Below the pieces are notes generated by a model. That model was not told where the DNA came from, searched no databases, and was given only the letters and a program-made list of their open reading frames with translations. From Halorubrum sp. JWXQ-INN 858 (GTDB lineage Archaea > Halobacteriota > Halobacteria > Halobacteriales > Haloferacaceae): 64,000 nucleotides of DNA. The stretch lies in the NCBI RefSeq assembly GCF_009806985.1, contig NZ_WUAX01000011.1, positions 1 through 64,000 of the forward strand, written 5' to 3'. The translations under genes and the position numbers were made by a program. How positions within the stretch are numbered: the first letter of the stretch is position 1; every line of letters begins with the position of its first letter. This document shows positions 1 through 64,000 of the stretch, one piece after another.

Positions 1-80
1 GGTCAGATCGTTGGCGTAGTTGGCGCAGGGCGTTGTCGGATTCATCCCCGCGCTAAAGCACGGGGCTTTCTCCTTGCCAC
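1..80 (+). mobile_element. Right-end remnant of an IS605/IS1341-type (TnpB) element
   Basis: A near-perfect GC hairpin (46-53 with 58-65, loop TAAA at 54-57, one C-A mismatch) is followed by GGGCTTTCTCC. Haloarchaeal TnpB-carrying elements commonly end in this hairpin plus CTTTCTCC. Any tnpB would lie before position 1 on this strand, so only the end is visible. In this family the right end also forms the 3' part of the guide RNA (omega RNA), and bases just after about position 74 would be the guide; that is inference. It could be a relic without a transposase. Confidence 0.45.
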
Positions 81-149
81 CTCCGTAAGTGATCCATGAG
101 ACGGCCGATCGTCGCGGCGTTTTTATTTCGGCGGCGTGAACCGGCGCTC

Positions 150-269
150 ATGCCACAGGTCCATCTGGACGAGGCGACGGTCGCGCGGCTCGACGCGCTG
201 CGGGTCGACGACGAGGAGTACGACGAGCTGGTGAACGAGCTCATCGACGGCCACGAAGGAACGGACTGA
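150..269 (+). CDS. Small acidic haloarchaeal protein (39 aa)
   Basis: This 39-residue frame begins MPQVHLDEATVARLDALR and ends HEGTD. It is strongly acidic, with a DDEEYDE cluster, and looks like one or two amphipathic helices. Tiny acidic proteins with this pattern (antitoxin-like or ribbon-helix-helix-like helices) are common in Haloarchaea. A T-rich stretch (TTTTTATTT, 119-127) lies about 25 bases before the ATG and fits a leaderless promoter, which favours this start. Function unknown. It stands alone between the element end and a convergent gene, and no partner toxin is visible. Confidence 0.5.
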   Translation: MPQVHLDEATVARLDALRVDDEEYDELVNELIDGHEGTD

Positions 270-346
270 CGCCGTTTCACGTCGGCGACGGGATCGACTG
301 ATCCGCCGGGGAAACGGCCCGTCCAGGTCTCCGATCCCGCCGCCGA

Positions 347-796
347 CTACTCCTGATACGCGACCCGGACCCGCTCCCACTTACCCGTGTCCTCGAGGTG
401 TGCCTGGAGCGCGTCGGCGTACTCGCCGACCAGTCGTTCGGCGGCCGCGAGGTCCTCGTCGTCGGGACCGCCGTCCCCGCCGAGCCCGAGCGCGCCCTTG
501 ATCGCGGCGACGATCCCGCCGCCGGACCCGCCGCGATCGTCGCCCGCCGGCGCGCCGCCCATCGCCGCCACCTGCGAGCGGACGTTCTCCAGCTCGGGCA
601 TGATCGCGGGGAGCTTCGAGGTGTCCGCGACGATGCGTGCCTGCTCCGGGTCGTCCGCGTCCTCGATCTCGAACTCCGTCGCCGTCATGATCAGCCCCCA
701 CTCCTGGCTGGTGAACTCGGAGGCGACCACGCGCTCGTTGAACTCGCGGTCGACGGTCATCCGGTCGCCGACGATCGAGTCGGTCCAATCGCTCAT
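347..796 (-). CDS. DUF5799 family protein
   Basis: A 149-residue soluble protein beginning MSDWTDSIVGDRMTVDREF. The conserved N-terminal half (about 1-70, including SQEWGLIMTATEFEIE) matches what I recall of the haloarchaeal DUF5799 family. A Gly-rich linker (about 80-108) leads to a helical tail (EDLAAAERLVGEYADALQAHL). No catalytic motif, signal peptide or membrane segment is seen. It is read in the same direction as the DUF5793-type gene upstream, 55 bases away, so the two may share a transcript. Function is not established. Confidence 0.7.
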   Translation of the reverse strand: MSDWTDSIVGDRMTVDREFNERVVASEFTSQEWGLIMTATEFEIEDADDPEQARIVADTSKLPAIMPELENVRSQVAAMGGAPAGDDRGGSGGGIVAAIKGALGLGGDGGPDDEDLAAAERLVGEYADALQAHLEDTGKWERVRVAYQE

Positions 797-851
797 ACCC
801 GCCCTTCGTCGGTCGACGTGAAAAGCACCGTCCCTGCGGGCCGCCGCGGGG

Positions 852-1319
852 TCACAGCTCGACGCCGGACGGTATCAGGCTCTCGCCCCGGAGGAGGTGC
901 CCCTCGTGGTCGTACACGAGGAACGTCGCCTTCTCGTAGCTGACGAGCCGCTCGCCGTCGACGTCGATCTCGACGCGGTAGCGGGCGTCGCCGCCCGCGG
1001 CGTTCCCGTACTCCCGTGCGGCCCGGATGAAGGCGAGCACGTCGGCGGCCGTCTCGTTCAGTTCGAGGACGAAGTCGCCGGTGATACGGTTCGTGACGCC
1101 GACGACGCCCTCGGGGTCGGCGGCCGGCGATAGCGGCTCGCGGAGCCGAAACGCGACGTCGGTCTCCGCGGCGTCGAGGAGGTCCCCCTCGGCGTTGGAG
1201 AGCCGCTCCCGCAGCAGCCCCCCCGGACCGTGGAAGTCGATACGTACCAAGGGCATGCTCGGCTCGTCGGCGTCGCCGGCGACGCCCTCGACGCTGAGGT
1301 CGAAGTAGTCTCGCCGCAT
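852..1319 (-). CDS. DUF5793 family protein
   Basis: A 155-residue protein beginning MRRDYFDLSVEGV. The conserved features are a beta-rich N-terminus, the block PGGLLRERLSNAEGDLLDAAETDVAFRL (about residues 32-59), and a C-terminal strand region ending in RGESLIPSGVEL. This matches the haloarchaeal DUF5793 family as I remember it; the role is unknown. The protein looks soluble and cytosolic. It lies upstream of the DUF5799-type gene on the same strand, and the pair may be co-transcribed. Confidence 0.7.
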   Translation of the reverse strand: MRRDYFDLSVEGVAGDADEPSMPLVRIDFHGPGGLLRERLSNAEGDLLDAAETDVAFRLREPLSPAADPEGVVGVTNRITGDFVLELNETAADVLAFIRAAREYGNAAGGDARYRVEIDVDGERLVSYEKATFLVYDHEGHLLRGESLIPSGVEL

Positions 1320-1411
1320 TTCGTATGAAACGGTTCGGGACCGTCCCGTATCAACGTAACGCCCGTCTCCACGCTCGTCGGGGCGACGGGCGTCGTCGCG
1401 TGCGCACTATC

Positions 1412-1498
1412 GAGACGCGTGTTGTCGGGACGCGAGATGCGAGACGCGTGTTGTCGGGACGCAAGACGTGAGACACGTGTTGTCGGGACGCGTGACGT
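1412..1498. repeat. 29-bp tandem repeat, three copies, intergenic
   Basis: Units lie at 1412-1440, 1441-1469 and 1470-1498. Each reads GAGACRCGTGTTGTCGGGACG followed by a slightly variable tail. The array sits between the start of the leftward DUF5793-type gene and the rightward gene at 1612. The core contains ACGCGTGT/ACACGTGT. With no spacers this is not CRISPR. The rest of 1320-1611 holds no gene that I can see. Confidence 0.85.
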
Positions 1499-1611
1499 CC
1501 GACGGGGCCGAGGTGACGGTGGGTCGTCCCCGCTCGACGGACGGTTGGTCTCCCCCTCGGACGGCGGCGGTGCGGTGGGGTTTTTACAGGCCGGCGCCGT
1601 CCGTGTCGCGT

Positions 1612-2124
1612 ATGGTCTGGGTTCGCTCCGAATACGCCGGCGAGCTGGCCGTCGTCTCGGCGTGGCTCGCCGCGCTCGTCCCGTGGAACCTCACGTACGC
1701 CACGGCGGAGGGCGTCGGCGGGCTCCTGTACGTCCGCTTCGTGTTCGCTGAGTTCGTCTACTTCACCGACCTGGAGATCGACGGCCGGAGCGTCGAGCTC
1801 CTCTCGATCCGCGAGGCGATGGCCCAACAGGCGGGCGAGCTCGTCTTCGCCGCGTACCTCGCGTGGGCGGTCGGCGCGGCGCTCGTCGGCGCGGCGGTGC
1901 TGCTCTCGGTCGGCTACTACCTCCGGGAGGATCGAGTCGAGAACGGACCGATCGACCCGGTCCGCCTGATGGGCGGGCTCCTCGCCGCCGCAGGCGTCGC
2001 CTTCGTCGCCGCGAACTACCTCGTCGTCACTCGGGGGATCCCGGGGATCCCCCTCCCGATCGGGACCGTGATGGTCCTCGTGCTCGGCGGCGTCCTCCTG
2101 ACCGTCGACCGCGTCGACGGATGA
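1612..2124 (+). CDS. Haloarchaeal integral membrane protein (DUF7549-like)
   Basis: A 170-residue membrane protein beginning MVWVRSEYAGELAVVSAWL. About four hydrophobic segments are visible: residues 12-30, 38-50, about 78-105 and 120-165 (the last as two helices). Longer in-frame extensions exist upstream, but a T-rich TATA-like box at 1581-1587 lies about 25-30 bases before this ATG and supports a leaderless start here. Hydrophobic proteins starting MVWVRSEYAGEL recur in Haloarchaea; function is unknown. The stop codon is the first bases of a 32-bp tandem repeat. Confidence 0.7.
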   Translation: MVWVRSEYAGELAVVSAWLAALVPWNLTYATAEGVGGLLYVRFVFAEFVYFTDLEIDGRSVELLSIREAMAQQAGELVFAAYLAWAVGAALVGAAVLLSVGYYLREDRVENGPIDPVRLMGGLLAAAGVAFVAANYLVVTRGIPGIPLPIGTVMVLVLGGVLLTVDRVDG

Positions 2125-2217
2125 ACGCGACAGCGAGTGGCCACGGCGGCGGGTGAACGCGACAGCGAGTGGACACGGTGGCGGGTGAACGCGACAGCGG
2201 GTGGACACGACGGCGGA
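2122..2217. repeat. 32-bp tandem repeat, three copies, starting on a stop codon
   Basis: Units lie at 2122-2153, 2154-2185 and 2186-2217, each starting TGAACGCGACAGCG. The TGA stop of the preceding membrane-protein gene is the first three bases of unit 1, so the array extends the 3' end of that gene toward the secretion ATPase gene. The unit length is not a multiple of three. There are no spacers. Confidence 0.9.
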
Positions 2218-2276
2218 TGGCCGTGACGACGGAAGCGGCTTTAAGTCGGGGACGCTCATAGCCTGCGTATACACCG

Positions 2277-3920
2277 ATGGCTGGGGACGCAGAACCGGGG
2301 AACGTCGGCGGGGGAATCGGGGCGCTTCGGCGACGGCTCACGCGGACCTGGGAGGTGCTGCAGGGGTCTGACATCGAGGTTCGCCCGTTCCGTCCGGGGA
2401 CGGACGGCCCGCTGGCGTCCTTCACCGTCCCGGACGACGAGGAGGAAGTGGACCGCTACTGGGTGAACGCGCCGTACGCCTACGTCGTGATCACCTACGA
2501 CGACGAGGCGAGCGAGCACCTGTACTACACGGTCGAGCCCTCGCTCGACGGGTTCGAACGGGAGCTGCTCGACCGGGTCCGCGACGACATCCGCGACCCG
2601 CTGTTGTACCGGGAGGGGACGGGGAAGACCGACGAGGCGACGCTCCGGACGGAGCTCGAGGCCCTCCTCGAACAGTACGGCGTCGACGCCGACATGGGGA
2701 CGTTTTACAGCCTGCTGTACTACCTGTTCCGCGACTTCCGCGGGTTCGACCGGCTCGACCCGCTGTTGCACGACGGCCACATCGAGGACGTCTCCTGTGA
2801 CGGGTACGACCTCCCCATCTTCGTCTACCACGACGCGTACACCGACATCGAGACGAACGTCTCGTTCGGGAAGGAGGCGCTCGACAACTACGTCATCCGA
2901 CTCGCCCAGCAGTCGGGACGACACATCTCCGCGGGCGAGCCCATCATGGGGACGACGCTGCCGGACGGCTCGCGCGCGGAGCTCGCGCTCGGCGAGGACG
3001 TCACGCCGCGCGGGTCGGCGTTCACGATCCGCCAGTACGCCGACGAGCCGTTCACGCCGGTCGACCTCGTCGACTACGGCACGTTCTCGATCGAGCAGAT
3101 GGCGTACTTCTGGCTCTGTATCGAACACAACAAGAGTCTCATCTTCGCGGGCGGCACCGCCTCGGGGAAGACGACGTCGATGAACGCCGTGTCGATGTTC
3201 GTCCCGCCGCGCGCGAAGGTGCTCACGATCGAGGACACCCGCGAGCTCTCGCTGTACCACGACAACTGGCTGTCCTCGGTGACCCGCGAACAGCTCCACG
3301 AGGGGGCCGACATCGACATGTACGACCTGCTTCGGTCCGCGTTGCGACACCGTCCGGAGTACATCATCGTGGGCGAGGTGCGCGGCGCCGAGGCGGTCAC
3401 CCTGTTCCAGGCGATGAACACCGGCCACACGACGTTCTCGACGATGCACGCCGACTCGATCGAGACGGTGATAAACCGGCTGGAGAACGAGCCGATCAAC
3501 GTCCCGCGCGCGATGGTGCAGTCGCTCGACATGCTCGTGATCCAGACGCTCACCCGGTCGGGAGACGAGCGCGTCCGGCGGGCGAAGGTGATCGGCGAGA
3601 TCGGCGGGATCGACCAGCGGACCGGCGACCTCGACTACTCGTCGGCGTTCACGTGGGCCGCCGGAACCGACGAGTTCCAGCGGAACGACTCGGACCTCCT
3701 CGAGGAGATCCGCGAGGAGCGCGGGTGGGACCGCTCGGCGCTGCTCCGGGAGATACGGCGTCGTGAGCGGTTCCTCGAGCTGTTGTCCCGGCTCGGCGTC
3801 AACGGCTACCGGCGCTTTACCGCGCTGGTCAACGCGTACTACGCCGACCCCGATCGGACGATGGGGCGGCTGGAGGCGGAGGCGACGACGGAGGGCAACG
3901 AGGAGCCCGATCCCGAATGA
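2277..3920 (+). CDS. Type II/IV secretion system ATPase (archaeal pilus, TadA/VirB11-like)
   Basis: A 547-residue secretion ATPase predicted to power assembly of an archaeal type IV pilus at the cytosolic face of the membrane. Visible motifs are Walker A GGTASGKTT (292-300), the Asp box TIEDTREL (317-324), Walker B with IIVGE (363-367) and the His box GHTTFSTMHADS (383-394). An N-terminal domain of about 260 residues precedes the ATPase core, as in haloarchaeal PilB-type proteins. The gene overlaps its membrane partner by four bases (ATGA), so translation is probably coupled. A TATA-like CTTTAAGTC (2239-2247) lies upstream. No pilin gene with a type III signal peptide is visible nearby, so the substrate is unknown. 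Confidence 0.92.
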   Translation: MAGDAEPGNVGGGIGALRRRLTRTWEVLQGSDIEVRPFRPGTDGPLASFTVPDDEEEVDRYWVNAPYAYVVITYDDEASEHLYYTVEPSLDGFERELLDRVRDDIRDPLLYREGTGKTDEATLRTELEALLEQYGVDADMGTFYSLLYYLFRDFRGFDRLDPLLHDGHIEDVSCDGYDLPIFVYHDAYTDIETNVSFGKEALDNYVIRLAQQSGRHISAGEPIMGTTLPDGSRAELALGEDVTPRGSAFTIRQYADEPFTPVDLVDYGTFSIEQMAYFWLCIEHNKSLIFAGGTASGKTTSMNAVSMFVPPRAKVLTIEDTRELSLYHDNWLSSVTREQLHEGADIDMYDLLRSALRHRPEYIIVGEVRGAEAVTLFQAMNTGHTTFSTMHADSIETVINRLENEPINVPRAMVQSLDMLVIQTLTRSGDERVRRAKVIGEIGGIDQRTGDLDYSSAFTWAAGTDEFQRNDSDLLEEIREERGWDRSALLREIRRRERFLELLSRLGVNGYRRFTALVNAYYADPDRTMGRLEAEATTEGNEEPDPE

Positions 3921-6073
3921 ACACGCTGCTCGCGCTGCTCACACTGCTTCCACTGGTGGCCGCGGTCGGGCTCTGCGTCGCGCTGCTCGCACCCCTCGTC
4001 GACCGGCGGGCCGACCTGGTCGTCACCCGGCTCGCGCTGGCGCTGTTCGGCGAGTACGTCACCTCCGAGCGGGCCCGCGGCGACCGGGAACGGGAGCTGC
4101 TGCGCGCGGCACACACCGGCGACACGCATCGGCGGTACGCCTCGCGGACCCTGCTGTACGCCGCGGCGCTCGGGGTCGCCGGAAGCGTCGTCGGCGTCTA
4201 CGCGGCGGCCGCGCTGCTCGGCCTGCTCTCGGTCGGCGAGGGCCCGATCGCGGCGGCACTCCCGGGCCCGCTCGTGTTCCTCGCGGCGCTCGCGCGACTG
4301 ACCGAGGTCGGGCTCGGGGAGCTGTTCGTCCTGCTCGTCGCCTCTTCGGCGACCGTCGGGGCCGGGCTCGCGGTCGGGACCTACTACGTCCGGTGGGAAC
4401 TGCTCGCCCAGCGTGCGGTCGCACGCGCCTCGCGGATCGACACGACGCTCCCGCGGACGGTCGCGTTCGTCTACGCGCTCTCCCGCTCGGGGATGGCGTT
4501 CCCGAACGTGATGGACACGCTGGCCGAACACGAGGCCGTCTACGGGGAGGCGGCGACGGAGCTCGCGGTCGCCGTCCGCGACATGAACGCGTTCGGGACC
4601 GACGCGCTGACGGCGCTCCGGGGGACCGCAAAACGGACGCCCAGCGAGGACCTCGCAGAGTTCTCCGAGAACCTCGCGTCCGTCCTCAGCTCCGGACAGT
4701 CGCTCTCGGGGTTCCTCGAGGACCAGTACGAGCGGTATCAGGAGGAGGCGGAGGCGAGACAGGAACAGTACCTCGAGCTGCTCTCCACGTTCGCGGAGAC
4801 GTACGTGACGGCGCTCGTCGCCGGGCCGCTGTTCTTCATCACCCTCCTCGTGGTCATCGGACTCGTGCTCGAGGACACCCTCCCGCTCGTTCGCGTCATC
4901 GTCTACGCGGCGCTCCCGCTCGCGACGTTCGGGTTCGTCGTCTACGTCGACAGCGTCACACACGGCGTCGGCGGAACGGAGCCGCTCCCGCCGCGGGAGC
5001 GAGGGGCTCCCGACGAGGGGGCGTCGCCGTCGGGTGATGGGACGTCGCTGTCCGGCGATGGGACGTCGCTTCCCGACGGAGGGGTGTCGCCGTCCGGCGG
5101 GGTGGCCGGCGAGGATCGATGGGCGAGGAGCCGCGAACGGCTCGCCGCCCACGAGCGGCTCCGCGGCGTGTTGGCGTGGGCGTCCTCGCCGGTCGAACAC
5201 GTGCTCGAGCGGCCGGCGACCGTCCTGTTCGTCAGCGTTCCGGTCGCGCTCGTCGGGGTCGCGCTCGTCGCGTTCCCGATCACCGTCGGGCCGCCGACGC
5301 GGATGGTCGGACAGGTCGACGCCGCGATCGTCACGGCGGTGGCGGGCGTCCTCGCGTCGTACGCGGTCGTCTATGAGATCCGGAAGCGCCGGACGCGACG
5401 GATAGAGGCGTCGGTGCCGGACTTTCTCGACCGGCTCGCGAGCGTCAACGAGGCTGGCGCGTCCGTCGTCGAGAGCGTCCGTCGCGTCTCGGAGTCCGAC
5501 CTGGACGCCCTCACGGCCGAACTGGTTCTGACCCGGCGGGACGTCGAGTGGGGGGCGGACGTGACGACGGCGCTCCACCGGATGGACCGCCGGGTCAGAT
5601 CGCCGGTCCTCTCTCGCGCGGTGGCGCTGGTGACGAACGCGCTCCACGCCAGCGGCGACATCGCGCCGGTGCTCAAGATCGCCGCCGACGAGACGCGCGC
5701 GACCGAGCGGCTCCGCCGTGAGCGCCGACAGGTCATGTTGACGTACCTCATCGTGATCTACATCTCCTTTCTCGTCTTCCTGGGGATCATCGCCGCGCTG
5801 TCGATCGCGTTCATCCCCGCCATCGAGTCGGCGGCGACCGGCGGCGCCGGCGGTGGCGTGCCCGGCGGGGGCGGCGGGATCACGGACGGGATCGGCGACA
5901 TCGACGTGTTCGTCTACGAACAGGTGTTCTTCCACGCCGCCGCGGTGCAGGCGATCTGCTCCGGGCTCGTCGCCGGCCAGCTCGGCGAGGGCTCCGTCCG
6001 CGACGGCGCGAAACACGCGGTCATTCTCCTCGCGTTGACCGCCGTGGCGTTCGCTCTGATGGGCAGCCTCTGA
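3917..6073 (+). CDS. Type II secretion F / TadC-like pilus membrane platform protein
   Basis: A 718-residue polytopic membrane protein, the expected platform partner (PilC/TadC/FlaJ type) of the ATPase encoded just upstream. Two T2SSF-type repeats are seen: the first around residues 175-330 (PRTVAFVYALSRSGMAF, then membrane helices) and the second around 500-640 (VPDFLDRLASVNEAGASVVESVRRV, then helices). Hydrophobic pairs also occur at 5-30 and 75-160, and one at the C-terminus. The linker around residues 366-393 is encoded by four 21-bp tandem units (5012-5095) and is Gly/Ser/Asp-rich. Start overlaps the ATPase stop. Family assignment is firm; the pilus type is unknown. Confidence 0.9.
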   Translation: MNTLLALLTLLPLVAAVGLCVALLAPLVDRRADLVVTRLALALFGEYVTSERARGDRERELLRAAHTGDTHRRYASRTLLYAAALGVAGSVVGVYAAAALLGLLSVGEGPIAAALPGPLVFLAALARLTEVGLGELFVLLVASSATVGAGLAVGTYYVRWELLAQRAVARASRIDTTLPRTVAFVYALSRSGMAFPNVMDTLAEHEAVYGEAATELAVAVRDMNAFGTDALTALRGTAKRTPSEDLAEFSENLASVLSSGQSLSGFLEDQYERYQEEAEARQEQYLELLSTFAETYVTALVAGPLFFITLLVVIGLVLEDTLPLVRVIVYAALPLATFGFVVYVDSVTHGVGGTEPLPPRERGAPDEGASPSGDGTSLSGDGTSLPDGGVSPSGGVAGEDRWARSRERLAAHERLRGVLAWASSPVEHVLERPATVLFVSVPVALVGVALVAFPITVGPPTRMVGQVDAAIVTAVAGVLASYAVVYEIRKRRTRRIEASVPDFLDRLASVNEAGASVVESVRRVSESDLDALTAELVLTRRDVEWGADVTTALHRMDRRVRSPVLSRAVALVTNALHASGDIAPVLKIAADETRATERLRRERRQVMLTYLIVIYISFLVFLGIIAALSIAFIPAIESAATGGAGGGVPGGGGGITDGIGDIDVFVYEQVFFHAAAVQAICSGLVAGQLGEGSVRDGAKHAVILLALTAVAFALMGSL
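5012..5095. repeat. 21-bp in-frame tandem repeat (4 units) in the TadC-like gene
   Basis: Units lie at 5012-5032, 5033-5053, 5054-5074 and 5075-5095; the middle two are nearly identical. Each encodes a seven-residue piece such as GDGTSLS or GDGTSLP in the linker between the two membrane halves. The length keeps the reading frame. Confidence 0.85.
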
Positions 6074-6155
6074 GCCGCTGGTCCGTGGACCCTCGCCGGC
6101 CGCCGACCGTCGTCGCTTTCAGCGGCCCTTTACTCGCCGGCGACGATGCCCGCGT

Positions 6156-6824
6156 ATGGACCCGCAGTCGGCGTACGACCGCATCGCCCCGCACTTCTCG
6201 AAGACCCGGGAGTACGCGTGGCCCGAAGTCGAGTCGTTCCTCGCCGACCACACGACCGAGACGTCGGTCGATCCGTCGGCCGATCCGTCGATCGACCGCG
6301 CCCTCGACCTCGGGTGTGGCAACGGTCGGCACACGGAGCTCCTTGCGGAGCGTGCGGCCGCGGTCGTCGGCGTCGATGTGAGCCGCGGCCTCCTCGACGA
6401 GGCGACGCGGCGGGCGGCCGAACGCGGCTTCGCCGACGTCGCGGAGTTCGTACAGGGCGACGCCGCGGCGCTGCCGGTCGCGGACGACGCGGTCGATCTC
6501 GCGGTGTACGTCGCCACGATCCATCACCTCTCGCCGCGGGCGGCGCGCGTCCGGAGCCTGAACGAGCTGGCGCGCGTCCTCCGGCCCGGCGGCGTCGCGC
6601 TCGTCAGCGCCTGGAGCACGGCACACGACCGCTTCGACCGGACGGAGGGGTTCGACACCGAGGTGGACTGGACGCTCCCCGGCGGCGAGACCGTCCCCCG
6701 GTATTACCACATCTACGCGCCCGACGAGTTCGCCGCGGACGTCGCCGCGAGCGAACTCGTCGCGGTCGATCTCACCGTTTCCAGCGGGAACTGTTACGGC
6801 GTCGTTCGCGCGGACGACGCGTAG
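6156..6824 (+). CDS. Class I SAM-dependent methyltransferase, Trm9-like
   Basis: A 222-residue Rossmann-fold methyltransferase. Motif I is DLGCGNG (51-57) and the acidic residue of motif II is in VVGVDVSRG. The N-terminus YDRIAPHFSKTREYAWPEVESFL closely resembles the start of eukaryotic Trm9/ALKBH8 tRNA wobble-uridine methyltransferases, and IHHLSPRAARVRSLNELARVLRPGG is also typical of that branch. In Haloarchaea such enzymes are thought to work with the activator Trm112, which is not in this window. TTTACTC at about 6128 lies roughly 28 bases before the ATG, consistent with leaderless expression. The exact substrate is inference. Confidence 0.75.
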   Translation: MDPQSAYDRIAPHFSKTREYAWPEVESFLADHTTETSVDPSADPSIDRALDLGCGNGRHTELLAERAAAVVGVDVSRGLLDEATRRAAERGFADVAEFVQGDAAALPVADDAVDLAVYVATIHHLSPRAARVRSLNELARVLRPGGVALVSAWSTAHDRFDRTEGFDTEVDWTLPGGETVPRYYHIYAPDEFAADVAASELVAVDLTVSSGNCYGVVRADDA

Positions 6825-6972
6825 GGGCCGGGCACGACGACAGGCGGTGTCGGGTGGGTGGCGATGTCGGGACTCGTCGCCGATCCGAGACGAGACGCGG
6901 TGACGTCGCCGAACGATCGCCGCCGAACGAAAGGGTAAGTTCCTTATCCCGGCGGCGTCTCGGTCGAAGTGC

Positions 6973-7043
6973 GCGCCGGTGGTCTAGTGGTAGGACCTGA
7001 GCCTTCCAAGCTCATGGCCCGGGTTCAAATCCCGGCCGGCGCA
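6973..7043 (+). tRNA. tRNA-Gly (anticodon TCC)
   Basis: The full cloverleaf is readable. Acceptor GCGCCGG pairs with CCGGCGC and the discriminator is A. The D arm is GTCT-GGAC. The anticodon stem TGAGC/GCTCA encloses CTTCCAA, giving anticodon TCC. The T arm is CCGGG-TTCAAAT-CCCGG. No intron and no encoded CCA. A TTCCTTATCC box at about 6940-6949 is the likely promoter. The 3' end is copied 91 bases downstream. Confidence 0.95.
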
Positions 7044-7140
7044 TTTCTCGAACGAAGTAAGAGAAATCGCCGAGGGATTTGAATCAGAGAGCGAGCGTAG
7101 CGAGCGACCGTGGTTCACGATCCCGGCCGGCGCATTTCTC
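7029..7140. repeat. Direct repeat of the tRNA-Gly 3' end (possible attachment site)
   Basis: A 21-base identity covers 7029-7049 (the tRNA T-arm/acceptor end plus TTTCTC) and 7120-7140. Similarity extends leftward with mismatches into the T loop (GGTTCA at both). Between the copies lies a short hairpin-prone sequence (GCGAGCGTAGCGAGCG). Copies of tRNA 3' ends are typical footprints of tyrosine-integrase elements; no integrase is present here, so this would be a scar or a tiny remnant. Confidence 0.6.
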
Positions 7141-7484
7141 CGCAACTACGAACGGGAAGCGACGGCGACGAGCGAGTCGTACGGGAAGACGTGCCGGCCG
7201 GAGTCCCACTCGCATCGCTCGCGGGACTCCCGGTCGACGCGTTTTCTGAATACGGAGGCGTAATCTGCACCTGAACCACATCGTGTTCCCTACGGGCGTC
7301 GTTGATATTCACGGAGCCGTGCTGAAGGCCCCCACTCGGACGGAGTAACGCCACCGATACACGGCTCGCTATTCACGTCACTGGTTCCAGGTTGGACCTC
7401 CTGTGAGGATGCCGTGGAAACTCCGGCTTACCGCCGTTCGAAGCGGTTATAAGCACCCCTGTACTGGCGCTAACAAGCAGAACA
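7141..7484. other. Intergenic region downstream of the tRNA-Gly copy
   Basis: I see no convincing gene here. The first part follows the second copy of the tRNA end and may be leftover integrated DNA. The last part holds the promoter of the small membrane protein: TTATAAGC at 7447-7454, about 30 bases before its ATG. Confidence 0.4.
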
Positions 7485-7736
7485 ATGGACGATAACACCG
7501 CGAGCGAGTTGGACACCTTCGTCCGAATGGCCCGGGAGTCCCCGGTTCGGACCGGCCTTTTAACCTTCAGCCTTCCGCTGTTCGCGCTCCTGCAGTTGCT
7601 GAACGGCGTTCTTCACGGGGGGTCGCTGTTATTCATCGGCAGTTTCCTGGTGCTGGCGATCGCTTGCTCGGTACTGCTGGCCCAGTATCAACTCGCTATC
7701 TACCGGCGACAACGCCTCTCTGGACCGTACTACTAG
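7485..7736 (+). CDS. Small two-helix membrane protein (83 aa)
   Basis: An 83-residue protein with a polar, partly acidic N-terminus (residues 1-25) followed by two hydrophobic helices (about 27-45 and 48-68) and a basic C-terminal tail (YRRQRLSGPYY). The ATG lies about 30 bases after a clear TTATAAGC box, so the start is well supported and probably leaderless or short-leadered. I do not recognise a family. The gene faces the SPW-repeat membrane protein tail to tail, with only 36 bases between them. Confidence 0.65.
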   Translation: MDDNTASELDTFVRMARESPVRTGLLTFSLPLFALLQLLNGVLHGGSLLFIGSFLVLAIACSVLLAQYQLAIYRRQRLSGPYY

Positions 7737-7772
7737 CGAGTACTGCAAAACAGTGCGAGGGAGCGGGACCGT

Positions 7773-8363
7773 TCAGGTTTTCGCCCGACGAGTGTCCTGC
7801 TGGCGATCCCCGGCCTGATATGCACTGTACGCGCCGAGACCCACCGTAAGCAAACCGACGGCGATGTGGTTGTAGAACCACGTCTCGTTGGTCGTCTCGG
7901 CGATCCCGGTGTCGGTGCCCAGCACGAACGGGGCCGCGATCAACCAAAGACCGGCCGCGACGGCGATCAGGGCGACCGCGGTGTTCGCGAACCGTTCGTT
8001 CGCCTGCCGCGAGTAGTTGTACCCCCCGACGCCGATCAGGAGCGACCCGACGAGGACGTCGTTCCAGAACTGCGCTTGGGTGAGGTCTAATCCGATGGCC
8101 TGTGCGATCATCCAGAGTCCCAGCAGTGCGATCAGCGCCGAGAGCCATTTGCCACGTTCGCTCGGATTCGCTCCGTGGTCGTCGGGTTCATCGCGACGGG
8201 CCGCTTCCGAGTCACCGCGTTCACCGCGACGGGCCGCTTCCGAATCGCCGCGCTCACCGCGACGGGCCGCTTCCGAATCACCGCGTTCACCGCGACGCTC
8301 CGTGTCCATACCCGGGTCGTTGCTTGAGCTGTCATCGGGGTCCGCTCTGTTGTTACTATTCAT
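7773..8363 (-). CDS. SPW-repeat membrane protein with charged repetitive N-terminus
   Basis: A 196-residue membrane protein. The C-terminal 125 residues hold four hydrophobic helices in two similar halves with the SPW-type pattern (ERGKWLSALIALLGLWMI, then GLWLIAAPFVLG and ETWFYNHIAVG). The N-terminal 70 residues are hydrophilic and contain three exact-length 11-residue repeats (RGERGDSEAAR), encoded by a 33-bp tandem DNA repeat. A GTG four codons upstream could also start translation, but ATG at 8363 (MNSNNRADPD) is the better choice. Function of SPW proteins is unknown; the charged tail probably lies in the cytosol. Confidence 0.75.
   Translation of the reverse strand: MNSNNRADPDDSSSNDPGMDTERRGERGDSEAARRGERGDSEAARRGERGDSEAARRDEPDDHGANPSERGKWLSALIALLGLWMIAQAIGLDLTQAQFWNDVLVGSLLIGVGGYNYSRQANERFANTAVALIAVAAGLWLIAAPFVLGTDTGIAETTNETWFYNHIAVGLLTVGLGAYSAYQAGDRQQDTRRAKT
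8195..8293. repeat. 33-bp in-frame tandem repeat (3 units) in the SPW gene
   Basis: Units lie at 8195-8227, 8228-8260 and 8261-8293 and differ only at third-codon-type positions. Each encodes eleven residues of the charged N-terminal tail. The array has expanded by whole codons, keeping the frame. Confidence 0.9.
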
Positions 8364-8511
8364 CGTTCTCCACACGGACCGGTGGCTCCCTGCGCGTAAA
8401 GTTAGGCGGCCGCGCCGACGAGGTGGTGTTGGATTACCAGTGAACCTCCGCCGTGATCAACGAGGCAGATCGGCACACTCGGCAGGTATTCGATCCCTCG
8501 CCGGGAATAGG

Positions 8512-9216
8512 TCAGTCCTCCGTCGGTCCCCCGGCGAGCCGAGTGGCCGTCGCCTTCCACGTGACGACGACCGGTGCCCCTCGTTCGATCCCGAGCCGGG
8601 TGATGCTCTCCTCGGTGACGAGCGCACGGAACGCGGTCCCGTCGACGTCGATCGTCACCGTGCGGACGGTCTCGCCGCGGTCGACGTCGGAAACCTCCCC
8701 CGAGAGTCGGTTCCGCGCGCTCGTCGAATTCGGGGCGGGATCGGCGTCCGGATCGAGGACGGTGAGCGTGTCGGCCCCGATCCGGACCTGGACGCGCTCG
8801 CCCCTTTCGACGCCGTCGTGAAGCCCCCGCAGGCTGCCCACCGCGGTGTCGACGTCGGCGAGTTCGCCCGTCACGGCCTCGACCGCCCCGTCGAGCACCG
8901 TCTCCGGAACGCGTGCCGTGGCGGCGAGCGCCACGCGGAGCCGGTCGTATCGGTTCAGCAGGCGCTTCGCGTTCGCCGTCAGTCGGCTCCCGCCGCCGCC
9001 CGGGCCGCCCCGACGCCGTTCCACCAGGTCCCCGAACGCGGTCTCGAGCTCCTCGATCCGGGACAGGTCACGCGCTCGCGACCGACCGAGGTCCGAGGAC
9101 GCCTTCGCGACCGATCCGGTCGCGTCGATCCGCCTGAGCAACGTCGCGTCCCGGGCGTCGAACTCGACGCCGGCACACGCGAGTACGGCCTTGCTCCGTC
9201 CCCTCGCTCCGTCCAT
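8512..9216 (-). CDS. ModE-like HTH regulator with C-terminal TOBE domain
   Basis: A 234-residue probable oxyanion-responsive transcription factor. Residues about 20-75 (LLRRIDATGSVAKASSDLGRS) resemble the LysR-like winged helix of ModE, followed by a basic Gly-rich wing (RRRGGPGGGGSRLTANAKRLL). Residues about 165-225 (SGEVSDVDRGETVRTVTIDV) look like a TOBE/Mop oxyanion-binding domain. The ATG at 9216 removes a low-quality 72-residue extension present in the same frame. It lies immediately downstream of the tungstate-type ABC transporter genes, in the same direction, and so probably senses tungstate or molybdate and controls that transporter. The ligand is inferred. Confidence 0.8.
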   Translation of the reverse strand: MDGARGRSKAVLACAGVEFDARDATLLRRIDATGSVAKASSDLGRSRARDLSRIEELETAFGDLVERRRGGPGGGGSRLTANAKRLLNRYDRLRVALAATARVPETVLDGAVEAVTGELADVDTAVGSLRGLHDGVERGERVQVRIGADTLTVLDPDADPAPNSTSARNRLSGEVSDVDRGETVRTVTIDVDGTAFRALVTEESITRLGIERGAPVVVTWKATATRLAGGPTED

Positions 9217-9352
9217 TGGGTGTTCGTCTCCGTGGCGGCGGTTAACTCCCTCGCCTCCATCGGACCCACGATCGGCAGGGGACGGGTTTCGAGTCGGCCG
9301 TCGGGAGACGGATTTTGAGTCGACTGTCGAGAGGCGGGCTTCCGGTGGGTGG

Positions 9353-10156
9353 TCAGTAGACCAGTTCGCCGTCGATGAACTCCCGTGCACGTTCGTCCCC
9401 GGGGTCGTTGAAGACGCGATCCGCGGGGCCACACTCGATGACCCGCCCGTCCAGCATCACCGCGACGCGGTCCGCGATCCGTTCCGCCTGGTTCATGTCG
9501 TGGGTGGCGACGGCGACGCCGAGCCCCCGCGATCGGGCCGTGTCGATCGCCGCCTCGATCGCCGCCGTGTTCCGGGGATCGAGGTCGGAGGTCGGCTCGT
9601 CGAGCAGCAGGAAGTCGGGGTCGTACGCCAACGCGCGGGCGAACGAGACGCGCTGGGCCTCCCCGCCCGACAACGCGTCGACGTGTTGCGTTCCGGCGTC
9701 GGCGAGTCCGACGACCGCCAACGCCTCGGTGACGGCGCGTCGGCGGTCCCCGCCACGGACCCTCGCGGCCCAGCTCCGCAGCCGCTCCCGCCAGCCACGC
9801 CGGATGTGCAGCCCGTAGCTCACGTTCCGCAGAACGCTCGCGTCGAAGAGGGCCGGCTCCTGGAAGACCATCCCGACCCGCCGTCGGACGCGGAGCCGCT
9901 CGCGCTCGGAGAGCCCCCACACGTCGGCGTCGTCGACCGCGACGTGCCCCTCGTCGGGCTCGTGGAACATCGCGAGGAGGCGCAACAGCGTCGTCTTCCC
10001 GGTTCCCGACGGGCCGATCACGGCCATCGTCTCTCCCCGTCGCACGGAGAGCGTCACCGAGTCGAGGACGTCGGCGTCCCCGAAACCGTGCGTCACGTCG
10101 GAGACGGCGAGTCCATCGGTGGACTGTCGCGGTCGCACGCCATCGGGTCGCTGCAT
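9353..10156 (-). CDS. tupC: Tungstate-type ABC transporter ATP-binding protein
   Basis: A 267-residue ABC ATPase. Walker A is GPSGTGKTT (48-56), the signature LSGGEAQR (162-169) and Walker B LLLDEPTS (183-190). It would energise uptake through the permease encoded directly upstream. Its ATG shares a base with the permease stop codon (TGATG), so the two are translationally coupled; a GTG one codon earlier is less likely. The specificity comes from the neighbouring binding protein, which looks TupA-like. The short linker before the signature (about 115-140) is arginine-rich. Confidence is high for an ABC importer ATPase and moderate for tungstate. Confidence 0.85.
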   Translation of the reverse strand: MQRPDGVRPRQSTDGLAVSDVTHGFGDADVLDSVTLSVRRGETMAVIGPSGTGKTTLLRLLAMFHEPDEGHVAVDDADVWGLSERERLRVRRRVGMVFQEPALFDASVLRNVSYGLHIRRGWRERLRSWAARVRGGDRRRAVTEALAVVGLADAGTQHVDALSGGEAQRVSFARALAYDPDFLLLDEPTSDLDPRNTAAIEAAIDTARSRGLGVAVATHDMNQAERIADRVAVMLDGRVIECGPADRVFNDPGDERAREFIDGELVY

Positions 10157-10884
10157 CACGTGCGACCGCCCCCGAACCGGAGTACGATGCCGTTGATGAC
10201 CAACACGAGCGCGACGAGGATCGCGCCGAGAACCAGCGCCGTCTCGAACCGCCCCTGTCGGGCCTCGAGCTGGATCGCGGTCGTCAGCGTTCGCGTCACG
10301 GAGGTGCCGTCCGCGCTCGCGATGTTACCGCCGACGATGAGGACGGATCCCACCTCGCTCACCGCGCGCCCCAGACCGGCCAGCACGCCGGTCATGACCC
10401 CGTATCGCGCCTCCTTGATCGTGACGAGCGCGACGTCGATCCGCGTCCCGCCCAGCGCGCGGGCGGCGTCACGGACGCCGTCGTCGATGCCGGTCACGGC
10501 GGCGAGGCTCACGCCCGTGATGACCGGCGTCGCGAGGACGAACTGCGACAGGATCATCGCCTCCGTGGTGAACACGAGATCGAACGCGCCGAGCGGCCCC
10601 TGGTTCGAGACGGCGAACAGGACGAGGAGGCCGACGACGACGCTCGGGAACCCCATGCCCGTGTTGATGAGCGCGACGACGACGCCCTTGCCCCGAAACT
10701 CCGAGAACCCGATCAGCATCGCGACGGGGAGCCCCACGAGCGTGCTGATGGCGACCGCCGTGAGGCTCACGTACAGCGAGACGAGGACGATGCTCTCGAC
10801 GTAGTGCCGCTCGAACGGGAAGTCGACGACGAGCGGGGCGAACCCCCTGGCGACGAGATCGACGGCGGAGAGGGTCTCGATCAT
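10156..10884 (-). CDS. tupB: Tungstate-type ABC transporter permease
   Basis: A 242-residue polytopic permease with about five or six membrane helices, the first starting around residue 28 after [15 protein letters not shown]. The central region has the EAA-type loop ([23 protein letters not shown], around 145-167) that docks onto the ATPase. It lies between the binding protein (10 bases upstream) and the ATPase (overlapping), giving the order binding protein - permease - ATPase. Families with this order and size include TupB of tungstate uptake. Located in the cytoplasmic membrane. Confidence 0.85.
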
Positions 10885-10893
10885 GTGTTCTCG

Positions 10894-11802
10894 TTACCGT
10901 TCGTCCGGCGTCCAGCCCTCGGGAACGTACTGTTCGAAGTTCGGGTCTTCCGAGTCCGTTTCCGGGAAGAACAGCTGCTCGCCTTCGACCGTGTACTCCT
11001 CGATGACCGTTTGCCCCCGTTGGGAGGTGAGGAACCCGATATAAGACATGGCGAGGTCGTAGTTGACGGTCTCGTGGACGCCGGGGTTGACGGCGACGAT
11101 GCCGTACGGGTTCGCGAGGAGTGCCGGACCGCCCTCGATCGGCCCTTCGACCCGGATCGAGACGTCGAGTTCGGACCGTTGAGAGAGGTAGGTTCCCCGG
11201 TCGGCGAGCGTGTAGCCGGGCGTCTGGTTCGCCTGGTTCAGTACCTCGCCCATCCCGCTACCGGTCTCGCGGTACCACTCGCCGCCGGGCTCGATGCCGG
11301 CAGCGTCCCAGATAGCGCGTTCCTTCGCGTGCGTGCCGGAGCTGTCGCCACGCGAGACGAAGACGGAGCCGGTTTCGGCGATCGCCCGGAACGCGTCCGT
11401 CACCTCCTCGGTCCCGTCGATTCCGGCGGGGTCGTCCTCGGGACCGACGACGACGAAGTCGTTGAACATGACGTCGCGGCGGTTGACGCCGTAGCCGTCG
11501 CGCATGAACTCGTCCTCCAACGATCGGGCGTGAACCATTACGACGTCCGCATCGCCCGCCCGCCCGGTTTCGAGCGCCGCACCGGTTCCCTGTGCAACGG
11601 CGTCGACCGCGACACCGTAGCGGTCCTCGAACGCGGCGTTCACCTCGTCGAGTAACCCGGTATCGTACGTGCTCGTCGTCGTCGTGAGCGTCAGCGTCTC
11701 GCCGCGGATCGACGCGTCGGCGTTCCCCCCGTCGTCGTCGGAACAGCCGGCGATCGCGGCGACGCCACCGGCCGCCGCAGCGAGGAGGTCGCGGCGTTGC
11801 AT
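10894..11802 (-). CDS. tupA: Tungstate-binding lipoprotein (TupA-like)
   Basis: A 302-residue extracellular solute-binding protein. The N-terminus [13 protein letters not shown] carries a twin arginine and is followed by the lipobox AIAGC (Cys20), so it is probably Tat-exported and lipid-anchored. [13 protein letters not shown] (about 40-52) is the TTTS...TGLL signature characteristic of TupA tungstate-binding proteins, and [12 protein letters not shown] is another ligand-site block. The start at 11802 gives a proper signal peptide, whereas the longer frame does not. It is first in a four-gene unit with the permease, ATPase and a ModE/TOBE regulator. Confidence 0.88.
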
Positions 11803-11814
11803 CAGTATTGATAC

Positions 11815-11870
11815 AACCACTATCGGCGACCTACTTAGTCGTTCGTTCTCGCTTGTAACCACTACTGGTT
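11815..11870 (-). promoter_or_regulatory. Candidate operator and promoter of the tungstate transporter operon
   Basis: AACCACTA occurs twice on the plus strand, at 11815-11822 and 11857-11864, 42 bases (about four helical turns) apart and flanking a TATA-like ACTAAGTA (minus strand, around 11832-11839). The distal copy is part of an imperfect palindrome, AACCACTACTGGTT (11857-11870, 12 of 14 symmetric). This fits a regulator bridging the promoter. Which regulator binds is inference; the ModE-like protein of the operon is the obvious candidate. Confidence 0.4.
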
Positions 11871-11989
11871 TCTATTTCGGGGATCGATCCCAACACCGTC
11901 AACGGACGTCGGCGGACTCCGTCCTCACTGCTCCCGTTTCCGATGAAACCGCGGGCAGGAGGGTCGTCTCCGGTATCGACTCCCGCCGT

Positions 11990-12748
11990 TCACGCCAGGA
12001 AACCGCCGTCGACGACGAGCGGGTGACCGGTCACGAACGACGCGTCGTCCGAGCAGAGCCAGACGACGGCGGCGGCGACCTCCTCGGGGTCACCCATCCG
12101 GCCCAGCGGCTTCGCCTCGGTCATGGCCGCGAGCTGGTCGCCCATCTCGACCTCGGCGCGGGCGATCATTTCGGTGTCGATGATCCCCGGACAGACCGCG
12201 TTGACGCGGATCCCCTCGCGGCCGTACTCCGCCGCGGCGATGCGCGTCAGCCCCACGACGCCGTGTTTGCTGGCGACGTACGGCGAGCCGCCGGCGGCGC
12301 TCAACCCCGCGATCGACGACGTGTTGACGATCGCACCGCCGTCACCGCCGCCGTCGACCATCGCCGAGAGCTCCGCTTGGAGGCAGTTCCAGACGCCGGT
12401 CTGGTTCACCGCGATGGTGCGGTCCCAGTCGTCCAGCGTCTGGTCGGCGAGGCGTGCGGTGCGCCCCTCGATCCCCGCGTTGTTCAGCGCGAAGTCCGGC
12501 GTGCCGTACGTCTCGACCGTCTCGTCGACGAGCGCCGCGACGGCGTCCGCGTCCGTCACGTCCGTCACGACCGCCGACGCCTCGCCGCCGTCGGCCTCGA
12601 TCAGGTCGACGGTCTCCGCGATGCCGTCCTCGTCGACGTCGGAGACGACCACCGACGCGCCCTCTTCCGCGAACCGGAGCGCCGCCGCGCGCCCGATCCC
12701 GCCCGCGCCGCCCGTCACGATCGCCACTCCGCCATCGATCCCGTTCAT
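11990..12748 (-). CDS. Short-chain dehydrogenase/reductase
   Basis: A 252-residue classical SDR oxidoreductase. The cofactor motif TGGAGGIG spans 12-19, with an aspartate after beta-2 (VVVSDVDE) suggesting NAD(H) preference. NNAG lies at 89-92, the catalytic Ser in NTSS (142-145), and YVASK gives Tyr157 and Lys161. The C-terminal VNAVCPGIIDTEM and VVDGGFLA are typical of the family. The chosen ATG (12748) gives the normal SDR length; an upstream extension of 51 residues in frame looks non-coding. It is monocistronic here and its substrate cannot be told from context. Confidence 0.9.
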   Translation of the reverse strand: MNGIDGGVAIVTGGAGGIGRAAALRFAEEGASVVVSDVDEDGIAETVDLIEADGGEASAVVTDVTDADAVAALVDETVETYGTPDFALNNAGIEGRTARLADQTLDDWDRTIAVNQTGVWNCLQAELSAMVDGGGDGGAIVNTSSIAGLSAAGGSPYVASKHGVVGLTRIAAAEYGREGIRVNAVCPGIIDTEMIARAEVEMGDQLAAMTEAKPLGRMGDPEEVAAAVVWLCSDDASFVTGHPLVVDGGFLA

Positions 12749-12860
12749 TGAAACATCACGATCGTAACTGTGTATGCGACGACATAACTGTTGGCGTGGT
12801 TTCTCCCGACCCGGTGACGTCGAGATCCGCTCCTCCTGTTCGGTCGATGTCGACCCGGGG

Positions 12861-12868
12861 TTTTTATA
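12861..12868 (+). promoter_or_regulatory. TATA box deciding a GTG start
   Basis: TTTTTATA at 12861-12868 lies 24 bases before the GTG at 12892. An ATG at 12847 in the same frame would place the box inside the gene, so the GTG and a leaderless transcript are the better reading. Confidence 0.5.
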
Positions 12869-12891
12869 CGGATGCCGTCGTCGGACCGGCC

Positions 12892-13209
12892 GTGATCTCA
12901 CGACTCGCCGCCGCGGTGCTGCTGTTCGCCGCCGGGATCACGGCGGACATGGCGTCGACGTACGTCGCGATCTCCTCGGGGGAGTTCGTCGAGGGGTCCC
13001 CGATCGGACAGGCGCTGGTCTCCCGATTCGGGCTCGTCCCGGGCATGCTCCTCACGAAGGCCGTCGGAATGTTCGTTATCGGGGTGCCGATCGCGGTCGC
13101 CGGCGCGACCCGCCGGCTCGTCGCAACTGCGATGTTCGGGATCGTCGGCGTGTTCTCGCTGCTCGCCGCCTGCCGGAACGCCCTCCTCGTCGCCGGGCTC
13201 TGGGCGTGA
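12892..13209 (+). CDS. Small membrane protein, DUF5658-like
   Basis: A 105-residue membrane protein with three or four hydrophobic helices (about 3-22, 42-65, 68-85 and 85-103). The pattern ADMASTYVAISSGEFVEGSPIGQAL after the first helix resembles the DUF5658 family, where a D..ST...G..EGNP-type motif follows helix 1; the match is by eye only. It starts with GTG placed just after a TATA box. It converges on the PadR-type regulator gene with a 9-base gap. Function unknown. Confidence 0.6.
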   Translation: MISRLAAAVLLFAAGITADMASTYVAISSGEFVEGSPIGQALVSRFGLVPGMLLTKAVGMFVIGVPIAVAGATRRLVATAMFGIVGVFSLLAACRNALLVAGLWA

Positions 13210-13218
13210 TCGCTGTCG

Positions 13219-13515
13219 TCACGTGCCGCCGTCACTCCCGCCGGAGCCGACGTACTGTGCCTGCCACTCGGCCCGTGCCTCGATCTCCCGGCGACCGCGG
13301 CGCGTGATCGTGTAGTAGTTCGTCCGTCGGTCGGCCTGCCCCTTCTCGACGAGTCCCTTCTCGACCAGCGTGTCGAGGTTCGGGTACAGCCGCCCGTGGT
13401 GGATCTCCGACTCGTAGTACTCCTCCAGCTCCGCTTTGATCGCGAGCCCGTGCGGCTCGTCGGACCCCGCGATCACGTACAGCAAGTCCCGCTGAAACCC
13501 CGTGAGATCGTGCAT
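13219..13515 (-). CDS. PadR-family transcriptional regulator
   Basis: A 98-residue winged-helix protein. It opens MHDLTGFQRDLLYVIAGSDEPHGLAIKAELEEYY and continues HHGRLYPNLDTLVEKGLVEKG, the standard PadR helix-turn-helix layout (recognition helix around 38-52), followed by the beta wing DRRTNYYTITRRGRREI. It lacks the long C-terminal dimer helix of larger PadR proteins, as is common in haloarchaeal versions. A TGACGT/ACGTCA palindrome directly at its start codon suggests autoregulation. Target genes are unknown; the convergent membrane protein is one possibility. Confidence 0.88.
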   Translation of the reverse strand: MHDLTGFQRDLLYVIAGSDEPHGLAIKAELEEYYESEIHHGRLYPNLDTLVEKGLVEKGQADRRTNYYTITRRGRREIEARAEWQAQYVGSGGSDGGT

Positions 13516-13516
13516 G

Positions 13517-13538
13517 TGACGTATCCCGTTACACGTCA
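13517..13538. promoter_or_regulatory. Palindromic operator candidate at the padR start
   Basis: TGACGT (13517-13522), a ten-base spacer, then ACGTCA (13533-13538) form a perfect inverted repeat immediately upstream of the PadR start codon. PadR proteins often repress their own gene through such dyads. The binding role is inferred from position. Confidence 0.45.
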
Positions 13539-13709
13539 GATAGACAAGAATTTTTCCCCGAACACCGACAGATCCCGTCGCACGGCGGTCGCCGGCGTCT
13601 CCCGCGAGTCGGATCGAAGCACGGGTCTCACCGAGTTGACATCGGGTGCCACCGCAACCGCACGACGGCGAACGGTTCGCTCTCGGAGGTCAGCCGTCGG
13701 TCGCGTCGA

Positions 13710-14090
13710 TCACGTCGGATCGAACGACCGAAGGATGGTCGCGAGCGCGCTGGCGAGCTCCTCGAACCGGTCGATGTCCATCGAGTCCGCGGTCACCCAG
13801 ACGCCGTGGTCGTTCGTGATCACCCGCGTGAGGTAGCCGTTATCGAACACGCGGACGGTAAACCGGTAGTCGCCGAGCTGTGTGTTCGCGTACAGCGCCT
13901 GCGCGTGGAACCCCTTGCGCTCGTTCTCCGCGAACCCGACCAGATCGGCGGTCTGGTCCAGATCGTCCCGGAGGTAGAGCTGTTCGACGTCGTCCTCGGT
14001 GAAGTAGGTGATGCTCCGGATCTCGTCGCCGACGGCGGTGCGCGCCGCCGAGAGCAGTTCGTCGCGGTGAGTTTCGACGGGTTCCGACAT
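13710..14090 (-). CDS. Conserved haloarchaeal protein (DUF7522-like)
   Basis: A 126-residue soluble protein, MSEPVETHRDELLSAARTAVGDEIRS at its start, then ITYFTEDDVEQLYLRDDLD and a C-terminal half with alternating strands (FTVRVFDNGYLTRVITNDHGVWVTADSMDIDRFEELASAL). The pattern resembles a small alpha/beta sensor-like fold seen in many haloarchaeal genomes; I tentatively place it in the DUF7522 group from memory. Another ATG three codons upstream is possible. It is divergent from aglJ, 154 bases away. No catalytic motif visible. Confidence 0.6.
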   Translation of the reverse strand: MSEPVETHRDELLSAARTAVGDEIRSITYFTEDDVEQLYLRDDLDQTADLVGFAENERKGFHAQALYANTQLGDYRFTVRVFDNGYLTRVITNDHGVWVTADSMDIDRFEELASALATILRSFDPT

Positions 14091-14244
14091 AGTGTCCATG
14101 TTCGCTATTGACATACATGACGCTGTTGGTGGATCGCCCCGTCCGGGTCCATATCCGCTTTCTCGTCGTAGCCACCCACGTCGCCGTCCGCGCCCGCGGC
14201 CAAGAGGGACAGAGTTTAGCGACGGCCGCGACATGGAACGGCTA

Positions 14245-15168
14245 ATGACCGACTCCGACGACGTCTGTGTCCTCCTGCCGGCGATGGACGAGGCGGCGAC
14301 CGTCGCGGAGGTCGTCTCGGGGTTCCGCGACGCCGGGTTCTCGAACGTCCTCGTGACGGACGGCGGCTCCGACGACGACACCCGAGAGATCGCCCGAGAG
14401 GCGGGCGCACGCGTCGTCCGCCAGTCCGGTCGCGGGAAGGGCCAAGCGGTTCGGGAGGCCGTCCGCGACCACGTCGACGCACCCTACGTGCTGTTGGCCG
14501 ACGCGGACGCGACGTACGACGTCGCCGACGCGGACGCGATGCTCGCCCCGCTCCGCGACGGCGACGCCGATCACGTGATCGGCGACCGATTCGCCGACAT
14601 GCGCTCCGGCGCGATGACGCGGTTAAACCGGGTCGGGAACCGACTCATCAACCTCACGTTCCGGGCGATCCACGGCGAACAGTACCGGGACATCCTCTCG
14701 GGATATCGGGCGTTCACCCGGGCGTCGTTCCTCCGGATGAACCTCACCGCCGACGGGTTCGGCATCGAGACCGAGATGGCCGTCGAGTGCGTGAAAAACC
14801 GGATCCCGGTACGGGTCGTTCCGATCACCTATCGGCCGCGGCCGAACGGGTCGGCGACGAACCTCCACCCGGTCCGCGACGGCGGCGTCATCTTCCTGGA
14901 GCTGTACCGGAAGGCGAAGACGAACAACCCCCTGTTCTACTTCGGCAGCATCGGCGCGCTCTCGACGACCGCCGGCGTCGTCATGGCCGCCTACGTGCTG
15001 TACCGGTGGATCGTCCGCGGCGTCGGCCACGAGATCATCGCGGTCGGCGCGGTCGGCGCGACGATCCTGGGGATCCAGCTGCTCATCTTCGGCGTGCTCG
15101 CCGACATGATCCTCACGCTTCACCGCGAACAGCTGGCCCACCGCGAACGCGTCTCCGACGGCGACTGA
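14245..15168 (+). CDS. aglJ: Dolichyl-phosphate-dependent glycosyltransferase AglJ (N-glycosylation)
   Basis: A 307-residue GT2-family enzyme. In Haloferax, AglJ adds the first hexose to dolichol phosphate for S-layer N-glycosylation. The protein shows CVLLPAMDEAATV (8-20), the metal-binding ADAD region (85-88), ILSGYRAF, FGIETEMAVECVK and two C-terminal membrane helices (about 235-258 and 268-292). These are the AglJ pattern throughout. ATG 14245 lies about 27 bases after GTTTAGC; another ATG four codons upstream is possible. Its other pathway gene here, aglB, is 49 kb away, so glycosylation genes are split in this genome. Confidence 0.85.
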   Translation: MTDSDDVCVLLPAMDEAATVAEVVSGFRDAGFSNVLVTDGGSDDDTREIAREAGARVVRQSGRGKGQAVREAVRDHVDAPYVLLADADATYDVADADAMLAPLRDGDADHVIGDRFADMRSGAMTRLNRVGNRLINLTFRAIHGEQYRDILSGYRAFTRASFLRMNLTADGFGIETEMAVECVKNRIPVRVVPITYRPRPNGSATNLHPVRDGGVIFLELYRKAKTNNPLFYFGSIGALSTTAGVVMAAYVLYRWIVRGVGHEIIAVGAVGATILGIQLLIFGVLADMILTLHREQLAHRERVSDGD

Positions 15169-15279
15169 GTCCGTGACCGGCGTCGGATTGAGTCCACGGC
15201 CGGCGTCGGAGCGTGGAGGCTCCGATCCTCGTATCCGTTCGTCCCCATAGTTTATGTCGGGTGACGAACACGGCCAGGC

Positions 15280-16383
15280 ATGGACGAGAAGCGTTTCGTG
15301 CTCACCCTTTTCGGGCTGGCGATCGCGACGATCGCCGGCTACATCGTCTACCGGTTCGTCGCCGCCCTCACCGTCGCGGTGTTCCTCTACTACTCGACCC
15401 GTCGGTTCTACCACGGGCTCTCCAGGCTCCGACTGCCCGACCGGGTCCGCGCGGCGACGGCCATCTCGGTCATCGGCCTGCCGCTGATCCTCCTGTTGAG
15501 CTACACGCTGGTGCTGCTGATCCTCGAGGCCCGCCGGTTCATCGAACGGTACCCCGTCGCAGAGACGATCGGGGGCGAGGAGGCGTGGGTCGAGGGCCTG
15601 GCGAACCTCTCCGACCCCACGTTCAACGGGATGGTGCAGACGTACCGCTCGGGGGACTTCGACCCCCTCATCGAGATCTTCACCGAGCACGCGGCGCTGT
15701 TGACGAACACCGTGACCGGGTTCCTGTTGAACGTCCTGATCGCTGTCATCGTCACCTACTACCTGCTGTTGGACGGCTCGAAGGTCCACGACTGGCTGCT
15801 GTCGTTCGACGACGACGCGATCGTCCGCGAGTACCTCGAGGCCGCGGACGCCGAGCTCGAGGCGGTGTTGTACGGGAACCTGCTCAACGTCATCGCGATC
15901 TCGCTCATCGCGGTCGCGACGTACGCCGGCTACAACCTCGTCGCACCCGCGGGGGCCCAGGTCCCGTATCCGGCGCTCGCGGGCGCACTCACCGGGATCG
16001 CGAGCCTGATCCCGGTCATCGGGATGAAGATCGTCTACTTCCCGTTGGGTGCTGCGGCGGCGACGCCTGCCCTTCTCGACAACGAGCTCGGCCTGCTCGT
16101 GTACGTCACGGGGTTCCTCGTCGTCGCGGTCGTCGTCGTGGACACGATCCCCGACCTCGTGCTCCGGCCGTACTTCAGTGGCAAGGCCACGCACGTCGGG
16201 CTGTTGATGCTCGCGTACGTCTTCGGCCCGGTGGTGTTCGGGCTCCACGGGCTCTTCCTCGCGCCGATAATCCTCGTCCTCGCGCTCACCTTCGCGTACA
16301 CCGCGCTCCCCCGGCTCCTCGGCGTCGAGCCCGACGGCCCCGATCCGGTCCCCGCGGGTCAGCGCCGGCTCGACGAGTTCTGA
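15280..16383 (+). CDS. AI-2E family transporter (UPF0118)
   Basis: A 367-residue polytopic membrane protein of the AI-2 exporter/TqsA superfamily. Hydrophobic segments lie at about 8-40 (two), 62-83, 148-167, 200-222, 225-262, 272-300 and 303-345, around a soluble helical region (85-145). The C-terminal signature DTIPDLVLRPYFSGKATHVGLLML matches the family. Substrates in Archaea are not established; some relatives are Na+/H+ antiporters. The ATG follows a TTTATGTC box by about 25 bases. It stands alone. Confidence 0.85.
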   Translation: MDEKRFVLTLFGLAIATIAGYIVYRFVAALTVAVFLYYSTRRFYHGLSRLRLPDRVRAATAISVIGLPLILLLSYTLVLLILEARRFIERYPVAETIGGEEAWVEGLANLSDPTFNGMVQTYRSGDFDPLIEIFTEHAALLTNTVTGFLLNVLIAVIVTYYLLLDGSKVHDWLLSFDDDAIVREYLEAADAELEAVLYGNLLNVIAISLIAVATYAGYNLVAPAGAQVPYPALAGALTGIASLIPVIGMKIVYFPLGAAAATPALLDNELGLLVYVTGFLVVAVVVVDTIPDLVLRPYFSGKATHVGLLMLAYVFGPVVFGLHGLFLAPIILVLALTFAYTALPRLLGVEPDGPDPVPAGQRRLDEF

Positions 16384-16626
16384 TCGGGTGCACGGGCACG
16401 CGGCTCGACGGCTGGCCGCCACGTCGGAGCCCACCATCGCCATCACGTTACGATAATATTCACAAAAAGACATACTATCATATAGCATACTTTTTCGATC
16501 CCGAACCGACGCCACCATGCGGATCGGCCCTGAACGCCCCCGATCCTGTTTTACGGCCTTTTGAGCGACAGTAGGTTCGTCGTACGACCGCGACCGTTCG
16601 GTTAGCAATACCGTATTAACAGAAAA
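16384..16626. other. AT-rich intergenic stretch
   Basis: No gene seen. The stretch 16445-16500 is unusually AT-rich for this window (TAATATTCAC, CATACTATCATATAGCATAC). It lies between the ends of the AI-2E transporter and the SMC-related gene. Confidence 0.4.
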
Positions 16627-16644
16627 GAAAACAGTACTGTTTTC
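16627..16644 (-). terminator. Palindrome and T-tract: terminator of the SMC-related gene
   Basis: GAAAACAGTACTGTTTTC is a perfect 18-base palindrome five bases beyond the stop codon of the leftward gene. Read on the minus strand it is followed by a T-rich run (TTTTCTTTTCTG), as in archaeal poly-U terminators. It could also bind a protein. Confidence 0.5.
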
Positions 16645-16649
16645 CGTCT

Positions 16650-18581
16650 CTATCCGAGGTCTTCGATGTAGCTGTACTCCTCGGAGAGCCCGGCGGCGTC
16701 CTCCGGGAGCAGGGCGGCGACGAGGTAGTCCGCGTGGTCGCGGAAGTAGTCGACGACTCGGGCGATCCGGTCGGCGTCGATCGCCTCCAGCGAGTCGAGC
16801 ACCACGAAGGGGACGACCTCGTGGACGTCGTGGACCAGGTAGCCGGCGAGCGCGAAGACGAGTCCCGTCACCTCCCGCTCGCTCTCGGAGAGGTGGTCGA
16901 CCGTGTCCTCGTACGCGCTCCCGTCCTCGTCGGTCCGGATGATGTGCAGGTCGAACCGCGTTCGGGACACCTTCCGACGCCCCTCCCGCACCTCGACGGT
17001 CCGCCGCTCGATCCAGATGCGGTCGAGGTTGTCGTAGCCGAGGATGTCGAGCACCGTCGCCATGTGCTCGTTGAACGCCTCGACCGCGCCCTCCTCGATC
17101 CGGTCGACGCGCGTCCGGAGCTCCGTGAGACGGTCGGCGAGCTCCTCGCGCTGGGCCTCCAGCTCCGTTCGGTCCTCGACGGCGGCCTCGCGCTCGTCGA
17201 TCTCCTCGTCGATCTCCTCGAGCTCCGATTCGAGCTTCTCGACCCGCAGTTCGGTCCCGTTCGCGCGACGGTGGAGGTCCAACACCGCGTCGTGGCCCTC
17301 GACGTCGATCGTCTCCGCCTCCGCCTCCAGCTCGGCGATCCGCTCCTCCTGTTCGGTCGCCGCCGACTCGAGGTCGTCGATGCGGCTCTCGGTCGTCTCG
17401 ATCTCGGCGTCGACCTCCGAACGGCGGCGCTCCGCGCGCTCCCGCTCGCTCCGACGCTGGCGAACGGCCGCCTGCTCGTCGGTCAGCTCGTCGATGCTCG
17501 ACCGGACCTCCTTGCGCTCGTCCAGCAGGTCCGCCCTGAGGTCGCGGAGCCGGTCGACGGTCTCCTCGATGCGCGACTCGTCGACGTCGGAGCCACAGGT
17601 CCAACAGGTCGTCTCCTGCTCGGCGGCGAGCGCGTCCGTCGGGTCGTCCGCGCCCGCCGAGTCGATGGCGATCCCTTCCCCCTCCAACATCTCCTCGTTG
17701 AACCCGATGACGCTGCCGAGCTCGCTCGTTCGCTCGTCGAGCGACCGCTTGCGCCGGCGCAGTTCCTCGATCCGGCCCGCCAGCCAGTCCGGGTCGTTCT
17801 CGGGCTCCGACGCTTCCGAGAGCGTTTCGCTCAGCTCCTCGCGCTCCTCGCGGAGCTCCCGAAGGGTCGTCCGCTCGGTCTCCAGGTCGAACTCCACGTC
17901 CTCGAGCTCGGATCGAGCGTCACGAACCCGCTGAAACGCCGCCTCGAGCTCTTCCTTCCGGTCCCGGCTCTCCTCGACGCCCGCGTCGAGCTCCTCGATC
18001 TCCGCTTCGATCGTCGCGAGGTCCTCGCGCGCCTCCTCGAGTTCCGAACGCTTCTCCGTGCGCTTCGCCTCCAGCTCCGGCAGGTCGCGCTCGATGTCGT
18101 CGAGGCGCTCGATCTCCGCCTCGAGCGATTCGCGCTCGCGCTTGCACGACTCGATCTCGGCGTCGATCCGGTCCGTGTCGATCGGACGCATGATGACCTC
18201 GCGGAGGTCGTCCCCCCGGGCCACCGCGCGCCGCGCCTCGTTGTTCTCGAGGAGGAACGCGAACAGGTCCGCGAGCTCCGGGTCGTCGAGGTAGGGGTCG
18301 CCGCCGAACGAGACCGTCGATCCCGTCCGTCGAAGGGTGCGCGTGTACGTCTCCTCGCCGATCTCGAGGGTGACCGACCCCTCGTCGGCGCTGCCCTTTA
18401 ACGACGCGCGGTCGCTCCCCAGCCCGGCCATGACCGCTTGAAGGAACGACGTTCGGTTCGTGGCGTTACGCCCGGTGAGAACGGAGACGCCGGGTGGCAG
18501 CGTGACCTCCGCGTCGTCGATCCCGCCGACGTTCCGGGCCCGGACCCGGACGGTCGGCTTCGATAGCTGATCGGCTGACAT
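16650..18581 (-). CDS. Archaea-specific SMC-related protein (Sph/Rad50-like coiled-coil ATPase)
   Basis: A 643-residue SMC/Rad50-like protein expected to act on chromosome structure. Residues 1-130 form an N-terminal ATPase lobe, about 140-320 and 335-500 are long coiled coils, and a CWTCG hook (326-330, CxxC) lies between them, as in zinc-hook proteins. The C-terminal lobe has the signature HLSESEREVTG and the Walker B/D-loop VPFVVLDSLEAID. The Walker A position reads GRNATNRTS (38-46) and lacks the usual Lys, which is typical of this haloarchaeal subgroup as I recall it. These genes often sit next to rdfA; none is visible here. Confidence 0.85.
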   Translation of the reverse strand: MSADQLSKPTVRVRARNVGGIDDAEVTLPPGVSVLTGRNATNRTSFLQAVMAGLGSDRASLKGSADEGSVTLEIGEETYTRTLRRTGSTVSFGGDPYLDDPELADLFAFLLENNEARRAVARGDDLREVIMRPIDTDRIDAEIESCKRERESLEAEIERLDDIERDLPELEAKRTEKRSELEEAREDLATIEAEIEELDAGVEESRDRKEELEAAFQRVRDARSELEDVEFDLETERTTLRELREEREELSETLSEASEPENDPDWLAGRIEELRRRKRSLDERTSELGSVIGFNEEMLEGEGIAIDSAGADDPTDALAAEQETTCWTCGSDVDESRIEETVDRLRDLRADLLDERKEVRSSIDELTDEQAAVRQRRSERERAERRRSEVDAEIETTESRIDDLESAATEQEERIAELEAEAETIDVEGHDAVLDLHRRANGTELRVEKLESELEEIDEEIDEREAAVEDRTELEAQREELADRLTELRTRVDRIEEGAVEAFNEHMATVLDILGYDNLDRIWIERRTVEVREGRRKVSRTRFDLHIIRTDEDGSAYEDTVDHLSESEREVTGLVFALAGYLVHDVHEVVPFVVLDSLEAIDADRIARVVDYFRDHADYLVAALLPEDAAGLSEEYSYIEDLG

Positions 18582-18943
18582 GCGAGTCCATTGTCGCCGG
18601 AGTAATTAAATGATGTCCATTCACGGACGGCGCACGGGCGGTCATATCCGGGGACGGCGACGCCGTTACAACGTTATTTTTGTAATTCTTTACGGCCGCG
18701 ATCGCGCCGTCCGTCGACGCCGCTCGTCGACGCCGCTCGTCGGGACCTTCGGTGTCGGAGAAGTGCGTGCGTGTGTATGTGTGTGTACGTGATGTGTGTG
18801 TACGTGATGTGTGTATGTGAATCGATTTTTCGTAACGGAGTGCTCGTACACCCCGATATGCAGTCCAACGGCCGAGAACCGTCCGGTCTTCCGCGTGTGA
18901 GCGGACCACGTCGTTTTTGCTCCGCCGGTCCGAACGACGACCA
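18582..18943. other. Intergenic region with GT-rich simple repeat
   Basis: No gene seen. 18764-18821 is a GT-rich tract with a repeated GTGTGTGTACGTGAT element (two copies plus fragments), and GACGCCGCTCGTC is duplicated just before it (about 18716-18741). A GTTTTTGCT box at 18913-18921 precedes the epimerase-type gene. Confidence 0.5.
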
Positions 18944-20197
18944 ATGACTCGACGGGACCCCCGATCACACAGGGGGCGGTTGCTCGCGACCCTCAGGCTC
19001 CAGTACCCCGACGCCCTCGACGATGCCGGGTTCCGCCTGCTGCACCCGGTGACCGGTGAACCGTACACCGACGATCGCCGACACCTCGTCGCGACTTGTC
19101 GCTCGGTGTCGAACTTCGCGACGGGCGTCGCCGCCGACGGTCCGGGCTGGTGTCTCGGCGCGGCCGAACACGGGCTTCGGTTCCTCCGCGACGCGCACGG
19201 AACGACGGCCGGCGACGGCTACCACCTCGTCGTCGACGCCGACGGCGACCCGCGGGACGCGACCCGAACGGCGTACGGTCACGCCTTCGTGTTGCTCGCG
19301 TACGCGCGGGCGACCGACGCCGGTATCGACGGGGCGGCCGCGGGGCTGGAGGCGACAGCGGACCTGCTCGTCGAGCGGTTCCACGACGGGACCGGCTGTC
19401 TCCGGAGCGACTGTGGACCGGAATGGGCGGAGCTGGAGGCGTATCGGGGGCAGAACGCGAACATGCACGCGTGTGAGGCGTACCTCGCGGCCTACGAGGC
19501 GACCGCCGACCCGTCGTATCTGGAGCGCGCACGCCGGATCGCCGCGCGGATCACGATCGATCTGGCCGCCGAGACCGACGGCCTCCTGTGGGAACACTAC
19601 ACCGCCGACTGGGAGCACGACTTCGGATACAACGCCGACGAGCCGCGTCACCAGTTCCGTCCCCCCGGGTATCAGCCCGGCCACCACCTCGAGTGGGCGA
19701 AGCTCCTCGCGCTGTTGGACCGGTACGACGCCGAGCCGTCGGCGGGAGGCGGGTGGTACGATCGCGGGCTCGAACTGTTCGACGACGCGGTCGATCGCGG
19801 CTGGGTCGGCGGGGGGTTCGCGTACACCGTCGAGGCGGACGGCACGCCGATCGTCCCCGACCGGTACGGCTGGGCCCTCGCGGAGGGGATCGGCTCGGCC
19901 GCGGCGCTCGCGGAGCGGGCCGGCGCGAGGGATCACGGGGACGCGGCGACCCGGCTCCGGGCGTGGCACGACCGGCTGCTCGACTGCGTCGCGGACTATC
20001 GAGGACCGGCCGGTCTCTGGTACGAAACGCGGCTCGCGGACGCCGACGGCGGCGATCCCGTTCCGCCCGAACCGCCCGGCGTCGAGCCCGATTACCATCC
20101 CGCGGGGGCGTTCTACGAGAGTTGGCGGTCCGCGCGGCTGGCGGCAAGCGACGACGACGACACCTCCGGCCGAAGGATCGGAGGCGGGGACCGGTGA
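18944..20197 (+). CDS. AGE-family (N-acylglucosamine 2-epimerase-like) sugar epimerase/isomerase
   Basis: A 417-residue alpha/alpha-barrel protein. Members interconvert sugars such as GlcNAc/ManNAc, mannose/fructose or sulfoquinovose. Family marks are YGHAFVLLAYARA (about 106-118), the helical body, GYQPGHHLEWAKLL with the catalytic-type histidines (about 243-256), and HPAGAFYESWRSARL near the C-terminus. The start at ATG 18944 lies about 25 bases after a T-rich box; a nine-residue upstream extension is possible but unsupported. No sugar transporter or kinase adjoins, so the substrate is unknown. Cytosolic. Confidence 0.85.
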   Translation: MTRRDPRSHRGRLLATLRLQYPDALDDAGFRLLHPVTGEPYTDDRRHLVATCRSVSNFATGVAADGPGWCLGAAEHGLRFLRDAHGTTAGDGYHLVVDADGDPRDATRTAYGHAFVLLAYARATDAGIDGAAAGLEATADLLVERFHDGTGCLRSDCGPEWAELEAYRGQNANMHACEAYLAAYEATADPSYLERARRIAARITIDLAAETDGLLWEHYTADWEHDFGYNADEPRHQFRPPGYQPGHHLEWAKLLALLDRYDAEPSAGGGWYDRGLELFDDAVDRGWVGGGFAYTVEADGTPIVPDRYGWALAEGIGSAAALAERAGARDHGDAATRLRAWHDRLLDCVADYRGPAGLWYETRLADADGGDPVPPEPPGVEPDYHPAGAFYESWRSARLAASDDDDTSGRRIGGGDR

Positions 20198-20578
20198 ACG
20201 TCGCCAAACGGCTCGGATCGCACTGCGCGGCCGCCCGTTTTTAAGGCGCCGACGAACGGGACCGCGAGGGTGCGATGGCCGGCGACATCGATACGGGGTG
20301 ATGCTTCGCGATCGACTACTTCACGGGCCTCTTCGAGTGACGATAGTATCAACATTCAATACAAGCATTCAAAATGGTGCTTAACGTGGTCGTATCGACG
20401 AGTGGCAACGAAGAAGAGATCGGTTCGCGATCGTCGAACACCTCGGTGAACGGGGTTACGAGACGCCGAACATCGCCCGCAAAGCGGTTTTAAAGGGTCC
20501 GAGGGCACCGTTGAAACCCGCAGGAGGTGAGATACCTCGACTCAGCTGCGGTCAGTACGGACAGTCTACTGAGCACTG
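20198..20578. other. Intergenic region without a supported gene
   Basis: No intact gene found. A stretch at about 20386-20560 reads as protein-like (RFAIVEHLGERGYETPNIAR) but has a stop just before it and no start codon, so it may be a remnant. Confidence 0.35.
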
Positions 20579-20725
20579 TTAGTCCCGTCGAATAACGAAG
20601 ACGAGGATACCGACGATGAGAAGGCCGATGCCCCAATACACGGATGGAAACGGTAGGTACGCGAGTAGAAGCGTTACGATGCCGGACGTGATGAGCGACC
20701 ACCCGATCGTCGTTCGAATCGCCAT
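20579..20725 (-). CDS. Tiny two-helix membrane protein (48 aa)
   Basis: A 48-residue frame starting MAIRTTIGWSLITSG. It forms two hydrophobic helices (about 8-24 and 29-45) separated by a PFPS turn, and ends in the basic VIRRD. Codon use is ordinary for the window and the amphipathic layout is convincing, although the frame is short. Similar hairpin membrane proteins are frequent in Haloarchaea; no function is known. It stands alone between a possible gene remnant and an AT-rich region. Confidence 0.6.
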   Translation of the reverse strand: MAIRTTIGWSLITSGIVTLLLAYLPFPSVYWGIGLLIVGILVFVIRRD

Positions 20726-20831
20726 ATATCGCAGTCGGTGCCGACCGATATGGTTAGTAACCCGCTTCGGTTAGTACGCACTCTCTAGCCATCGACTGTT
20801 TCGAACCGACACGTCCCTTAAAAACGGGATC

Positions 20832-21002
20832 TCAACGGGTCGGCTCGGCGCGTCCGTGACGACGGACCTGCTCGGCTGGTGGCCTGATTCGGCCTGGCGG
20901 TCTGATCGCGGCTGCCGTCCCGATCGCAGCGGATAGGAGCTCGAGTAGCCATTTACATATAATGAATGCGATAGCTACTATAAATATAAAGAACACAGAC
21001 AT
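20832..21002 (-). CDS. Possible small single-helix membrane protein (56 aa)
   Basis: This 56-residue frame begins MSVFFIFIVAIAFIICKWLLELL, one strong hydrophobic helix, and continues with a basic Pro/Arg-rich tail. The AT-rich codons of the helix differ from the GC-rich tail, so the frame may be partly accidental. ATATGT directly precedes the start and could be a weak promoter element. It is divergent from the M55 peptidase gene. Treat as a candidate only. Confidence 0.3.
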   Translation of the reverse strand: MSVFFIFIVAIAFIICKWLLELLSAAIGTAAAIRPPGRIRPPAEQVRRHGRAEPTR

Positions 21003-21093
21003 ATAACAACGCTGGGTCTCGCGTCCATGACTGGGACACGCTTCGCGCCGTCGTCGGGGGTACGCTTTTGTCGACGGCGCGTGCGGGTTGCGT

Positions 21094-21939
21094 ATGCGAG
21101 TCTTCGTTTCGGCGGACATGGAGGGCGTCACGGGCGTCGCCGCGCCGGCGGACGTGGTGAAAGGCGAGGCGGACTACGCGGCCGGCCGCGACCTGCTCGT
21201 CGGCGACGTCAACGCGGCCGTCGAGGGCGCGATCGCGAGCGGCGCGACCGACGTCCTCGTCAACGACTCCCACTCGTCGATGGCGAACCTCCCGCGGGGC
21301 GCGCTCCACGAGGACGCGCGGCTGATCCGCGGGCGGACCAAGCCGCGGTCGATGATGCAGGGGATCGACCCCGACCACGGCGTCGCGCTGTTCGTCGGCT
21401 ACCACGCGATGGCGGGCACGCCCGGCGCGGTGCTCAACCACACGTTCATCGGCCACGAGCTGCTCCGCTTGCGCGTCGACGGGGCGGAGGCCGGCGAGCT
21501 GGGATGGAACGCCAGGCTCGCCGGTGCGCTCGGCGTCCCCGTCGGGCTGGTGACGGGCGACGACGCCACCGCGGCCGAGGCGAACGACGAGGTCGGCTCC
21601 GCGGTGCGGACCGCCGTGGTGAAAGACGGGATCGACCGGTTCACCGCCGACTGTCACTCGCCGGCGGTCGCTCGCGACCGGATCCGGTCGGAGGCACAGC
21701 GCGCGGTCGAGCTCGCGGAAGCCGGCGGGCTGTCGCCGCTCTCCCCGACCGAGCCGACGACGATCGAGGCCGACTGGTCGGCGACGAACCAGGCCGCCCG
21801 CGCGGCGTCGATGCCCGGCGTCGACCGGGCCGGGCCCCGCACCACCGCGGTCGAGGCCGACACGTATCCGGCCGCCTTCGAGGCGACCGTCGGGATGTTG
21901 CGCGCCGGCGCGGCGGGGCGCGACGAGTTCTACGGCTGA
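21094..21939 (+). CDS. M55-family D-aminopeptidase (DppA-like)
   Basis: A 281-residue zinc aminopeptidase of family M55. Bacillus DppA releases D-amino acids from peptides such as D-Ala-D-Ala. Metal ligands visible are Asp8 and Glu10 (SADMEG), His60 (NDSHSSM) and His104 (GYHAMAG), with NHTFIGH and GELGWNA further along, all in the family's positions. The protein has no signal peptide and is probably cytosolic. It lies 65 bases upstream of an SH3-NlpC/P60 endopeptidase gene in the same direction. Start chosen at ATG 21094; a TTG two codons upstream is not needed. Confidence 0.88.
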   Translation: MRVFVSADMEGVTGVAAPADVVKGEADYAAGRDLLVGDVNAAVEGAIASGATDVLVNDSHSSMANLPRGALHEDARLIRGRTKPRSMMQGIDPDHGVALFVGYHAMAGTPGAVLNHTFIGHELLRLRVDGAEAGELGWNARLAGALGVPVGLVTGDDATAAEANDEVGSAVRTAVVKDGIDRFTADCHSPAVARDRIRSEAQRAVELAEAGGLSPLSPTEPTTIEADWSATNQAARAASMPGVDRAGPRTTAVEADTYPAAFEATVGMLRAGAAGRDEFYG

Positions 21940-21975
21940 GGCGGGGAACGCCCCCGCTCTCCGACCGCCGAGCGG

Positions 21976-21983
21976 TTTTTATC
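21976..21983 (+). promoter_or_regulatory. TATA box of the NlpC/P60 gene
   Basis: TTTTTATC at 21976-21983 lies 22 bases before the ATG at 22005, matching a leaderless haloarchaeal promoter. It shows that the second gene of the M55-P60 pair can be transcribed on its own. Confidence 0.5.
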
Positions 21984-22004
21984 GCCCGCCGAAGAGGGTC
22001 CGGC

Positions 22005-23255
22005 ATGACGGAACGCGAACCGGACGACCGGCGACGTAAGCGGGAGCTCCTCCTCGGGCGGGTTCGGACGGCGATCGAGCGGACGCGAGCGGTCCGCGCG
22101 CCCGATGACCGGGTAGCCGTGTTCGACCCCGTGGCCACGGTCGAGGACGGTCGCGTCGTGCTGTCCGGAGTGGTGCCGGACGACGCGACCCGCCGCGACC
22201 TCGAACGGTCCGTCTCGCGGGCGTGTGCCGGCGTCGGCATCGAGGTCGAAAGCGAGGTCGGCGACGGGATACGGTCCCGCCTCCGGACCGTCTCGGCGGT
22301 CGCTGAGCCCCGAACCGCGGCGACCGTTGCCGCGCCCGTCCGATCGACGCCGGACCCGGACGGCGAGCAGGTCACGCAGGCGACGTACGGGACGACGGTC
22401 ACGGCGATGGACCGCCGACGCGGCTGGCGGCGCGTTCGCACCGCCGACGGCTACGTCGGCTGGGTGCGCGGGGACGCGCTCGTCCCGCCGGCGTCGACGG
22501 TCGCCGATCGGACCGACGGACGGGCCGCCGCCGTGGTCACGAACCGAGTGGCGGATCCCCGGTGGATCGGGGAAGGGGAGCGGTGTGAGGGGGTTCGGAG
22601 CGAGCGAGAGGGCCCGACGGAGTGCGGTGTCGACGCCACGTTGCCGGACCGGATCCCACGGGGGACGCCGTGTCGAATCGGCCGCCGAGCCGGGAACGAC
22701 GACCGGGGCCCGGACGACGACCGGGGCTCAGAGGACGAACGGGACCCGGACGACGAACGACGAGTCGGCGACGAGCACCCTTCCGAGGGGGGCGTTCTCG
22801 TGCGCTTCGCGACGGGCGCGGCCGCAGAGCTGCCCGACAGCTCGGTTACGGCGCTCGTGGACGCGCAGTCGGACCCCGCCGCCGCCGGCCGGGCGGTCGC
22901 CGAAATCGCCCGCGAGTTCCTCGGGACGCCCTACGAGTGGGGCGGGATGACCGGGTCGGGGATCGACTGTTCGGGACTCACGCTGGTGAGCTACGCCTGT
23001 CTGGGGGTCGACTTACCGCGTGACACTGACCAACAGGAACGGGTCGGCGTCGACGTGGACCGGGACGCGCTTCGGGCGGGCGACCTCCTGTTTTTCCCCG
23101 GCCACGTCGCGGTCGCTACCGACGGGAGCACCTACGTCCACGCGCACGGGGATACCGGCGCGGTGACGACGAACAGCCTCGACCCGGCCGACGAGCGGTA
23201 CCACGCCGACCTCGACGACGCGATCAGCTCGCTGAAGCGACCGCTCGGACGGTAG
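22005..23255 (+). CDS. SH3-domain NlpC/P60 cysteine peptidase (YkfC-like)
   Basis: A 416-residue protein with a polar N-terminal region (1-90), a bacterial-SH3-like section (about 105-165, TVAAPVRSTPDPDGEQVTQATYGTTV... ADGYVGWVRGDAL), an acidic Asp/Arg-rich insertion (about 225-265), and a C-terminal NlpC/P60 domain. Catalytic candidates are Cys322 (IDCSGLT), His367 (GHVAVA) and His379/381 (HAHG). Relatives such as YkfC cut gamma-D-Glu-diamino acid bonds in murein peptides. There is no signal peptide, so it should act inside the cell. Its upstream neighbour is an M55 D-aminopeptidase, suggesting joint use of D-amino-acid-containing peptides. Confidence 0.82.
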   Translation: MTEREPDDRRRKRELLLGRVRTAIERTRAVRAPDDRVAVFDPVATVEDGRVVLSGVVPDDATRRDLERSVSRACAGVGIEVESEVGDGIRSRLRTVSAVAEPRTAATVAAPVRSTPDPDGEQVTQATYGTTVTAMDRRRGWRRVRTADGYVGWVRGDALVPPASTVADRTDGRAAAVVTNRVADPRWIGEGERCEGVRSEREGPTECGVDATLPDRIPRGTPCRIGRRAGNDDRGPDDDRGSEDERDPDDERRVGDEHPSEGGVLVRFATGAAAELPDSSVTALVDAQSDPAAAGRAVAEIAREFLGTPYEWGGMTGSGIDCSGLTLVSYACLGVDLPRDTDQQERVGVDVDRDALRAGDLLFFPGHVAVATDGSTYVHAHGDTGAVTTNSLDPADERYHADLDDAISSLKRPLGR

Positions 23256-23277
23256 GATCGTCGGATGCGAAGCTGGC

Positions 23278-23682
23278 TCAGCGGTGCTCGCGCCCGTCGG
23301 CGGACGCGTCGCACTCGGCGAGCCACTCGTTGGCCCACGACCCGATCTCCTCGAAGACGGGGGCGAGCGACTCGCCCTTCGCGGTGAGGCTGTAGTACGT
23401 CGCGACCGGCGAGTCCTCCTCCAGCCGGCGGTCGACGAACTCGGTCTCCTGGAGGTCGTCGAGGACGCGCGAGAGCGTTCGGGCGTTGGCGTCGGTGTCG
23501 CGCTTGAGCTCGTTGAACCGACGCTCGCCGTTTTGCAGCTCGTGGAGGACGACGAGCCGCCACTGCGAGCCGATCTGTTCGAGCGAGTCGACGACCGGAC
23601 AGGCCGTCTCGGTCCCCGCGACCGACCCGTCGGTCGCGCCGTCCGGTTCCGCCTCCGCCCCGGTAAGGTCTGGCGATGACAT
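23278..23682 (-). CDS. HxlR-family winged-helix regulator (CatR/YodB-like)
   Basis: A 134-residue DUF24/HxlR regulator. Cys28 (ACPVVDSLEQIGSQWRLVVL) sits where the redox-sensing cysteine of YodB and CatR lies, right before the first DNA-binding helix. The HTH is RFNELKRDTDANARTLSRVLDDLQ (about 55-78) and the wing DSPVATYYSLTAKG. The acidic first 25 residues are a haloarchaeal extension. It is divergent from doxX-like and VOC genes, and an inverted repeat covers the TATA box between them. By analogy it would repress that pair until modified by quinones or other electrophiles; this is inference. Confidence 0.85.
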   Translation of the reverse strand: MSSPDLTGAEAEPDGATDGSVAGTETACPVVDSLEQIGSQWRLVVLHELQNGERRFNELKRDTDANARTLSRVLDDLQETEFVDRRLEEDSPVATYYSLTAKGESLAPVFEEIGSWANEWLAECDASADGREHR

Positions 23683-23712
23683 CGATGTTACCTGCTTACC
23701 CTATTGTCCGGG

Positions 23713-23728
23713 AACCGATATATAGGTT
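23713..23728 (+). promoter_or_regulatory. Inverted repeat covering the TATA box of the DoxX-VOC genes
   Basis: AACC (23713-23716) and GGTT (23725-23728) flank GATATATA, the evident TATA box, 24-28 bases before the doxX-type ATG. A protein bound here would block TBP, so this is the likely operator of the divergent HxlR regulator. Confidence 0.5.
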
Positions 23729-23751
23729 GCGTCCATACACGTGGTTACACG

Positions 23752-24201
23752 ATGATAGCTGAACTCACGACGCTACCGCTCCAGCTCGACACGCCGCTCG
23801 CCGGCGAGCTGTTCTTCCTCGGCCGCCTGCTGTTCGGCGGCGTTCTCGCATTCCTCGGGCTCAACCACTTCCTGAACACGGACGCGATGGCCGGCTACGC
23901 CGAGTTCAAAGGGCTCCCGGCCCCGCGCTTTGCCGTGGTCGCCTCCGGCGTCTTGCTCCTCCTTGGGGGCGTCGGAATCGTCGTCGGCGCGTTCCCCGTC
24001 GTCGCGGCGGGCGGGCTCGCCGTCTTCCTCCTCGCCTCCGCGGTCCTGATGCACGACTTCTGGACGGTCGACGACCCCGAGGAGAAGCAGTCGGAGATGA
24101 ACGGCTTCCTGAAGAACGTCTACGGCGCGGGGGCCGCCCTCGCCCTGCTGGCCGTCGGTGGGGTTGCGTGGCCCTACTCGGTCGGCGTCGGGTTGTTTTA
24201 A
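23752..24201 (+). CDS. DoxX-family membrane protein (CatD/MhqP-like)
   Basis: A 149-residue membrane protein of the DoxX family. Four hydrophobic helices are visible (about 18-38, 58-78, 80-102 and 124-147), with the family blocks GRLLFGGVLAFLGLNHFLN and FKGLPAPRFAVVASGVLLLLGG. DoxX relatives in bacteria accompany quinone-detoxifying enzymes (CatD, MhqP). ATG 23752 lies 24 bases after a TATA box, so a longer upstream reading is unlikely. A VOC dioxygenase-like gene follows 74 bases downstream. Located in the cytoplasmic membrane; its molecular activity is not settled. Confidence 0.85.
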   Translation: MIAELTTLPLQLDTPLAGELFFLGRLLFGGVLAFLGLNHFLNTDAMAGYAEFKGLPAPRFAVVASGVLLLLGGVGIVVGAFPVVAAGGLAVFLLASAVLMHDFWTVDDPEEKQSEMNGFLKNVYGAGAALALLAVGGVAWPYSVGVGLF

Positions 24202-24275
24202 GTCGTCGACGGAACGTCGCCACCGTCGACACCAGTACTGCTAACTCACCGCACGCCGAACGGTTCGGCATCCCC

Positions 24276-24758
24276 ATGACCGACGCGCCGCCGACCACCG
24301 GGCTGCACCACGTGACGAACGTCTGTACGGACATGGACGAGACCGTCGCCTTCTACGAGGACGTCCTCGGCTGGCACACCGTGAAACGGACCCAGAACTA
24401 CGACGACCCGGGGACCCCGCACTACTACTTCTCGTCGACGCCCGCGGGCGAGCCGGGAACGAACGTCACCTACTTCGAGTATCCGGAGTCGCGAGGGACG
24501 CCCGGGGCGGGCGCGAGCCACCACTTCGCGTTCGGCGTCCCGGACGAGGCGACGCTTCACGAGTGGCGCGACCACCTGAAGTCACACGGGGTCGACGTGT
24601 CGCCGGTAAAAGACCGGACGTACTTCAAGAGCGTTTATTTCGCGGACCCCGACGGGCTCGTCTTCGAGCTGGCGACCCAGGGGCCCGGCTTCACGTACGA
24701 CGAGGACGACCCCGGCAGCGAGGAGATCGACCCGTTCGAGCGCGGATACGAACGATAG
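24276..24758 (+). CDS. VOC-fold protein, extradiol dioxygenase-like (CatE/MhqO-like)
   Basis: A 160-residue vicinal-oxygen-chelate protein. Likely metal ligands are His11/12 (GLHHVTN), His82/83 (SHHFAFGV) and Glu131 (VFELAT), the His-His-Glu pattern of type I extradiol dioxygenases and MhqO-like hydroquinone dioxygenases. It is a single module, half the length of two-module ring-cleavage enzymes, so it should dimerise. It follows a DoxX gene and a divergent HxlR regulator, the same trio as the catechol/quinone response loci of Bacillus. Substrate not proven; glyoxalase or fosfomycin-type activities are alternatives. Confidence 0.8.
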   Translation: MTDAPPTTGLHHVTNVCTDMDETVAFYEDVLGWHTVKRTQNYDDPGTPHYYFSSTPAGEPGTNVTYFEYPESRGTPGAGASHHFAFGVPDEATLHEWRDHLKSHGVDVSPVKDRTYFKSVYFADPDGLVFELATQGPGFTYDEDDPGSEEIDPFERGYER

Positions 24759-24808
24759 GTCTGGGTCGATACCCGGTCCTCCAGCGGTTCGGTGTCGCCC
24801 CCGAGTGA

Positions 24809-25351
24809 TCACCCGCCGTCCGCAACCGGGTCGTTATCGCCCTCGACCAGCCGGACGAACCGGTCGAGCGCGCGCTCACAGGTCGGAACGTACGCCGCGG
24901 CGACGACCGGCACCTCGATAACCACGCGGCATCGGTCGGGATCGTCGGCGTACGCGTCCACGCGATGGCCGGTCGCCGGCAACCCGGCGACCGTCCAGTC
25001 CCAGCGCCGGCCGTTGAAGCCGGTGACGCGGAACGGGAGCCACACGCCGCCGACTTCGACGCGTCCCCGCGTTCCCTCACGCACCCGGCGGTCGTCGCTC
25101 TCGACCCCGTCGATCGTCGGGCTCCACGACGGCCACGTCCGAGTGTCTCGGAGCGCCGCCGCGGCGACTTCCGGGGAAACGGCGGCGTCGCGGCCGACCT
25201 CGAAGCGAAGCCCGCGCCGCACACACGTGGGTCGGCCCTCTGAGGTGGGTCGGCCCTGGGGGGTGGGTCGGCCCTCGGAGGCGGGTCGGCCCTCGGACGT
25301 CGTCGGTTCGCGGTCGGAGGTGGTCACGACCCCGGTACGGGCCGGACGCAA
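24809..25351 (-). CDS. SRPBCC-family (START/polyketide-cyclase-like) protein
   Basis: A 180-residue protein. From about residue 45 it shows the SRPBCC lipid/small-ligand-binding pattern: CVRRGLRFEVGRDAAVSPEVAAAAL, TWPSWSPTIDGVES, GTRGRVEVGGVWLPFRVTGF and a long C-terminal helix (PTCERALDRFVRLVEG). The first 45 residues are a tail with four six-residue repeats (SEGRPT-like) encoded by 18-bp DNA units. GTG eight codons in, or a later codon, could be the true start. It has no signal peptide. Ligand unknown. Confidence 0.75.
   Translation of the reverse strand: MRPARTGVVTTSDREPTTSEGRPASEGRPTPQGRPTSEGRPTCVRRGLRFEVGRDAAVSPEVAAAALRDTRTWPSWSPTIDGVESDDRRVREGTRGRVEVGGVWLPFRVTGFNGRRWDWTVAGLPATGHRVDAYADDPDRCRVVIEVPVVAAAYVPTCERALDRFVRLVEGDNDPVADGG
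25227..25298. repeat. 18-bp in-frame tandem repeat (4 units) in the SRPBCC gene
   Basis: Units lie at 25227-25244, 25245-25262, 25263-25280 and 25281-25298, each a variant of GTGGGTCGGCCCTCGGAG. They encode the repeated hexapeptide of the N-terminal tail and keep the frame. Confidence 0.9.
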
Positions 25352-25447
25352 AAAAACCGGCCGCCGCCCTGACCTTATATGATATTAAGTGTCGTTATCA
25401 CCCCTGCCGAAGCCTTCATACGCGGGTGGACGGTAGCGGCGTGCAAG

Positions 25448-25564
25448 ATGACGAACGACGACGGCGACACGATGAAAGACGTCTCCCACACCGCACCGCA
25501 CGACACCTCCGCGAAGGCGGTGTGGGAGCGAGGACGACGACCGATCGAAGAGGACGAAGAATAG
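25448..25564 (+). CDS. Small acidic haloarchaeal protein (38 aa)
   Basis: A 38-residue protein beginning MTNDDGDTMKDVSHTAPHD and ending RRPIEEDEE, acidic and probably unstructured apart from a central AKAVWERG helix. The block MKDV-HTAP-D---VWERGR looks like a short conserved haloarchaeal family. TTATATGATATTAAG (25374-25388) is a likely promoter about 60 bases upstream. It precedes the ABC exporter operon but is separated by its own promoter. Function unknown. Confidence 0.55.
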   Translation: MTNDDGDTMKDVSHTAPHDTSAKAVWERGRRPIEEDEE

Positions 25565-25722
25565 GGCGGAGAATAGGACCCGATCTGCCGGCGCGGATCT
25601 CGTTTTCCACGTGCTGAGCCCGTTTCCGAACCGCTACGGAGCCGCTTTCACGTTTTTTGAGTCGTTCTCGACGCTGATAGCCGCGGCCGGAGCTTTAACC
25701 CGCGGCGAGGTCACGCTCGCGT

Positions 25723-26781
25723 ATGATCGAGGCGCGAGGGTTGGCGAAGACGTACGGCGACTTCGCGGCGGTCGTCGACAGCAGCTTTTCGGTCGACGAC
25801 GGCGAGGTGTTCGGGATCGTCGGCCCGAACGGGGCCGGCAAGACGACGACGCTGAAAACGCTCGCCGGGCTCATCGAGCCGACCGCCGGCGAGGCCCGCG
25901 TCGCCGGTTTCGACTGCGGGGACCCCGAGATGCGCCGCCGGCTCGGCTTCCTCCCGGAGGAGTCGCCGCTGTACGAGGGGATGACGCCGCTGTCGTACCT
26001 CCGCTTCTTCGCCGACCTGTACGACGTGCCGGGCGAGGTCGCCGACGAGCGCATCACGGCGGCGCTCGATCGGTTGGCCCTCGACCATCGGGAGCGTCGT
26101 CTCGGCGACCTCTCGAAGGGGATGAAACGGAAGGTCGCCATCGCGCGGTCGCTCGTCAACGACCCGGACGTGTTGATCTACGACGAGCCGGCCTCCGGGC
26201 TCGACCCGCTGACGACGAACGTCGTCCTGGAGTTCACTCGCGAGCTCAGCGCCGAGGGGAAGACCGTCGTCTTCTCCGCGCACAACCTGTACCACGTCGA
26301 GTCCGTCTGCGATCGGGTTATCATCATGAACGAGGGACGGATCGTCGCCCGCGGCAGCGTCGACGCGATCCGTGAGCGCCACGGCGAGACGACCTATCAC
26401 GTCGACACCGACGTCCCGGTCGACCTCCCGGAGGCCGCCGATGAGCGAACGGACGCGAGAACCGACGACACGGGAACGAACACGAGAACCCACGACACGG
26501 GAACGAACGCGGGAACCGACGACACGGGAACGAACGCAGAGGCCGCGGGCGACCGCTTCCGGACCGTCGTCGCGACGATGGACGCGGTCGAACGGGTCCG
26601 TGAACGCGCCGCCGCGAACGGCGGGAGGGTCGTCGACATCCGGACGGACGACCCGAGCCTCGAGGACGTCTTCCTCGACATCGTCGGGCAACCGATGCCG
26701 GGCCGACGGCGGCGCGGCGAGACGGAGTCGCCGACGACGGACACCGACGAGGGACCGAGCGCGGCGGAGGGAACGGAGTGA
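25723..26781 (+). CDS. ABC exporter ATP-binding protein
   Basis: A 352-residue ABC ATPase. Walker A GPNGAGKT is at 34-41, the signature DLSKGMKRK around residue 130, and Walker B with the D-loop LIYDEPASGLDP around 147-159. Residues 1-225 form the ATPase; the rest contains an Asp/Thr linker (about 245-272) made of three nine-residue repeats, then a small domain (TVVATMDAVERVRERAAANGGRVVDIRTDDPSLEDVFLDI) common in ABC-2 exporter ATPases. The ATG follows CTTTAACC by about 25 bases. It overlaps the next gene by four bases (GTGA), starting a three-gene operon with two permeases. Confidence 0.9.
   Translation: MIEARGLAKTYGDFAAVVDSSFSVDDGEVFGIVGPNGAGKTTTLKTLAGLIEPTAGEARVAGFDCGDPEMRRRLGFLPEESPLYEGMTPLSYLRFFADLYDVPGEVADERITAALDRLALDHRERRLGDLSKGMKRKVAIARSLVNDPDVLIYDEPASGLDPLTTNVVLEFTRELSAEGKTVVFSAHNLYHVESVCDRVIIMNEGRIVARGSVDAIRERHGETTYHVDTDVPVDLPEAADERTDARTDDTGTNTRTHDTGTNAGTDDTGTNAEAAGDRFRTVVATMDAVERVRERAAANGGRVVDIRTDDPSLEDVFLDIVGQPMPGRRRRGETESPTTDTDEGPSAAEGTE
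26458..26538. repeat. 27-bp in-frame tandem repeat (3 units) in the ABC ATPase gene
   Basis: Units lie at 26458-26484, 26485-26511 and 26512-26538, each containing CGACACGGGAACGAAC. They encode the nine-residue repeat RTDDTGTNT and variants in the linker after the ATPase core. Confidence 0.9.
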
Positions 26782-28862
26782 TCGGACGGCTCCGGCGGGT
26801 CCTCCGGATCGCTCGGTGGGAGGCGTCCGGCGTGACGGACGGGATCGACCGCGGGACCGCGGCCGCGGCGCTCGTGCTCCTGCTCGTCGCCGGCACCGTC
26901 GTCGGCGCGGGGCTCGCGGCGGGCGTCGCGGGCCTCGACGTCGACCGGGACGTCTACCGCGTCGGCGTCGACGCCGAGTCGCCGTACGCCGAGGCGGTCG
27001 CGGACGAGCCCGCCTTGACCCCCGTCGTGACCGATCGGGCGACGGCCGCGGGCGCGGGCGGCGGGAACGGGGTAGCGACCGACGGGAGCGCGAGCGGGAG
27101 CGACGGGACCGGGGACGCGGCCGGACCGACGCTCGGCGAGCACGTCGACCTGTTGGTCGTCCACGGCGACGCCGACCGGGTCGTCGTCCGGGCGGCCGAC
27201 TCTCCGAAGGGCGAGGCGGCGGCCGCGACGTTCCGCGAGGCGGTCGAGTCGCACAACGAGCGACGGATGGCCGCGGAGGGGAACCGAACCGCCGCGTTCC
27301 CGGTGACCGTCACGCTCCAGTACGTCGGGCGCACGGGCGGGCAGACGGACGAGGGGACGCTCGGGGTCGCGGACGGCGACGGAGCCGATGAGGGTGGGGA
27401 CGAGGCGGACGGAACCGACGAAGGAGGGGAAGCTGGGAGCGTGACGGGCGGCGAGGCGAGGGACGACGACGCGGATGACGACGCCGGCGGCGACGCGGAC
27501 GATGACCTCGCGGTCCCGTCGGTCGGCGGCGGCGTCTTCGGGGCCGGATCCGTCGGATCGCCGGGATCGATCACGCCGCCGTTCCCGTTCGCCTCGCTCG
27601 TGTTGGCGTTCGCCTTCCTCGTCCCGATGAACTTCCTCATCCAGGCGTACGGGTCCTCGATGCTCAACGAGCGGATCAACCGCCGCGGCGAGCTGCTGTT
27701 GGTCGCGCCGCTCGCGCCCGTCGACGTCGTCGCCGGGAAGACGCTCCCGTACGTCGCGGCCGCCGCCGCGGTGACCACGGTGGTCGCGCTGGCCGTCGGC
27801 GGCGGGGTCGTCTCCGTGCTCGCGGTGTTGCCGATCGCGGCGGCGTTCCTCGGCGCGACGTTCGTGGGCGCGATGTTCGCGCGGTCGTTCAAGGAGCTCA
27901 CGTTCGTCACGGTCGCGGTGAGCGTCCTGTTGACGACGTACGCGTTCGTCCCCGCCGTGTTCACGGACGTGACCCCGGTGGCGCTCATCTCGCCGCTGAC
28001 GCTCGTCGTCTTGGACCTGCAGGGCGAGGGCGTCTCGCTCGGCGCGTTCCTGTTCTCGACCGGCCCCGTCCTGCTGGCCGCCGGGCTGTTGTTCGCGCTC
28101 GGGGCCGGGGTGTACCGCGAGGAGGACCTGTTCACGCAGAAGCCGGTGCCGCGGAAGCTCCTCGACGCGCTCGCCGTCCGGCTCCGACCGCTCCCGCCGC
28201 CGGGACGGTCGACGCTCGGGCCTGCTGAGGCGTCCGGCTCGAGCGACGCGAGGGGATCGACCGACGCGTCCGGCTCGAGCGACGCGAAAGGATCGACCGA
28301 CGCGTCCGCCCGGACCCCGAACCGGCGCTCGTGGCTCCGAGGGTTCGCGACGGTCGCCGTCGTCACGGCGTGTACGATCCCGTTCGTCTTCGTCGCCGAG
28401 CTGCTTCTGGTCGCCGTGCTCTTCGCGCTGCCGGTCACCGTCTCGATCCCGACGCTGCTCGTCACGATCGCGTTCGTCGAGGAGGTCGCCAAGAGCCTCC
28501 ACCTGTACGCGGGCTTCGAGCGCGGGGTGTTCGCCCGGACCGACCACGTCGCGATCGGCGTCGGGCTCGCGTCGGGGATCGGCTTCTTCCTCGCCGAGAA
28601 GGCGACCGCGGTCGTCCACGCGATCGGGCTCACGGAGCTGTACGTCGGCCGCGCCGCGTTCGGGGCCGTCGCCGGTCTCGACTCGCTCCCGCCCGCGCTC
28701 GCGATCGGGCTGTTCCTCGCGCCGCTGGCCCTCCACGGCTTCGCCACCGTCGTCGCCGCGGTCGGCGCGAGCCGGGGTCGGACGTACTACGCGCTGACGC
28801 TCGCGGCGGCGACGGCGATCCACGCGGCGTACAACGTCGGGGTGGTGAGCCTTCATGGGTAG
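26778..28862 (+). CDS. ABC-2 type permease fused to a PrsW-like intramembrane protease
   Basis: A 694-residue two-part membrane protein with a GTG start inside the ATPase stop. The N-terminal part is an ABC-2 permease (NatB-like): one helix near 33-53, a large external region (about 55-265, acidic and Gly-rich after 200), then a helix cluster at 270-460. After a Ser/Asp linker with 36-bp repeats, residues about 515-694 form a second helix bundle with PrsW-type motifs: EEVAK (568-572), FFLAE (Glu607), His653 and HAAYN (682-686). PrsW proteins are glutamic intramembrane proteases. The fusion suggests that export and membrane proteolysis are linked. Catalytic activity is untested. Confidence 0.82.
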   Translation: MIGRLRRVLRIARWEASGVTDGIDRGTAAAALVLLLVAGTVVGAGLAAGVAGLDVDRDVYRVGVDAESPYAEAVADEPALTPVVTDRATAAGAGGGNGVATDGSASGSDGTGDAAGPTLGEHVDLLVVHGDADRVVVRAADSPKGEAAAATFREAVESHNERRMAAEGNRTAAFPVTVTLQYVGRTGGQTDEGTLGVADGDGADEGGDEADGTDEGGEAGSVTGGEARDDDADDDAGGDADDDLAVPSVGGGVFGAGSVGSPGSITPPFPFASLVLAFAFLVPMNFLIQAYGSSMLNERINRRGELLLVAPLAPVDVVAGKTLPYVAAAAAVTTVVALAVGGGVVSVLAVLPIAAAFLGATFVGAMFARSFKELTFVTVAVSVLLTTYAFVPAVFTDVTPVALISPLTLVVLDLQGEGVSLGAFLFSTGPVLLAAGLLFALGAGVYREEDLFTQKPVPRKLLDALAVRLRPLPPPGRSTLGPAEASGSSDARGSTDASGSSDAKGSTDASARTPNRRSWLRGFATVAVVTACTIPFVFVAELLLVAVLFALPVTVSIPTLLVTIAFVEEVAKSLHLYAGFERGVFARTDHVAIGVGLASGIGFFLAEKATAVVHAIGLTELYVGRAAFGAVAGLDSLPPALAIGLFLAPLALHGFATVVAAVGASRGRTYYALTLAAATAIHAAYNVGVVSLHG
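28230..28301. repeat. 36-bp in-frame tandem repeat (2 units) in the permease-PrsW linker
   Basis: Units lie at 28230-28265 and 28266-28301, followed by a partial third copy. They encode the Ser/Asp/Gly-rich hinge (ASGSSDARGSTD) exactly between the permease and protease halves. Confidence 0.85.
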
Positions 28863-29907
28863 CCGATTGACGGTCGCGAAACGCGAGCTGGCGGGGCTCA
28901 GAGCCGAGAAGACGATCTTGTTGGCGGTCGGGATCCAGCTGTTCATCGCCGCGTTCTCGTCGTTCCTCGTGGTCGGGCTCGTCTCGATGTACGACCCGGC
29001 CGGGCTCGACGGCGCGGAGATCGAGATCGCCGGGGCGGGCGAGTCGATCGACGACCTCGAACGCGCCGCCGCCGACGTTCCCGGCGCGTCGGTGACGCCG
29101 TACAACGACGTGCCGGCCGCCCGGGCGACGTTCGAGAACCGCGCCGCCGACGCGGTGGTGGTCGCGAATCCCGACGACGGCGGCGGGGTGTCGGTGGTCG
29201 TCACCGCGCCCGACTCGAGCGTCGAGACGACCGTGATCGTCGTCCAGCTGCGGGAGGTGTTGCGGAGCTACGAGTCGAACGAGCGGGCCGACCGGGCCGC
29301 GTTCCTCTCCGAGACGCCCCTCCCGCTGCCCGACCGGACCGGGTCCAGCCCGTACTTCACCTTCACGTACACCGTCCTGATCCCGCTTTTGGTGTTCCTC
29401 CCGGTGTTCGTCTCCGGGTCGATCGCCGTCGACTCGATCACCGAGGAGATCGACCGCGGCACCCTCGAACTGCTCCGCGTCGCGCCCGTGACCCTCGCGG
29501 AGATCGTCGACGGGAAGGCGATCGCGGCGGTCGTCATCGCCCCCGGACAGGCGCTGGCGTGGCTGCTCCTGTTGGGAGCGAACGGGACCCCCGTCGCCAA
29601 CGTCGGGCCGATCCTCCTGCTGATGACGGCGTTCACGACGCTCGTCGTCGGGCTCGCGGTCGCCATCGCGCTCGTCTCGCCGGACCGACGGGCGGCACAG
29701 CTGCTGTACTCGATCGCCGTGCTCGCGCTGTTCGGCGGGGCGACCGCGATGGCCGGCGGCCCGACGAACACGGTCGCGCGGCTGGCGATCGACAGCGCCG
29801 ACGCCGCGACGTTCCTCACGGTCGGCGTCTACGTCGCGCTCGCGGCCGCCACGTACCTCGGCGTCCGTCGGTTCGTCTCCGCTGGCGGGCTCGGAAGCGA
29901 GATCTGA
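28855..29907 (+). CDS. ABC-2 type permease (second exporter subunit)
   Basis: A 350-residue ABC-2 permease. One helix lies near the N-terminus (about 16-42), then an external domain of about 120 residues, then five or six helices between 160 and 345. Conserved pieces are EEIDRGTLELLRVAPVTLAEIVDGKAIA (about 196-223) and the paired GLAVAIALVSPDRRAAQLLYS. The ATG overlaps the end of the fusion gene by eight bases, so the three genes form one operon and the exporter is probably a heterodimer of this and the permease-PrsW protein. Cargo unknown. Confidence 0.88.
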   Translation: MGSRLTVAKRELAGLRAEKTILLAVGIQLFIAAFSSFLVVGLVSMYDPAGLDGAEIEIAGAGESIDDLERAAADVPGASVTPYNDVPAARATFENRAADAVVVANPDDGGGVSVVVTAPDSSVETTVIVVQLREVLRSYESNERADRAAFLSETPLPLPDRTGSSPYFTFTYTVLIPLLVFLPVFVSGSIAVDSITEEIDRGTLELLRVAPVTLAEIVDGKAIAAVVIAPGQALAWLLLLGANGTPVANVGPILLLMTAFTTLVVGLAVAIALVSPDRRAAQLLYSIAVLALFGGATAMAGGPTNTVARLAIDSADAATFLTVGVYVALAAATYLGVRRFVSAGGLGSEI

Positions 29908-29952
29908 CGGTGCGCCAGCCCGATCAAACCCGGGCAGGATCGAGCAGGCCCA

Positions 29953-30060
29953 TCAGGTCCGGTCGACCTGTCAGATCCGGTTAGCCAGTCAGATCCGGTC
30001 GACCTGTCAGATCCGGTTAGCCAGTCAGATCCGGTCGGCCGGTCAGATACGATCAGACCC
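29953..30060. repeat. 18-bp tandem repeat, six units, between convergent genes
   Basis: Six 18-base units lie at 29953-29970, 29971-29988, 29989-30006, 30007-30024, 30025-30042 and 30043-30060. They alternate between TCAGATCCGGTCGACCTG and TCAGATCCGGTTAGCCAG forms; the last is degenerate and includes the stop codon of the leftward MFS gene. No spacers, so not CRISPR. Confidence 0.9.
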
Positions 30061-31377
30061 CGTCGACGCCGGGGTGCCGGCCGTCCCGGTTCGAGCGGTG
30101 AGTGCTCGAACGACCGGGAACAACAGGAGGGCGATCAGGAACTCCAAGCCGCCGACGACGAGGAACGCCGGACGGTAGCCGAACGCGCCGGTCGCGCTCC
30201 CGCCGACGAGGAAGCCGGTGAGGAAGCCGAGCGAGCCGAACACGTTGAACAGTCCCATCGCCGCGCCGCGGGCGTCCGGGTCGACGAGGTCGGTGACGAG
30301 CGCCATCGTCGCCGGGGCCAGGAGCGCCCCGCACACCCCGACGAGCACCATCAACGCCGCCGCGAGGGGATAGATCGGGGCGAAGCCGACGGCGGCGATG
30401 ACGATCCCGTACGCGAGCGACCCGACGACGACGGGGACGAAGCGGCCGATCCGGTCCGAGAGCGCGCCGAACGGGGCCTGTAGCAGCGCGAACGGGAGGA
30501 AGAACAGCGCGAGCGTCGCGCCCGCGCCCGTCGCCGAGAGCCCGAACGTGGCCGGGTCCTGGAAGTAGAACACCCCGACGAGCGAGAAGAACCCGGCGGT
30601 GAGCCGGTCGACGAACCCGAACGCGAAGGGAACGAGCAGCGACGGGGTCGCTCGGACCCGGGCGAGCACGTCGCGGAACCCGACCGTGGACCGGCCGGCT
30701 CCGGCCCCGGAGGCGACTTCGGAGCCGGGGGCGGTCTCGGTGCTGGACCCGGAGACGACTTCGGAGTCGGAGCCGGCCGACTCGCGCCCGGAACCCCCGC
30801 GCGGTCCCGTGCGGCGGTCGTCGATGGTCGCCGCGAGCGCCCCGGCCGCGAACAGGACGACCGCACCGGCGTAAACGGGGTACAGCGGGTCGAGGTCCGC
30901 GAGCACGCCCCCGACCACGGAGCCGACCGCCGCGCCGAGCCCGATCGCGAGGCCGGCGGCCCCCATGTTGCGCCCGTGGCCGCCGCCAAGATCCATCAGG
31001 GTCGTGATCCCGAGCGAGAACGCGCCGATCGTGAACGCCCCGCCGACCGCGCGGACGACGAGGGCGGCGTCGAACCCCGCGCCGACCGCCGGCAGCGCCG
31101 CGAGCGCGAGGTACGAACACGCGCCGCCGACCGCGCCGGCGACGACGAGGGGCACCCGTCGCCCGAGCGCGTCGCTCGCGGCCCCCCAGACGACGGCGAA
31201 GGCGACGAAGGCGGCGAACTCGGCGACGAGGAACCACATCCCGGCGTCGATGCCGGCCGGCGCGCCGAGCGCGACCGTGAGCCCCGGCACCCCGGGGTAC
31301 AGGAGGACCTGTGAGACCAACACCGCGAGGACCACCGCCCCGAGCCGGCGACGGTCCCCCCGGTCGTCTCGTGTCAT
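30043..31377 (-). CDS. MFS transporter
   Basis: A 444-residue major facilitator with twelve predicted helices. The loop between helices 2 and 3 reads GAASDALGRRVPLVVAG, the MFS GxxxDrxGRr motif, and its counterpart in the second half is GALSDRIGRFVPVVVG. The central cytosolic loop (about residues 188-235) is Ser/Thr/Gly/Glu-rich and low in complexity. ATG 31377 is preferred: a TTTTCA box (minus strand, 31402-31408) lies about 27 bases upstream, whereas the GTG six codons earlier is not supported. Its substrate cannot be read from context; drug-efflux-type relatives are common. Confidence 0.88.
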   Translation of the reverse strand: MTRDDRGDRRRLGAVVLAVLVSQVLLYPGVPGLTVALGAPAGIDAGMWFLVAEFAAFVAFAVVWGAASDALGRRVPLVVAGAVGGACSYLALAALPAVGAGFDAALVVRAVGGAFTIGAFSLGITTLMDLGGGHGRNMGAAGLAIGLGAAVGSVVGGVLADLDPLYPVYAGAVVLFAAGALAATIDDRRTGPRGGSGRESAGSDSEVVSGSSTETAPGSEVASGAGAGRSTVGFRDVLARVRATPSLLVPFAFGFVDRLTAGFFSLVGVFYFQDPATFGLSATGAGATLALFFLPFALLQAPFGALSDRIGRFVPVVVGSLAYGIVIAAVGFAPIYPLAAALMVLVGVCGALLAPATMALVTDLVDPDARGAAMGLFNVFGSLGFLTGFLVGGSATGAFGYRPAFLVVGGLEFLIALLLFPVVRALTARTGTAGTPASTGSDRI

Positions 31378-31459
31378 CGTCGAGACAACGGACACGGGCG
31401 GTGAAAAGGGACGCGCTCCGGTGCGACCGACGACACGTCGTTTCGGGGTCGACGCGCGG

Positions 31460-32110
31460 CTACGACTGCGCGTCCGCGATCGCCGCGGCGACGGCGTCGG
31501 CGGACGCCCCGTCGACGGGGTCGCCGTTCACGTACACCGTCGGCGTGCTCTCCAGCCCGCGTGCGACGCCCTCCTCGCGGTCCGCGAGGATCGGGCCCTC
31601 GTAGGGGACGAACTCGGCGTCCGCGATCGCGGCACACGGGTCCGCGCCGGCCGCCTCCGCTGCCGCCCCGATCGCGTCGTGGCTGTAGCTCCCGTGGAAC
31701 TCGTACACCGCCGACGCGAACTCGAAGAACGCCTCGTCGCCCTCGCGGGCACCGACGCCGCGGGCCGCGCTCGCGACGGGCACCGCCCAGTCCTCGTCGA
31801 CGGGGATCGGGAAGTCCCAGTGCTCGTATCGGACCTCGCCGGTGTCGACGTGGGCCTCCCGGATCGTCGGGAACTCCTCGGCTTTGAACGTCGCACAGCC
31901 GCCACAGGTGAAGTCCTCGAACGTCTGGACGAGCACGTCGGAGTCCGGGTCGCCGAGGACGGGCCGGAAGTCGGTGTCCGGCGGCTCCGGCTCGTCCCGG
32001 TCGCAGTCGTAATCGGGCGTGTCCGGCGCGTCGTCTCCGAGACAGCCGGCCGCGCCGACGACGCCGACGGCACCGACCCCCGCGAGCACCGCTCGCCGCG
32101 TGTGTTCCAT
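31460..32110 (-). CDS. DsbA-like thioredoxin-fold lipoprotein
   Basis: A 216-residue thiol-disulfide oxidoreductase probably working outside the membrane. The signal MEHTRRAVLAGVGAVGVV with a twin arginine leads to the lipobox GAAGC (Cys23), so it is likely Tat-exported and lipid-anchored. The thioredoxin fold begins near residue 55, with active site FEDFTCGGC (Cys69, Cys72) and the cis-proline region ESTPTVYVNGD. The helical insert typical of DsbA lies between. ATG 32110 is chosen for the signal peptide. It is divergent from the DUF5779 gene. Confidence 0.88.
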   Translation of the reverse strand: MEHTRRAVLAGVGAVGVVGAAGCLGDDAPDTPDYDCDRDEPEPPDTDFRPVLGDPDSDVLVQTFEDFTCGGCATFKAEEFPTIREAHVDTGEVRYEHWDFPIPVDEDWAVPVASAARGVGAREGDEAFFEFASAVYEFHGSYSHDAIGAAAEAAGADPCAAIADAEFVPYEGPILADREEGVARGLESTPTVYVNGDPVDGASADAVAAAIADAQS

Positions 32111-32192
32111 GGCGCCGATCGGTTCGGGGCGCACTTAACCACACCGAGACCGCGGACCGAACGTTTTTGACGGCGTGTGGTGACGCTCCGGT

Positions 32193-32489
32193 ATGAGCGA
32201 GTGGGACCTCGACCTGCGGGACGCCGAAGAGCAGATGGAGGAGGCGTTCTCCGCGGGCGGCGACGTCGTTCTCGGCGTCCTCGACGGCACGACCGACCCC
32301 GAAGAGTGGGTCCGCAACGTCGACTACGGCAACACGCTCGTGTTGTCCATCGACGGCGACCTCAACGACCTCGCGGCGGGCTTCGCCCGCGAGGTGAAGG
32401 ACATGGGCGGCGAGCTGATGCACTTCCGCGGCTTCCTCGTCGTCACGCCGCCGGGGACGCGAATCGACACCGACCGGCTGAATCGCTGA
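32193..32489 (+). CDS. DUF5779 family protein
   Basis: A 98-residue soluble protein, MSEWDLDLRDAEEQMEEAFSAGGDVVLGVLDG at the start, then VRNVDYGNTLVLSIDGDLNDLAAGFAREVKDMGGELMHFRGFLVVTPPG split over the rest. The strand-helix pattern and these blocks match the haloarchaeal DUF5779 family as I recall it. A GTTTTTGAC box at 32162-32170 lies about 25 bases upstream, supporting a leaderless start. Function unknown; no membrane segment. The next gene, 117 bases downstream, has its own spacing and may be separately transcribed. Confidence 0.75.
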   Translation: MSEWDLDLRDAEEQMEEAFSAGGDVVLGVLDGTTDPEEWVRNVDYGNTLVLSIDGDLNDLAAGFAREVKDMGGELMHFRGFLVVTPPGTRIDTDRLNR

Positions 32490-32605
32490 CTGCTCCGCCG
32501 TTCCCGGCCGGCGGACCCGCGAGCGGTCGGACTCGCGAGCGGTCGGCCCGCAACCGCGACCGACCGGCGGGGAGGGTTGAAAAGCGTCCCGCCCGAACGG
32601 GGGAC

Positions 32606-33304
32606 ATGGAACTGAAGGAGGCCGGCGAGCCGGACGTATACGAGATCGACCGATTCGACGGCGGCGTCGGCTGGATCGCCTACCCCGGGGAGGCGATGGA
32701 GCGCGCGAGCCACGCGCTGGCCGTCCACAACGAGGAGGCCGACACCGACGACGTCTGGGTGATCGACCCCGTCGACGCGCCCGGAGTCGACGACCTGCTC
32801 GCGGAGCTCGGCGACGTCGCCGGCGTGGTCTGTGCGCTCGACCGGCACAAACGCGACTGCGCGGCAGTTGCGACCCGCCACGACGTCGCGGTCCACGTCC
32901 CGGAGTGGATGACTGGCGTCGCGGACGCGTTCGACGCGCCCGTCGAGCGGTTCGGCCGCCGGCTCGCGGACACGGGGTTTAAAACGATCCGGATCCGGAA
33001 CTCGACGGTTCCGCCGTGGCAGGAGGTCGGCCTCTTCGACGGGGAGACGCTCGTCGTCCCCGAGTCGCTCGGCTCGGCCGCCTACTTCCGCGGGGACCGC
33101 GAGCGGCTCGGCGTCCACCCGATGCTCCGGCTCACGCCGCCGCGGGCCGCGCTCTCGGGGCTGGGTCCCGAGCGCGTCCTCGTCGGCCACGGCGTCGGCG
33201 TCTTCGACGACGCGGCCGCCGCCGTCGAGGACGCGCTCGACGGCTCCCGCCGGAAGGCCCCCGGGCTCTACGCGAAGACCGTCCGCTCGATGATCGGGTT
33301 CTAG
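32606..33304 (+). CDS. Conserved haloarchaeal protein, possibly a degenerate MBL fold
   Basis: A 232-residue soluble protein starting MELKEAGEPDVYEIDRFDGGVGWIAY. The order of elements (DDVWVIDPVDAPGVDDLLAEL, VAGVVCALDRHKRDC, then HVPEWMTGVADAF and a late PERVLVGHGVGVF) resembles a metallo-beta-lactamase-like fold in which the HxHxDH metal motif is replaced by DRHKRD (79-84) while a C-terminal GH remains. It may therefore be a non-catalytic or altered member. This is a fold guess by eye. Start taken at the ATG after a GTTGAAAAG stretch; no partner gene is apparent. Confidence 0.6.
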   Translation: MELKEAGEPDVYEIDRFDGGVGWIAYPGEAMERASHALAVHNEEADTDDVWVIDPVDAPGVDDLLAELGDVAGVVCALDRHKRDCAAVATRHDVAVHVPEWMTGVADAFDAPVERFGRRLADTGFKTIRIRNSTVPPWQEVGLFDGETLVVPESLGSAAYFRGDRERLGVHPMLRLTPPRAALSGLGPERVLVGHGVGVFDDAAAAVEDALDGSRRKAPGLYAKTVRSMIGF

Positions 33305-33387
33305 CGGAGTCGGCGTCGAGGGGGTAGACAGGAGCGCCATCGAGGAGTTTCGGGCGGGATCGTGAGCGACGCCTCGCCGGCCGGCCC

Positions 33388-33394
33388 TTTTAAG
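33388..33394 (+). promoter_or_regulatory. TATA box deciding a GTG start
   Basis: TTTTAAG at 33388-33394 lies 23 bases before the GTG at 33417. An in-frame ATG at 33396 would sit directly against the box, upstream of the expected transcript start, so GTG is the better start. Confidence 0.5.
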
Positions 33395-33416
33395 CATGCG
33401 TCGCGTATCGGCGGCC

Positions 33417-33833
33417 GTGATACACGTCACGCGCGACCTGCTGACGGTGCTGCTCGAGCACGCCGCCGAGACGGATCCGAGCGCGGCGAACCTCCAGCTG
33501 TCGGCGACGCCGGCGGCCGAGTTCGACGCCGACCTCGGGCTCGACCCGAAAACGCCCGTGCTCACCCACTTCACGCTCGCCGACGTCGGCGGGTCGGTGA
33601 ACGCGGTGTTCGGCGTCGACCTCGGCACCCCCGCGGGCCGCGGGCGCGCGCGGTTCCTCTCCCACCCCGACGGCCGGCTCGGGGTCACGAAGGCGGACGA
33701 CCTCGCGGCCGTCGTGCTGGTGGCGGTTCCGCCGTACGACGACGACCACGTCGCGGCGTTCGACCGGGCCGGCGACGGGATCGAGCTGGTCGTCCTCGAC
33801 GCCGTCCCGCCCGAGGAGTCGATCCCCGAGTAG
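33417..33833 (+). CDS. Conserved haloarchaeal protein of unknown function (138 aa)
   Basis: A 138-residue soluble protein read from GTG 33417 (MIHVTRDLLTVLLEHAAETDPSA). It has a leading helix, then strands (LTHFTLADVGGSVNAVFGVDLGT, RARFLSHPDGRLGVTKADDLAAVVLVAVPP) and an acidic C-terminus. The first helix and its spacing faintly recall JAB/MPN domains, but no EHxH metal motif is present, so I do not assign that family. The promoter just upstream fixes the start. It is followed 108 bases later by the DUF5789-like gene. Confidence 0.6.
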   Translation: MIHVTRDLLTVLLEHAAETDPSAANLQLSATPAAEFDADLGLDPKTPVLTHFTLADVGGSVNAVFGVDLGTPAGRGRARFLSHPDGRLGVTKADDLAAVVLVAVPPYDDDHVAAFDRAGDGIELVVLDAVPPEESIPE

Positions 33834-33941
33834 CTTCCGGAGCGGTCCCGGGAGGGAGCGCCGACGAAGCGGCCCCGCACCCGCCCCGCGCCCGCCCCGC
33901 GAACAGGGGGTTAAAGGGCGACGGGGGTGTACGGGGCGTCG

Positions 33942-34271
33942 ATGGCAGCACGGCCACCCGGTGGCGGCGGCGGTTCCTCGGAGCCGGAGGCGATCGAGTT
34001 CGGGATCGCGGCGCTCGACGCCCGGCTCGACGAGGCGGACGTGTCGTTCCCCGCGACGGGCGAGGAGATCCTCCGGGCGCTCGACGACCACACGGTCCCG
34101 TACGACTCGAAGGGACGGACCCTCGAACTCGACGCGGTGTTGGAGCGCGTCCCGCAGTCCGAGTTCGACAACGAGACCGCGTTCCTCGACGCGGTGTACC
34201 CGGCGTTCGACGAGGCGCGCCGCGAGAGCGGGAGCTTCCTCGACCGCCTGCGCGACGCGCTCCCCTTTTAA
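33942..34271 (+). CDS. DUF5789-like small protein
   Basis: A 109-residue protein beginning MAARPPGGGGGSS. After a Gly-rich start it carries FGIAALDARLDEADVSFPATGEEILRALDDHTVPYDSKGRTLELDAVLERVP, similar to the haloarchaeal DUF5789 family in which a short sequence of this type resembles a small DNA- or RNA-interacting helix bundle. ATG 33942 is chosen because GGGTTAAAG at 33909-33917 lies about 25 bases upstream; an ATG five codons earlier is less well placed. Function unknown. The stop is inside a CCCTTTTAAG run that may end transcription. Confidence 0.6.
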   Translation: MAARPPGGGGGSSEPEAIEFGIAALDARLDEADVSFPATGEEILRALDDHTVPYDSKGRTLELDAVLERVPQSEFDNETAFLDAVYPAFDEARRESGSFLDRLRDALPF

Positions 34272-34378
34272 GCGGTCGTTCGGTGGGTCCCGGTTCTTTA
34301 TAAAGACCATCGGGGACGGTTCCGGCACGCATGTGGGGGCGACACAAGGGTTTTCCCCGGCCGCCGGGAGCGTCCCCC

Positions 34379-36388
34379 ATGGCAGCACTCACCCTCACGG
34401 ACGTGCTCGACGTAGCGTATCCCGGCCCCCCGGCGTGGTCCGCCGACGGCGACTTCCTCGCGGCGACGCTCTACGAGGACGACGGAAACGCGCTCGTCTT
34501 CGCGGACCGCGACGGGACGGTGCGGTGGCGGCTCCGACGGGAGTCGGGGGTCGACGCGTTCGCGTGGCGGCCCGACGGCCACGACTGTCTCGTCCGCGCC
34601 GGCGATCACACCCTGCTCGTCGACCCCGAAACCGAGTCCGTACGGACCCTCGCGATCGCCGACGAGGAGGGGCACGCGTGGTCGAACGACGGGGACCGGA
34701 TCGCCTGCTACCGGGACGGGTTGCCGTGGGTCCTCGACGTGGAGTCGGGGACGGCGACCGCGCTCGACGGCCCCGACCGTGGGCCGTACCTCGCCGAGGC
34801 GCGGACGCTGGCGTGGTCCGACGACGACTCGCTGCTCGCGTATCGCTTCGTCGACGGCGACCGGAAGGGCGTGGCGGTCGTCGACGTGGCGCGCCGCGAA
34901 CTGGTCTACCGGACGTCGCCCGGGGAGGGCGGGTCCTGTCACACGCCGACGTGGCTCGGCGACGGACGGCTCTGTTACGAGCGCGTCGCGGAGCGGCGGA
35001 CCGTCCGCGAGTTCCTCGTGGTCGACCCCGCGGGCGGCGAGCGCGAGGTCCTCTTTCGGGAGACCGATCCCGACCACGGGATCGTCTCGCGCGGCGCGCT
35101 GACCGTCGCACCCGACGGTGAGCGGCTCGCGGTCCCCCTCCCGCTCGACGGCTGGGATCACCTCTACGTGCTCGACGGCCACGGGGACCGCACGCGGCTG
35201 ACGGCGGGCCCCTACGAGGACAAGGGCCTCGCCGACTCGACGCCGGAGTGGCTCGGCGACGACGCGCTCGTGTTCGCCTCGACCCGCCTCGGCCCCGAGG
35301 AGCGCGGGATCTACCGGGTCGACGCCGGTCCCGACGTCACGACCGGGGGGAAAAGACGGGACGGAACGAAGGTGACGCCGCTGGTGGAGACGCCCGGAAC
35401 GAACGTCCACCCGACGGTCTCCCCGGACGGCGAGCGGCTGGCGTACGTCCACGCGGACCGGCAGCTATCGCCCGAACTTCGGGTCCGCGACCTCGACGCC
35501 GACCCCGCCGAGCCGGGAACGGTCGTGACGCGGTCGGCCGTCGCCGACTGGGACGTCGACCCCGTCGAACCCCGGCGGATCGTCCTCCCGGTCGACGACT
35601 ACGAGGTCCCCGCGTTCCTGATCGACCCGCGGGAGACCGACGCGGTCCCGGACGACGCGACGGACCTCCCCGCGGTCGTGTGGGTCCACGGCGGCCCCAT
35701 GCGGCAGATGCGCGACGGGTGGCATCCGGGGCGGGCGTACGGGCTCGCGTACACCGTCCACCAGTACCTCGCCCGGAAGGGGTACGTCGGGCTGCTCGTC
35801 AACTACCGCGGCGGGATCGGGTACGGCAAGCGGTTCCGGCAGGCGATCGCCGACGATCCCGGCGCGGAGGTGGACGTCGATGTCGTCGCGGCCGCCGACC
35901 GGCTGAAGGACCTTCCGTACGTCGACCCCGACGCGGTCGCCGTCTGGGGGCTCTCCTACGGCGGGTTCGCGACCCTGCGCGTGCTCGGGACGGAGCCGGA
36001 CGCGTACGACCTCGGGATCAGCCTCGCGGGCGTCGCCGACCGCCCCGCCTACGAGGTGTGGGCGACCGAGACCAAGTACTCGCCGCCGGAGTCGAGCCTC
36101 CCGTCGACGCTCGGGGGGACCCGCTGGGAGGCCCCGGAGGCGTGGGAAGCGGTCAGCCCGTCGGCGACGTTCGACGCGATCGAGTCGCCGCTGTACAGCT
36201 TCCACGGCACCGGCGACCGGTACGTCGACGTCGGCCAGCAGGACCTCGTCGTCGACGCCCTCGTGGGCTCCGACGTCGACTTCGAGTACGAGTACTACCC
36301 CGACGAGAACCACGTCTTCTCCGAGCGGCGCGTCTGGCGGCGGGTGTTGGAGCGGGTCGAGACGGCGCTCGGGACGGAGCTGGACTGA
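34379..36388 (+). CDS. S9-family serine peptidase (prolyl oligopeptidase/acylaminoacyl peptidase type)
   Basis: A 669-residue cytosolic peptidase. Residues 1-390 form a beta-propeller with repeated WSxDG/SPDGExLAY blades (for example AWSADGDFLA, TVSPDGERLAY). Residues about 400-669 are an alpha/beta hydrolase: HGGPMRQ oxyanion region, nucleophile Ser526 (GLSYGG), Asp613 (GTGDRYVD) and His645 (ENHVF). These fit S9C acylaminoacyl peptidases, which remove residues from short or N-acylated peptides. The ATG at 34379 starts the first blade; a 16-residue upstream extension is unlikely. It appears monocistronic. Confidence 0.92.
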   Translation: MAALTLTDVLDVAYPGPPAWSADGDFLAATLYEDDGNALVFADRDGTVRWRLRRESGVDAFAWRPDGHDCLVRAGDHTLLVDPETESVRTLAIADEEGHAWSNDGDRIACYRDGLPWVLDVESGTATALDGPDRGPYLAEARTLAWSDDDSLLAYRFVDGDRKGVAVVDVARRELVYRTSPGEGGSCHTPTWLGDGRLCYERVAERRTVREFLVVDPAGGEREVLFRETDPDHGIVSRGALTVAPDGERLAVPLPLDGWDHLYVLDGHGDRTRLTAGPYEDKGLADSTPEWLGDDALVFASTRLGPEERGIYRVDAGPDVTTGGKRRDGTKVTPLVETPGTNVHPTVSPDGERLAYVHADRQLSPELRVRDLDADPAEPGTVVTRSAVADWDVDPVEPRRIVLPVDDYEVPAFLIDPRETDAVPDDATDLPAVVWVHGGPMRQMRDGWHPGRAYGLAYTVHQYLARKGYVGLLVNYRGGIGYGKRFRQAIADDPGAEVDVDVVAAADRLKDLPYVDPDAVAVWGLSYGGFATLRVLGTEPDAYDLGISLAGVADRPAYEVWATETKYSPPESSLPSTLGGTRWEAPEAWEAVSPSATFDAIESPLYSFHGTGDRYVDVGQQDLVVDALVGSDVDFEYEYYPDENHVFSERRVWRRVLERVETALGTELD

Positions 36389-36396
36389 ACGAGGAG

Positions 36397-37080
36397 TCAC
36401 TCCTCGACGTCCGCCGGCGGGTCGCTTTGGAGCCGCCGGGCGATCACGGTGAACCCGCCGACGAGGACGAGGTACAGCCGCCACCCGCGGTTCGCGATCG
36501 GGAAGCGCCGGTCGATCGTCTCCTGCTCGGCGAGCTCCGCCGGCGACCCGGGCTCGACGGGGTTGTTCACGTGGACCGTCTCGGTGGTGCCGGAGCCGCC
36601 GGCGTCGACCCGTCGATCACCCGTCTCGGGGTCGACGTCGATATCGACGAACGTCTGGACGACGCCGTCGGCGGTCGACAGCAGGAGCTCCCCCTCCAAC
36701 CGGAAGAACCGGTCGTGAAGCGGCCAGAGGGCGTTGACGCCGTCCAGGTGCGCCCAGTCGAGGAAGACGTGCGCGAAACAGTGGACGAACAGCGCGACCC
36801 ACGCGACCCGGACGCCGCGGTCGGCGAACCGCTCGCGGACGACCGAGACGTCCCGGACCCGCGTGTCGTAGTACAACAGGAGCCCGGCGGCCGCCGGGAG
36901 CACGAACGTGTGGCCCACCGTCCGGTGTGCGCCCGGCATCACCGGCCCGAGGAAGGAGTCGATCTCGGGGAGGACGACGACGAGCAGCACGACCGCGAGC
37001 GCCGGCCGGTCGTACGCGCCCTTCAGGAGGCCGGCCGCGAGCAGCAGCGCGAACCCGGCGTGGACGACCGTCGACGGCAT
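36397..37080 (-). CDS. Membrane-bound metal-dependent hydrolase-like protein (DUF457/YdjM type), copy 2
   Basis: A 227-residue membrane protein. The N-terminus MPSTVVHAGFALLLAAGLLKG and the motifs LPEIDSFLG and GAHRTVGHTFVLP resemble the DUF457/LexA-regulated hydrolase family, with His and Asp residues that could bind a metal near the membrane. About four helices occupy residues 1-120, an external loop follows (about 130-195), and a last helix lies near 200-218. Its ATG shares a base with the stop of the upstream paralogue (TAATG), so the pair is translationally coupled. Substrate unknown. Confidence 0.75.
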   Translation of the reverse strand: MPSTVVHAGFALLLAAGLLKGAYDRPALAVVLLVVVLPEIDSFLGPVMPGAHRTVGHTFVLPAAAGLLLYYDTRVRDVSVVRERFADRGVRVAWVALFVHCFAHVFLDWAHLDGVNALWPLHDRFFRLEGELLLSTADGVVQTFVDIDVDPETGDRRVDAGGSGTTETVHVNNPVEPGSPAELAEQETIDRRFPIANRGWRLYLVLVGGFTVIARRLQSDPPADVEE

Positions 37081-37799
37081 TACTCGACCCCTCCGCGATC
37101 GGTGTCACGCCCGGAGGACCCCCCTGCTCGATCCGCCCGCCCCGTCCCGGCCCACCGGTCCCCGAGGAAACGGACCGCGAGCAGGCAGGCGGCCGCGGCG
37201 ACGACGACCGCCTGCCAGCCGCTCCGGACGAGGAACAGCTCGCGCTCGGCGTCGAGCGACGTCCCCGGCCGACCGTCGGGATTGACCCAGGTGGGGACGA
37301 CGTACGTCTCGGTCGTGCCGGGGCTCCGGAGCGGGAGGATCCCGGGGCCCTCGGCACCGACCGCGACGAACGTCTGGACGACACCCTCCTGCGTCGAGAA
37401 GAGGAGCCGCCCGCGCACGAGGTAGTAGGCGTCGTGGACGGGGTACAGCAGGTTCGCGCCGGCCAGCCCGAACAGCTCGGGTGCGATCCCCGCGACAACG
37501 AACGCCGCCAGCGACACCCAGGCGACGCGGACCCCGTACCAGCCGTAGCGGTCACGGAGCCGGGAGTCGGCGCGGATCGTCGTGTCCCAGTAGAGGACCG
37601 CCCCGACGGCGAGCGGGACCCACAGGTTGTGGAGGAGCGCGTTCGTCGCGCCCGCCACGAGGAGGCTCGCGACCGCATCGAGGTCCGGCAGCGTCGCGGC
37701 GAGGACGACGACCGCGACCGACCGGCGGTCGAACGCGGCACCGAGCAGCGCGGCCGCCAGCAACGCCCCAAAGGCGGCGTTGACGAGCGTCGGAGCCAT
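37080..37799 (-). CDS. Membrane-bound metal-dependent hydrolase-like protein (DUF457/YdjM type), copy 1
   Basis: A 239-residue paralogue of the next gene. It starts MAPTLVNAAFGALLAAALLG, has LPDLDAVASLLV and NALLHNLWVPLAVGA in the metal-motif positions, and shares the later blocks LLYPVHDAYYLVRGRLLFSTQEGVVQTFV and TTETYVVPTWVNPDG with copy 2. Some histidines of copy 2 differ here (NALLHN versus RTVGHT), so the two copies may have diverged in activity. Start at ATG 37799 gives the proper N-terminal helix. Divergent from the phosphoesterase gene. Confidence 0.75.
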   Translation of the reverse strand: MAPTLVNAAFGALLAAALLGAAFDRRSVAVVVLAATLPDLDAVASLLVAGATNALLHNLWVPLAVGAVLYWDTTIRADSRLRDRYGWYGVRVAWVSLAAFVVAGIAPELFGLAGANLLYPVHDAYYLVRGRLLFSTQEGVVQTFVAVGAEGPGILPLRSPGTTETYVVPTWVNPDGRPGTSLDAERELFLVRSGWQAVVVAAAACLLAVRFLGDRWAGTGRADRAGGSSGRDTDRGGVE

Positions 37800-37884
37800 A
37801 CCGACCCCCTGCCCGCGGGCACGGATAAGTTCTCCGTCGGTCCCGGGGACAACCTCTTCGGGCGTCGCGCCCGAACGCTCGCAC

Positions 37885-38661
37885 ATGACCGACGCGACGA
37901 CGCTCGGGCTGATCGCGGACGTGCACGCGAACCTCCCGGCGCTGGAGGCGGTGCTCGAGGACATGCCGCCGGTCGACGCGGTCGTCTGTGCGGGCGACGT
38001 CGTCGGCTACAACCCGTGGCCGGCCGCCTGCGTCGAGCGCGTGCGCGAGGTCGCGTCGGTGACCGTCCGGGGGAACCACGACGGGACCGTCGAGAGGCCC
38101 GAACGGTACCGGGGGAACCGGATGGCCGAGGCCGGGCTCGAACACGCGCTGGCGACCCTGTCGGAGCGGGACCTCGCATGGCTCCGGGGGCTCCCGCGGA
38201 CCGCGAGGATCGCCGACGGGCGGTTCCTGCTCGTCCACTCACACCCCTCGCCCGAGCGGGAGGACGCGTACGTCTACCCCGAGGAGTTCGCGGCGCTCGA
38301 CCGTCACCTCGAGGCGGTCGACGGCGTCGGCGATCGTGGCGGCCTCGACGGCGCGGTCCTCGGACACACCCACGTACAGGCCGCCCGGCGGACCCGCGAC
38401 GGTCGACTCGTGATCAACCCCGGCAGCGTCGGACAGCCCCGCGACGGCGACCCGGACGCCGCGTACGCGGTGCTCACCGTGGGTGATGATCGCGAGGGCG
38501 TCGCGGGTGATGATCGGGACGGACCCGAACGGTCGACGAGGGCGGCGGACGCCGCCGTCGACCTCCGGCGCGTCGCTTACGACGTCGACCGCGTCGCCCG
38601 GGCGGTCGCGGACGCGGGGCTCCCCGAACGGACCGCCGCGCGGCTGTACGAGGGTGCGTGA
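37885..38661 (+). CDS. Calcineurin-like metallophosphoesterase (YfcE/MJ0936 type)
   Basis: A 258-residue cytosolic phosphoesterase. Metal-binding motifs run in order: Asp12-x-His14 (IADVHAN), GDVVGY (about 39-44), GNHDG (about 67-71), HSHPSP (about 112-117) and GHTHV (about 153-157), followed by NPGSVGQPRD. This is the small YfcE/MJ0936 group, which hydrolyses phosphodiesters; the natural substrate is unknown. An inserted acidic loop near residues 195-220 contains two GDDREGVAGDD-like repeats. Single gene, divergent from the DUF457 pair. Confidence 0.9.
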   Translation: MTDATTLGLIADVHANLPALEAVLEDMPPVDAVVCAGDVVGYNPWPAACVERVREVASVTVRGNHDGTVERPERYRGNRMAEAGLEHALATLSERDLAWLRGLPRTARIADGRFLLVHSHPSPEREDAYVYPEEFAALDRHLEAVDGVGDRGGLDGAVLGHTHVQAARRTRDGRLVINPGSVGQPRDGDPDAAYAVLTVGDDREGVAGDDRDGPERSTRAADAAVDLRRVAYDVDRVARAVADAGLPERTAARLYEGA

Positions 38662-38671
38662 GGGGGGCGGT

Positions 38672-39139
38672 TCACTCGGCGTCGGGCCTTTTGAGCGAGA
38701 GGGCGGTCCGGTCGAACTCGCAGACGAGCACGTCGTCGCCGTCGTCGACGAGCTTGAACGCCTCGACGTGCATCGTGACGATCCCGCGCTCGCCGTCGCT
38801 GGTCTCGCGTTTGTCGGTCACCGTCGACCGGGCGCGGATCGTGTCGCCGTGGAACACCGGGTTCGGGTGTTCGACCGAGTCGTACGAGAGGTTGGCGACG
38901 ATGGTCCCGTCGGTCGTCTCCGGGATGGAGACGCCGACCGCCAACGACAGCGTGTAGAGCCCGTTGACCAGCCGCTCGCCGAACGGCGTGTCCGACGCGA
39001 ACGCCGCGTCGAGGTGGAGCGGCTGCTGGTTCATCGTCATGTCACAGAAGCGCTGGTTGTCGGCCTCGCTAACGGTCCGTCTGCGGGCGTGCTCGATCGT
39101 CTCGCCGACCGTGAACTCCTCGTAGTACAGGCCTGTCAC
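38672..39139 (-). CDS. MaoC-family acyl-CoA hydratase
   Basis: A 155-residue single hot-dog protein starting with GTG. The hydratase region (EADNQRFCDMTMNQQPLHLDAAFAS, about 26-49) carries the Asp and His expected in MaoC active sites, followed by LVNGLYTLSLAVGV. Members hydrate enoyl-CoA esters such as mesaconyl-, itaconyl- or crotonyl-CoA. A TTTTTGCGCC box (minus strand, about 39158-39166) lies about 25 bases upstream and supports the GTG start. It is divergent from a CitE-like lyase gene, a pairing seen in mesaconyl-CoA/methylmalyl-CoA and itaconyl-CoA/citramalyl-CoA routes. Confidence 0.85.
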   Translation of the reverse strand: MTGLYYEEFTVGETIEHARRRTVSEADNQRFCDMTMNQQPLHLDAAFASDTPFGERLVNGLYTLSLAVGVSIPETTDGTIVANLSYDSVEHPNPVFHGDTIRARSTVTDKRETSDGERGIVTMHVEAFKLVDDGDDVLVCEFDRTALSLKRPDAE

Positions 39140-39252
39140 GTCTGTGACTCCCGCAGTCGGCGCAAAAACCTGTCGGCGGCGGGCGGGGCGCGGAAAGCGG
39201 CGATCGAGCGCGGGAAGCGGTGACCGGGCGCGAGCGACGATCCCGCCCGCCG

Positions 39253-39260
39253 TTTATAAA
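39253..39260 (+). promoter_or_regulatory. TATA box of the CitE-like gene
   Basis: TTTATAAA at 39253-39260 lies 23 bases before the ATG at 39283: a textbook leaderless haloarchaeal promoter that rules out the longer upstream reading. Confidence 0.6.
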
Positions 39261-39282
39261 CTCGCGCCGAATAGTGGCGGGT

Positions 39283-40131
39283 ATGACGCGACGAAGCCTG
39301 CTGTTCACGCCCGGCGATCGCCCGGAGCTGCTGTGGAAGGCGGCCGGGTCCGACGCGGACGTCCTCTGTTTTGACCTGGAGGACGCGGTCGCGCCCGACC
39401 GGAAGGCCGAGGCCCGCGCGGCCGTCGCCGACGTCCTGGCGGACCCCGACTTCGACCCCGACGCCGAGGTGTCCGTCCGGCTCACCGCCGGGGAGACGGC
39501 GGCCGACCTCGACGCGCTCGTGACCGACGGCCCGGTCCGCCTCGACGCCGTGATGCTCCCGAAGGTCGAGACCGGAAAACGGGTCGAGACGGTCGCCGCG
39601 ATGTGTGCCGAGCGCGACTTCGACGTCGCGGTCCTCGCGCTGATCGAGACGGCCGAGGGGGTGTTGTCCGCCCGCGAGGTGGCAGGGGCGGAGCCGGCCG
39701 ACGCGGTGTTGTTCGGCGCGGAGGACCTCGCGGCCGACATCGGAGCGACGCGGACCGCGGGGGGGACGGAGGTGCTGTACGCGCGCGAGCACGTCGTGAT
39801 CGCCGCGAGCGCGGCCGGCGTCGACGCCATCGACACCGTGTACACGGACTTCTCCGACGAGGGCGGGCTCCGCGAGGAGGCGGCGTTCGCGGTCGAGCTC
39901 GGCTACGACGGGAAGATGGCGATCCACCCGGCGCAGGTCCCGGTCATCAACGACGCGTACACGCCGGCACCCGAGCGGATCGAGTGGGCCGAGTCCGTGC
40001 TCGACGCCCGGGACGCGGCGGCCGCCGACGGCCGCGGGGTGTTCCAAGTCGACGGCGAGATGATCGACGCCCCGCTCATCGCGCAGGCCGAACGGGTGCT
40101 CGAACGGGCGCGGGCGGCCGGCCAGCGGTGA
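39283..40131 (+). CDS. CitE-like (HpcH/HpaI) acyl-CoA lyase, malyl/methylmalyl/citramalyl-CoA lyase type
   Basis: A 282-residue TIM-barrel lyase. Family motifs are RSLLFTPGDRPELL (4-17), DLEDAVAPDRK (about 32-42), LPKVETGKRVE, LIETAEGVLSA (catalytic Glu) and LFGAEDLAADIG, with GYDGKMAIHPAQVPVIN near the end. Such enzymes cleave or form malyl-CoA, beta-methylmalyl-CoA or citramalyl-CoA. With a MaoC hydratase opposite and glutamate dehydrogenase downstream, a role in the methylaspartate cycle or in itaconate/mesaconate breakdown is plausible; the choice cannot be made from sequence alone. Confidence 0.85.
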   Translation: MTRRSLLFTPGDRPELLWKAAGSDADVLCFDLEDAVAPDRKAEARAAVADVLADPDFDPDAEVSVRLTAGETAADLDALVTDGPVRLDAVMLPKVETGKRVETVAAMCAERDFDVAVLALIETAEGVLSAREVAGAEPADAVLFGAEDLAADIGATRTAGGTEVLYAREHVVIAASAAGVDAIDTVYTDFSDEGGLREEAAFAVELGYDGKMAIHPAQVPVINDAYTPAPERIEWAESVLDARDAAAADGRGVFQVDGEMIDAPLIAQAERVLERARAAGQR

Positions 40132-40227
40132 GTCGCTCGTCGGCCAGCGGTGAGCGGATCGGCCGACCCGGGCACGGATCGACACCCTTCCGACACAGTT
40201 AACCGGGTTCGTGCGGCCAGTTCTCAT

Positions 40228-41481
40228 ATGTCGGGAGAGGCCAATCCGTTCGAGAGTTTACAGGAGCAGGTCGACGACGCGGCGGCGTACCTCGACGCCG
40301 ACGCCGGCGTCATCGAGCGCCTGAAGAACCCCGAACGGGTGTTGGAGACGAACCTCACGTTCGAGCGTGACGACGGCTCCTTGGAGACCGTTCGGGCGTA
40401 CCGGTCGCAGTTCAACGGCGACCGTGGTCCGTACAAGGGCGGGATCCGCTACCACCCGGGCGTCACCCGGGACGAGGTCAAGGCGCTGTCGGGCTGGATG
40501 GTGTACAAGTGCGCGGTCGTCGACGTCCCGTACGGCGGCGGGAAGGGGGGTATCGTCATCGACCCCACGGACTACTCCGAGTCGGAGCTGGAACGGCTCA
40601 CGCGGTCGTTCGCGAAGGAGCTCCGCCCCATGATCGGCGAGGACATCGACATCCCCGCGCCCGACGTGAACACCGGGCAGCGCGAGATGAACTGGATCAA
40701 AGACACCTACGAGACGCTCGAGAACACGACCGCGCCGGGCGTGATCACGGGCAAGGCGCTCGACTCCGGCGGCAGCGAGGGTCGCGTCGAGGCGACCGGC
40801 CGGTCGACCGCGCTCGCGGCCCGCGAGACGTTCGACTGGCTCGACGACTCGATCGAGGGCAAAACGGTCGCCGTCCAGGGGTACGGCAACGCGGGCTCCG
40901 TCGCGGCCGCGCTGATCGAGGACCTCGGCGGGCGCGTCGTCGCCGTCTCCGACTCCTCCGGCGGCGTGCACGACCCGGACGGGATCGACGCGCGCGACGC
41001 GAAGGCCCACAAGCAGACGACGGGGACCGTCTCCGGCTACGGGAGTACGGAGCCGCTCACCAACGAGGAACTGTTGACGCTCGACGTCGACCTCCTCGTG
41101 CCCGCCGCGTTGGAGAACGCGATCGACGCCGACCTCGCCCCGGACGTCCGCGCCGACGTGATCGTCGAGGCCGCGAACGGGCCGCTCACGCCCGACGCGG
41201 ACGCGGTCCTCACGGATCGCGGCGTCCGGGTCGTCCCCGACATCTTCGCGAACGCGGGCGGCGTCACCGTCTCGTACTTCGAGTGGGTGCAGAACCGACA
41301 GCGGTTCCACTGGACGGAGACCCGCGTCAACGAGGAGCTCGAGCGCGTGATCACGGAGGCGTTCGACGGCATCGTCGACGCACACGAGTCGTACGACACC
41401 CCGAACCTCCGGACCGCGGCCTACGTGGTCGCCATCGAGCGGGTCGTCGACGCGTACGAGCAGGCCGGGAACTGGCCCTGA
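40228..41481 (+). CDS. Glu/Leu/Phe/Val dehydrogenase (glutamate dehydrogenase)
   Basis: A 417-residue amino-acid dehydrogenase that interconverts glutamate and 2-oxoglutarate plus ammonia. Visible blocks are [14 protein letters not shown], the catalytic-lysine region [21 protein letters not shown], and the NAD(P)-binding [10 protein letters not shown] (about 229-238) after KTVAVQ. Length and motifs fit hexameric GDH. It follows the CitE-like gene by 96 bases in the same direction. Glutamate dehydrogenase supplies glutamate to the methylaspartate cycle, but it is also a general enzyme. Purine-rich tandem repeats follow its stop. Confidence 0.93.
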
Positions 41482-41496
41482 GCGGACTTAAAAGGG

Positions 41497-41561
41497 ATTG
41501 AGGAGGGTATAGAGGGGAATTGAGAAGGGTAGAGAAGGGCTTGAAAAAGGTAGAGGGGGCG
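41497..41561. repeat. Purine-rich 22-bp tandem repeat after the gdh stop
   Basis: Three degenerate units lie at 41497-41518, 41519-41540 and 41541-41561, of the form ATTGAGAAGGGTAGAGAAGGG. They lie 15 bases beyond the glutamate dehydrogenase stop. Their strong strand asymmetry (purines on the plus strand) is unusual for the window. Confidence 0.75.
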
Positions 41562-41609
41562 TGAGACGGGTCGAACGCCGTCACGGGACGGTCGAACCGT
41601 TCCGGCTTT

Positions 41610-41996
41610 TCAAACGGTCGCTTCGACGTCGGCGAGTTCCCGCGCGAGGAACGCCGCGATCGGCTCGTCGGCGTCCTCGACGAACCGCGCCAGCTCCTCG
41701 CCGGCGGGCGTCTCGACCACGACGGTCGGGATCAGGTCGATCCCGTACGCCTCGACGCCGGGGCCTTCCTTCCCTTCCGGGGCCTTCGTCACGGGGTAGT
41801 GTTCGATCCGATCGTCGGGGACGCCCGCGGCGGCGAGCGCGGCGGCGAACGCCGGGAGCTGCTGTTTGCAGTCGATACACCAGTCCCCGCCCCACACCTT
41901 GAAGACGTAGCCGTCCGCGCCGAGGGCGGCGAGCGTCTCCTCGTCGAAGTCGTCGGCGTCGAGGTCCGGGTCGGGCGTGAGCGTGTCGAGCGTCAT
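41610..41996 (-). CDS. Thioredoxin-family protein
   Basis: A 128-residue thioredoxin-like protein. The active site WGGDWCIDCKQQLPAF has Cys40 and Cys43, and the cis-Pro loop is IDLIPTVVVET. The insert DDRIEHYPVTKAPEGKEGPGVEAYG distinguishes it from standard thioredoxin, and similar forms are widespread in Haloarchaea. No signal peptide, so it is cytosolic. The start at 41996 gives a normal length; the long upstream frame is antisense to cysteine synthase. It is divergent from the cysteine synthase gene, fitting a shared link to thiol chemistry. Confidence 0.85.
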   Translation of the reverse strand: MTLDTLTPDPDLDADDFDEETLAALGADGYVFKVWGGDWCIDCKQQLPAFAAALAAAGVPDDRIEHYPVTKAPEGKEGPGVEAYGIDLIPTVVVETPAGEELARFVEDADEPIAAFLARELADVEATV

Positions 41997-42135
41997 GGCT
42001 CCTCGTATGTCGCCGTCGGTGTTAAACGGACCGTCGGTGGCAACGTCGGAGCCCGGTCCACACGACGGGTGCGTCCCGCGCGACGGTTGCCGGAGTCCGT
42101 CGGGCCTTTGCATCGGCGTCCCCTCGTCCTCCGTA

Positions 42136-43050
42136 ATGGACGACGACATCCTCGACGGGCTGGGCTCGCCGCTGGTCCGGGTCGACTCACCGACCGGAAC
42201 GACGGTCGCCGCGAAGGTCGAGTCACGGAACCCGGGCGGGTCGGCGAAGGACCGGCCGGCACGGTACATGGTCGCGGCGGCGGAGCGGCGGGGCGAGCTG
42301 GAGCCGGGCGACGCCATCGTCGAGCCGACCTCCGGCAACACCGGGATCGGGCTCGCGATGGTCGGGGCGGTGAAGGGGTACGACGTGACGCTCGTGATGC
42401 CCTCGTCGAAGTCGCCGGAGCGACGGCGGATCATGGCGGCGTACGGGGCCGACATCGAGCTCGTCGACGGCGACATCTCGGCGGCGAAGGACCGCGCGGA
42501 CGAGCTGGAGCGCGAGGCCGGAGCGGTGCAGCTCCGGCAGTTCGAGAACCCCGCGAACCCGCGCGCCCACTACGAGACGACGGGGGCGGAGGTCCTCGAA
42601 CAGGTCGGGGACCGGACCGTCGACGCCGTCGTGGCGGGCGTCGGGACCGGCGGGACGCTCACCGGCGTGGGCCGTCGCCTCCGGGAGGCGTTCCCGGACG
42701 TCCGGATCGACGCGGTCGAGCCCGCCGACAACGCCGTCCTCTCAGGCGAGGAACCCGGTGACGACGGTTTTCAGGGGATGGGGCCGGGGTTCGTCTCGCC
42801 GAACCTCGACATCGACCTGCTCGACGACGTCCACGTCGCCGACCTCGACGACGCGGAGGCCGAGTGCCGGCGGCTGGCCCGCGAGGAGGGGATCCTCGTC
42901 GGCCAGTCGTCGGGCGCGTCGAACCTCGCCGCGAAGGACGTGGCCGCGGAGCTCCGGGAGTCGGGCGCGTACGCCGGGGCCGAGCCGCTCGTCGTCACCG
43001 TCTTCTGGGACAGCGGCGAGCGCTACCTCTCGACCGGGCTGTTCGACTGA
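42136..43050 (+). CDS. Cysteine synthase / PLP-dependent beta-substitution enzyme
   Basis: A 304-residue fold-type II PLP enzyme. Lys38 in NPGGSAKDR is the PLP lysine, EPTSGNTGIGLA (63-74) binds the substrate carboxylate, and GTGGTLTGVGR holds the phosphate; GQSSGASN lies near the C-terminus. This is the O-acetylserine/O-phosphoserine sulfhydrylase pattern, close to CysK/CysM. The usual first residue of the phosphate-side block SVKDR is here SAKDR. ATG 42136 is the only start that gives the standard length. Divergent from a thioredoxin gene. Confidence 0.9.
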   Translation: MDDDILDGLGSPLVRVDSPTGTTVAAKVESRNPGGSAKDRPARYMVAAAERRGELEPGDAIVEPTSGNTGIGLAMVGAVKGYDVTLVMPSSKSPERRRIMAAYGADIELVDGDISAAKDRADELEREAGAVQLRQFENPANPRAHYETTGAEVLEQVGDRTVDAVVAGVGTGGTLTGVGRRLREAFPDVRIDAVEPADNAVLSGEEPGDDGFQGMGPGFVSPNLDIDLLDDVHVADLDDAEAECRRLAREEGILVGQSSGASNLAAKDVAAELRESGAYAGAEPLVVTVFWDSGERYLSTGLFD

Positions 43051-43102
43051 GGCGGTCGGATACGCCGTCGCGATCCGCTCCTCCTCGCGGTCCGCCGACG
43101 GA

Positions 43103-43555
43103 CTACCCGCCGAACTCCTCCTCGCTCACCCGGACGACCACGGTGTCCTCGACGTCGCGGAGGTCGTACTCCGGCACCGACCCCTGCGTCCGGCGGACGA
43201 ACATCGGTTCGACGAGCGCGCCGTCGACCAGGCCGAACACCTTCAGTCGTTGGTCGGTCTCCTCGGGCGGGACGTCGCCGTCGCGGACCTCCCGGGCGAG
43301 CCCACGTGAGAGCCACTCGTCGGTCGACACCGACGGCTCCAACACGAGCGGCTCCGCGACGAACCGGACGAGGTACCAGTTGAGGTCGTTCAACAGCGCG
43401 ACCGCCGCACCGAGGCTCACGGTGTCGACGGCGACGCTGTTCGCGAACGGCTCGCCGATCTCGTAGGTCGCCAGCGCGTCGCGCGCGGTCTCCCGCGAGA
43501 GCAGCTCGTACGTCAGGTTCACCTCGGGATCGCCGACGAGACACACCCGCGTCAT
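43103..43555 (-). CDS. DUF5804 family protein
   Basis: A 150-residue soluble protein starting MTRVCLVGDPEVNLTYELLSR. The blocks VDTVSLGAAVALLNDLNWYLVRF and LVLEPSVSTDEWLSRGLA match the haloarchaeal DUF5804 family as I remember it. No enzymatic motif is evident; the helices suggest a small alpha/beta fold. ATG 43555 is preferred over one nine codons upstream because it begins the conserved MTRVCLVG. It is the last core gene before the lower-GC island. Confidence 0.75.
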   Translation of the reverse strand: MTRVCLVGDPEVNLTYELLSRETARDALATYEIGEPFANSVAVDTVSLGAAVALLNDLNWYLVRFVAEPLVLEPSVSTDEWLSRGLAREVRDGDVPPEETDQRLKVFGLVDGALVEPMFVRRTQGSVPEYDLRDVEDTVVVRVSEEEFGG

Positions 43556-43901
43556 GTCCGTACGGTCCCAGCCGTCGTGCAAAGCGGTTGTGATCGACTT
43601 GAGCGGTCGCCTCTCGTGGCTTAAAAGGGGCTTTGCGACGGGTGGGCGGGCGTTAAAAGGATCGGGACCGCGGAAGACCTGCGGGGAGCGTCGAGAACGC
43701 TTATAGCGGGCTTCGTTGGAGCCATCGGTGGCAGCTAATTCGATCCGTGTGCGGTCAGTACAGGGAGCTCAGGTACTGACGTGGCTTTCTAATTGTCTGT
43801 ATCTCGATAGGATTCGCGTGCAAGACTTAGAGGCTGAGTTCAGCGCCTCGTGAGTATAATGAGGGTGCCCCGCATTATCGAAGTTAACTGAAACCCACCA
43901 G
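43556..43901. other. Intergenic region at the left edge of the low-GC island
   Basis: No gene seen. 43619-43628 is GCTTAAAAGG, which recurs at 46863-46872 across the island, overlapping the methionine adenosyltransferase stop; this may be chance. GC content drops from about 43720 onward. Confidence 0.35.
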
Positions 43902-44051
43902 ATGACCGATCAATCGACTCTGATCGACTTTGGGAACGAGTCTGATCCTGAGTCCGAGATGTATGAATGCGAGGTTTGTGGGCGTATGTCTGACTCTTCA
44001 GCGCCTGGGATCCAATTACTTGCGATCCATCGTGACACTGTGTACTCGTGA
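43902..44051 (+). CDS. Small protein with a Cys-x2-Cys knuckle (49 aa)
   Basis: A 49-residue frame beginning MTDQSTLIDFGNESDPESEMYECEVCGRMS. CEVCG is a zinc-knuckle half, and a later His (AIHRD) could complete a C2H2-like site. It resembles the small haloarchaeal zinc-finger proteins found near mobile DNA. It may be a truncated relic: the second half of the finger is irregular. No promoter is evident, and it lies tail to tail with the deacetylase gene, 16 bases away. Confidence 0.4.
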   Translation: MTDQSTLIDFGNESDPESEMYECEVCGRMSDSSAPGIQLLAIHRDTVYS

Positions 44052-44067
44052 ACTGTCGTGATATCGT

Positions 44068-44904
44068 CTATTTGTGCTCAGTTGCGATCTCGTCGAACGT
44101 CTTGAACTCGACGCCTGGTTTCGATTGCATGTGGCGGATGAGCTGTTCGAGATACAGCGGACGCGGTGCCTGACCGATCACCTGCGGGTGCATCGTGAGC
44201 GTGTAGACGCCACCGTCGACGTTGTCGTACATCCAGTCGAACTGGGCCTGCCACATCTCGAAGACCTGCACCTCGTCGGGGGCACCGCCCTGCGAGTCGG
44301 CTCCCAAGATAAACTGGAACGGAGGCCAGTCGTCCCGGTGCCACGAGACTGGAATCTCGAGGACATCGGTTTCGGTTCCCGGGTCGTACGCCTTCTCCGG
44401 ATCTGCGCTCCAGTTCTCGCGGACGTAGTACGGCTCGAAGTCGTGGCCCATCAGACTGGAGTCCCACTCGAATCCGAGTTCCTGGATAATTCCGAGGGTG
44501 TGCTTCGAGTAGTCCCAGTAGGGCGACCGGTAACCGCTTGGCGTCTCCCCGGTGAGCTCCTGGATCGAATCGAGCGCGCGCTCGACATCCGCCTTCTCGT
44601 CCTCGCGCGTCTCGAAGTTCGCGGGGTTCGTGTGTTTCCAGCCGTGGTGCTGGATCGGATACCCGCGATCGTACACCTCCCCGCACATCTCAGGGAAGCT
44701 GTCGATAGTGTGTCCTGGAATGAACCAGGTCGCCGGAACCTCGAGCCGATCGAGCAGATCGAGCATCCTGGGTGTCCCAACGTCAACGCCGAACACGCCC
44801 CGCGAATGCTTTGTCGGACTCTCGAGGAACTCGAAGCTGTGCAGCCAGATTGACACCGCATCGAAGTCGAAGCCGAGCGCCACTGTCGCTTTTGTGTCTG
44901 ACAT
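44068..44904 (-). CDS. Polysaccharide-deacetylase-family (NodB-like) hydrolase
   Basis: A 278-residue NodB-homology hydrolase. Likely metal/catalytic residues are Asp13/Asp15 (GFDFDA), His87 and His91 (HHGWKH) and the RSPYWDYS block (about 143-150); the late HPQVIGQ supplies the last motif. The cytosolic form without a signal peptide, and FVDFDA-like start, recall PuuE/allantoinase-type and imidase-type members rather than secreted chitin deacetylases. It is divergent from a C45 hydrolase gene with a palindrome between them. Together they suggest breakdown of N-acyl or cyclic amide compounds. Substrate unknown. Confidence 0.82.
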   Translation of the reverse strand: MSDTKATVALGFDFDAVSIWLHSFEFLESPTKHSRGVFGVDVGTPRMLDLLDRLEVPATWFIPGHTIDSFPEMCGEVYDRGYPIQHHGWKHTNPANFETREDEKADVERALDSIQELTGETPSGYRSPYWDYSKHTLGIIQELGFEWDSSLMGHDFEPYYVRENWSADPEKAYDPGTETDVLEIPVSWHRDDWPPFQFILGADSQGGAPDEVQVFEMWQAQFDWMYDNVDGGVYTLTMHPQVIGQAPRPLYLEQLIRHMQSKPGVEFKTFDEIATEHK

Positions 44905-44954
44905 GGCGTCCGAGCAGACGACAGATGATTCAATAAACATAATTAAAATTCGCA

Positions 44955-44969
44955 ACAATTGAGAATTGT
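44955..44969. promoter_or_regulatory. Inverted repeat between the divergent deacetylase and C45 genes
   Basis: ACAATT (44955-44960), GAG, AATTGT (44964-44969) form a perfect dyad in the AT-rich 106-base space between the two start codons. It is well placed to control both promoters. No regulator gene adjoins. Confidence 0.45.
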
Positions 44970-45010
44970 GGCCCCAGTTAATGTCATTCAGGCCGTGTCT
45001 TGGGCCACAG

Positions 45011-46114
45011 ATGAGCCAGCAGACGACCGAGCTCCGGGGACTCGAACTGACGGGGACACCACACGAGCGGGGCATAACACACGGCGAGACGTTCGCTGAC
45101 GAGATCGAAACCAATCTCGAGATCTACCTCAGCGTCTTCAAGCACAAAGGGACCGACGAGGACACGGTCTACGAGCAGGCCGAGAAGTTCGTCCCGCTGA
45201 TCGAAGAGGAGAACGAGGAGTACGCCGCAGAAATGAAAGGAATTGCGGAGGGAAGTGGGCTTTCCATTGAGGACGTCACCGTGTTAAACGCGCGGTACGA
45301 GGTGATGTACAGTGCGTTCAAAAAGGCAGCCGATGAAGCGGGTGGAAGCGCGGACGCCTGCACGGCGTTTGCAATCCAGCCGGAAATCACCGCCGACGAG
45401 CATACGTATCTTGGACAGAACTGGGACTGGATGCCGGGTCTAGAGACGTTCGTGATGGAGATCCGTAGGGACGACAAGCCCGATATGGCCGCGATGACGG
45501 AGGCGGGGATCGTCGGCGGGAAGATTGGAGTCAACGAGCATGGCATCGGGATGACGCTTAACGGCCTCGTCACCGCGAAGGACGGCGAGAATCCGTTCCG
45601 GAAACCGTACCACGTCCGGTTTAGGGAAATCCTCGACGCCGAACGGATGGATGACGCTATCGCACCCCTGATCACGAAAGATCGCGCCTGCTCCGGGAAC
45701 GTCATCGTCGCCCACGCGGAAGGGGAGATGCTCAACCTCGAGCTTGCCCCCGAGACAGTGAACTACCTACATCCGGAAGACCACCTCCTCGTTCATGCAA
45801 ACCACGTTGAGGATCGGAGTTCGATGAACAGCGAATTCGAGAAGCTCATTCCGGACACACTCTGTCGGGCACCTCGAATGAAGCGGCTCCTCTCGAAACA
45901 CCGCGGTGAGATCGGAATCGACGTCCTCACGGACGCACTCCGCGATCACTTCGGCCACCCGAATAGCATCTGCCGGCACCCAAATGAGACCGATCCGGAA
46001 CTGGACCGGCTTCGAACTAACGGAAGCTACGTCATGGATCTCACCGAGCGGCGGCTCATGGGGACCAACGGGCCGCCCTGCGAACGCGAGTACCAGACGT
46101 TTGAGGTGACATGA
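45011..46114 (+). CDS. C45-family autoproteolytic acyltransferase/amide hydrolase
   Basis: A 367-residue Ntn-fold protein related to isopenicillin N acyltransferase (peptidase family C45). The expected self-cleavage point is before Cys117 (GGSADACTAFAI), which would become the N-terminal nucleophile. Other family marks are GTPHERGITHGETFADEI (15-32), GQNWDWMPG and a run of Asp/Asn residues after NANHVEDRSS. The start MSQQTTELRGLELTG is chosen by the conserved block. Members cut or transfer linear amides. Codon use is less GC-biased than in neighbours, suggesting transfer. Divergent partner: a deacetylase-type hydrolase. Confidence 0.82.
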   Translation: MSQQTTELRGLELTGTPHERGITHGETFADEIETNLEIYLSVFKHKGTDEDTVYEQAEKFVPLIEEENEEYAAEMKGIAEGSGLSIEDVTVLNARYEVMYSAFKKAADEAGGSADACTAFAIQPEITADEHTYLGQNWDWMPGLETFVMEIRRDDKPDMAAMTEAGIVGGKIGVNEHGIGMTLNGLVTAKDGENPFRKPYHVRFREILDAERMDDAIAPLITKDRACSGNVIVAHAEGEMLNLELAPETVNYLHPEDHLLVHANHVEDRSSMNSEFEKLIPDTLCRAPRMKRLLSKHRGEIGIDVLTDALRDHFGHPNSICRHPNETDPELDRLRTNGSYVMDLTERRLMGTNGPPCEREYQTFEVT

Positions 46115-46470
46115 GATAGTTTCGAGTTCGTCCGTGGAATCTGCCGTTGACTTCCGCTCTGCTGGTTCTTAATCGAAGTCTCCAAGATACGTCAAGACGG
46201 TGGTGCAAAATCTATCATATATCTCACTATCCGATCTTCGTTTTTCACTGCTGGTCAATTCCACGCCAATACAGACGAGAAGAGGCTGTGAACTCCGCCT
46301 TGTAGCTTGGAAACGAAATCAAGACCCGCAAATCATACGCTGAGAACTGTTCTGCACCACTGTGTTATACTAGCACAACGAAACAATTGACCTTCATTCT
46401 CATCTTGTCGAAGGTCGTGTACTTCATAGATCGCCTTCGGCGACATGCGATTTGTAGGTAGGAGGCTCTG
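46115..46470. other. Low-GC intergenic stretch with short inverted repeats
   Basis: No gene seen. GGTGGTGCAAAA (46199-46210) and its imperfect inverse TTCTGCACCACT (46350-46361) bound about 160 bases, the size of a miniature transposable element or a shrunken IS. I do not recognise the family. Confidence 0.35.
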
Positions 46471-46830
46471 GCACCACCTCTAGCGAACATCTCTTTGGTG
46501 CCCGATTCTGAGAACTTCAATAGAGCTACTATTTCAAAGAAATTCGGCAGCTGGAATGCTGCCTTAGAGTATGCTGGATATGAGCCGAATAAAGAAAGGG
46601 GTGTATCGGAAGAGAAGTTGATCAAGGAGCTCGCTCGTTTACGTGATGAACTCGGCAGACCACCAACAGAGAGTAGGATTTGATTCACATAACGTATACG
46701 CGTGTTGTATCTTACACGGCTACCGAAACACAGATCCAAACTGGCAGAATCTTCGGCAGTCAATACACACGCTTCGGCGAACGGCTGTTGCGTATGAGAA
46801 CCCGTCCGAAGAGCGGGGTTTCAACAGGTT
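46471..46830 (+). pseudogene. Decayed homing-endonuclease-associated-repeat protein
   Basis: In one frame (46495-46683) the translation reads SKKFGSWNAALEYAGYEPNKE and then KLIKELARLRDELGRPPTES, the repeat found in haloarchaeal HNH-repeat (homing endonuclease associated) proteins. It ends at a stop inside the next repeat. A third degenerate unit (RFGERLLRMRTRPKSG, around 46770-46815) continues in another frame, so at least one frameshift has occurred. There is no credible start codon and no HNH nuclease domain. It is probably a remnant of a mobile or defence-associated gene. Confidence 0.6.
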
Positions 46831-46834
46831 GCTT

Positions 46835-46856
46835 AAAAAGGCCGGCGGAGCGCCGG
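46835..46856 (-). terminator. Hairpin-plus-T-run terminator of methionine adenosyltransferase
   Basis: On the minus strand, eight bases after the stop codon, CCGGCG-CTC-CGCCGG forms a perfect stem (46842-46856 in plus coordinates) followed by CCTTTTT. This is a bacterial-style terminator shape and fits archaeal poly-U termination. Confidence 0.6.
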
Positions 46857-46864
46857 ACGACTGC

Positions 46865-48067
46865 TTAAAAGGTCGAGACGTCGCCCTCGATCACCTTGCG
46901 GGTGATCCCGGTGACGTCGGCGAGCTCGGCGTCGATGATCTCGACGATCCGGGGCTCGATGTCGGCGAGGTCGACGTCGTCTTCCGTGACGATCTGTGCG
47001 TCGGCGACGTGTGGCTCGTCGATCGGGCGACCGATCTGCGAGAGCAGCCGGACCTGCAGGTCGCGGATGCCGTCGACCTCCGCGGTGACGGACTCGGCGA
47101 TCGACGTCGACAGCAGGTTGTAGATCTTCCCGATGTGGTTGACGGGGTTCTTCCCGGAGGTCGCCTCCATCGACATGGGGCGGTTCGGCGTGATGAGCCC
47201 GTTGGCGCGGTTGCCGCGGCCGACGGAGCCGTCGTCGCCCTGTTCCGCGGACGTGCCGGTGACGGTGAGGTAGATCGAGCCCTCCTCGTAGTCGTCGGCG
47301 GTGTTGACGTCGACGTTCACCTCGCGGTCCGTGTACTCGGTCGCGAGCCCGGAGACGAACTCGCGGACGTCGCCGACGGCGGCGTCGTACCCGTCGAGGT
47401 CGTCGATGTAGGCGTCGACCATCGCGGCCGCGACGGTGATGTCGATCCGGTCGCCCTCGCGTTTGCCCATGATCTTCACGTCCGGCCCGAGCTCGGGGTG
47501 GTCGTCGTAGTAGGTCGTGTTGAGCGCGCGCTCGGCCTCATAGACGATCGTCTCGGTTTCGGTGAGCGGGGCGTGGCCGACGCCGAAGGAGGTGTCGTTC
47601 GCCATCGGGACCTCCTGGGTCTCCTCGCCGAAGACGTCCTGGAGGTCGCCGGACCCCTCGCCGAGGCGGGCGTCGACGACGACGTCGGTGCCGTACTGCA
47701 GCTCGGGGACCGCCTCGTCGAGGTAGTCACGGGCCGCCGCGAGCGCCGTGGAGTCGACGGGGAGCTGTTCGCCGTCGTACTCCTTCGTGGCGCGGCCGAC
47801 GATGAGGACGTAGATCGGCTCGACGACCTCGCCGCCGCCGAACGAGGGCGCGGCGCGGCCGGCGACGATCTGCGTCTCGTCGGTGTTGTAGTGGAGGACC
47901 TTCCCGACGCGGTCGAGATACAGCTGGGAGAGTGCCCGGGAGACGGACTCCGCGATGCCGTCGCTGATCGAGTCCGGATGCCCGACGCCCTTCCGCTCGA
48001 CGATCTCGACCTCCTGGTCCTCGACCGCCTGGCGGTCGAGGCGGCTGACCTGAATGTTCCGACTCAT
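46865..48067 (-). CDS. mat: Archaeal-type methionine adenosyltransferase (S-adenosylmethionine synthetase)
   Basis: A 400-residue archaeal MAT, which makes S-adenosylmethionine from methionine and ATP. The family-specific blocks are clear: [18 protein letters not shown] (25-42), [41 protein letters not shown], and the C-terminal [17 protein letters not shown] and [13 protein letters not shown]. It is unlike bacterial MetK. The ATG is preceded by GGGAGGTACGGGAGGG, a purine-rich Shine-Dalgarno-like stretch, and a TTATAC box lies near 48099-48105, so this mRNA has a real leader, unlike most genes here. It ends in a hairpin terminator. Confidence 0.95.
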
Positions 48068-48168
48068 TACCCTCCCGTACCTCCCCGGTCGCAGTATAAC
48101 TTGCGGAAACCTCCCGCGACAGATTCATGCTCCTAAGTAATGATTTGGAGATACTTGCCGGACCTCAT

Positions 48169-48236
48169 CACCGCGGCGGTGGCTGTTGCCCAGCGTCACC
48201 GCAACGGTGGCTGTTGTCCAGCGTCGCCGCGGCGGG
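48169..48236. repeat. 28-bp tandem repeat beside a stop codon
   Basis: Units lie at 48169-48196 and 48197-48224, then a partial unit to 48236. The core is GGTGGCTGTTGYCCAGCGT. The array ends six bases before the stop codon of the leftward membrane-protein gene at 48243. Confidence 0.85.
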
Positions 48237-48242
48237 AAACGA

Positions 48243-48668
48243 TCACTCCCCGTGTTCGAGCGACCGGTGTCGGGCCACGTTAACGACCGCGAACAGGACC
48301 ATCGTCGCCGGAACGGCGACCGAGACGCCGAGGACGACCGCCGTCCCCGGCATCAGCGTCGTCTCGACGAGGAAGAAGGCGGTCGCGCCGGCGGTGGCGA
48401 CGACCAACACGAGCACCCACAGCGACTGCCGGGTGAGCAGGTCCTGCGGGTCGCGGTCGAAGAGGAGCCGGTCGGCGACCACCGCTATCAGGGCGACCCC
48501 CGTCACGACGGCCCCGAGCCCGAGCGAGAGCGTCGGGAGCCCCGTCGTCGCCGGCAGCGCGTCGACGGCGCGAAAGAGGAGGTAGAAGCCGGCCGAGACC
48601 CCGAGGTACAGCGCCGACCAGAGGGCGGCGGCCGTTCGGAGTGACCCGGCGTCGTCGACGTCGGTCAT
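48243..48668 (-). CDS. Four-helix membrane protein of unknown function (141 aa)
   Basis: A 141-residue protein with four hydrophobic helices (about 15-33, 45-67, 82-102 and 108-131). It begins MTDVDDAGSLRTAAALWSALYLG. Loops are short; LLFDRDPQDLLTRQ between helices 2 and 3 is the main polar stretch. I do not recognise the family. The start at 48668 is the only ATG giving a full first helix. It lies 65 bases downstream of the aminotransferase gene in the same direction and could be read from its transcript. Confidence 0.65.
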   Translation of the reverse strand: MTDVDDAGSLRTAAALWSALYLGVSAGFYLLFRAVDALPATTGLPTLSLGLGAVVTGVALIAVVADRLLFDRDPQDLLTRQSLWVLVLVVATAGATAFFLVETTLMPGTAVVLGVSVAVPATMVLFAVVNVARHRSLEHGE

Positions 48669-48733
48669 CGTGCGGTGTCGGGTCGAAAGCCGGTTAGGTG
48701 TTTCCCTCGTCCGCCTCGCTTGCGGGTTCCGCG

Positions 48734-49855
48734 TCAGCTGACCGCCCGGTGGGCGTCGGCCATGGCCGCGATCGCCTCGCGGAGGTCCTCCTCGCTCGTC
48801 GCGTAGGAGATCCGGGCGTAGCCCGCGCCGTGCTCGCCGAACGCGTCGCCCGGCACGACGACGACCCCGCGGTCGAGACACGCCTCGACGAACCCGTCCG
48901 GGACCTTCGGCATCGCGTAGAACGCGCCGCGAGGGGTCGGACAGTCGATGCCGGCGTCGGCGAGCCCCTCCAGGAGGAGGTCGCGACGCCGCTCGTAGGA
49001 GTCGGTCATCTCGTCGATGAACCCGCGATCGCCGGTGAGCGCCGCCGTCGCGGCGTACTGGGCGGGGGCGGACGCACACGCCTGTGCGTACTGGTGGACG
49101 CGCACCATCCGGTCGACACGGTCGGCGGCGCCGTACACCCAGCCGAGCCGCCAGCCGGTCATCGAGAACAGCTTCGAGGCGGAGTTGACGACGACGACGT
49201 TGTCCGTCTCCGCGAACTCGATCGGCGAGCGGTGCTCGCCCTCGAAGACGGTGTACTCGTACACCTCGTCGGAGAGACAGAGCACGCCGTGTTCGTCGGC
49301 GATCCGCGCGAACTCGCGGACGTCCTCCTCGGGGGAGACCGCGCCGGTCGGGTTGCCGGGGGAGTTGACGATGAACGCCGCAGTGTCCTCGGTGATCGCG
49401 TCCTCGATCGCGGCCGGGTCGATCGTGAGGTCCTCGCGGAGCGGGACGGGGACGGGCTCGGCGTCGGCCAGCTTGGTCAGCGCGTCGTAGGAGACGAACC
49501 CGGGATCCGGAATGATCACCTCGTCGCCCGCGCTCACGTGCGCCTCGATGGCGATGTGGAGCGCCTCGCTGGCCCCCGCGGTGGCGACGACGTTTCCGGG
49601 GTCGAGGTCGATCCCCTGATCGCGGCGGTGTTTCTCGGCGATCGCCTCCCGCAGCGGGGCGATCCCCTTGTTCGCGGTGTACGCGTCGGTCTTCCCGCTC
49701 CGGATCGCGTCGACCGCGGCCTCGCGGGCGTGTTCCGGCGTCGGGAAGTCGGGCTGGCCCAGCCCGAGGTTGATCGCGTCGTCGCCGGCCGCCTCGAACA
49801 CTTCGCGGATCCCGCTGACGGCGATCCGCTCGACTCGCTCGGAGAACTTCCTCAT
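48734..49855 (-). CDS. PLP-dependent aminotransferase (class I, aspartate-type)
   Basis: A 373-residue fold-type I aminotransferase. The start MRKFSERVERIAVSGIREVFEAA leads into INLGLGQPDFPTPEH. PLP contacts are visible at NSPGNPTG (164-171) and DEVYEY; Lys228 lies in SASKLFSMTGWRLGW and Arg near the C-terminus in YARISYA. This is the archaeal aspartate/aromatic aminotransferase group; the amino-acid preference cannot be fixed by eye. It is divergent from the amidohydrolase gene, with GC-rich 29-bp repeats between them. Confidence 0.9.
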   Translation of the reverse strand: MRKFSERVERIAVSGIREVFEAAGDDAINLGLGQPDFPTPEHAREAAVDAIRSGKTDAYTANKGIAPLREAIAEKHRRDQGIDLDPGNVVATAGASEALHIAIEAHVSAGDEVIIPDPGFVSYDALTKLADAEPVPVPLREDLTIDPAAIEDAITEDTAAFIVNSPGNPTGAVSPEEDVREFARIADEHGVLCLSDEVYEYTVFEGEHRSPIEFAETDNVVVVNSASKLFSMTGWRLGWVYGAADRVDRMVRVHQYAQACASAPAQYAATAALTGDRGFIDEMTDSYERRRDLLLEGLADAGIDCPTPRGAFYAMPKVPDGFVEACLDRGVVVVPGDAFGEHGAGYARISYATSEEDLREAIAAMADAHRAVS

Positions 49856-49918
49856 GCGAGTGGGCGCGTGCCCCCGCGAGTTAGTTCTTGTTACGTCGGG
49901 GCGGGCGCGACGGGCAGC

Positions 49919-49991
49919 GCGACGGCGACGACGTCCGCCCGACGACCGCGACGGCGACGACGCCCGCCCGACGACTGCGACGGAGACGGCG
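49919..49991. repeat. 29-bp tandem repeat between divergent genes
   Basis: Units lie at 49919-49947 and 49948-49976, then a partial copy to about 49991. They carry GCGACGGCGACGACG and CCGCCCGACGAC. The array sits between the start codons of the aminotransferase and amidohydrolase genes. Confidence 0.8.
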
Positions 49992-50038
49992 ATCGGTACC
50001 ACCGGTAGTTCCTTGCCGTTCGGTCGAGAGGCCTCGCC

Positions 50039-51526
50039 ATGGACACCCTCGTCACCGACACCCTCCTGGTCACGATGGATCCCGACACGCCGGGCGGGAG
50101 CGGCGACCTCGGGATCGTCGAGCGCGGCGCGGTCGGCTGGACGGACGGCGAGATCGTCTACGTCGGACCCGCCGATGCGGTCGATCCCGCAGACGCCGAG
50201 CGCACGATCGACGGCGACGGTCGCCTCACCTGTCCCGGGTTCGTGAACGTCCACGTCCACGGCCGGCACTCGATCGTCCGGGGAGCGGCCCAGGACGTCC
50301 CGGAGATCGAGTGGATGGACCGCGCGCTCGGCCCGATCGTCGACCACGTGACGCCGGCCGACGGCGTGGTCGGCGCGCGGCTCACGGCGCTCGAAGCGAT
50401 CGCCTCCGGCACGACGACGATCGGCGAGTACGCGACCGACGTCGCCGCCCTCGTCGACGAGGTGTACCGCCCGCTCGGGCTCCGGGTCGTCGCGACCGAG
50501 ACGATAAACGAGCTTCCCGACACGTCCGACGTCCGAGACTCCGACGACTCCGACGACTCCGACGACTCCGGCGTCCGGGACCCCGACGAGCCCGTTCCGT
50601 TCGATCGGGAGCGCGGGGCCGCCGCGCTGGGTCGCGCGGAGGCGCTCTTCGAGCGGTACGCCGACGATCCCCTCGTCGAGCCGGCGTACGGGCCCCAAGC
50701 GCTGGACATGGTGTCGATGGACCGGCTCCGCGAGGTCGTCGACCGGGCCCGCGCGGCCGACCGGACGGTCCACATGCACGTCGCACAGGGCGACCGGGAG
50801 CGTCGCGGGATCGAGGCCCGGTACGGCGACGGCGAGACGACCGTCGGCGTCCTCGACGCCGCGGGGCTCCTCGGCGACCACCTGCTCGCGGCCCACCTAC
50901 ACGGCGCGACGGTCGACGAACGCGCGCGCCTCGCCGACGCGGGCGTCCGAATGGTCGGCTGCCCCTCGTCGATCACGGCGATCGACGGGATCGTGCCCCC
51001 GATCGTCGAGTACCGCGAGCACGGCGGCGACGTCGGGATCGGCACCGACCAAGCGCCCGGCCCGGGCGGGCACCACGCGCTCCGGGAGCTCCGGACGGCG
51101 GCCCTGCTCGCGAAGGCCGACCGCGGCGACCCGACCGCACTCGACGCGGCCGGCGCGCTGGAGATCGCGACGATCGGCGGGGCCCGGGCGCTCGGCATCG
51201 ACGACCGCGTCGGGTCGCTGTCGCCCGGGAAGCGGGCGGACGTCGCCGTCTACGACCTCGGGTCGGTGGGGGTCGCACCGACGGTGAACGACCCGTTCCA
51301 CACCGCGATCCCGAACCTGGTGTACGGGGCCGTCGGGAACGAGCTCGAGGCCGCCTTCGTCGACGGCGTCCAGCTCGTCTCCGCCGGCGGGATAGTGGGA
51401 CTCGACGCCGACGCGGTCGTCGCCGAGGCGAACGAGCGGGCCGAGCGGATCTTCGCCGACGCGGCGGCCGACTGGCGGGCCGCGGGCTCGACGCTCGTCG
51501 ACGACGTCGACGCGGGGCGGCTGTAG
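50039..51526 (+). CDS. Amidohydrolase (MTA/SAH deaminase-AtzB-like family)
   Basis: A 495-residue metal-dependent deaminase or hydrolase. Metal ligands are visible: His72-x-His74 (NVHVHGR), a His in MHVAQGD, a His in AHLHGAT and an Asp in GTDQAPG. PGFVNVHVHGRHSIVRGAAQD closely follows the chlorohydrolase/methylthioadenosine deaminase group. A low-complexity insert near residues 167-177 is four 9-bp DSD units (50537-50572). Context (an aminotransferase and methionine adenosyltransferase nearby) could suit methionine/SAH salvage, but substrate assignment is inference. Cytosolic. Confidence 0.82.
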   Translation: MDTLVTDTLLVTMDPDTPGGSGDLGIVERGAVGWTDGEIVYVGPADAVDPADAERTIDGDGRLTCPGFVNVHVHGRHSIVRGAAQDVPEIEWMDRALGPIVDHVTPADGVVGARLTALEAIASGTTTIGEYATDVAALVDEVYRPLGLRVVATETINELPDTSDVRDSDDSDDSDDSGVRDPDEPVPFDRERGAAALGRAEALFERYADDPLVEPAYGPQALDMVSMDRLREVVDRARAADRTVHMHVAQGDRERRGIEARYGDGETTVGVLDAAGLLGDHLLAAHLHGATVDERARLADAGVRMVGCPSSITAIDGIVPPIVEYREHGGDVGIGTDQAPGPGGHHALRELRTAALLAKADRGDPTALDAAGALEIATIGGARALGIDDRVGSLSPGKRADVAVYDLGSVGVAPTVNDPFHTAIPNLVYGAVGNELEAAFVDGVQLVSAGGIVGLDADAVVAEANERAERIFADAAADWRAAGSTLVDDVDAGRL

Positions 51527-51550
51527 CCCGCCGGCCGCACCCCTGTCCCG

Positions 51551-51654
51551 TTCGACCAGGCACCCCCACCAGCCCCTTCGACCGGGCGCTCCCACCGACC
51601 TCTCCGGCCGGGCGCCCTCTCCAGCCCCTTCGACCGAGCGCCCCCACTGGCCGT
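51551..51654. repeat. Degenerate 26-bp tandem repeat after the amidohydrolase stop
   Basis: Four units of about 26 bases (51551, 51577, 51603, 51629) each carry TTCGACCGGGCGCYCCC or a variant. The array lies 25 bases past the amidohydrolase stop and ends before the promoter (GTTATAAG, 51678) of the next gene. Confidence 0.7.
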
Positions 51655-51709
51655 TCTCGGCGCCGCGCCGGGGAGTCGTTATAAGTTCCGTCCGGACCGA
51701 CGAACGGGC

Positions 51710-51979
51710 ATGACGGACGACACTGAGGGCGAGTCGATCGGGGTGTCGGCGCCGAACCGGGCGGTCGTCGGCGCGACGCGCGGGGAGCGGGAGGTCGAGA
51801 TCGGACCGCCGAGCGACCAGCCGGACTACGCGGAGGTGACGGTGACCCGCGGGGACGACGGGATCGTCCTGAGCGTCGACGTGACCGCCGGCGATCTCGG
51901 GACCGGACACGCAGACGTGACGCTTTCCGGGGCGGAGGCCGCCGCGCTGGCCGATGCCCTGTCCGACCGGTCCGACTGA
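51710..51979 (+). CDS. Conserved small haloarchaeal protein (89 aa)
   Basis: An 89-residue acidic protein: MTDDTEGESIGVSAPNRAVVG at the start, then beta strands (YAEVTVTRGDDGIVLSVDVTAG) and a closing helix (SGAEAAALADALSDR). GTTATAAG (51678-51685) lies 24 bases before the ATG and supports a leaderless start. No known family is recognised with confidence. It converges on the TbsP-type regulator gene. Predicted cytosolic; function unknown. Confidence 0.6.
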   Translation: MTDDTEGESIGVSAPNRAVVGATRGEREVEIGPPSDQPDYAEVTVTRGDDGIVLSVDVTAGDLGTGHADVTLSGAEAAALADALSDRSD

Positions 51980-52046
51980 GTCGCCGGCGGCGGCACCGAC
52001 GGGACGACGGTACGCGACGCGTCCGAGGCTCCGACGACCGACGGGG

Positions 52047-52997
52047 TCAGGGCTTCCGATCCCACACCGGTCGGTCGTTCACGGGACGGGACGGAGCGCC
52101 GCCGCCAGCCTCCGTACTGCCGCCCGCCCCCGCGCCGCCGGCGCCCACGTCCCCCAGCCGGTCGCGGAGCAGGTCGACCAGCCGCGCCGGCGGCACGCGC
52201 AACAGCCCCTCGTCGACCGCGCGGAGCCGGTAGTGCGGGTGGCCGATGCCCATCGGGACCTTGACCGTCTCGATCAGGCCGCCCCGTTCGAGGGCTCGCC
52301 GATCGGCGGTGAGCGTCTGCCGGGGCGACACCCCGACGGAGGCGGCCCACGTCCCGACGTCGTTGAACAGGTGGTCGTGGCGGGCCGCCAGCGCGACGAG
52401 CAGCGTCCGGTCGGTGACGGGTTGCGACCGGTCGAGGTCCCCCGGGCCGAGCGCGTCGAGCACGGCGGTCAGCTCGGCGGCGAACCGCTCGTCCAGCGCG
52501 GACCGCGCCGACGAAGCGAGCCGCTCCCGCGAGGGCATGCCGACGGTGGCGGGGGTGCCCCCGTCGAACCACGCGCGAGCCGTTCGCCGCAGACGTTCGA
52601 CGCCGTTCTCGACCCCGTCTCCTGTTCCGTCGTCCTCCCCGTCCTCCGACCCACCCCCTACCGCGCGCTCGACGAGGAGCGTCCGGTTCCCCTCGGGCCC
52701 CGTGAGCGCGATTCCCCGATCGGGGGTCGCGATCAGCGTCCGGTCGGTCGCCGGGCCGTCGCTCGTCCGGAGATCGATCCCGCCACCGTCGGCGGCCCAC
52801 GTCGCGAGGTCGGTCCCGAGCACGAACGCGCGACCGAGCGCGTCGACGACCGCGGACGAACAGAGCAGCCGCCACGTGCCGCCGTCGGTTCGCCGCCTGG
52901 CGGCGAGCAGCGCCGGGAGGAGCTCGCGTCCGATCCCGACGGCGACGACGTTCCGCCGACCGACGAGGCCGGCTTCGAGGTCGTCGCTGACGTCCAT
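52047..52997 (-). CDS. tbsP: Transcriptional regulator TbsP (DUF5821 family)
   Basis: A 316-residue cytosolic regulator. The N-terminal half starts MDVSDDLEAGLVGRRNVVAVG and includes strands typical of the DUF5821 sensor part; residues about 190-265 form a winged helix (DRTLLVALAARHDHLFNDVGTWAASVGVSPRQTLTADRRALERGGLIETVKVP split around the recognition helix). The family includes TbsP of Haloferax, a partner of TrmB in control of gluconeogenic genes. A variable acidic linker lies near 112-130 and the C-terminus is Gly-rich. It is downstream of trmI in the same direction, separated by 28-bp repeats. Confidence 0.75.
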   Translation of the reverse strand: MDVSDDLEAGLVGRRNVVAVGIGRELLPALLAARRRTDGGTWRLLCSSAVVDALGRAFVLGTDLATWAADGGGIDLRTSDGPATDRTLIATPDRGIALTGPEGNRTLLVERAVGGGSEDGEDDGTGDGVENGVERLRRTARAWFDGGTPATVGMPSRERLASSARSALDERFAAELTAVLDALGPGDLDRSQPVTDRTLLVALAARHDHLFNDVGTWAASVGVSPRQTLTADRRALERGGLIETVKVPMGIGHPHYRLRAVDEGLLRVPPARLVDLLRDRLGDVGAGGAGAGGSTEAGGGAPSRPVNDRPVWDRKP

Positions 52998-53020
52998 GGC
53001 ACGTGTTGGTCGACGCCGAC

Positions 53021-53097
53021 GGATGAACGTTCCGCCGATCAGGACGACGGACGAACGTTCCGCCGGTCAGGACGACGGACGAACGTTCCGCCGGTCA
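53021..53097. repeat. 28-bp tandem repeat running into the trmI stop codon
   Basis: Units lie at 53021-53048 and 53049-53076, then a partial unit to 53097 (GGACGAACGTTCCGCCGGTCA). The final TCA is the trmI stop codon read on the minus strand, so the array begins on the gene's last codon. It lies between trmI and tbsP. Confidence 0.9.
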
Positions 53098-53835
53098 GGG
53101 AGCCCGCGCGAAAACGAGGTAGCCGGTGTGACCGACGCCGGCGGTCGACGGGCGCGACCCTCGGTCGGAGAAGTCCATCTCCCGCTGGATCGTCTCGATC
53201 GCCTCGATCCCGACGAGCCCGGCGTCGCGGGCGGCCGTCACGATCTCCCGAGTCCCCTCGACGAACGGGGAGTACGCCGCGAGGAACCCGCCGGAGACGA
53301 GCAGGTCCGGCGCGCGCGCGACGGCGTCGGGGGCGTCGCCGGTGTCGAGGGTGAGAACGTCGAACGGCTCGCCGGCGGCGAGGTCGTCGAGCTCGTCGAC
53401 CACGTCGCCGGTCCGGACGTCGACGCGCTCCGCGACGCCCGCCGTTTCGGTGTTTCGGCGGGCGACGTCGGCGAAGTCGGCGTCGATCTCGTAGGTGGTC
53501 ACGGCAGCGCCCGCACGGCCGAGGTACACCGAGAGGATCCCGGAGCCGGTGCCCGCGTCGAGGACGCGGTCGCCGGCGGAGACGCCGGTGTGGCCCATCA
53601 CGAGCCCGACGTCGCGCGGCATCATCGGCGCGCCCGTCCGCTCGAGGTGGTCGAACAGGTCCGGGCCGCGGAGCTCGCGGACCTCGAAGACGGTCCCGAG
53701 ATGGGTCTCGACGGTGTCGCCGGCCTCGACGTCCGCGGGCACCTCGATGACGCCGAGATCGGTTCCGAACTCCTCGCCCGGCGAGAGCAGGTACTCCCGG
53801 TCGCCGTGGACCAGGAGGTACGCGGCGTCGGTCAC
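53095..53835 (-). CDS. trmI: tRNA (adenine-N1)-methyltransferase TrmI
   Basis: A 246-residue SAM-dependent methyltransferase that in Archaea makes m1A57/58 in the T loop of tRNA. The N-terminal domain (1-70, SPGEEFGTDLGVIEVP) matches TrmI, and the Rossmann part has motif I LDAGTGSG (about 92-99) and the typical tail motif DVLTLDTGDAPDAV. IQREMDF near the C-terminus and PMMPRDVGLVMGHTGVSAGD before motif I are family hallmarks. The start overlaps the NAC stop (ATGA), so it is co-translated with NAC. Confidence 0.9.
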   Translation of the reverse strand: MTDAAYLLVHGDREYLLSPGEEFGTDLGVIEVPADVEAGDTVETHLGTVFEVRELRGPDLFDHLERTGAPMMPRDVGLVMGHTGVSAGDRVLDAGTGSGILSVYLGRAGAAVTTYEIDADFADVARRNTETAGVAERVDVRTGDVVDELDDLAAGEPFDVLTLDTGDAPDAVARAPDLLVSGGFLAAYSPFVEGTREIVTAARDAGLVGIEAIETIQREMDFSDRGSRPSTAGVGHTGYLVFARAP

Positions 53836-54224
53836 TCCAGGGTCGCGATCGCGGCGGCGAGGTCGCCGTCGGTCGCCTCAAGGGCCTCGCGGGCGGCGTC
53901 CTCGGGGACTCCCGCGCGCTCCGCGACGATCGCCACGTCGGACTCGGGGATCGCGCCCGCGACATCGTCCGAGGCGTCGTCAGCGTCGGCGTCGGCTCCG
54001 GCACCGCCGACGCCGGCGTCGTCGACCTCCTCGGGGTCGCCGACGATCTGGTACGTCTGCTGGCCCTGTGCGTCCATTCGGGTGACCTGCGGCCCCTCGA
54101 ACACGAGGTCGCCGTCGGCCGTCTCGATGACGACTCGCTCGGCGTCGAGCTCGTCGACGTCGATACCCATCTGCTTCATCATCTGCTTCATCTTGCGCGG
54201 GTTCATCCCGCCGCCTCCGAACAT
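53832..54224 (-). CDS. nac: Nascent polypeptide-associated complex protein (archaeal NAC)
   Basis: A 130-residue ribosome-associated chaperone that meets new chains at the exit tunnel. MFGGGGMNPRKMKQMMKQMGI leads into the NAC beta-barrel (about 20-62, DELDAERVVIETADGDLVFEGPQ...), followed by a Gly/Asp linker (70-88) and a C-terminal UBA domain (about 92-130, VAIVAERAGVPEDAAREALEATDGDLAAAI). This domain order is diagnostic. First gene of the nac-trmI-tbsP row, linking translation and tRNA modification. ATG chosen at 54224. Confidence 0.93.
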   Translation of the reverse strand: MFGGGGMNPRKMKQMMKQMGIDVDELDAERVVIETADGDLVFEGPQVTRMDAQGQQTYQIVGDPEEVDDAGVGGAGADADADDASDDVAGAIPESDVAIVAERAGVPEDAAREALEATDGDLAAAIATLE

Positions 54225-54346
54225 GGCCGTAGGTTGGACCGGAGGAGACAAAAAGGGTGGCGAACGCCGACGGACACCTCGACGCCGCCGTCGTCCTCGC
54301 TCGCCGCGATGCCGGGTTTGATACCTCGGGGCGTGAAGGGGCTCGC

Positions 54347-55246
54347 ATGGAGCTCGCAGACCGGACGTGGCCGGAGCTCGGCGCATACGTCGCCGAGGAG
54401 TCCGTCGCCGTCGTCCCCCTCGGCTCGACCGAACAGCACGGCCCGCACCTCCCGCTCGCCACCGACCACCTCATCGCCGAGGCGCTCGCGACCGCCGCCG
54501 CCGACCGGACCGGGTTCCTCCGGACGCCGACGGTCGACGTCGGAGTGAGCCCGCACCACCGGCAGTTCCACGGGACGATGTGGGTCGATCCGCCGGCGTT
54601 CCGCGACTACGTCGAGAGCTTCACGCGCAACCTCGCGTACCACGGGATCGACCGCGTCGTCTACGTGAACGCCCACGGCGGCAACGTCCCGCACCTCCGT
54701 GAGGTCGGGCGTCGGCTCCACCGGGCGGGCGAGGTGTACGCGATCGAGTGGATGTGGGACGAGTCGATCCCCGGCCTCGTCGACGAGCTGTTCGCGCACA
54801 ACGGGCCGCACGCCGGTCCCAAGGAGACGGCGATGATCACCCACATCGCCCCCGAGCTGGTCCGCGAGGGGGAACTCGAGACCGCCCGCGACGGCGGGCT
54901 CGTCGACCTCGCGGACTCGGGCTCGGTCGTCCACGGGGCCCGAACGAACTACGACGCGATCGACAACTCCGGCAACGGCGGCTTCGGCGACCCGACGGAC
55001 GTGACCCCCGAGAAGGCCGAGCGGCTGTTCGAGGCCGCTGCCGACCAGCTCGTCGCCCTGCTGGAGTGGCTCGACGCGCAGGCGCTCGAGGACCTGATGC
55101 CCGCCGCGCACGTCGACCCGCAGCCGGGAAGCGCGCGATCGGGGGGTACGCGGGCGAGCGGCGCGCAACCGAGCAGCGTGCACCCGGACGGTACGCAATC
55201 GGGCAGTACGCAGTCGGACGGTACGCAACCGGGCAGCGAACGCTGA
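54347..55246 (+). CDS. Creatininase-family amide hydrolase (ArfB-like)
   Basis: A 299-residue member of the creatininase family. Metal ligands appear at Glu29, His31 and Asp40 (STEQHGPHLPLATD), with NAHGGN and the KETAM region following. In methanogens ArfB of this family removes formate from an intermediate of F420 and riboflavin synthesis, and that is a reasonable guess here; creatinine or mycofactocin-type roles are alternatives. The last 40 residues are a Gly/Ser/Thr tail made of 15-bp DNA repeats. The ATG is preceded by no strong box; upstream in-frame sequence looks non-coding. Confidence 0.8.
   Translation: MELADRTWPELGAYVAEESVAVVPLGSTEQHGPHLPLATDHLIAEALATAAADRTGFLRTPTVDVGVSPHHRQFHGTMWVDPPAFRDYVESFTRNLAYHGIDRVVYVNAHGGNVPHLREVGRRLHRAGEVYAIEWMWDESIPGLVDELFAHNGPHAGPKETAMITHIAPELVREGELETARDGGLVDLADSGSVVHGARTNYDAIDNSGNGGFGDPTDVTPEKAERLFEAAADQLVALLEWLDAQALEDLMPAAHVDPQPGSARSGGTRASGAQPSSVHPDGTQSGSTQSDGTQPGSER
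55155..55243. repeat. 15-bp in-frame repeat in the creatininase C-terminus
   Basis: Degenerate 15-base units such as GACGGTACGCAATCG and GGCAGTACGCAGTCG recur about five or six times up to the stop codon, encoding SGSTQ/DGTQP-like pentapeptides in the tail. Confidence 0.7.
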
Positions 55247-55312
55247 GCCGCCGGCTGCGCCGGCCCGCAGGGCGGCGGCCGCCAGTATCCTTATGTATCG
55301 ATCGTGCGAGTG

Positions 55313-55801
55313 ATGGACATGGAGATCGAACAGTACCGCGACGCGGTCGCGGCGGCGGCGCGGGAACACGGCTTCGACCCGGTCGCCCCCGACCACGACC
55401 GGTTCGATCGGGCCTGGGAGACGAGCGCCGACGACCGAACGATCGGGGACCTCCGGTCGCTTGCGACCGTGGTCGACGCGACCGGGTACGGTCCCGACGA
55501 CGTCCGGGCGGACGTCGAACGGTTCCGCGAGGCCCTGATCGATCGGTTCGGGACGAGCCGGGAGGCGTCGACGACGCTGTTCGGCTACGTGACGTTCGCC
55601 CACCCGGATCCCGACCCGGAGTCGATCGCGACAGCGATCGACGACCACACCGTCGCCGACCGCCGGTCGTGTGTGTTCCCGCTCGTGTACGACCTCGGCG
55701 AGAGAACCTTACACACACATCCCGTGCCGCGGCTGAAGAAACGCGGGCTCTACCGGCGGCAGGTCACGGACGCGGAGCGGCTGTTCGACGCGGAGGGATG
55801 A
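55313..55801 (+). CDS. Conserved haloarchaeal protein of unknown function (162 aa)
   Basis: A 162-residue soluble protein. From [22 protein letters not shown] it runs through helices to a conserved middle ([33 protein letters not shown]) and [38 protein letters not shown] near the end. A TTATGTA box at 55291 lies about 20-25 bases upstream; the ATG at 55319 is a possible alternative. The family is haloarchaeal as far as I recall. Cytosolic and not linked to neighbours. Confidence 0.6.
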
Positions 55802-55949
55802 GCCACGGTCCCCGCCCCGACTTCTCGCCGCGTTCGTGACACCGCCGTCACGTGACGTCGACCGAGTGCGCTCGACCCCACCGCCGTCACGCGACTCCCT
55901 CACCTCGCGACCTCCACACTTAAGTTTCGGTCGACCGACCGGATCAGTA

Positions 55950-57626
55950 ATGTTCGACCCCGAGGAACTCGACGCGATCCGCGAGGCGAAAGCGGCGTGG
56001 GAGGAGGGCCCCTACGACGCGACCGTCGACCGGTTCGGGGAGCGGCGCGACGCCTTCACGACCGACACCGGCGGCCAGTCGGTCGACGCGCTGTACACGC
56101 CGGCGGACGTCGCCGACCACGACTACCGCGACGACGTCGGCTTCCCGGGCGCGGAGCCGTACACCCGCGGCGTCTACTCGACGATGCACCGGGGGCGGCT
56201 CTGGACGATGCGACAGTACGCCGGGATGGGCACCGCCGCGGAGACCAACGAGCGGTTCTCGTATCTGATCGACCAGGGCTCCTCCGGGCTCTCGATGGCG
56301 TTCGACCTCCCGACGCAGATGGGGTACGACTCCGACGCGGCGATGGCCGAGGGGGAAGTCGGCCGATCGGGCGTCGCCATCGACACGCTCGACGACTTCG
56401 AGACGGTGTTCGAAGGGATCCCGCTCGACTCGGTGTCGACGTCGATGACGATCAACGCGCCCGCCGTGGTCCTGCTCGCCATGTACGTCGCGATGGGTGA
56501 CAAGCAGGGCGTCCCCCGAGAGGAGCTCCGCGGAACCGTCCAGAACGACATCATGAAGGAGTACGTCGCGCGGAACCTCTACATCTATCCGCCCGAGCCC
56601 TCGATGCGGCTCATCACCGACGTCTTCGAGTTCTGTGCGGCGGAGGTGCCCAACTTCAACACCATCTCCATCTCGGGGTATCACATCCGGGAGGCCGGCT
56701 CGACGGCGGCCCAGGAGGTCGCGTTCACCCTCGCGAACGGGATCGAGTACGTGGAGGCGGCCGTCGAGGCCGGTCTCGACGTCGACGCGTTCGCGCCGCA
56801 GCTCTCGTTTTTCTTCAACGCCCACAACAACGTCCTCGAGGAGGCCGCGAAGTTCCGCGCCGCCCGGCGGATGTGGGCGCGGATCATGGAGGACCGGTTC
56901 TCGCCCGCGGACCCGAAGTCGAAACAGCTCAAGTTCCACACGCAGACGGGCGGCTCCACCCTGACGGCCCAACAGATCGAGAACAACGTCGTCAGGGTGG
57001 CGTACCAAGCGCTCGCGGCCGTGCTCGGCGGCACGCAGAGCCTCCACACCAACGGGAAAGACGAGGCGCTCGCGCTCCCCACGGAACGGTCCGTCCGGAC
57101 CGCGCTCCGGACCCAGCAGATCCTCGCACACGAGTCGGGGGCCGCGGACACGATCGATCCCCTCGCGGGGTCGTACTACGTCGAGAGCCTCACCGACGGG
57201 ATCGAGGCGGAGGCGTTCGATATCCTCGAGGAGATCGACCGCCGTGGCGGGGCGTTAGCGGCCGTCGAGAACCAGTGGGTTCAACGGCAGATCCAGGACG
57301 TCGCCTTCGAGCGACAGCGCGAGATCGAGGCCGGCGAGCGGGTCATCGTCGGCGTCAACGAGTACGAGGTCGACGAGGAGCCGGAGATGGGTCTCGAGGA
57401 GGTCGACCCCGATCAGGAGCAGGCTCAACGGGAGCGGCTGGCGGCCGTGCGCTCCGACCGCGACGAGGAAGCGGTCGCCGACGCGCTCGCGGCCGTCAGG
57501 GAGGCCGCACGCGGGGACGAGAACGTGGTCCCGCACGTCGTCGACGCCGTCAAGGCGTACGCGACGGTACAGGAGGTGTCCGACACGTTCCGCGCGGAGT
57601 TCGGCGAGTACACGCCGAACCGGTGA
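55950..57626 (+). CDS. mcmA: Methylmalonyl-CoA mutase large (catalytic) subunit
   Basis: A 558-residue acyl-CoA mutase alpha subunit without its B12-binding domain, which in Haloarchaea is encoded separately. The barrel signature is clear: [22 protein letters not shown] then [36 protein letters not shown], later [16 protein letters not shown] and [20 protein letters not shown]. It isomerises methylmalonyl-CoA to succinyl-CoA, the last step in propionyl-CoA use and part of the methylaspartate cycle. The small subunit is not in this window. ATG 55950 begins the conserved [13 protein letters not shown]. Confidence 0.93.
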
Positions 57627-57708
57627 GGTCGCGGGAGCGCTGCGGCGGAAAAACGCACTGCGCCGGCCTCGTTTCGATCGCGTAGCGGATCGTCCGACCG
57701 CGTCCTGA

Positions 57709-58659
57709 TTAGGGCTGTCCGCCGAACGCGGTCGGCTCCTCCCAGGCGTCGCGGCCCGAGACGGTCCGCTGCGGGAACGGGATCGTGATGTCCGCCTCGT
57801 CGAACCGCTCTTTGACCGACTGGACGTAGTCGGCGCGGATCTTCACGAAGTCCGAGCGCGAGGGGTTGTCGATCCAGATGCGCGACTGGAGGCCGATGTA
57901 CGAGTCGGCGAGCTCGTTCAGTCGGACGGAGGGGGCCGGGTCGTCGAGGATCCCCTCGTGTGCGTCGGCCTCCTCGACGATGATCTCCGTGGCCCGGTCG
58001 ATGTCGTCCTCGTAATCGATCCCGAAGACGAACTTGAGCCGCAGCGTCTTCTTCGCGACCGGGTTCTTCACGACCCCGCTGGTGAGCGCGTGGTTCGGCA
58101 CGGTGAGCAGCTCGTTGTCGAACGTCCGCACGCGCGTCACGCGGAACGAGATGTCCTCGACGACGCCGGAGTTGTCGTCCCACTCGATCCAGTCGCCGAT
58201 CTTGAACGGCTTGTCCGTGTAGATGAAGATCCCGGCGACGAAGTTCCGGATCACGTCCTGTAAGGCGAACCCGACCGCGAGCGTCGCCGCCGCGGCGATC
58301 GTCGCCAGCGACTGCAGGAAGTCGTCGTAGCCGGCCGCCCCGAACGCGACGGTGACGCCGGCGAACAGAACGACGAACGTCGCGATCTTGTTCAACGGCC
58401 GTCGCGCGTGCGGTTCGAGCCCCTGTCGGTCCAGCAGTCGCTCGACCAGCGGGTTGAGGACCGACTTGTTCAGCACGTACACCGCGAAGAGCACGACGAC
58501 GAAGATCGCCGCGGAGACGACGATCCCGGAGGCAGGCCCCAAGAACGGCTCCAGGAAGTCACGGATCGGCGCGACCTGCGCCGGAACGGTCGCTTCCTGC
58601 ATCGGGGCGGTCGTCTCCCGGGTCGGGGCGATCACCGCCTGAAGCGGCCCCGCCGCCAT
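57709..58659 (-). CDS. Mechanosensitive channel MscS family
   Basis: A 316-residue MscS-type channel that opens under membrane tension to release solutes. Three hydrophobic helices lie at about 44-64, 88-108 and 113-140, the last being the pore helix (ATLAVGFALQDVIRNFVAGIFIY). Then follows the beta domain (KIGDWIEWDDNSGVVEDISFRVTRVRTFDNELLTVPNHAL) and the C-terminal alpha/beta part. The gene is directly downstream of yhbY on the minus strand, with ATGA-type overlap. Confidence 0.92.
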   Translation of the reverse strand: MAAGPLQAVIAPTRETTAPMQEATVPAQVAPIRDFLEPFLGPASGIVVSAAIFVVVLFAVYVLNKSVLNPLVERLLDRQGLEPHARRPLNKIATFVVLFAGVTVAFGAAGYDDFLQSLATIAAAATLAVGFALQDVIRNFVAGIFIYTDKPFKIGDWIEWDDNSGVVEDISFRVTRVRTFDNELLTVPNHALTSGVVKNPVAKKTLRLKFVFGIDYEDDIDRATEIIVEEADAHEGILDDPAPSVRLNELADSYIGLQSRIWIDNPSRSDFVKIRADYVQSVKERFDEADITIPFPQRTVSGRDAWEEPTAFGGQP

Positions 58660-58904
58660 CAGTGGAGGACGGCCGTGTTCCCGCGCGTCTCGACGAGGTC
58701 AGCGCCGACCGCCTCGGCCAGCTCCGCGGCGAGGTCGTCGGTCGAGGTCCCGCCACGGGCCGCCCGCAGGAACTTGACCTTGACGAGCTTCCGGTCGTCC
58801 AGCTGGTCGTCAAGCTCGTCGACGACCGCGTCGATACCCGCCTTGCCGACCCAGACGGTGACGTCGAGGTCGTGCGCCTCCTTTCGGAGCTGTTGGTCGC
58901 TCAT
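58659..58904 (-). CDS. YhbY-family CRM-domain RNA-binding protein
   Basis: An 81-residue stand-alone CRM (CRS1-YhbY) domain protein. It shows the alpha-beta pattern RKEAHDLDVTVWVGKAGIDAVVDELDDQL and KLVKVKFLRAA, with the GKAG loop (20-23) typical of the family, shortened from the bacterial GKxG form. CRM domains bind RNA and associate with ribosome assembly. The ATG at 58904 follows the conserved MSDQQLRKEA. It overlaps mscS, an odd partner, so the two are translationally coupled. Confidence 0.85.
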   Translation of the reverse strand: MSDQQLRKEAHDLDVTVWVGKAGIDAVVDELDDQLDDRKLVKVKFLRAARGGTSTDDLAAELAEAVGADLVETRGNTAVLH

Positions 58905-59280
58905 ACACGGTTCACTCGCTCGCCCGCATTGAACCTTGATGATCGGTCCCGGCGGTTCCTCTGCACTGATCGAGCCGACGAGGACCCCGTACCGGGCGGG
59001 GTGACCGGACGGCTGGACGACCGGACGACCGGACGACCAGACGACCGGACGAGATCCCGACATCGACCGGTCCGATCGGGCGACACGAAGCGGCCGCCGC
59101 AACGAGACTGATCGTTCGTGTAGAACATCGTTCGACGGTGTAATGGCGATGAATATTCGACCAATTGTTGATATCGCCGTCGTATCCACGACACCACATA
59201 TAAACCGAGGTGCGATACTACTGTGTCGTGCGGACAACCCTCACACAAACTTTAACAGCGATCGGGACCGAACGGTGTGT
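58905..59280. other. Intergenic region with 9-bp repeats and AT-rich stretch
   Basis: 59015-59051 holds a repeated GACGACCG-type 9-base element. 59110-59260 is AT-rich (AATATTCGACCAATTGTTGATATCG) with an AAACTTTAAC box at about 59241-59250. No intact gene is certain here; a 68-residue frame follows. Confidence 0.4.
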
Positions 59281-59487
59281 ATGGACTCCGACAGTCCCAG
59301 CGACGTGCGCATTGCCGGTCAGCCGACCCTCGAGTTCGGCACGCCCTTTACACCCGGCAATACGCGCACCCCCGTCACACGGACTCGTCGGACCCGATCC
59401 GGATCCGACTCCGCACGCCGCCACCGCGGCTATCGTGGGTCGCCCGCTTCCCGCCGTGTACCCGTCGGTCAGGGCCATCGACCCTGA
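59281..59487 (+). CDS. Doubtful small basic protein abutting DUF5794 (68 aa)
   Basis: A 68-residue frame, MDSDSPSDVRIAGQPTLEFG at the start and Arg/Ser-rich afterwards, ends with a stop directly touching the ATG of the DUF5794 gene. A CTTTAAC box 33 bases before its ATG could serve as promoter. The composition of the second half looks like out-of-frame GC-rich sequence, so this may be an untranslated leader of the next gene instead. Low confidence. Confidence 0.25.
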   Translation: MDSDSPSDVRIAGQPTLEFGTPFTPGNTRTPVTRTRRTRSGSDSARRHRGYRGSPASRRVPVGQGHRP

Positions 59488-60570
59488 ATGAGCGTCTCAC
59501 AACACCCGATCGCGTTACGGCTCGAGCGACAGGTCGGCGGCGCGACGAAGCTCCTCGCGACCGTCATGGCGCTGCCGCTGATCGACGGGATCTTCCCCGC
59601 GCTCGTCGTCGCCGGCGTGCTGGCGTCGCCGGCGGGGATCGTCGAGACGGGGATCCTGATCTTCGGCGGGTCGGCGATGATGGCGGTGATCCTCGCAGAG
59701 ATGGAGGGCACCCGCAAGGAGATGGCGATCTCGGTGCTGCTCATCGGCGCGGTCATCATCCCGGTGGCGGCCGTCGAGGCGGCGCTCGCGCCGACGCTGG
59801 AGGGCTTCTTGAACCTCGAGATCTTCGAGCGGTTCGCCGGGCTCGTCATCCTCGCGATCGCCGCCAAGACGGCGAGTTCGGAGATCGGCGAGTACCTGCC
59901 CAGTCCCGCGGTCATCATCGGGCTCGGGCTGATCGCGAGCTTCGACCCCTCGAACATCGCCATCGAAACCTCGACGGAGTACGTCCTCCCGGGCACCGCC
60001 GCCGCGACCATCGGCGTCGCGTTCGCGCTCTCCGTCGCGCTGCTGTCGCCACAGCTCAAAGGGCGCGTGGACATCGACCGGTTCCGGTTCGGGTCGGCGG
60101 TCGCACTCGGCGTGCTCGCGCTCCCGATCCTGTTGCGCCCCGTCGGCGTCATGCAGACGGACGCCCCGATCGCGCTGGCCGTCCTCGGCGTCACCGCGCT
60201 GTTCGCGTACGACCCGAACGCCGAGGGGATCGGCGCGGTCGGCGGTGACAGCGCCGCCGACGCGGATCGCGTCGACCCCGTAGCCGGTGACGGCGGAGAG
60301 AACGTTTCGGGAGCCGACGCGGCCGCCGGCGACGATCCTGAGATCCCCCAGGACGTACGCGACGGGGATGGCGCGAACGATGCAGGCGGCGGGAGCAGTG
60401 TCGCCGATGCCGGCGGTGATACCGACGCGGTCGATTCGGACGATTCGGACGATTCGGACGACTCGGACGACTCGGATGACTCGGATGACGGGGGGATCGT
60501 TCCCGGATCCGGGGGCGACGACGGCTCCGACCCGTTCTCGGAGGACGACTCGCGGGCCCCCTGGCTGTAA
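59488..60570 (+). CDS. DUF5794 family membrane protein
   Basis: A 360-residue protein, MSVSQHPIALRLERQVGGATKLLATVMALPLIDGIFPALVVAGVL at its start in two hydrophobic parts. Seven or eight helices fill residues 15-235 (for example SAMMAVILAEMEGT... VLLIGAVIIPVAAVEAAL). The last 120 residues are acidic, with six 9-bp units coding DSDDSDDSDD (60433-60486), and end SRAPWL. This is the haloarchaeal DUF5794 family, usually near DUF5795, as here. Function unknown; the acidic tail is on the cytosolic side by charge. Confidence 0.75.
   Translation: MSVSQHPIALRLERQVGGATKLLATVMALPLIDGIFPALVVAGVLASPAGIVETGILIFGGSAMMAVILAEMEGTRKEMAISVLLIGAVIIPVAAVEAALAPTLEGFLNLEIFERFAGLVILAIAAKTASSEIGEYLPSPAVIIGLGLIASFDPSNIAIETSTEYVLPGTAAATIGVAFALSVALLSPQLKGRVDIDRFRFGSAVALGVLALPILLRPVGVMQTDAPIALAVLGVTALFAYDPNAEGIGAVGGDSAADADRVDPVAGDGGENVSGADAAAGDDPEIPQDVRDGDGANDAGGGSSVADAGGDTDAVDSDDSDDSDDSDDSDDSDDGGIVPGSGGDDGSDPFSEDDSRAPWL
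60433..60486. repeat. 9-bp in-frame tandem repeat (6 units) in the DUF5794 gene
   Basis: Six units of GAYTCGGAY run from 60433 to 60486, encoding repeated Asp-Ser-Asp in the acidic tail. A similar 9-bp array lies in the amidohydrolase (50537-50572). Confidence 0.9.
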
Positions 60571-60663
60571 CACGACACGGTGCGGCAGGACACCGTCCAG
60601 TCCCCGCGTCCGTGCCGGTCGCGTGTCGCCGGCCTTTAGGTGTCGGCGTCGCGTACGGCACGT

Positions 60664-60888
60664 ATGTCAAATCGCGTCGTGCAGGGGCGGATGGTGACGC
60701 CCGAGAAACTCGCGGAGCTGGTCGAAGGGTCGTCGATCCTCGAGGCCGAAGACATCGTCGACGCGGACCGTTCGTGTCCGGACTGCGGCGGCGACGTCAT
60801 CGCCGTCGGCTACATGCCGAGCGTGACGGAGTTCGTCACCGGCTACAAGTGCCAGGAATGCGACTGGAGCGACGACGACCGCGAGTGA
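60664..60888 (+). CDS. DUF5795 family zinc-ribbon protein
   Basis: A 74-residue protein. MSNRVVQGRMVTPEKLAELVEGSS leads to a zinc ribbon with SCPDCGG (about 39-44) and KCQECDWSDDD near the C-terminus, so four cysteines are present. It matches the haloarchaeal DUF5795 family, found beside DUF5794 as here. The ATG at 60664 starts the conserved MSNRVVQGRM; an eight-codon upstream extension in frame is not needed. Likely a small metal-binding regulator or adaptor; function unproven. Confidence 0.75.
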   Translation: MSNRVVQGRMVTPEKLAELVEGSSILEAEDIVDADRSCPDCGGDVIAVGYMPSVTEFVTGYKCQECDWSDDDRE

Positions 60889-61011
60889 CCGTCACAGGTC
60901 GCGAACCGTCGACGCCTCGTCCACGACCCGCCGACGCCCGCCGCGTCAGTCGATCGTCGCGGATCGAAACCCCTTTAGTCGTGTTCCGACAACGAACGAG
61001 CGCAGGAACGC

Positions 61012-61186
61012 GGGGCTGTGGCCAAGCCAGGCATGGCGACTGACTCCAGAGGCCCGCGCCCGGGACGACGCTCCAGACTGATATACCGAGCGGACGACTG
61101 ATCATCGTTCGTGTTGACGACCCTCTGGAGTTCCGAGGCGCACCGGAGATATCAGTCGATCGGGGGTTCAAATCCCTCCGGCCCCA
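61012..61186 (+). tRNA. tRNA-Trp (anticodon CCA) with intron containing a methylation guide
   Basis: The mature tRNA is 61012-61049 plus 61151-61186. Acceptor GGGGCTG pairs with CGGCCCC and the discriminator is A. Anticodon CCA lies at 61046-61048, with the stem ACTGA/TCAGT. The intron (61050-61150, 101 bases) follows position 37, the usual archaeal place. Inside it, CTGGAGT (61125-61131) is complementary to the anticodon region, as in the known box C/D guide carried by haloarchaeal tRNA-Trp introns. Intron ends are set by base pairing and could shift by a base. Confidence 0.92.
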
Positions 61187-61705
61187 TTCTATCGTCGCAC
61201 GATTCATAACCCATAGACGGCGGTACGTGCGTCAAATTTGCTTATAAATGAAATCCGTCCCTACTCTCGATTTCAACACGTTAGGTCCGTCGGCTCATCG
61301 CAGGCATCCGGTTTTCATAATAAGTCGACAGCCCGACGCTCACCGATGCTCGTCGATCCACTCACACCACGCGTGTCAGTCACGGACCCACTCGGCCGTC
61401 ATCGACGACGCGTCGGGCCTGAAAAGGACGCGGGCCGCGCTGCGCCAACAGCCGGCCCGTGTGGGGTTCCGTGAGAGAGCACGCAACCCGTGCACGCTGA
61501 GACAACACAGGGGCTTGAAACTCCCGTCCGAGAAGCAGCATCGACGCTGACTGCGGAGGTGTCGACGCGTGAGTCCGATCGTCGAGGTCGAACTCCGACG
61601 GAACCGCCACAGGTCGGTGCGCTGAAACGATCCGGGACGTCGCTACGTAAGCCAGCCGAGAGCGTTCAGCCGTCGACGATCGCTTAAAAACCTCCGAGAG
61701 ACACG
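61187..61705. other. Long intergenic region with a promoter-like box and no gene
   Basis: TTATAAAT at 61242-61249 is a good TATA box, but no protein frame with sensible composition follows. The stretch up to 61690 might encode a non-coding RNA or be decayed sequence. CTTAAAAACC (61683-61692) lies just after the end of the leftward HEWD gene. Confidence 0.35.
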
Positions 61706-61873
61706 CTACTGCTTGAACGGCACGAACGTCCCGTTGACGTCCCACTCGTGGATACAGAACACGTTGCCCGGCTCGTCGACGATCTGCCACCCCTCGGCGT
61801 CGGCGACCCACCGTTCCGTTCGGCCGCAGTCCTCGCAGGTTCGCTCCGTCGGTGGGGTGATAGTGACGCTCAT
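61706..61873 (-). CDS. HEWD-family small zinc-ribbon protein (55 aa)
   Basis: A 55-residue protein. TCEDCGR (12-18) gives two cysteines and FCIHEWDVNGTF (39-50) contains the HEWD signature plus Cys40 and His42, which could complete a zinc site. It begins MSVTITPPTERTCEDC. The HEWD family is haloarchaeal and its role is unknown. The start ATG is followed by a clear conserved order, so the call is firm despite its size. Reads leftward into the long intergenic region. Confidence 0.8.
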   Translation of the reverse strand: MSVTITPPTERTCEDCGRTERWVADAEGWQIVDEPGNVFCIHEWDVNGTFVPFKQ

Positions 61874-62148
61874 ACCCTCAGGAGAGCGAGCGAGTTAAAA
61901 AGGGTGACGCCGTCGACCCGCCGACTGCCCGCCGGCCATTCGCCGCTGACCCGCCGGTCGATCGCGGAGCGGAGCGCCGACACGGCGCCGACGCGACGGA
62001 GAGCGCGTCCCCGTAACCGACGCGCCTTGAAGATCGATGTCCGATCACTATTCACCGACGAAATCACACACATCCGCTAGTAAGATCCTTATATACAATA
62101 CACACACTAAGGAAACGGCTTATCCCCGACGGTGTGCTATGGTGGCGC
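61874..62148. other. Intergenic region between small zinc-ribbon genes
   Basis: No gene seen. AT-rich sequence at 62060-62110 (ATATACAATACACACAC) and GGAAACGGCTTATCCCC (62111-62127) lies just upstream of the rubrerythrin-like gene and probably contains its promoter (CTTATCC, 62119). Confidence 0.4.
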
Positions 62149-62304
62149 ATGACGAAGAATCTGACGTCGATCGACCCGTACAGCCCGTCGGTCGGGTACT
62201 ACGAGTGTCTGGAGTGTTCCTACCGCGAGTCGTCCGCGGAGCGGCTCGGGACCTGTCCGATGTGTGAGGGCCAGGTCCACAACATCGCCGTCCCGCGCGA
62301 ATAG
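62149..62304 (+). CDS. Rubrerythrin-like zinc-ribbon protein (51 aa)
   Basis: A 51-residue protein reading MTKNLTSIDPYSPSVGYYECLEC with CLEC (20-23) and CPMCEG (36-41), so four cysteines form a rubredoxin-like or zinc-ribbon knuckle, and a C-terminal HNIAVPRE. Haloarchaea carry many such tiny proteins labelled rubrerythrin-like. CTTATCC at about 62119, 30 bases upstream, is a likely promoter. Probably binds zinc or iron; no redox partner is nearby. Confidence 0.8.
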   Translation: MTKNLTSIDPYSPSVGYYECLECSYRESSAERLGTCPMCEGQVHNIAVPRE

Positions 62305-62399
62305 CACTGACCCGCGTAGCGGCCGGTCCGCGGTCGGCGGTCGGCGACGACAGCCGGAGACGGCCACCGTCGGCACCCCTCAGCGACCGTCGATGACGG

Positions 62400-63344
62400 T
62401 CAGTACTCGATCGCCGCCGTGTAGCGGTTCAGCGCGATGACGGCGGCCGCGCCGCCGACGGCCGCGACCGCGAACGTCGGCCACGCCGCTCCCCACGTCT
62501 CCCCGCGCTCGGCGAGCCGGAGCGACACCTCGACCACCGGGGCCCGCAGCGCGCCGACGATGAGGCTCACGAGGAACGCCAGCGTCGCCATCCGGTAGGC
62601 GTCGAGCGCGCGCCGCACCACGTGTGCGACCGTGAACAGCCCGACGACCGCCCCCGCCATGAAGACCACGACCGGCGGCGCGGCCTCGACGGCCGGCCCC
62701 GTTCCCGACCCCGTCGCCGACGCGGCCAGCCCGTCGATGAACGTCCGGAGCGCGCCCGACATGTGGTCGTACTGCCCGAGGATGATGAGCAGGAGCGACC
62801 CCGAGATCCCGGGGAGGATCATCGCGCTCACCGCGACCGCGCCCGCGAGGAACACCACCGGCAGCTCGTTGCCGAGCGCCGTCGAGGCGTACCCGGACGT
62901 GAGAAACGCCGCGAGGAAGCCGGCCACCGCGGCGGCCTTCCGACCGGGCGTCCCCAGGTCGACCGCGCCGAACAACACGACCGCCGACGCGGCGATCAGC
63001 CCGAAGAAGAAACCGAAGGTGGCGACGGGCGCGACCGTCAACAGGACGTTGACCGCGCTCAAGACGGCGACGACCGCGGTCGCGATCCCCATGCCCAACA
63101 CGAGGAGGAACGGTCCGTCGGCCTCCAGGAAGGCGGCCCGGGCGTCGGGGAGGTTCGCGGGGCGAACGCCGCCGAGCACGCGCCGGATTCGGTCGGGGTC
63201 GATCGCGGTCAGCGCGGCGATCAGTCGCTCGTATATCCCGACGATCAGCGCGATGGTCCCGCCGGAGACGCCCGGGACCGCGTCGGCACTCCCCATCGCT
63301 AACCCCTTGAAATACACCGCCACCCACGCCCGAACGTCCACCAT
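62400..63344 (-). CDS. DUF368 membrane protein (polyprenyl-phosphate translocase-like)
   Basis: A 314-residue polytopic protein, MVDVRAWVAVYFKGLAMGSADAVPGVSGGTIALIVGIYERLI at the start, split around the first helix. GVSGGT and a second copy GISGSLLLIILGQYD are DUF368 signatures, and eight or more helices follow. The bacterial DUF368 protein PopT recycles undecaprenyl phosphate across the membrane; by analogy an archaeal homologue could move dolichyl phosphate. It lies four bases downstream of aglB in the same direction, supporting a lipid-carrier role in N-glycosylation. Activity inferred. Confidence 0.85.
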   Translation of the reverse strand: MVDVRAWVAVYFKGLAMGSADAVPGVSGGTIALIVGIYERLIAALTAIDPDRIRRVLGGVRPANLPDARAAFLEADGPFLLVLGMGIATAVVAVLSAVNVLLTVAPVATFGFFFGLIAASAVVLFGAVDLGTPGRKAAAVAGFLAAFLTSGYASTALGNELPVVFLAGAVAVSAMILPGISGSLLLIILGQYDHMSGALRTFIDGLAASATGSGTGPAVEAAPPVVVFMAGAVVGLFTVAHVVRRALDAYRMATLAFLVSLIVGALRAPVVEVSLRLAERGETWGAAWPTFAVAAVGGAAAVIALNRYTAAIEY

Positions 63345-63348
63345 CGCG

Positions 63349-64000
63349 TTACGCGATCGGCTCCGTCACGACCCCGTCGGGGGCGACGAGCGAGCCGGTC
63401 TCGTCGGTCGTTTCCTCACCGTCGTTCGCCCCGTCGTCGTCGTTCGCCCCGTCACCGTTCGCCTCCTCGTCGTCGAGCGGGCAGTCGGGGTTTCCGGACG
63501 GACAGTCGAGAAGCCGCTCTTCCAACTCGACGGTCGGCGTCGACTCGTCCTCGCCGATCACCTGTCCCTCGGTGACGTCGACCTCGCCGTACCCCTCGGT
63601 GACGAACTGCTCGTCGTCGACCGTCGGCTCGGTCGCGACCTCGTACGCGCCCGTGGCCCGCACGCTCGTGTTCGTGTACCCCTCCTCGGGGCCGAAGTCG
63701 TCGTAGTCCGACGTCGAGTACGGGAGGTGGAACTCGAACTCGCCGTCGGCGTCCGCCTCGGCGTACTGCGTGTACGCGAACGTCTCGCCGGACGGCTTCT
63801 CCAGCTCGACGACCGCACGGACCTCCTGACCCGGCTCCGCGCCGCTCCCCTCGACGGTCGTCCCGGGGACGCGCTCGAACGTCTTCACGAAGTCGTCGGC
63901 GAACCCTTCGAGGAGGCTCGTTCCCAGCACGGACTCCAGATCGACGCCGAGCGACTGCAGGGCCTGAAGCTGTCCGGCTCCGGGAGCCTGTCCCTGGGAA
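63349..64000 (-). CDS. aglB: Oligosaccharyltransferase AglB, C-terminal part (runs off the window)
   Basis: The 3' end of a gene entering from beyond 64000. The open frame covers 216 residues from the edge and ends LVAPDGVVTEPIA. VKTFERVPGTTVEGSGAEPG, then DGEFEFHLPYSTSDYDDFGPEEGYTN and VRATGAYEV, match the conserved extracellular beta domain at the C-terminus of haloarchaeal AglB. AglB transfers glycan from dolichol phosphate to Asn of S-layer and other proteins outside the cell. The catalytic part (WWDYG motif) is outside the window. It is followed directly by the DUF368 gene. Confidence 0.82.
   Translation of the reverse strand, partial: SQGQAPGAGQLQALQSLGVDLESVLGTSLLEGFADDFVKTFERVPGTTVEGSGAEPGQEVRAVVELEKPSGETFAYTQYAEADADGEFEFHLPYSTSDYDDFGPEEGYTNTSVRATGAYEVATEPTVDDEQFVTEGYGEVDVTEGQVIGEDESTPTVELEERLLDCPSGNPDCPLDDEEANGDGANDDDGANDGEETTDETGSLVAPDGVVTEPIA

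Follow-up and report, generated by a model that had tools for sequence, protein, structure and literature searches.

An ABC-2 permease joined to a PrsW-type domain

Sequence comparison confirms that a 694-residue gene product in the window, by which we mean the whole 64,000-nucleotide stretch of DNA that was analysed, combines an ABC-2 permease with a C-terminal PrsW-type domain, the latter a predicted intramembrane protease. The gene sits between its own ATPase and a second permease in a tight three-gene unit, all on the + strand, and shares 4 bases with the ATPase ORF and 8 bases with the second-permease ORF. The parts of the unit are:

25723..26781, + strand: ABC ATPase, NatA/DrrA-like, 352 aa (ORF list; PF00005, E 3.8e-29)
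26778..28862, + strand: fusion protein, 694 aa, GTG start, with ABC-2 permease, linker and PrsW-type intramembrane protease domain (ORF, motif positions, relatives)
26778..28178, + strand: ABC-2 permease half, residues ~1-467, with TM1 (25-50), an extracytoplasmic domain (51-270), TM2-TM6 (271-447) and a C-terminal cytoplasmic helix (449-467)
28179..28322, + strand: linker, residues 468-515, enlarged by a 36-bp tandem repeat
28323..28859, + strand: PrsW-type domain, residues 516-694, five predicted TM helices, N-in/C-out
28855..29907, + strand: second ABC-2 permease, 350 aa (ORF list; PF12698, E 1.4e-16)

The Walker A, Q-loop, LSKGM signature, Walker B and H-loop motifs of the ATPase are intact, and the second permease is presumed to be the heterodimer partner of the fusion protein. 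Within the permease half the cytoplasmic helix 449-467 is conserved, and the acidic stretch 184-264 inside the extracytoplasmic domain is a low-confidence region.

Family placement of the two halves

A preliminary description of the gene had proposed an ABC-2 permease and a PrsW-family domain with all its motifs inside a three-gene exporter unit, and this is supported by relatives and by profile comparison. The assignment was made by these routes because the window protein alone gave no match to PF13367 and no ABC-2 family match at E <= 1. PF12698 matches 39 of 42 relatives, the model has six TM helices in the N-terminal half and an ATPase adjoins, which together identify this half as an ABC-2 exporter permease. 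PF13367 matches 15 of the 42 domain sequences (E up to 10). Of the 43 fused loci in 59 haloarchaeal genomes it detects 24, and 20 of these score higher than its curated cut-off (23.5 bits).

When profiles were compared, the C-terminal domain was placed in PrsW, not outside it. Pairwise hhalign of the domain with 31 stand-alone haloarchaeal PrsW sequences gave Prob 95 and E 2.6e-8 over 150 columns, with the four motifs aligned. By the same method, five column-shuffled controls gave Prob 0.1-1.3, and Prob likewise stayed below 1.4 for the second permease, for an MFS control of 2 sequences and for the permease half of the protein itself. An assignment to CPBP/Rce1 (PF02517) was rejected, as the domain carries EExxK and not EExxxR, PF02517 matches 1/42 members (E 0.35), and hhalign against 29 CPBP sequences gave Prob 3.4. 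The histidine in the next-to-last core helix of PrsW is described as missing from Rce1 (PMC4602095).

CPBP is a distant relative of PrsW; the earlier statement that the two are unrelated has to be corrected, since PrsW, CPBP/Rce1 and APH-1 are grouped in the literature as remotely homologous families (PMC6588880, PMC4602095, PMC3482391). Our own PrsW and CPBP profiles match each other around one motif (Prob 87), but over only 23 columns. A search of solved structures by sequence with both profiles returned nothing useful, and Foldseek gave no hit at E < 0.001 for either model, its results being informative only on a second look by VIA-align.

Constraint on the protease motifs

EEVAK from residue 568, F603xxxE607, H653 and H682xxxN686 are found in the translation exactly where they had been claimed, and the full set of motif residues in the domain is EE568-569xxK572, F603xxxE607K608, H653 and H682xxY685N686. 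Among 88 distinct fused proteins, ten residues are invariant (E568, E569, K572, F603, E607, K608, P649, H653, H682 and Y685; 88/88). This set was obtained from 105 matches by removal of 10 short or cut and 7 identical sequences, so that all members are >= 560 aa, and it is biased in that many of the loci were found with patterns containing two of the motif peptides. The count was therefore repeated on 50 phylum loci selected by profile, where the same ten residues are kept in 37/37 further distinct rows, one of which is the window gene. That the motifs are invariant in both sets argues that the motif match is not due to chance.

EExxK, FxxxEK, H653 and HxxY are thus invariant in 125/125 aligned rows, and loss of EEVAK or of the histidine, which would have spoken against the assignment, was looked for and not seen in any homologue (E568, E569, K572 and H653 in 125/125). 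At position 686, in the HxxxD/N motif of the last core helix, D takes the place of N in 5 of the 88 rows and in 4 of the 37; the other 83 and 33 rows have N. In all, 21 columns do not vary over the 125 rows. Ten of them belong to the protease motifs or flank them, within 26% of the length. The 20 divergent rows are only 22-26% identical to the window protein in the permease half and 23-32% in the PrsW half, and with these ten residues invariant despite this low identity, the putative protease site is at least as constrained as the transporter.

Topology

The predicted loops alternate in their content of Lys+Arg per ten residues (125 rows), with values of 2.47, 0.74, 1.82, 0.43, 2.50 and 0.28 in the permease; the linker has 1.35, the loops of the PrsW part have 0.18, 1.88, 0.22 and 1.82, and the final five residues 0.87. 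This pattern agrees with 6+5 helices in an N-in/C-out arrangement. Because two of the eleven helices, the EExxK helix (553-581) and the one at 314-339, leave no peak in a crude hydropathy scan, the number of helices rests on the models. With 6+5 predicted helices and a cytoplasmic linker, the PrsW core would share the orientation of stand-alone PrsW.

The fused domain has the four motifs of the PrsW family (PF13367; MEROPS M82; prototype B. subtilis PrsW) in order, the predicted orientation and the profile match over 150 columns in common with that family. It differs in being joined to an ABC-2 permease, in its low direct Pfam score and in having five predicted TM helices instead of the usual eight, a number that is given for most PrsW members and is therefore not strictly defining (PMC3482391). 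Compared by eye, and by our own reading, the domain keeps the catalytic core without the first two and the last helices of the stand-alone PrsW encoded in the same genome (L001, C15:63823-64389). The cytoplasmic entry otherwise given by the first two PrsW helices would then be supplied by the permease. The second motif, FxxxE in the second helix, also differs, ending in EK (K608) in the fusion and in EN in L001.

The linker and its tandem repeat

The 36-bp tandem repeat in the fusion gene (28230-28308) is real. If the linker is taken as what lies between D463 and P535, 87 of the 125 rows have 20-21 residues, 4 have 18-27 and 32, mostly from Halorubrum, have 35-53; a linker of 71 residues occurs only in the window gene, which has two copies among the 125 rows. 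The closest relative among the matches listed is 95% identical and lacks one 12-residue repeat unit. Given the short linker elsewhere and this relative, the repeat is a recent expansion by slippage in a lineage with longer linkers. The repeat in the hinge had been taken as consistent with a fusion point, but it is a late insertion into a 20-21-residue linker, and its reading as a fusion scar is ruled out by the same lengths and the same relative.

Two further repeats lie nearby. A 27-bp tandem repeat (3.4 copies, 26447-26537) falls within the C-terminal part of the ATPase gene, so that two genes of the unit have in-frame repeats, and a 36-bp tandem repeat (2.7 copies, 29953-30048) stands right after the second permease, before a convergent MFS-type gene.

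Conservation of the unit

In haloarchaeal loci the ATPase lies directly upstream on the same strand in 64/67 and the second permease directly downstream in 65/67, where the five misses are matches at contig ends and the 67 loci include the window and some genes that occur twice, in two collections. The second permease is also found downstream in 35 of 37 methanogen-type loci; here the unit is still kept with the ATPase on the other strand, upstream in 32/37 and up to about 2.6 kb off. In divergent loci, for which short stretches around the gene were inspected, the second permease is present in 20/20 and the ATPase in 16/20.

The fused gene and the second permease were both found in 43 of 59 haloarchaeal genomes and both missing in 15, and are thus concordant in 58/59. 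The remaining genome (G056) lacks the fusion gene and holds only a fragment of the second permease (C1:1602520-1602984), within a frame of 219 residues, which looks like a unit in decay. From the shared presence and absence and the conserved neighbours, the parts behave as one unit, and the products presumably form a heterodimeric complex.

Distribution

Of the 7996 candidates scored in the protein search, at least 1533 are relatives by a cut-off of E <= 0.001. NCBI naming varies among the best 120 of them, several entries being called "PrsW family intramembrane metalloprotease" and some "ABC transporter permease". Joint PF13367+PF12698 annotations also occur (P0206 and P0239). Where an organism is named among the best 120 of each protein search, it is a haloarchaeon, a methanogen or relative of these, or a "Euryarchaeota archaeon". 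A pattern scan of species genomes gave at least 74 loci in Halobacteria and Methanosarcinales-type archaea.

In a class sample a match was obtained in 147/194 genomes and 49/65 genera (G186 only at 2.9e-4), and in a phylum sample in about half, 150/294 genomes and 63/107 genera. The matches in three genomes of the phylum sample (G014, G032 and G044) reach no more than 9e-4 to 4e-5; these genomes have none in the class sample and probably contribute other permeases. The fusion is not rare, and matches across the genomes of class and phylum argue that it is common and old, not a local oddity. A sequencing or annotation artefact was excluded by its recurrence in the loci of the pattern scan and in the class and phylum genomes.

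Stand-alone PrsW is present with strong scores (about 130-160 bits) in 58/59 haloarchaeal genomes, including those that lack the fusion. The sole PF13367 match in G021 is the fused gene. The gene VNG2625C of Halobacterium salinarum, described as a PrsW family protease and of either the fused or the stand-alone type, is reported to be upregulated only translationally (PMC7394353), and the PrsW-like protein of H. volcanii is HVO_0408 (PMC9263693).

Relation to described systems

The NCBIfam family NF041647 (ABC transporter permease subunit/CPBP intramembrane protease) is, judged by its name and profile, of like design, with an ABC-2 permease and, behind it on the same chain, a glutamate-type intramembrane protease; its protease is however CPBP, and that of the fusion is PrsW. 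Its cut-off (435 bits) was reached in 0/29 haloarchaeal and 0/14 control genomes, and the window protein gave no match. PrsW is joined to toxin domains, PilZ, FHA, DUF2324 and others in the fusions of PMC3482391, the accessible text of which names no ABC transporter partner. PrsW is touched on in two reviews of proteases in haloarchaeal membranes, the accessible portions of which mention no fusion (PMC9263693, PMC4343526). No published description of a PrsW-ABC or CPBP-ABC fusion was found in a search that lay mostly outside subscription journals. The fusion is visible to automated annotation and, so far as the literature searched could tell, has no printed description.

Possible function

The reading that we favour, and to which we give a little less than an even chance, is that membrane-embedded peptides or protein stubs are cleaved and the fragments then exported at the expense of ATP, all in one complex. 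Such a complex would consist of two ATPases, the fusion protein and the second permease. A substrate helix (a signal-peptide remnant, a tail anchor or a single-span protein) would enter the PrsW cavity laterally and be cleaved at the EExxK/H/HxxYN site, and the freed hydrophobic peptide would pass to the neighbouring ABC-2 pathway. Movements of the permease driven by ATP may also gate the protease via the linker. We infer catalytic activity, substrate entry from the membrane and product export, and the suggestion of an anti-sigma-like or lipoprotein substrate is a guess.

The cleave-and-export unit would be the one-molecule counterpart of a partnership in Firmicutes, in which Eep or RasP cleaves and EcsAB or PptAB exports. 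S. aureus reportedly needs the protease Eep as well as the ABC transporter EcsAB if lipoprotein-leader peptides are to be processed and secreted (PMC7157817). When B. subtilis lacks Ecs, RasP-dependent intramembrane proteolysis is described as inhibited (PMC2996298), and membrane cleaning has been put forward as a role (PMC2996298, PMC7478892). The likeness is that of an intramembrane protease and an ABC exporter acting on the same peptides (PMC7157817, PMC2996298). In Firmicutes, however, the proteins are separate and the protease is a site-2 metalloprotease, so that the likeness is functional and no sequence membership was found.

It is possible, although we hold it with some doubt, that such a cleave-and-export machine is old within Halobacteriota, with ATP driving both the opening of PrsW and the expulsion of the peptide, and that it clears signal-peptide or anchor stubs or secretes peptide signals. 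We know of no archaeal export system of such a kind.

The ABC part acts as a mechanical switch in NosDFY and FtsEX. By analogy, the unit could be an ATP-gated protease without export, in which the ABC part switches the PrsW site and a signalling membrane protein undergoes regulated cleavage of the site-1 type; we consider this unlikely.

Neighbouring genes bear on another explanation. In 15 methanogen-type loci (L042, L044, L052, L061 and others) the second permease is followed by a gene for a protein of ~610 aa, of BatD/DUF11 type by the BatD and DUF11 matches in the one scanned, and in 14 a gene stands between the ATPase and the fusion gene, of MscS type in the one scanned. Among the 40 neighbour clusters listed none was a conserved candidate substrate across the phylum, the only neighbours of this sort being these methanogen-type BatD/DUF11 and MscS genes. 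Two of the ~610-aa sequences were inspected, and both have a signal-like N-terminus and one C-terminal hydrophobic stretch, as might be expected if the protease trimmed the C-terminal membrane anchor of exported proteins in the manner of a myxosortase while the ABC part handled or cleared the tail; sorting of this kind is performed by the CPBP relative MrtX (PMC11980579). However, no signature motif was seen before the C-terminal helix in the two sequences, and no member of the ~610-aa cluster occurs in the 37 haloarchaeal loci compared, which makes surface-protein sorting distinctly improbable.

Least probable is an ordinary ion or drug exporter with the PrsW bundle as an inactive scaffold as in APH-1, since motif loss would then be expected, yet none of the 125 rows departs from the ten residues that make up or adjoin the motifs, and the fusion has EExxK where APH-1 is described as having QExxR (PMC6588880).

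Genetic work in Firmicutes has shown that ABC exporters and intramembrane proteases can be functionally coupled; the partners are separate there, whereas here they form one polypeptide. A single chain with a mostly short linker, constrained motifs and a phylum-wide occurrence makes it directly testable whether an ABC exporter feeds, gates or cleans an intramembrane protease. The unit is also a concrete candidate for how archaea may dispose of, or signal with, peptides released in the membrane.
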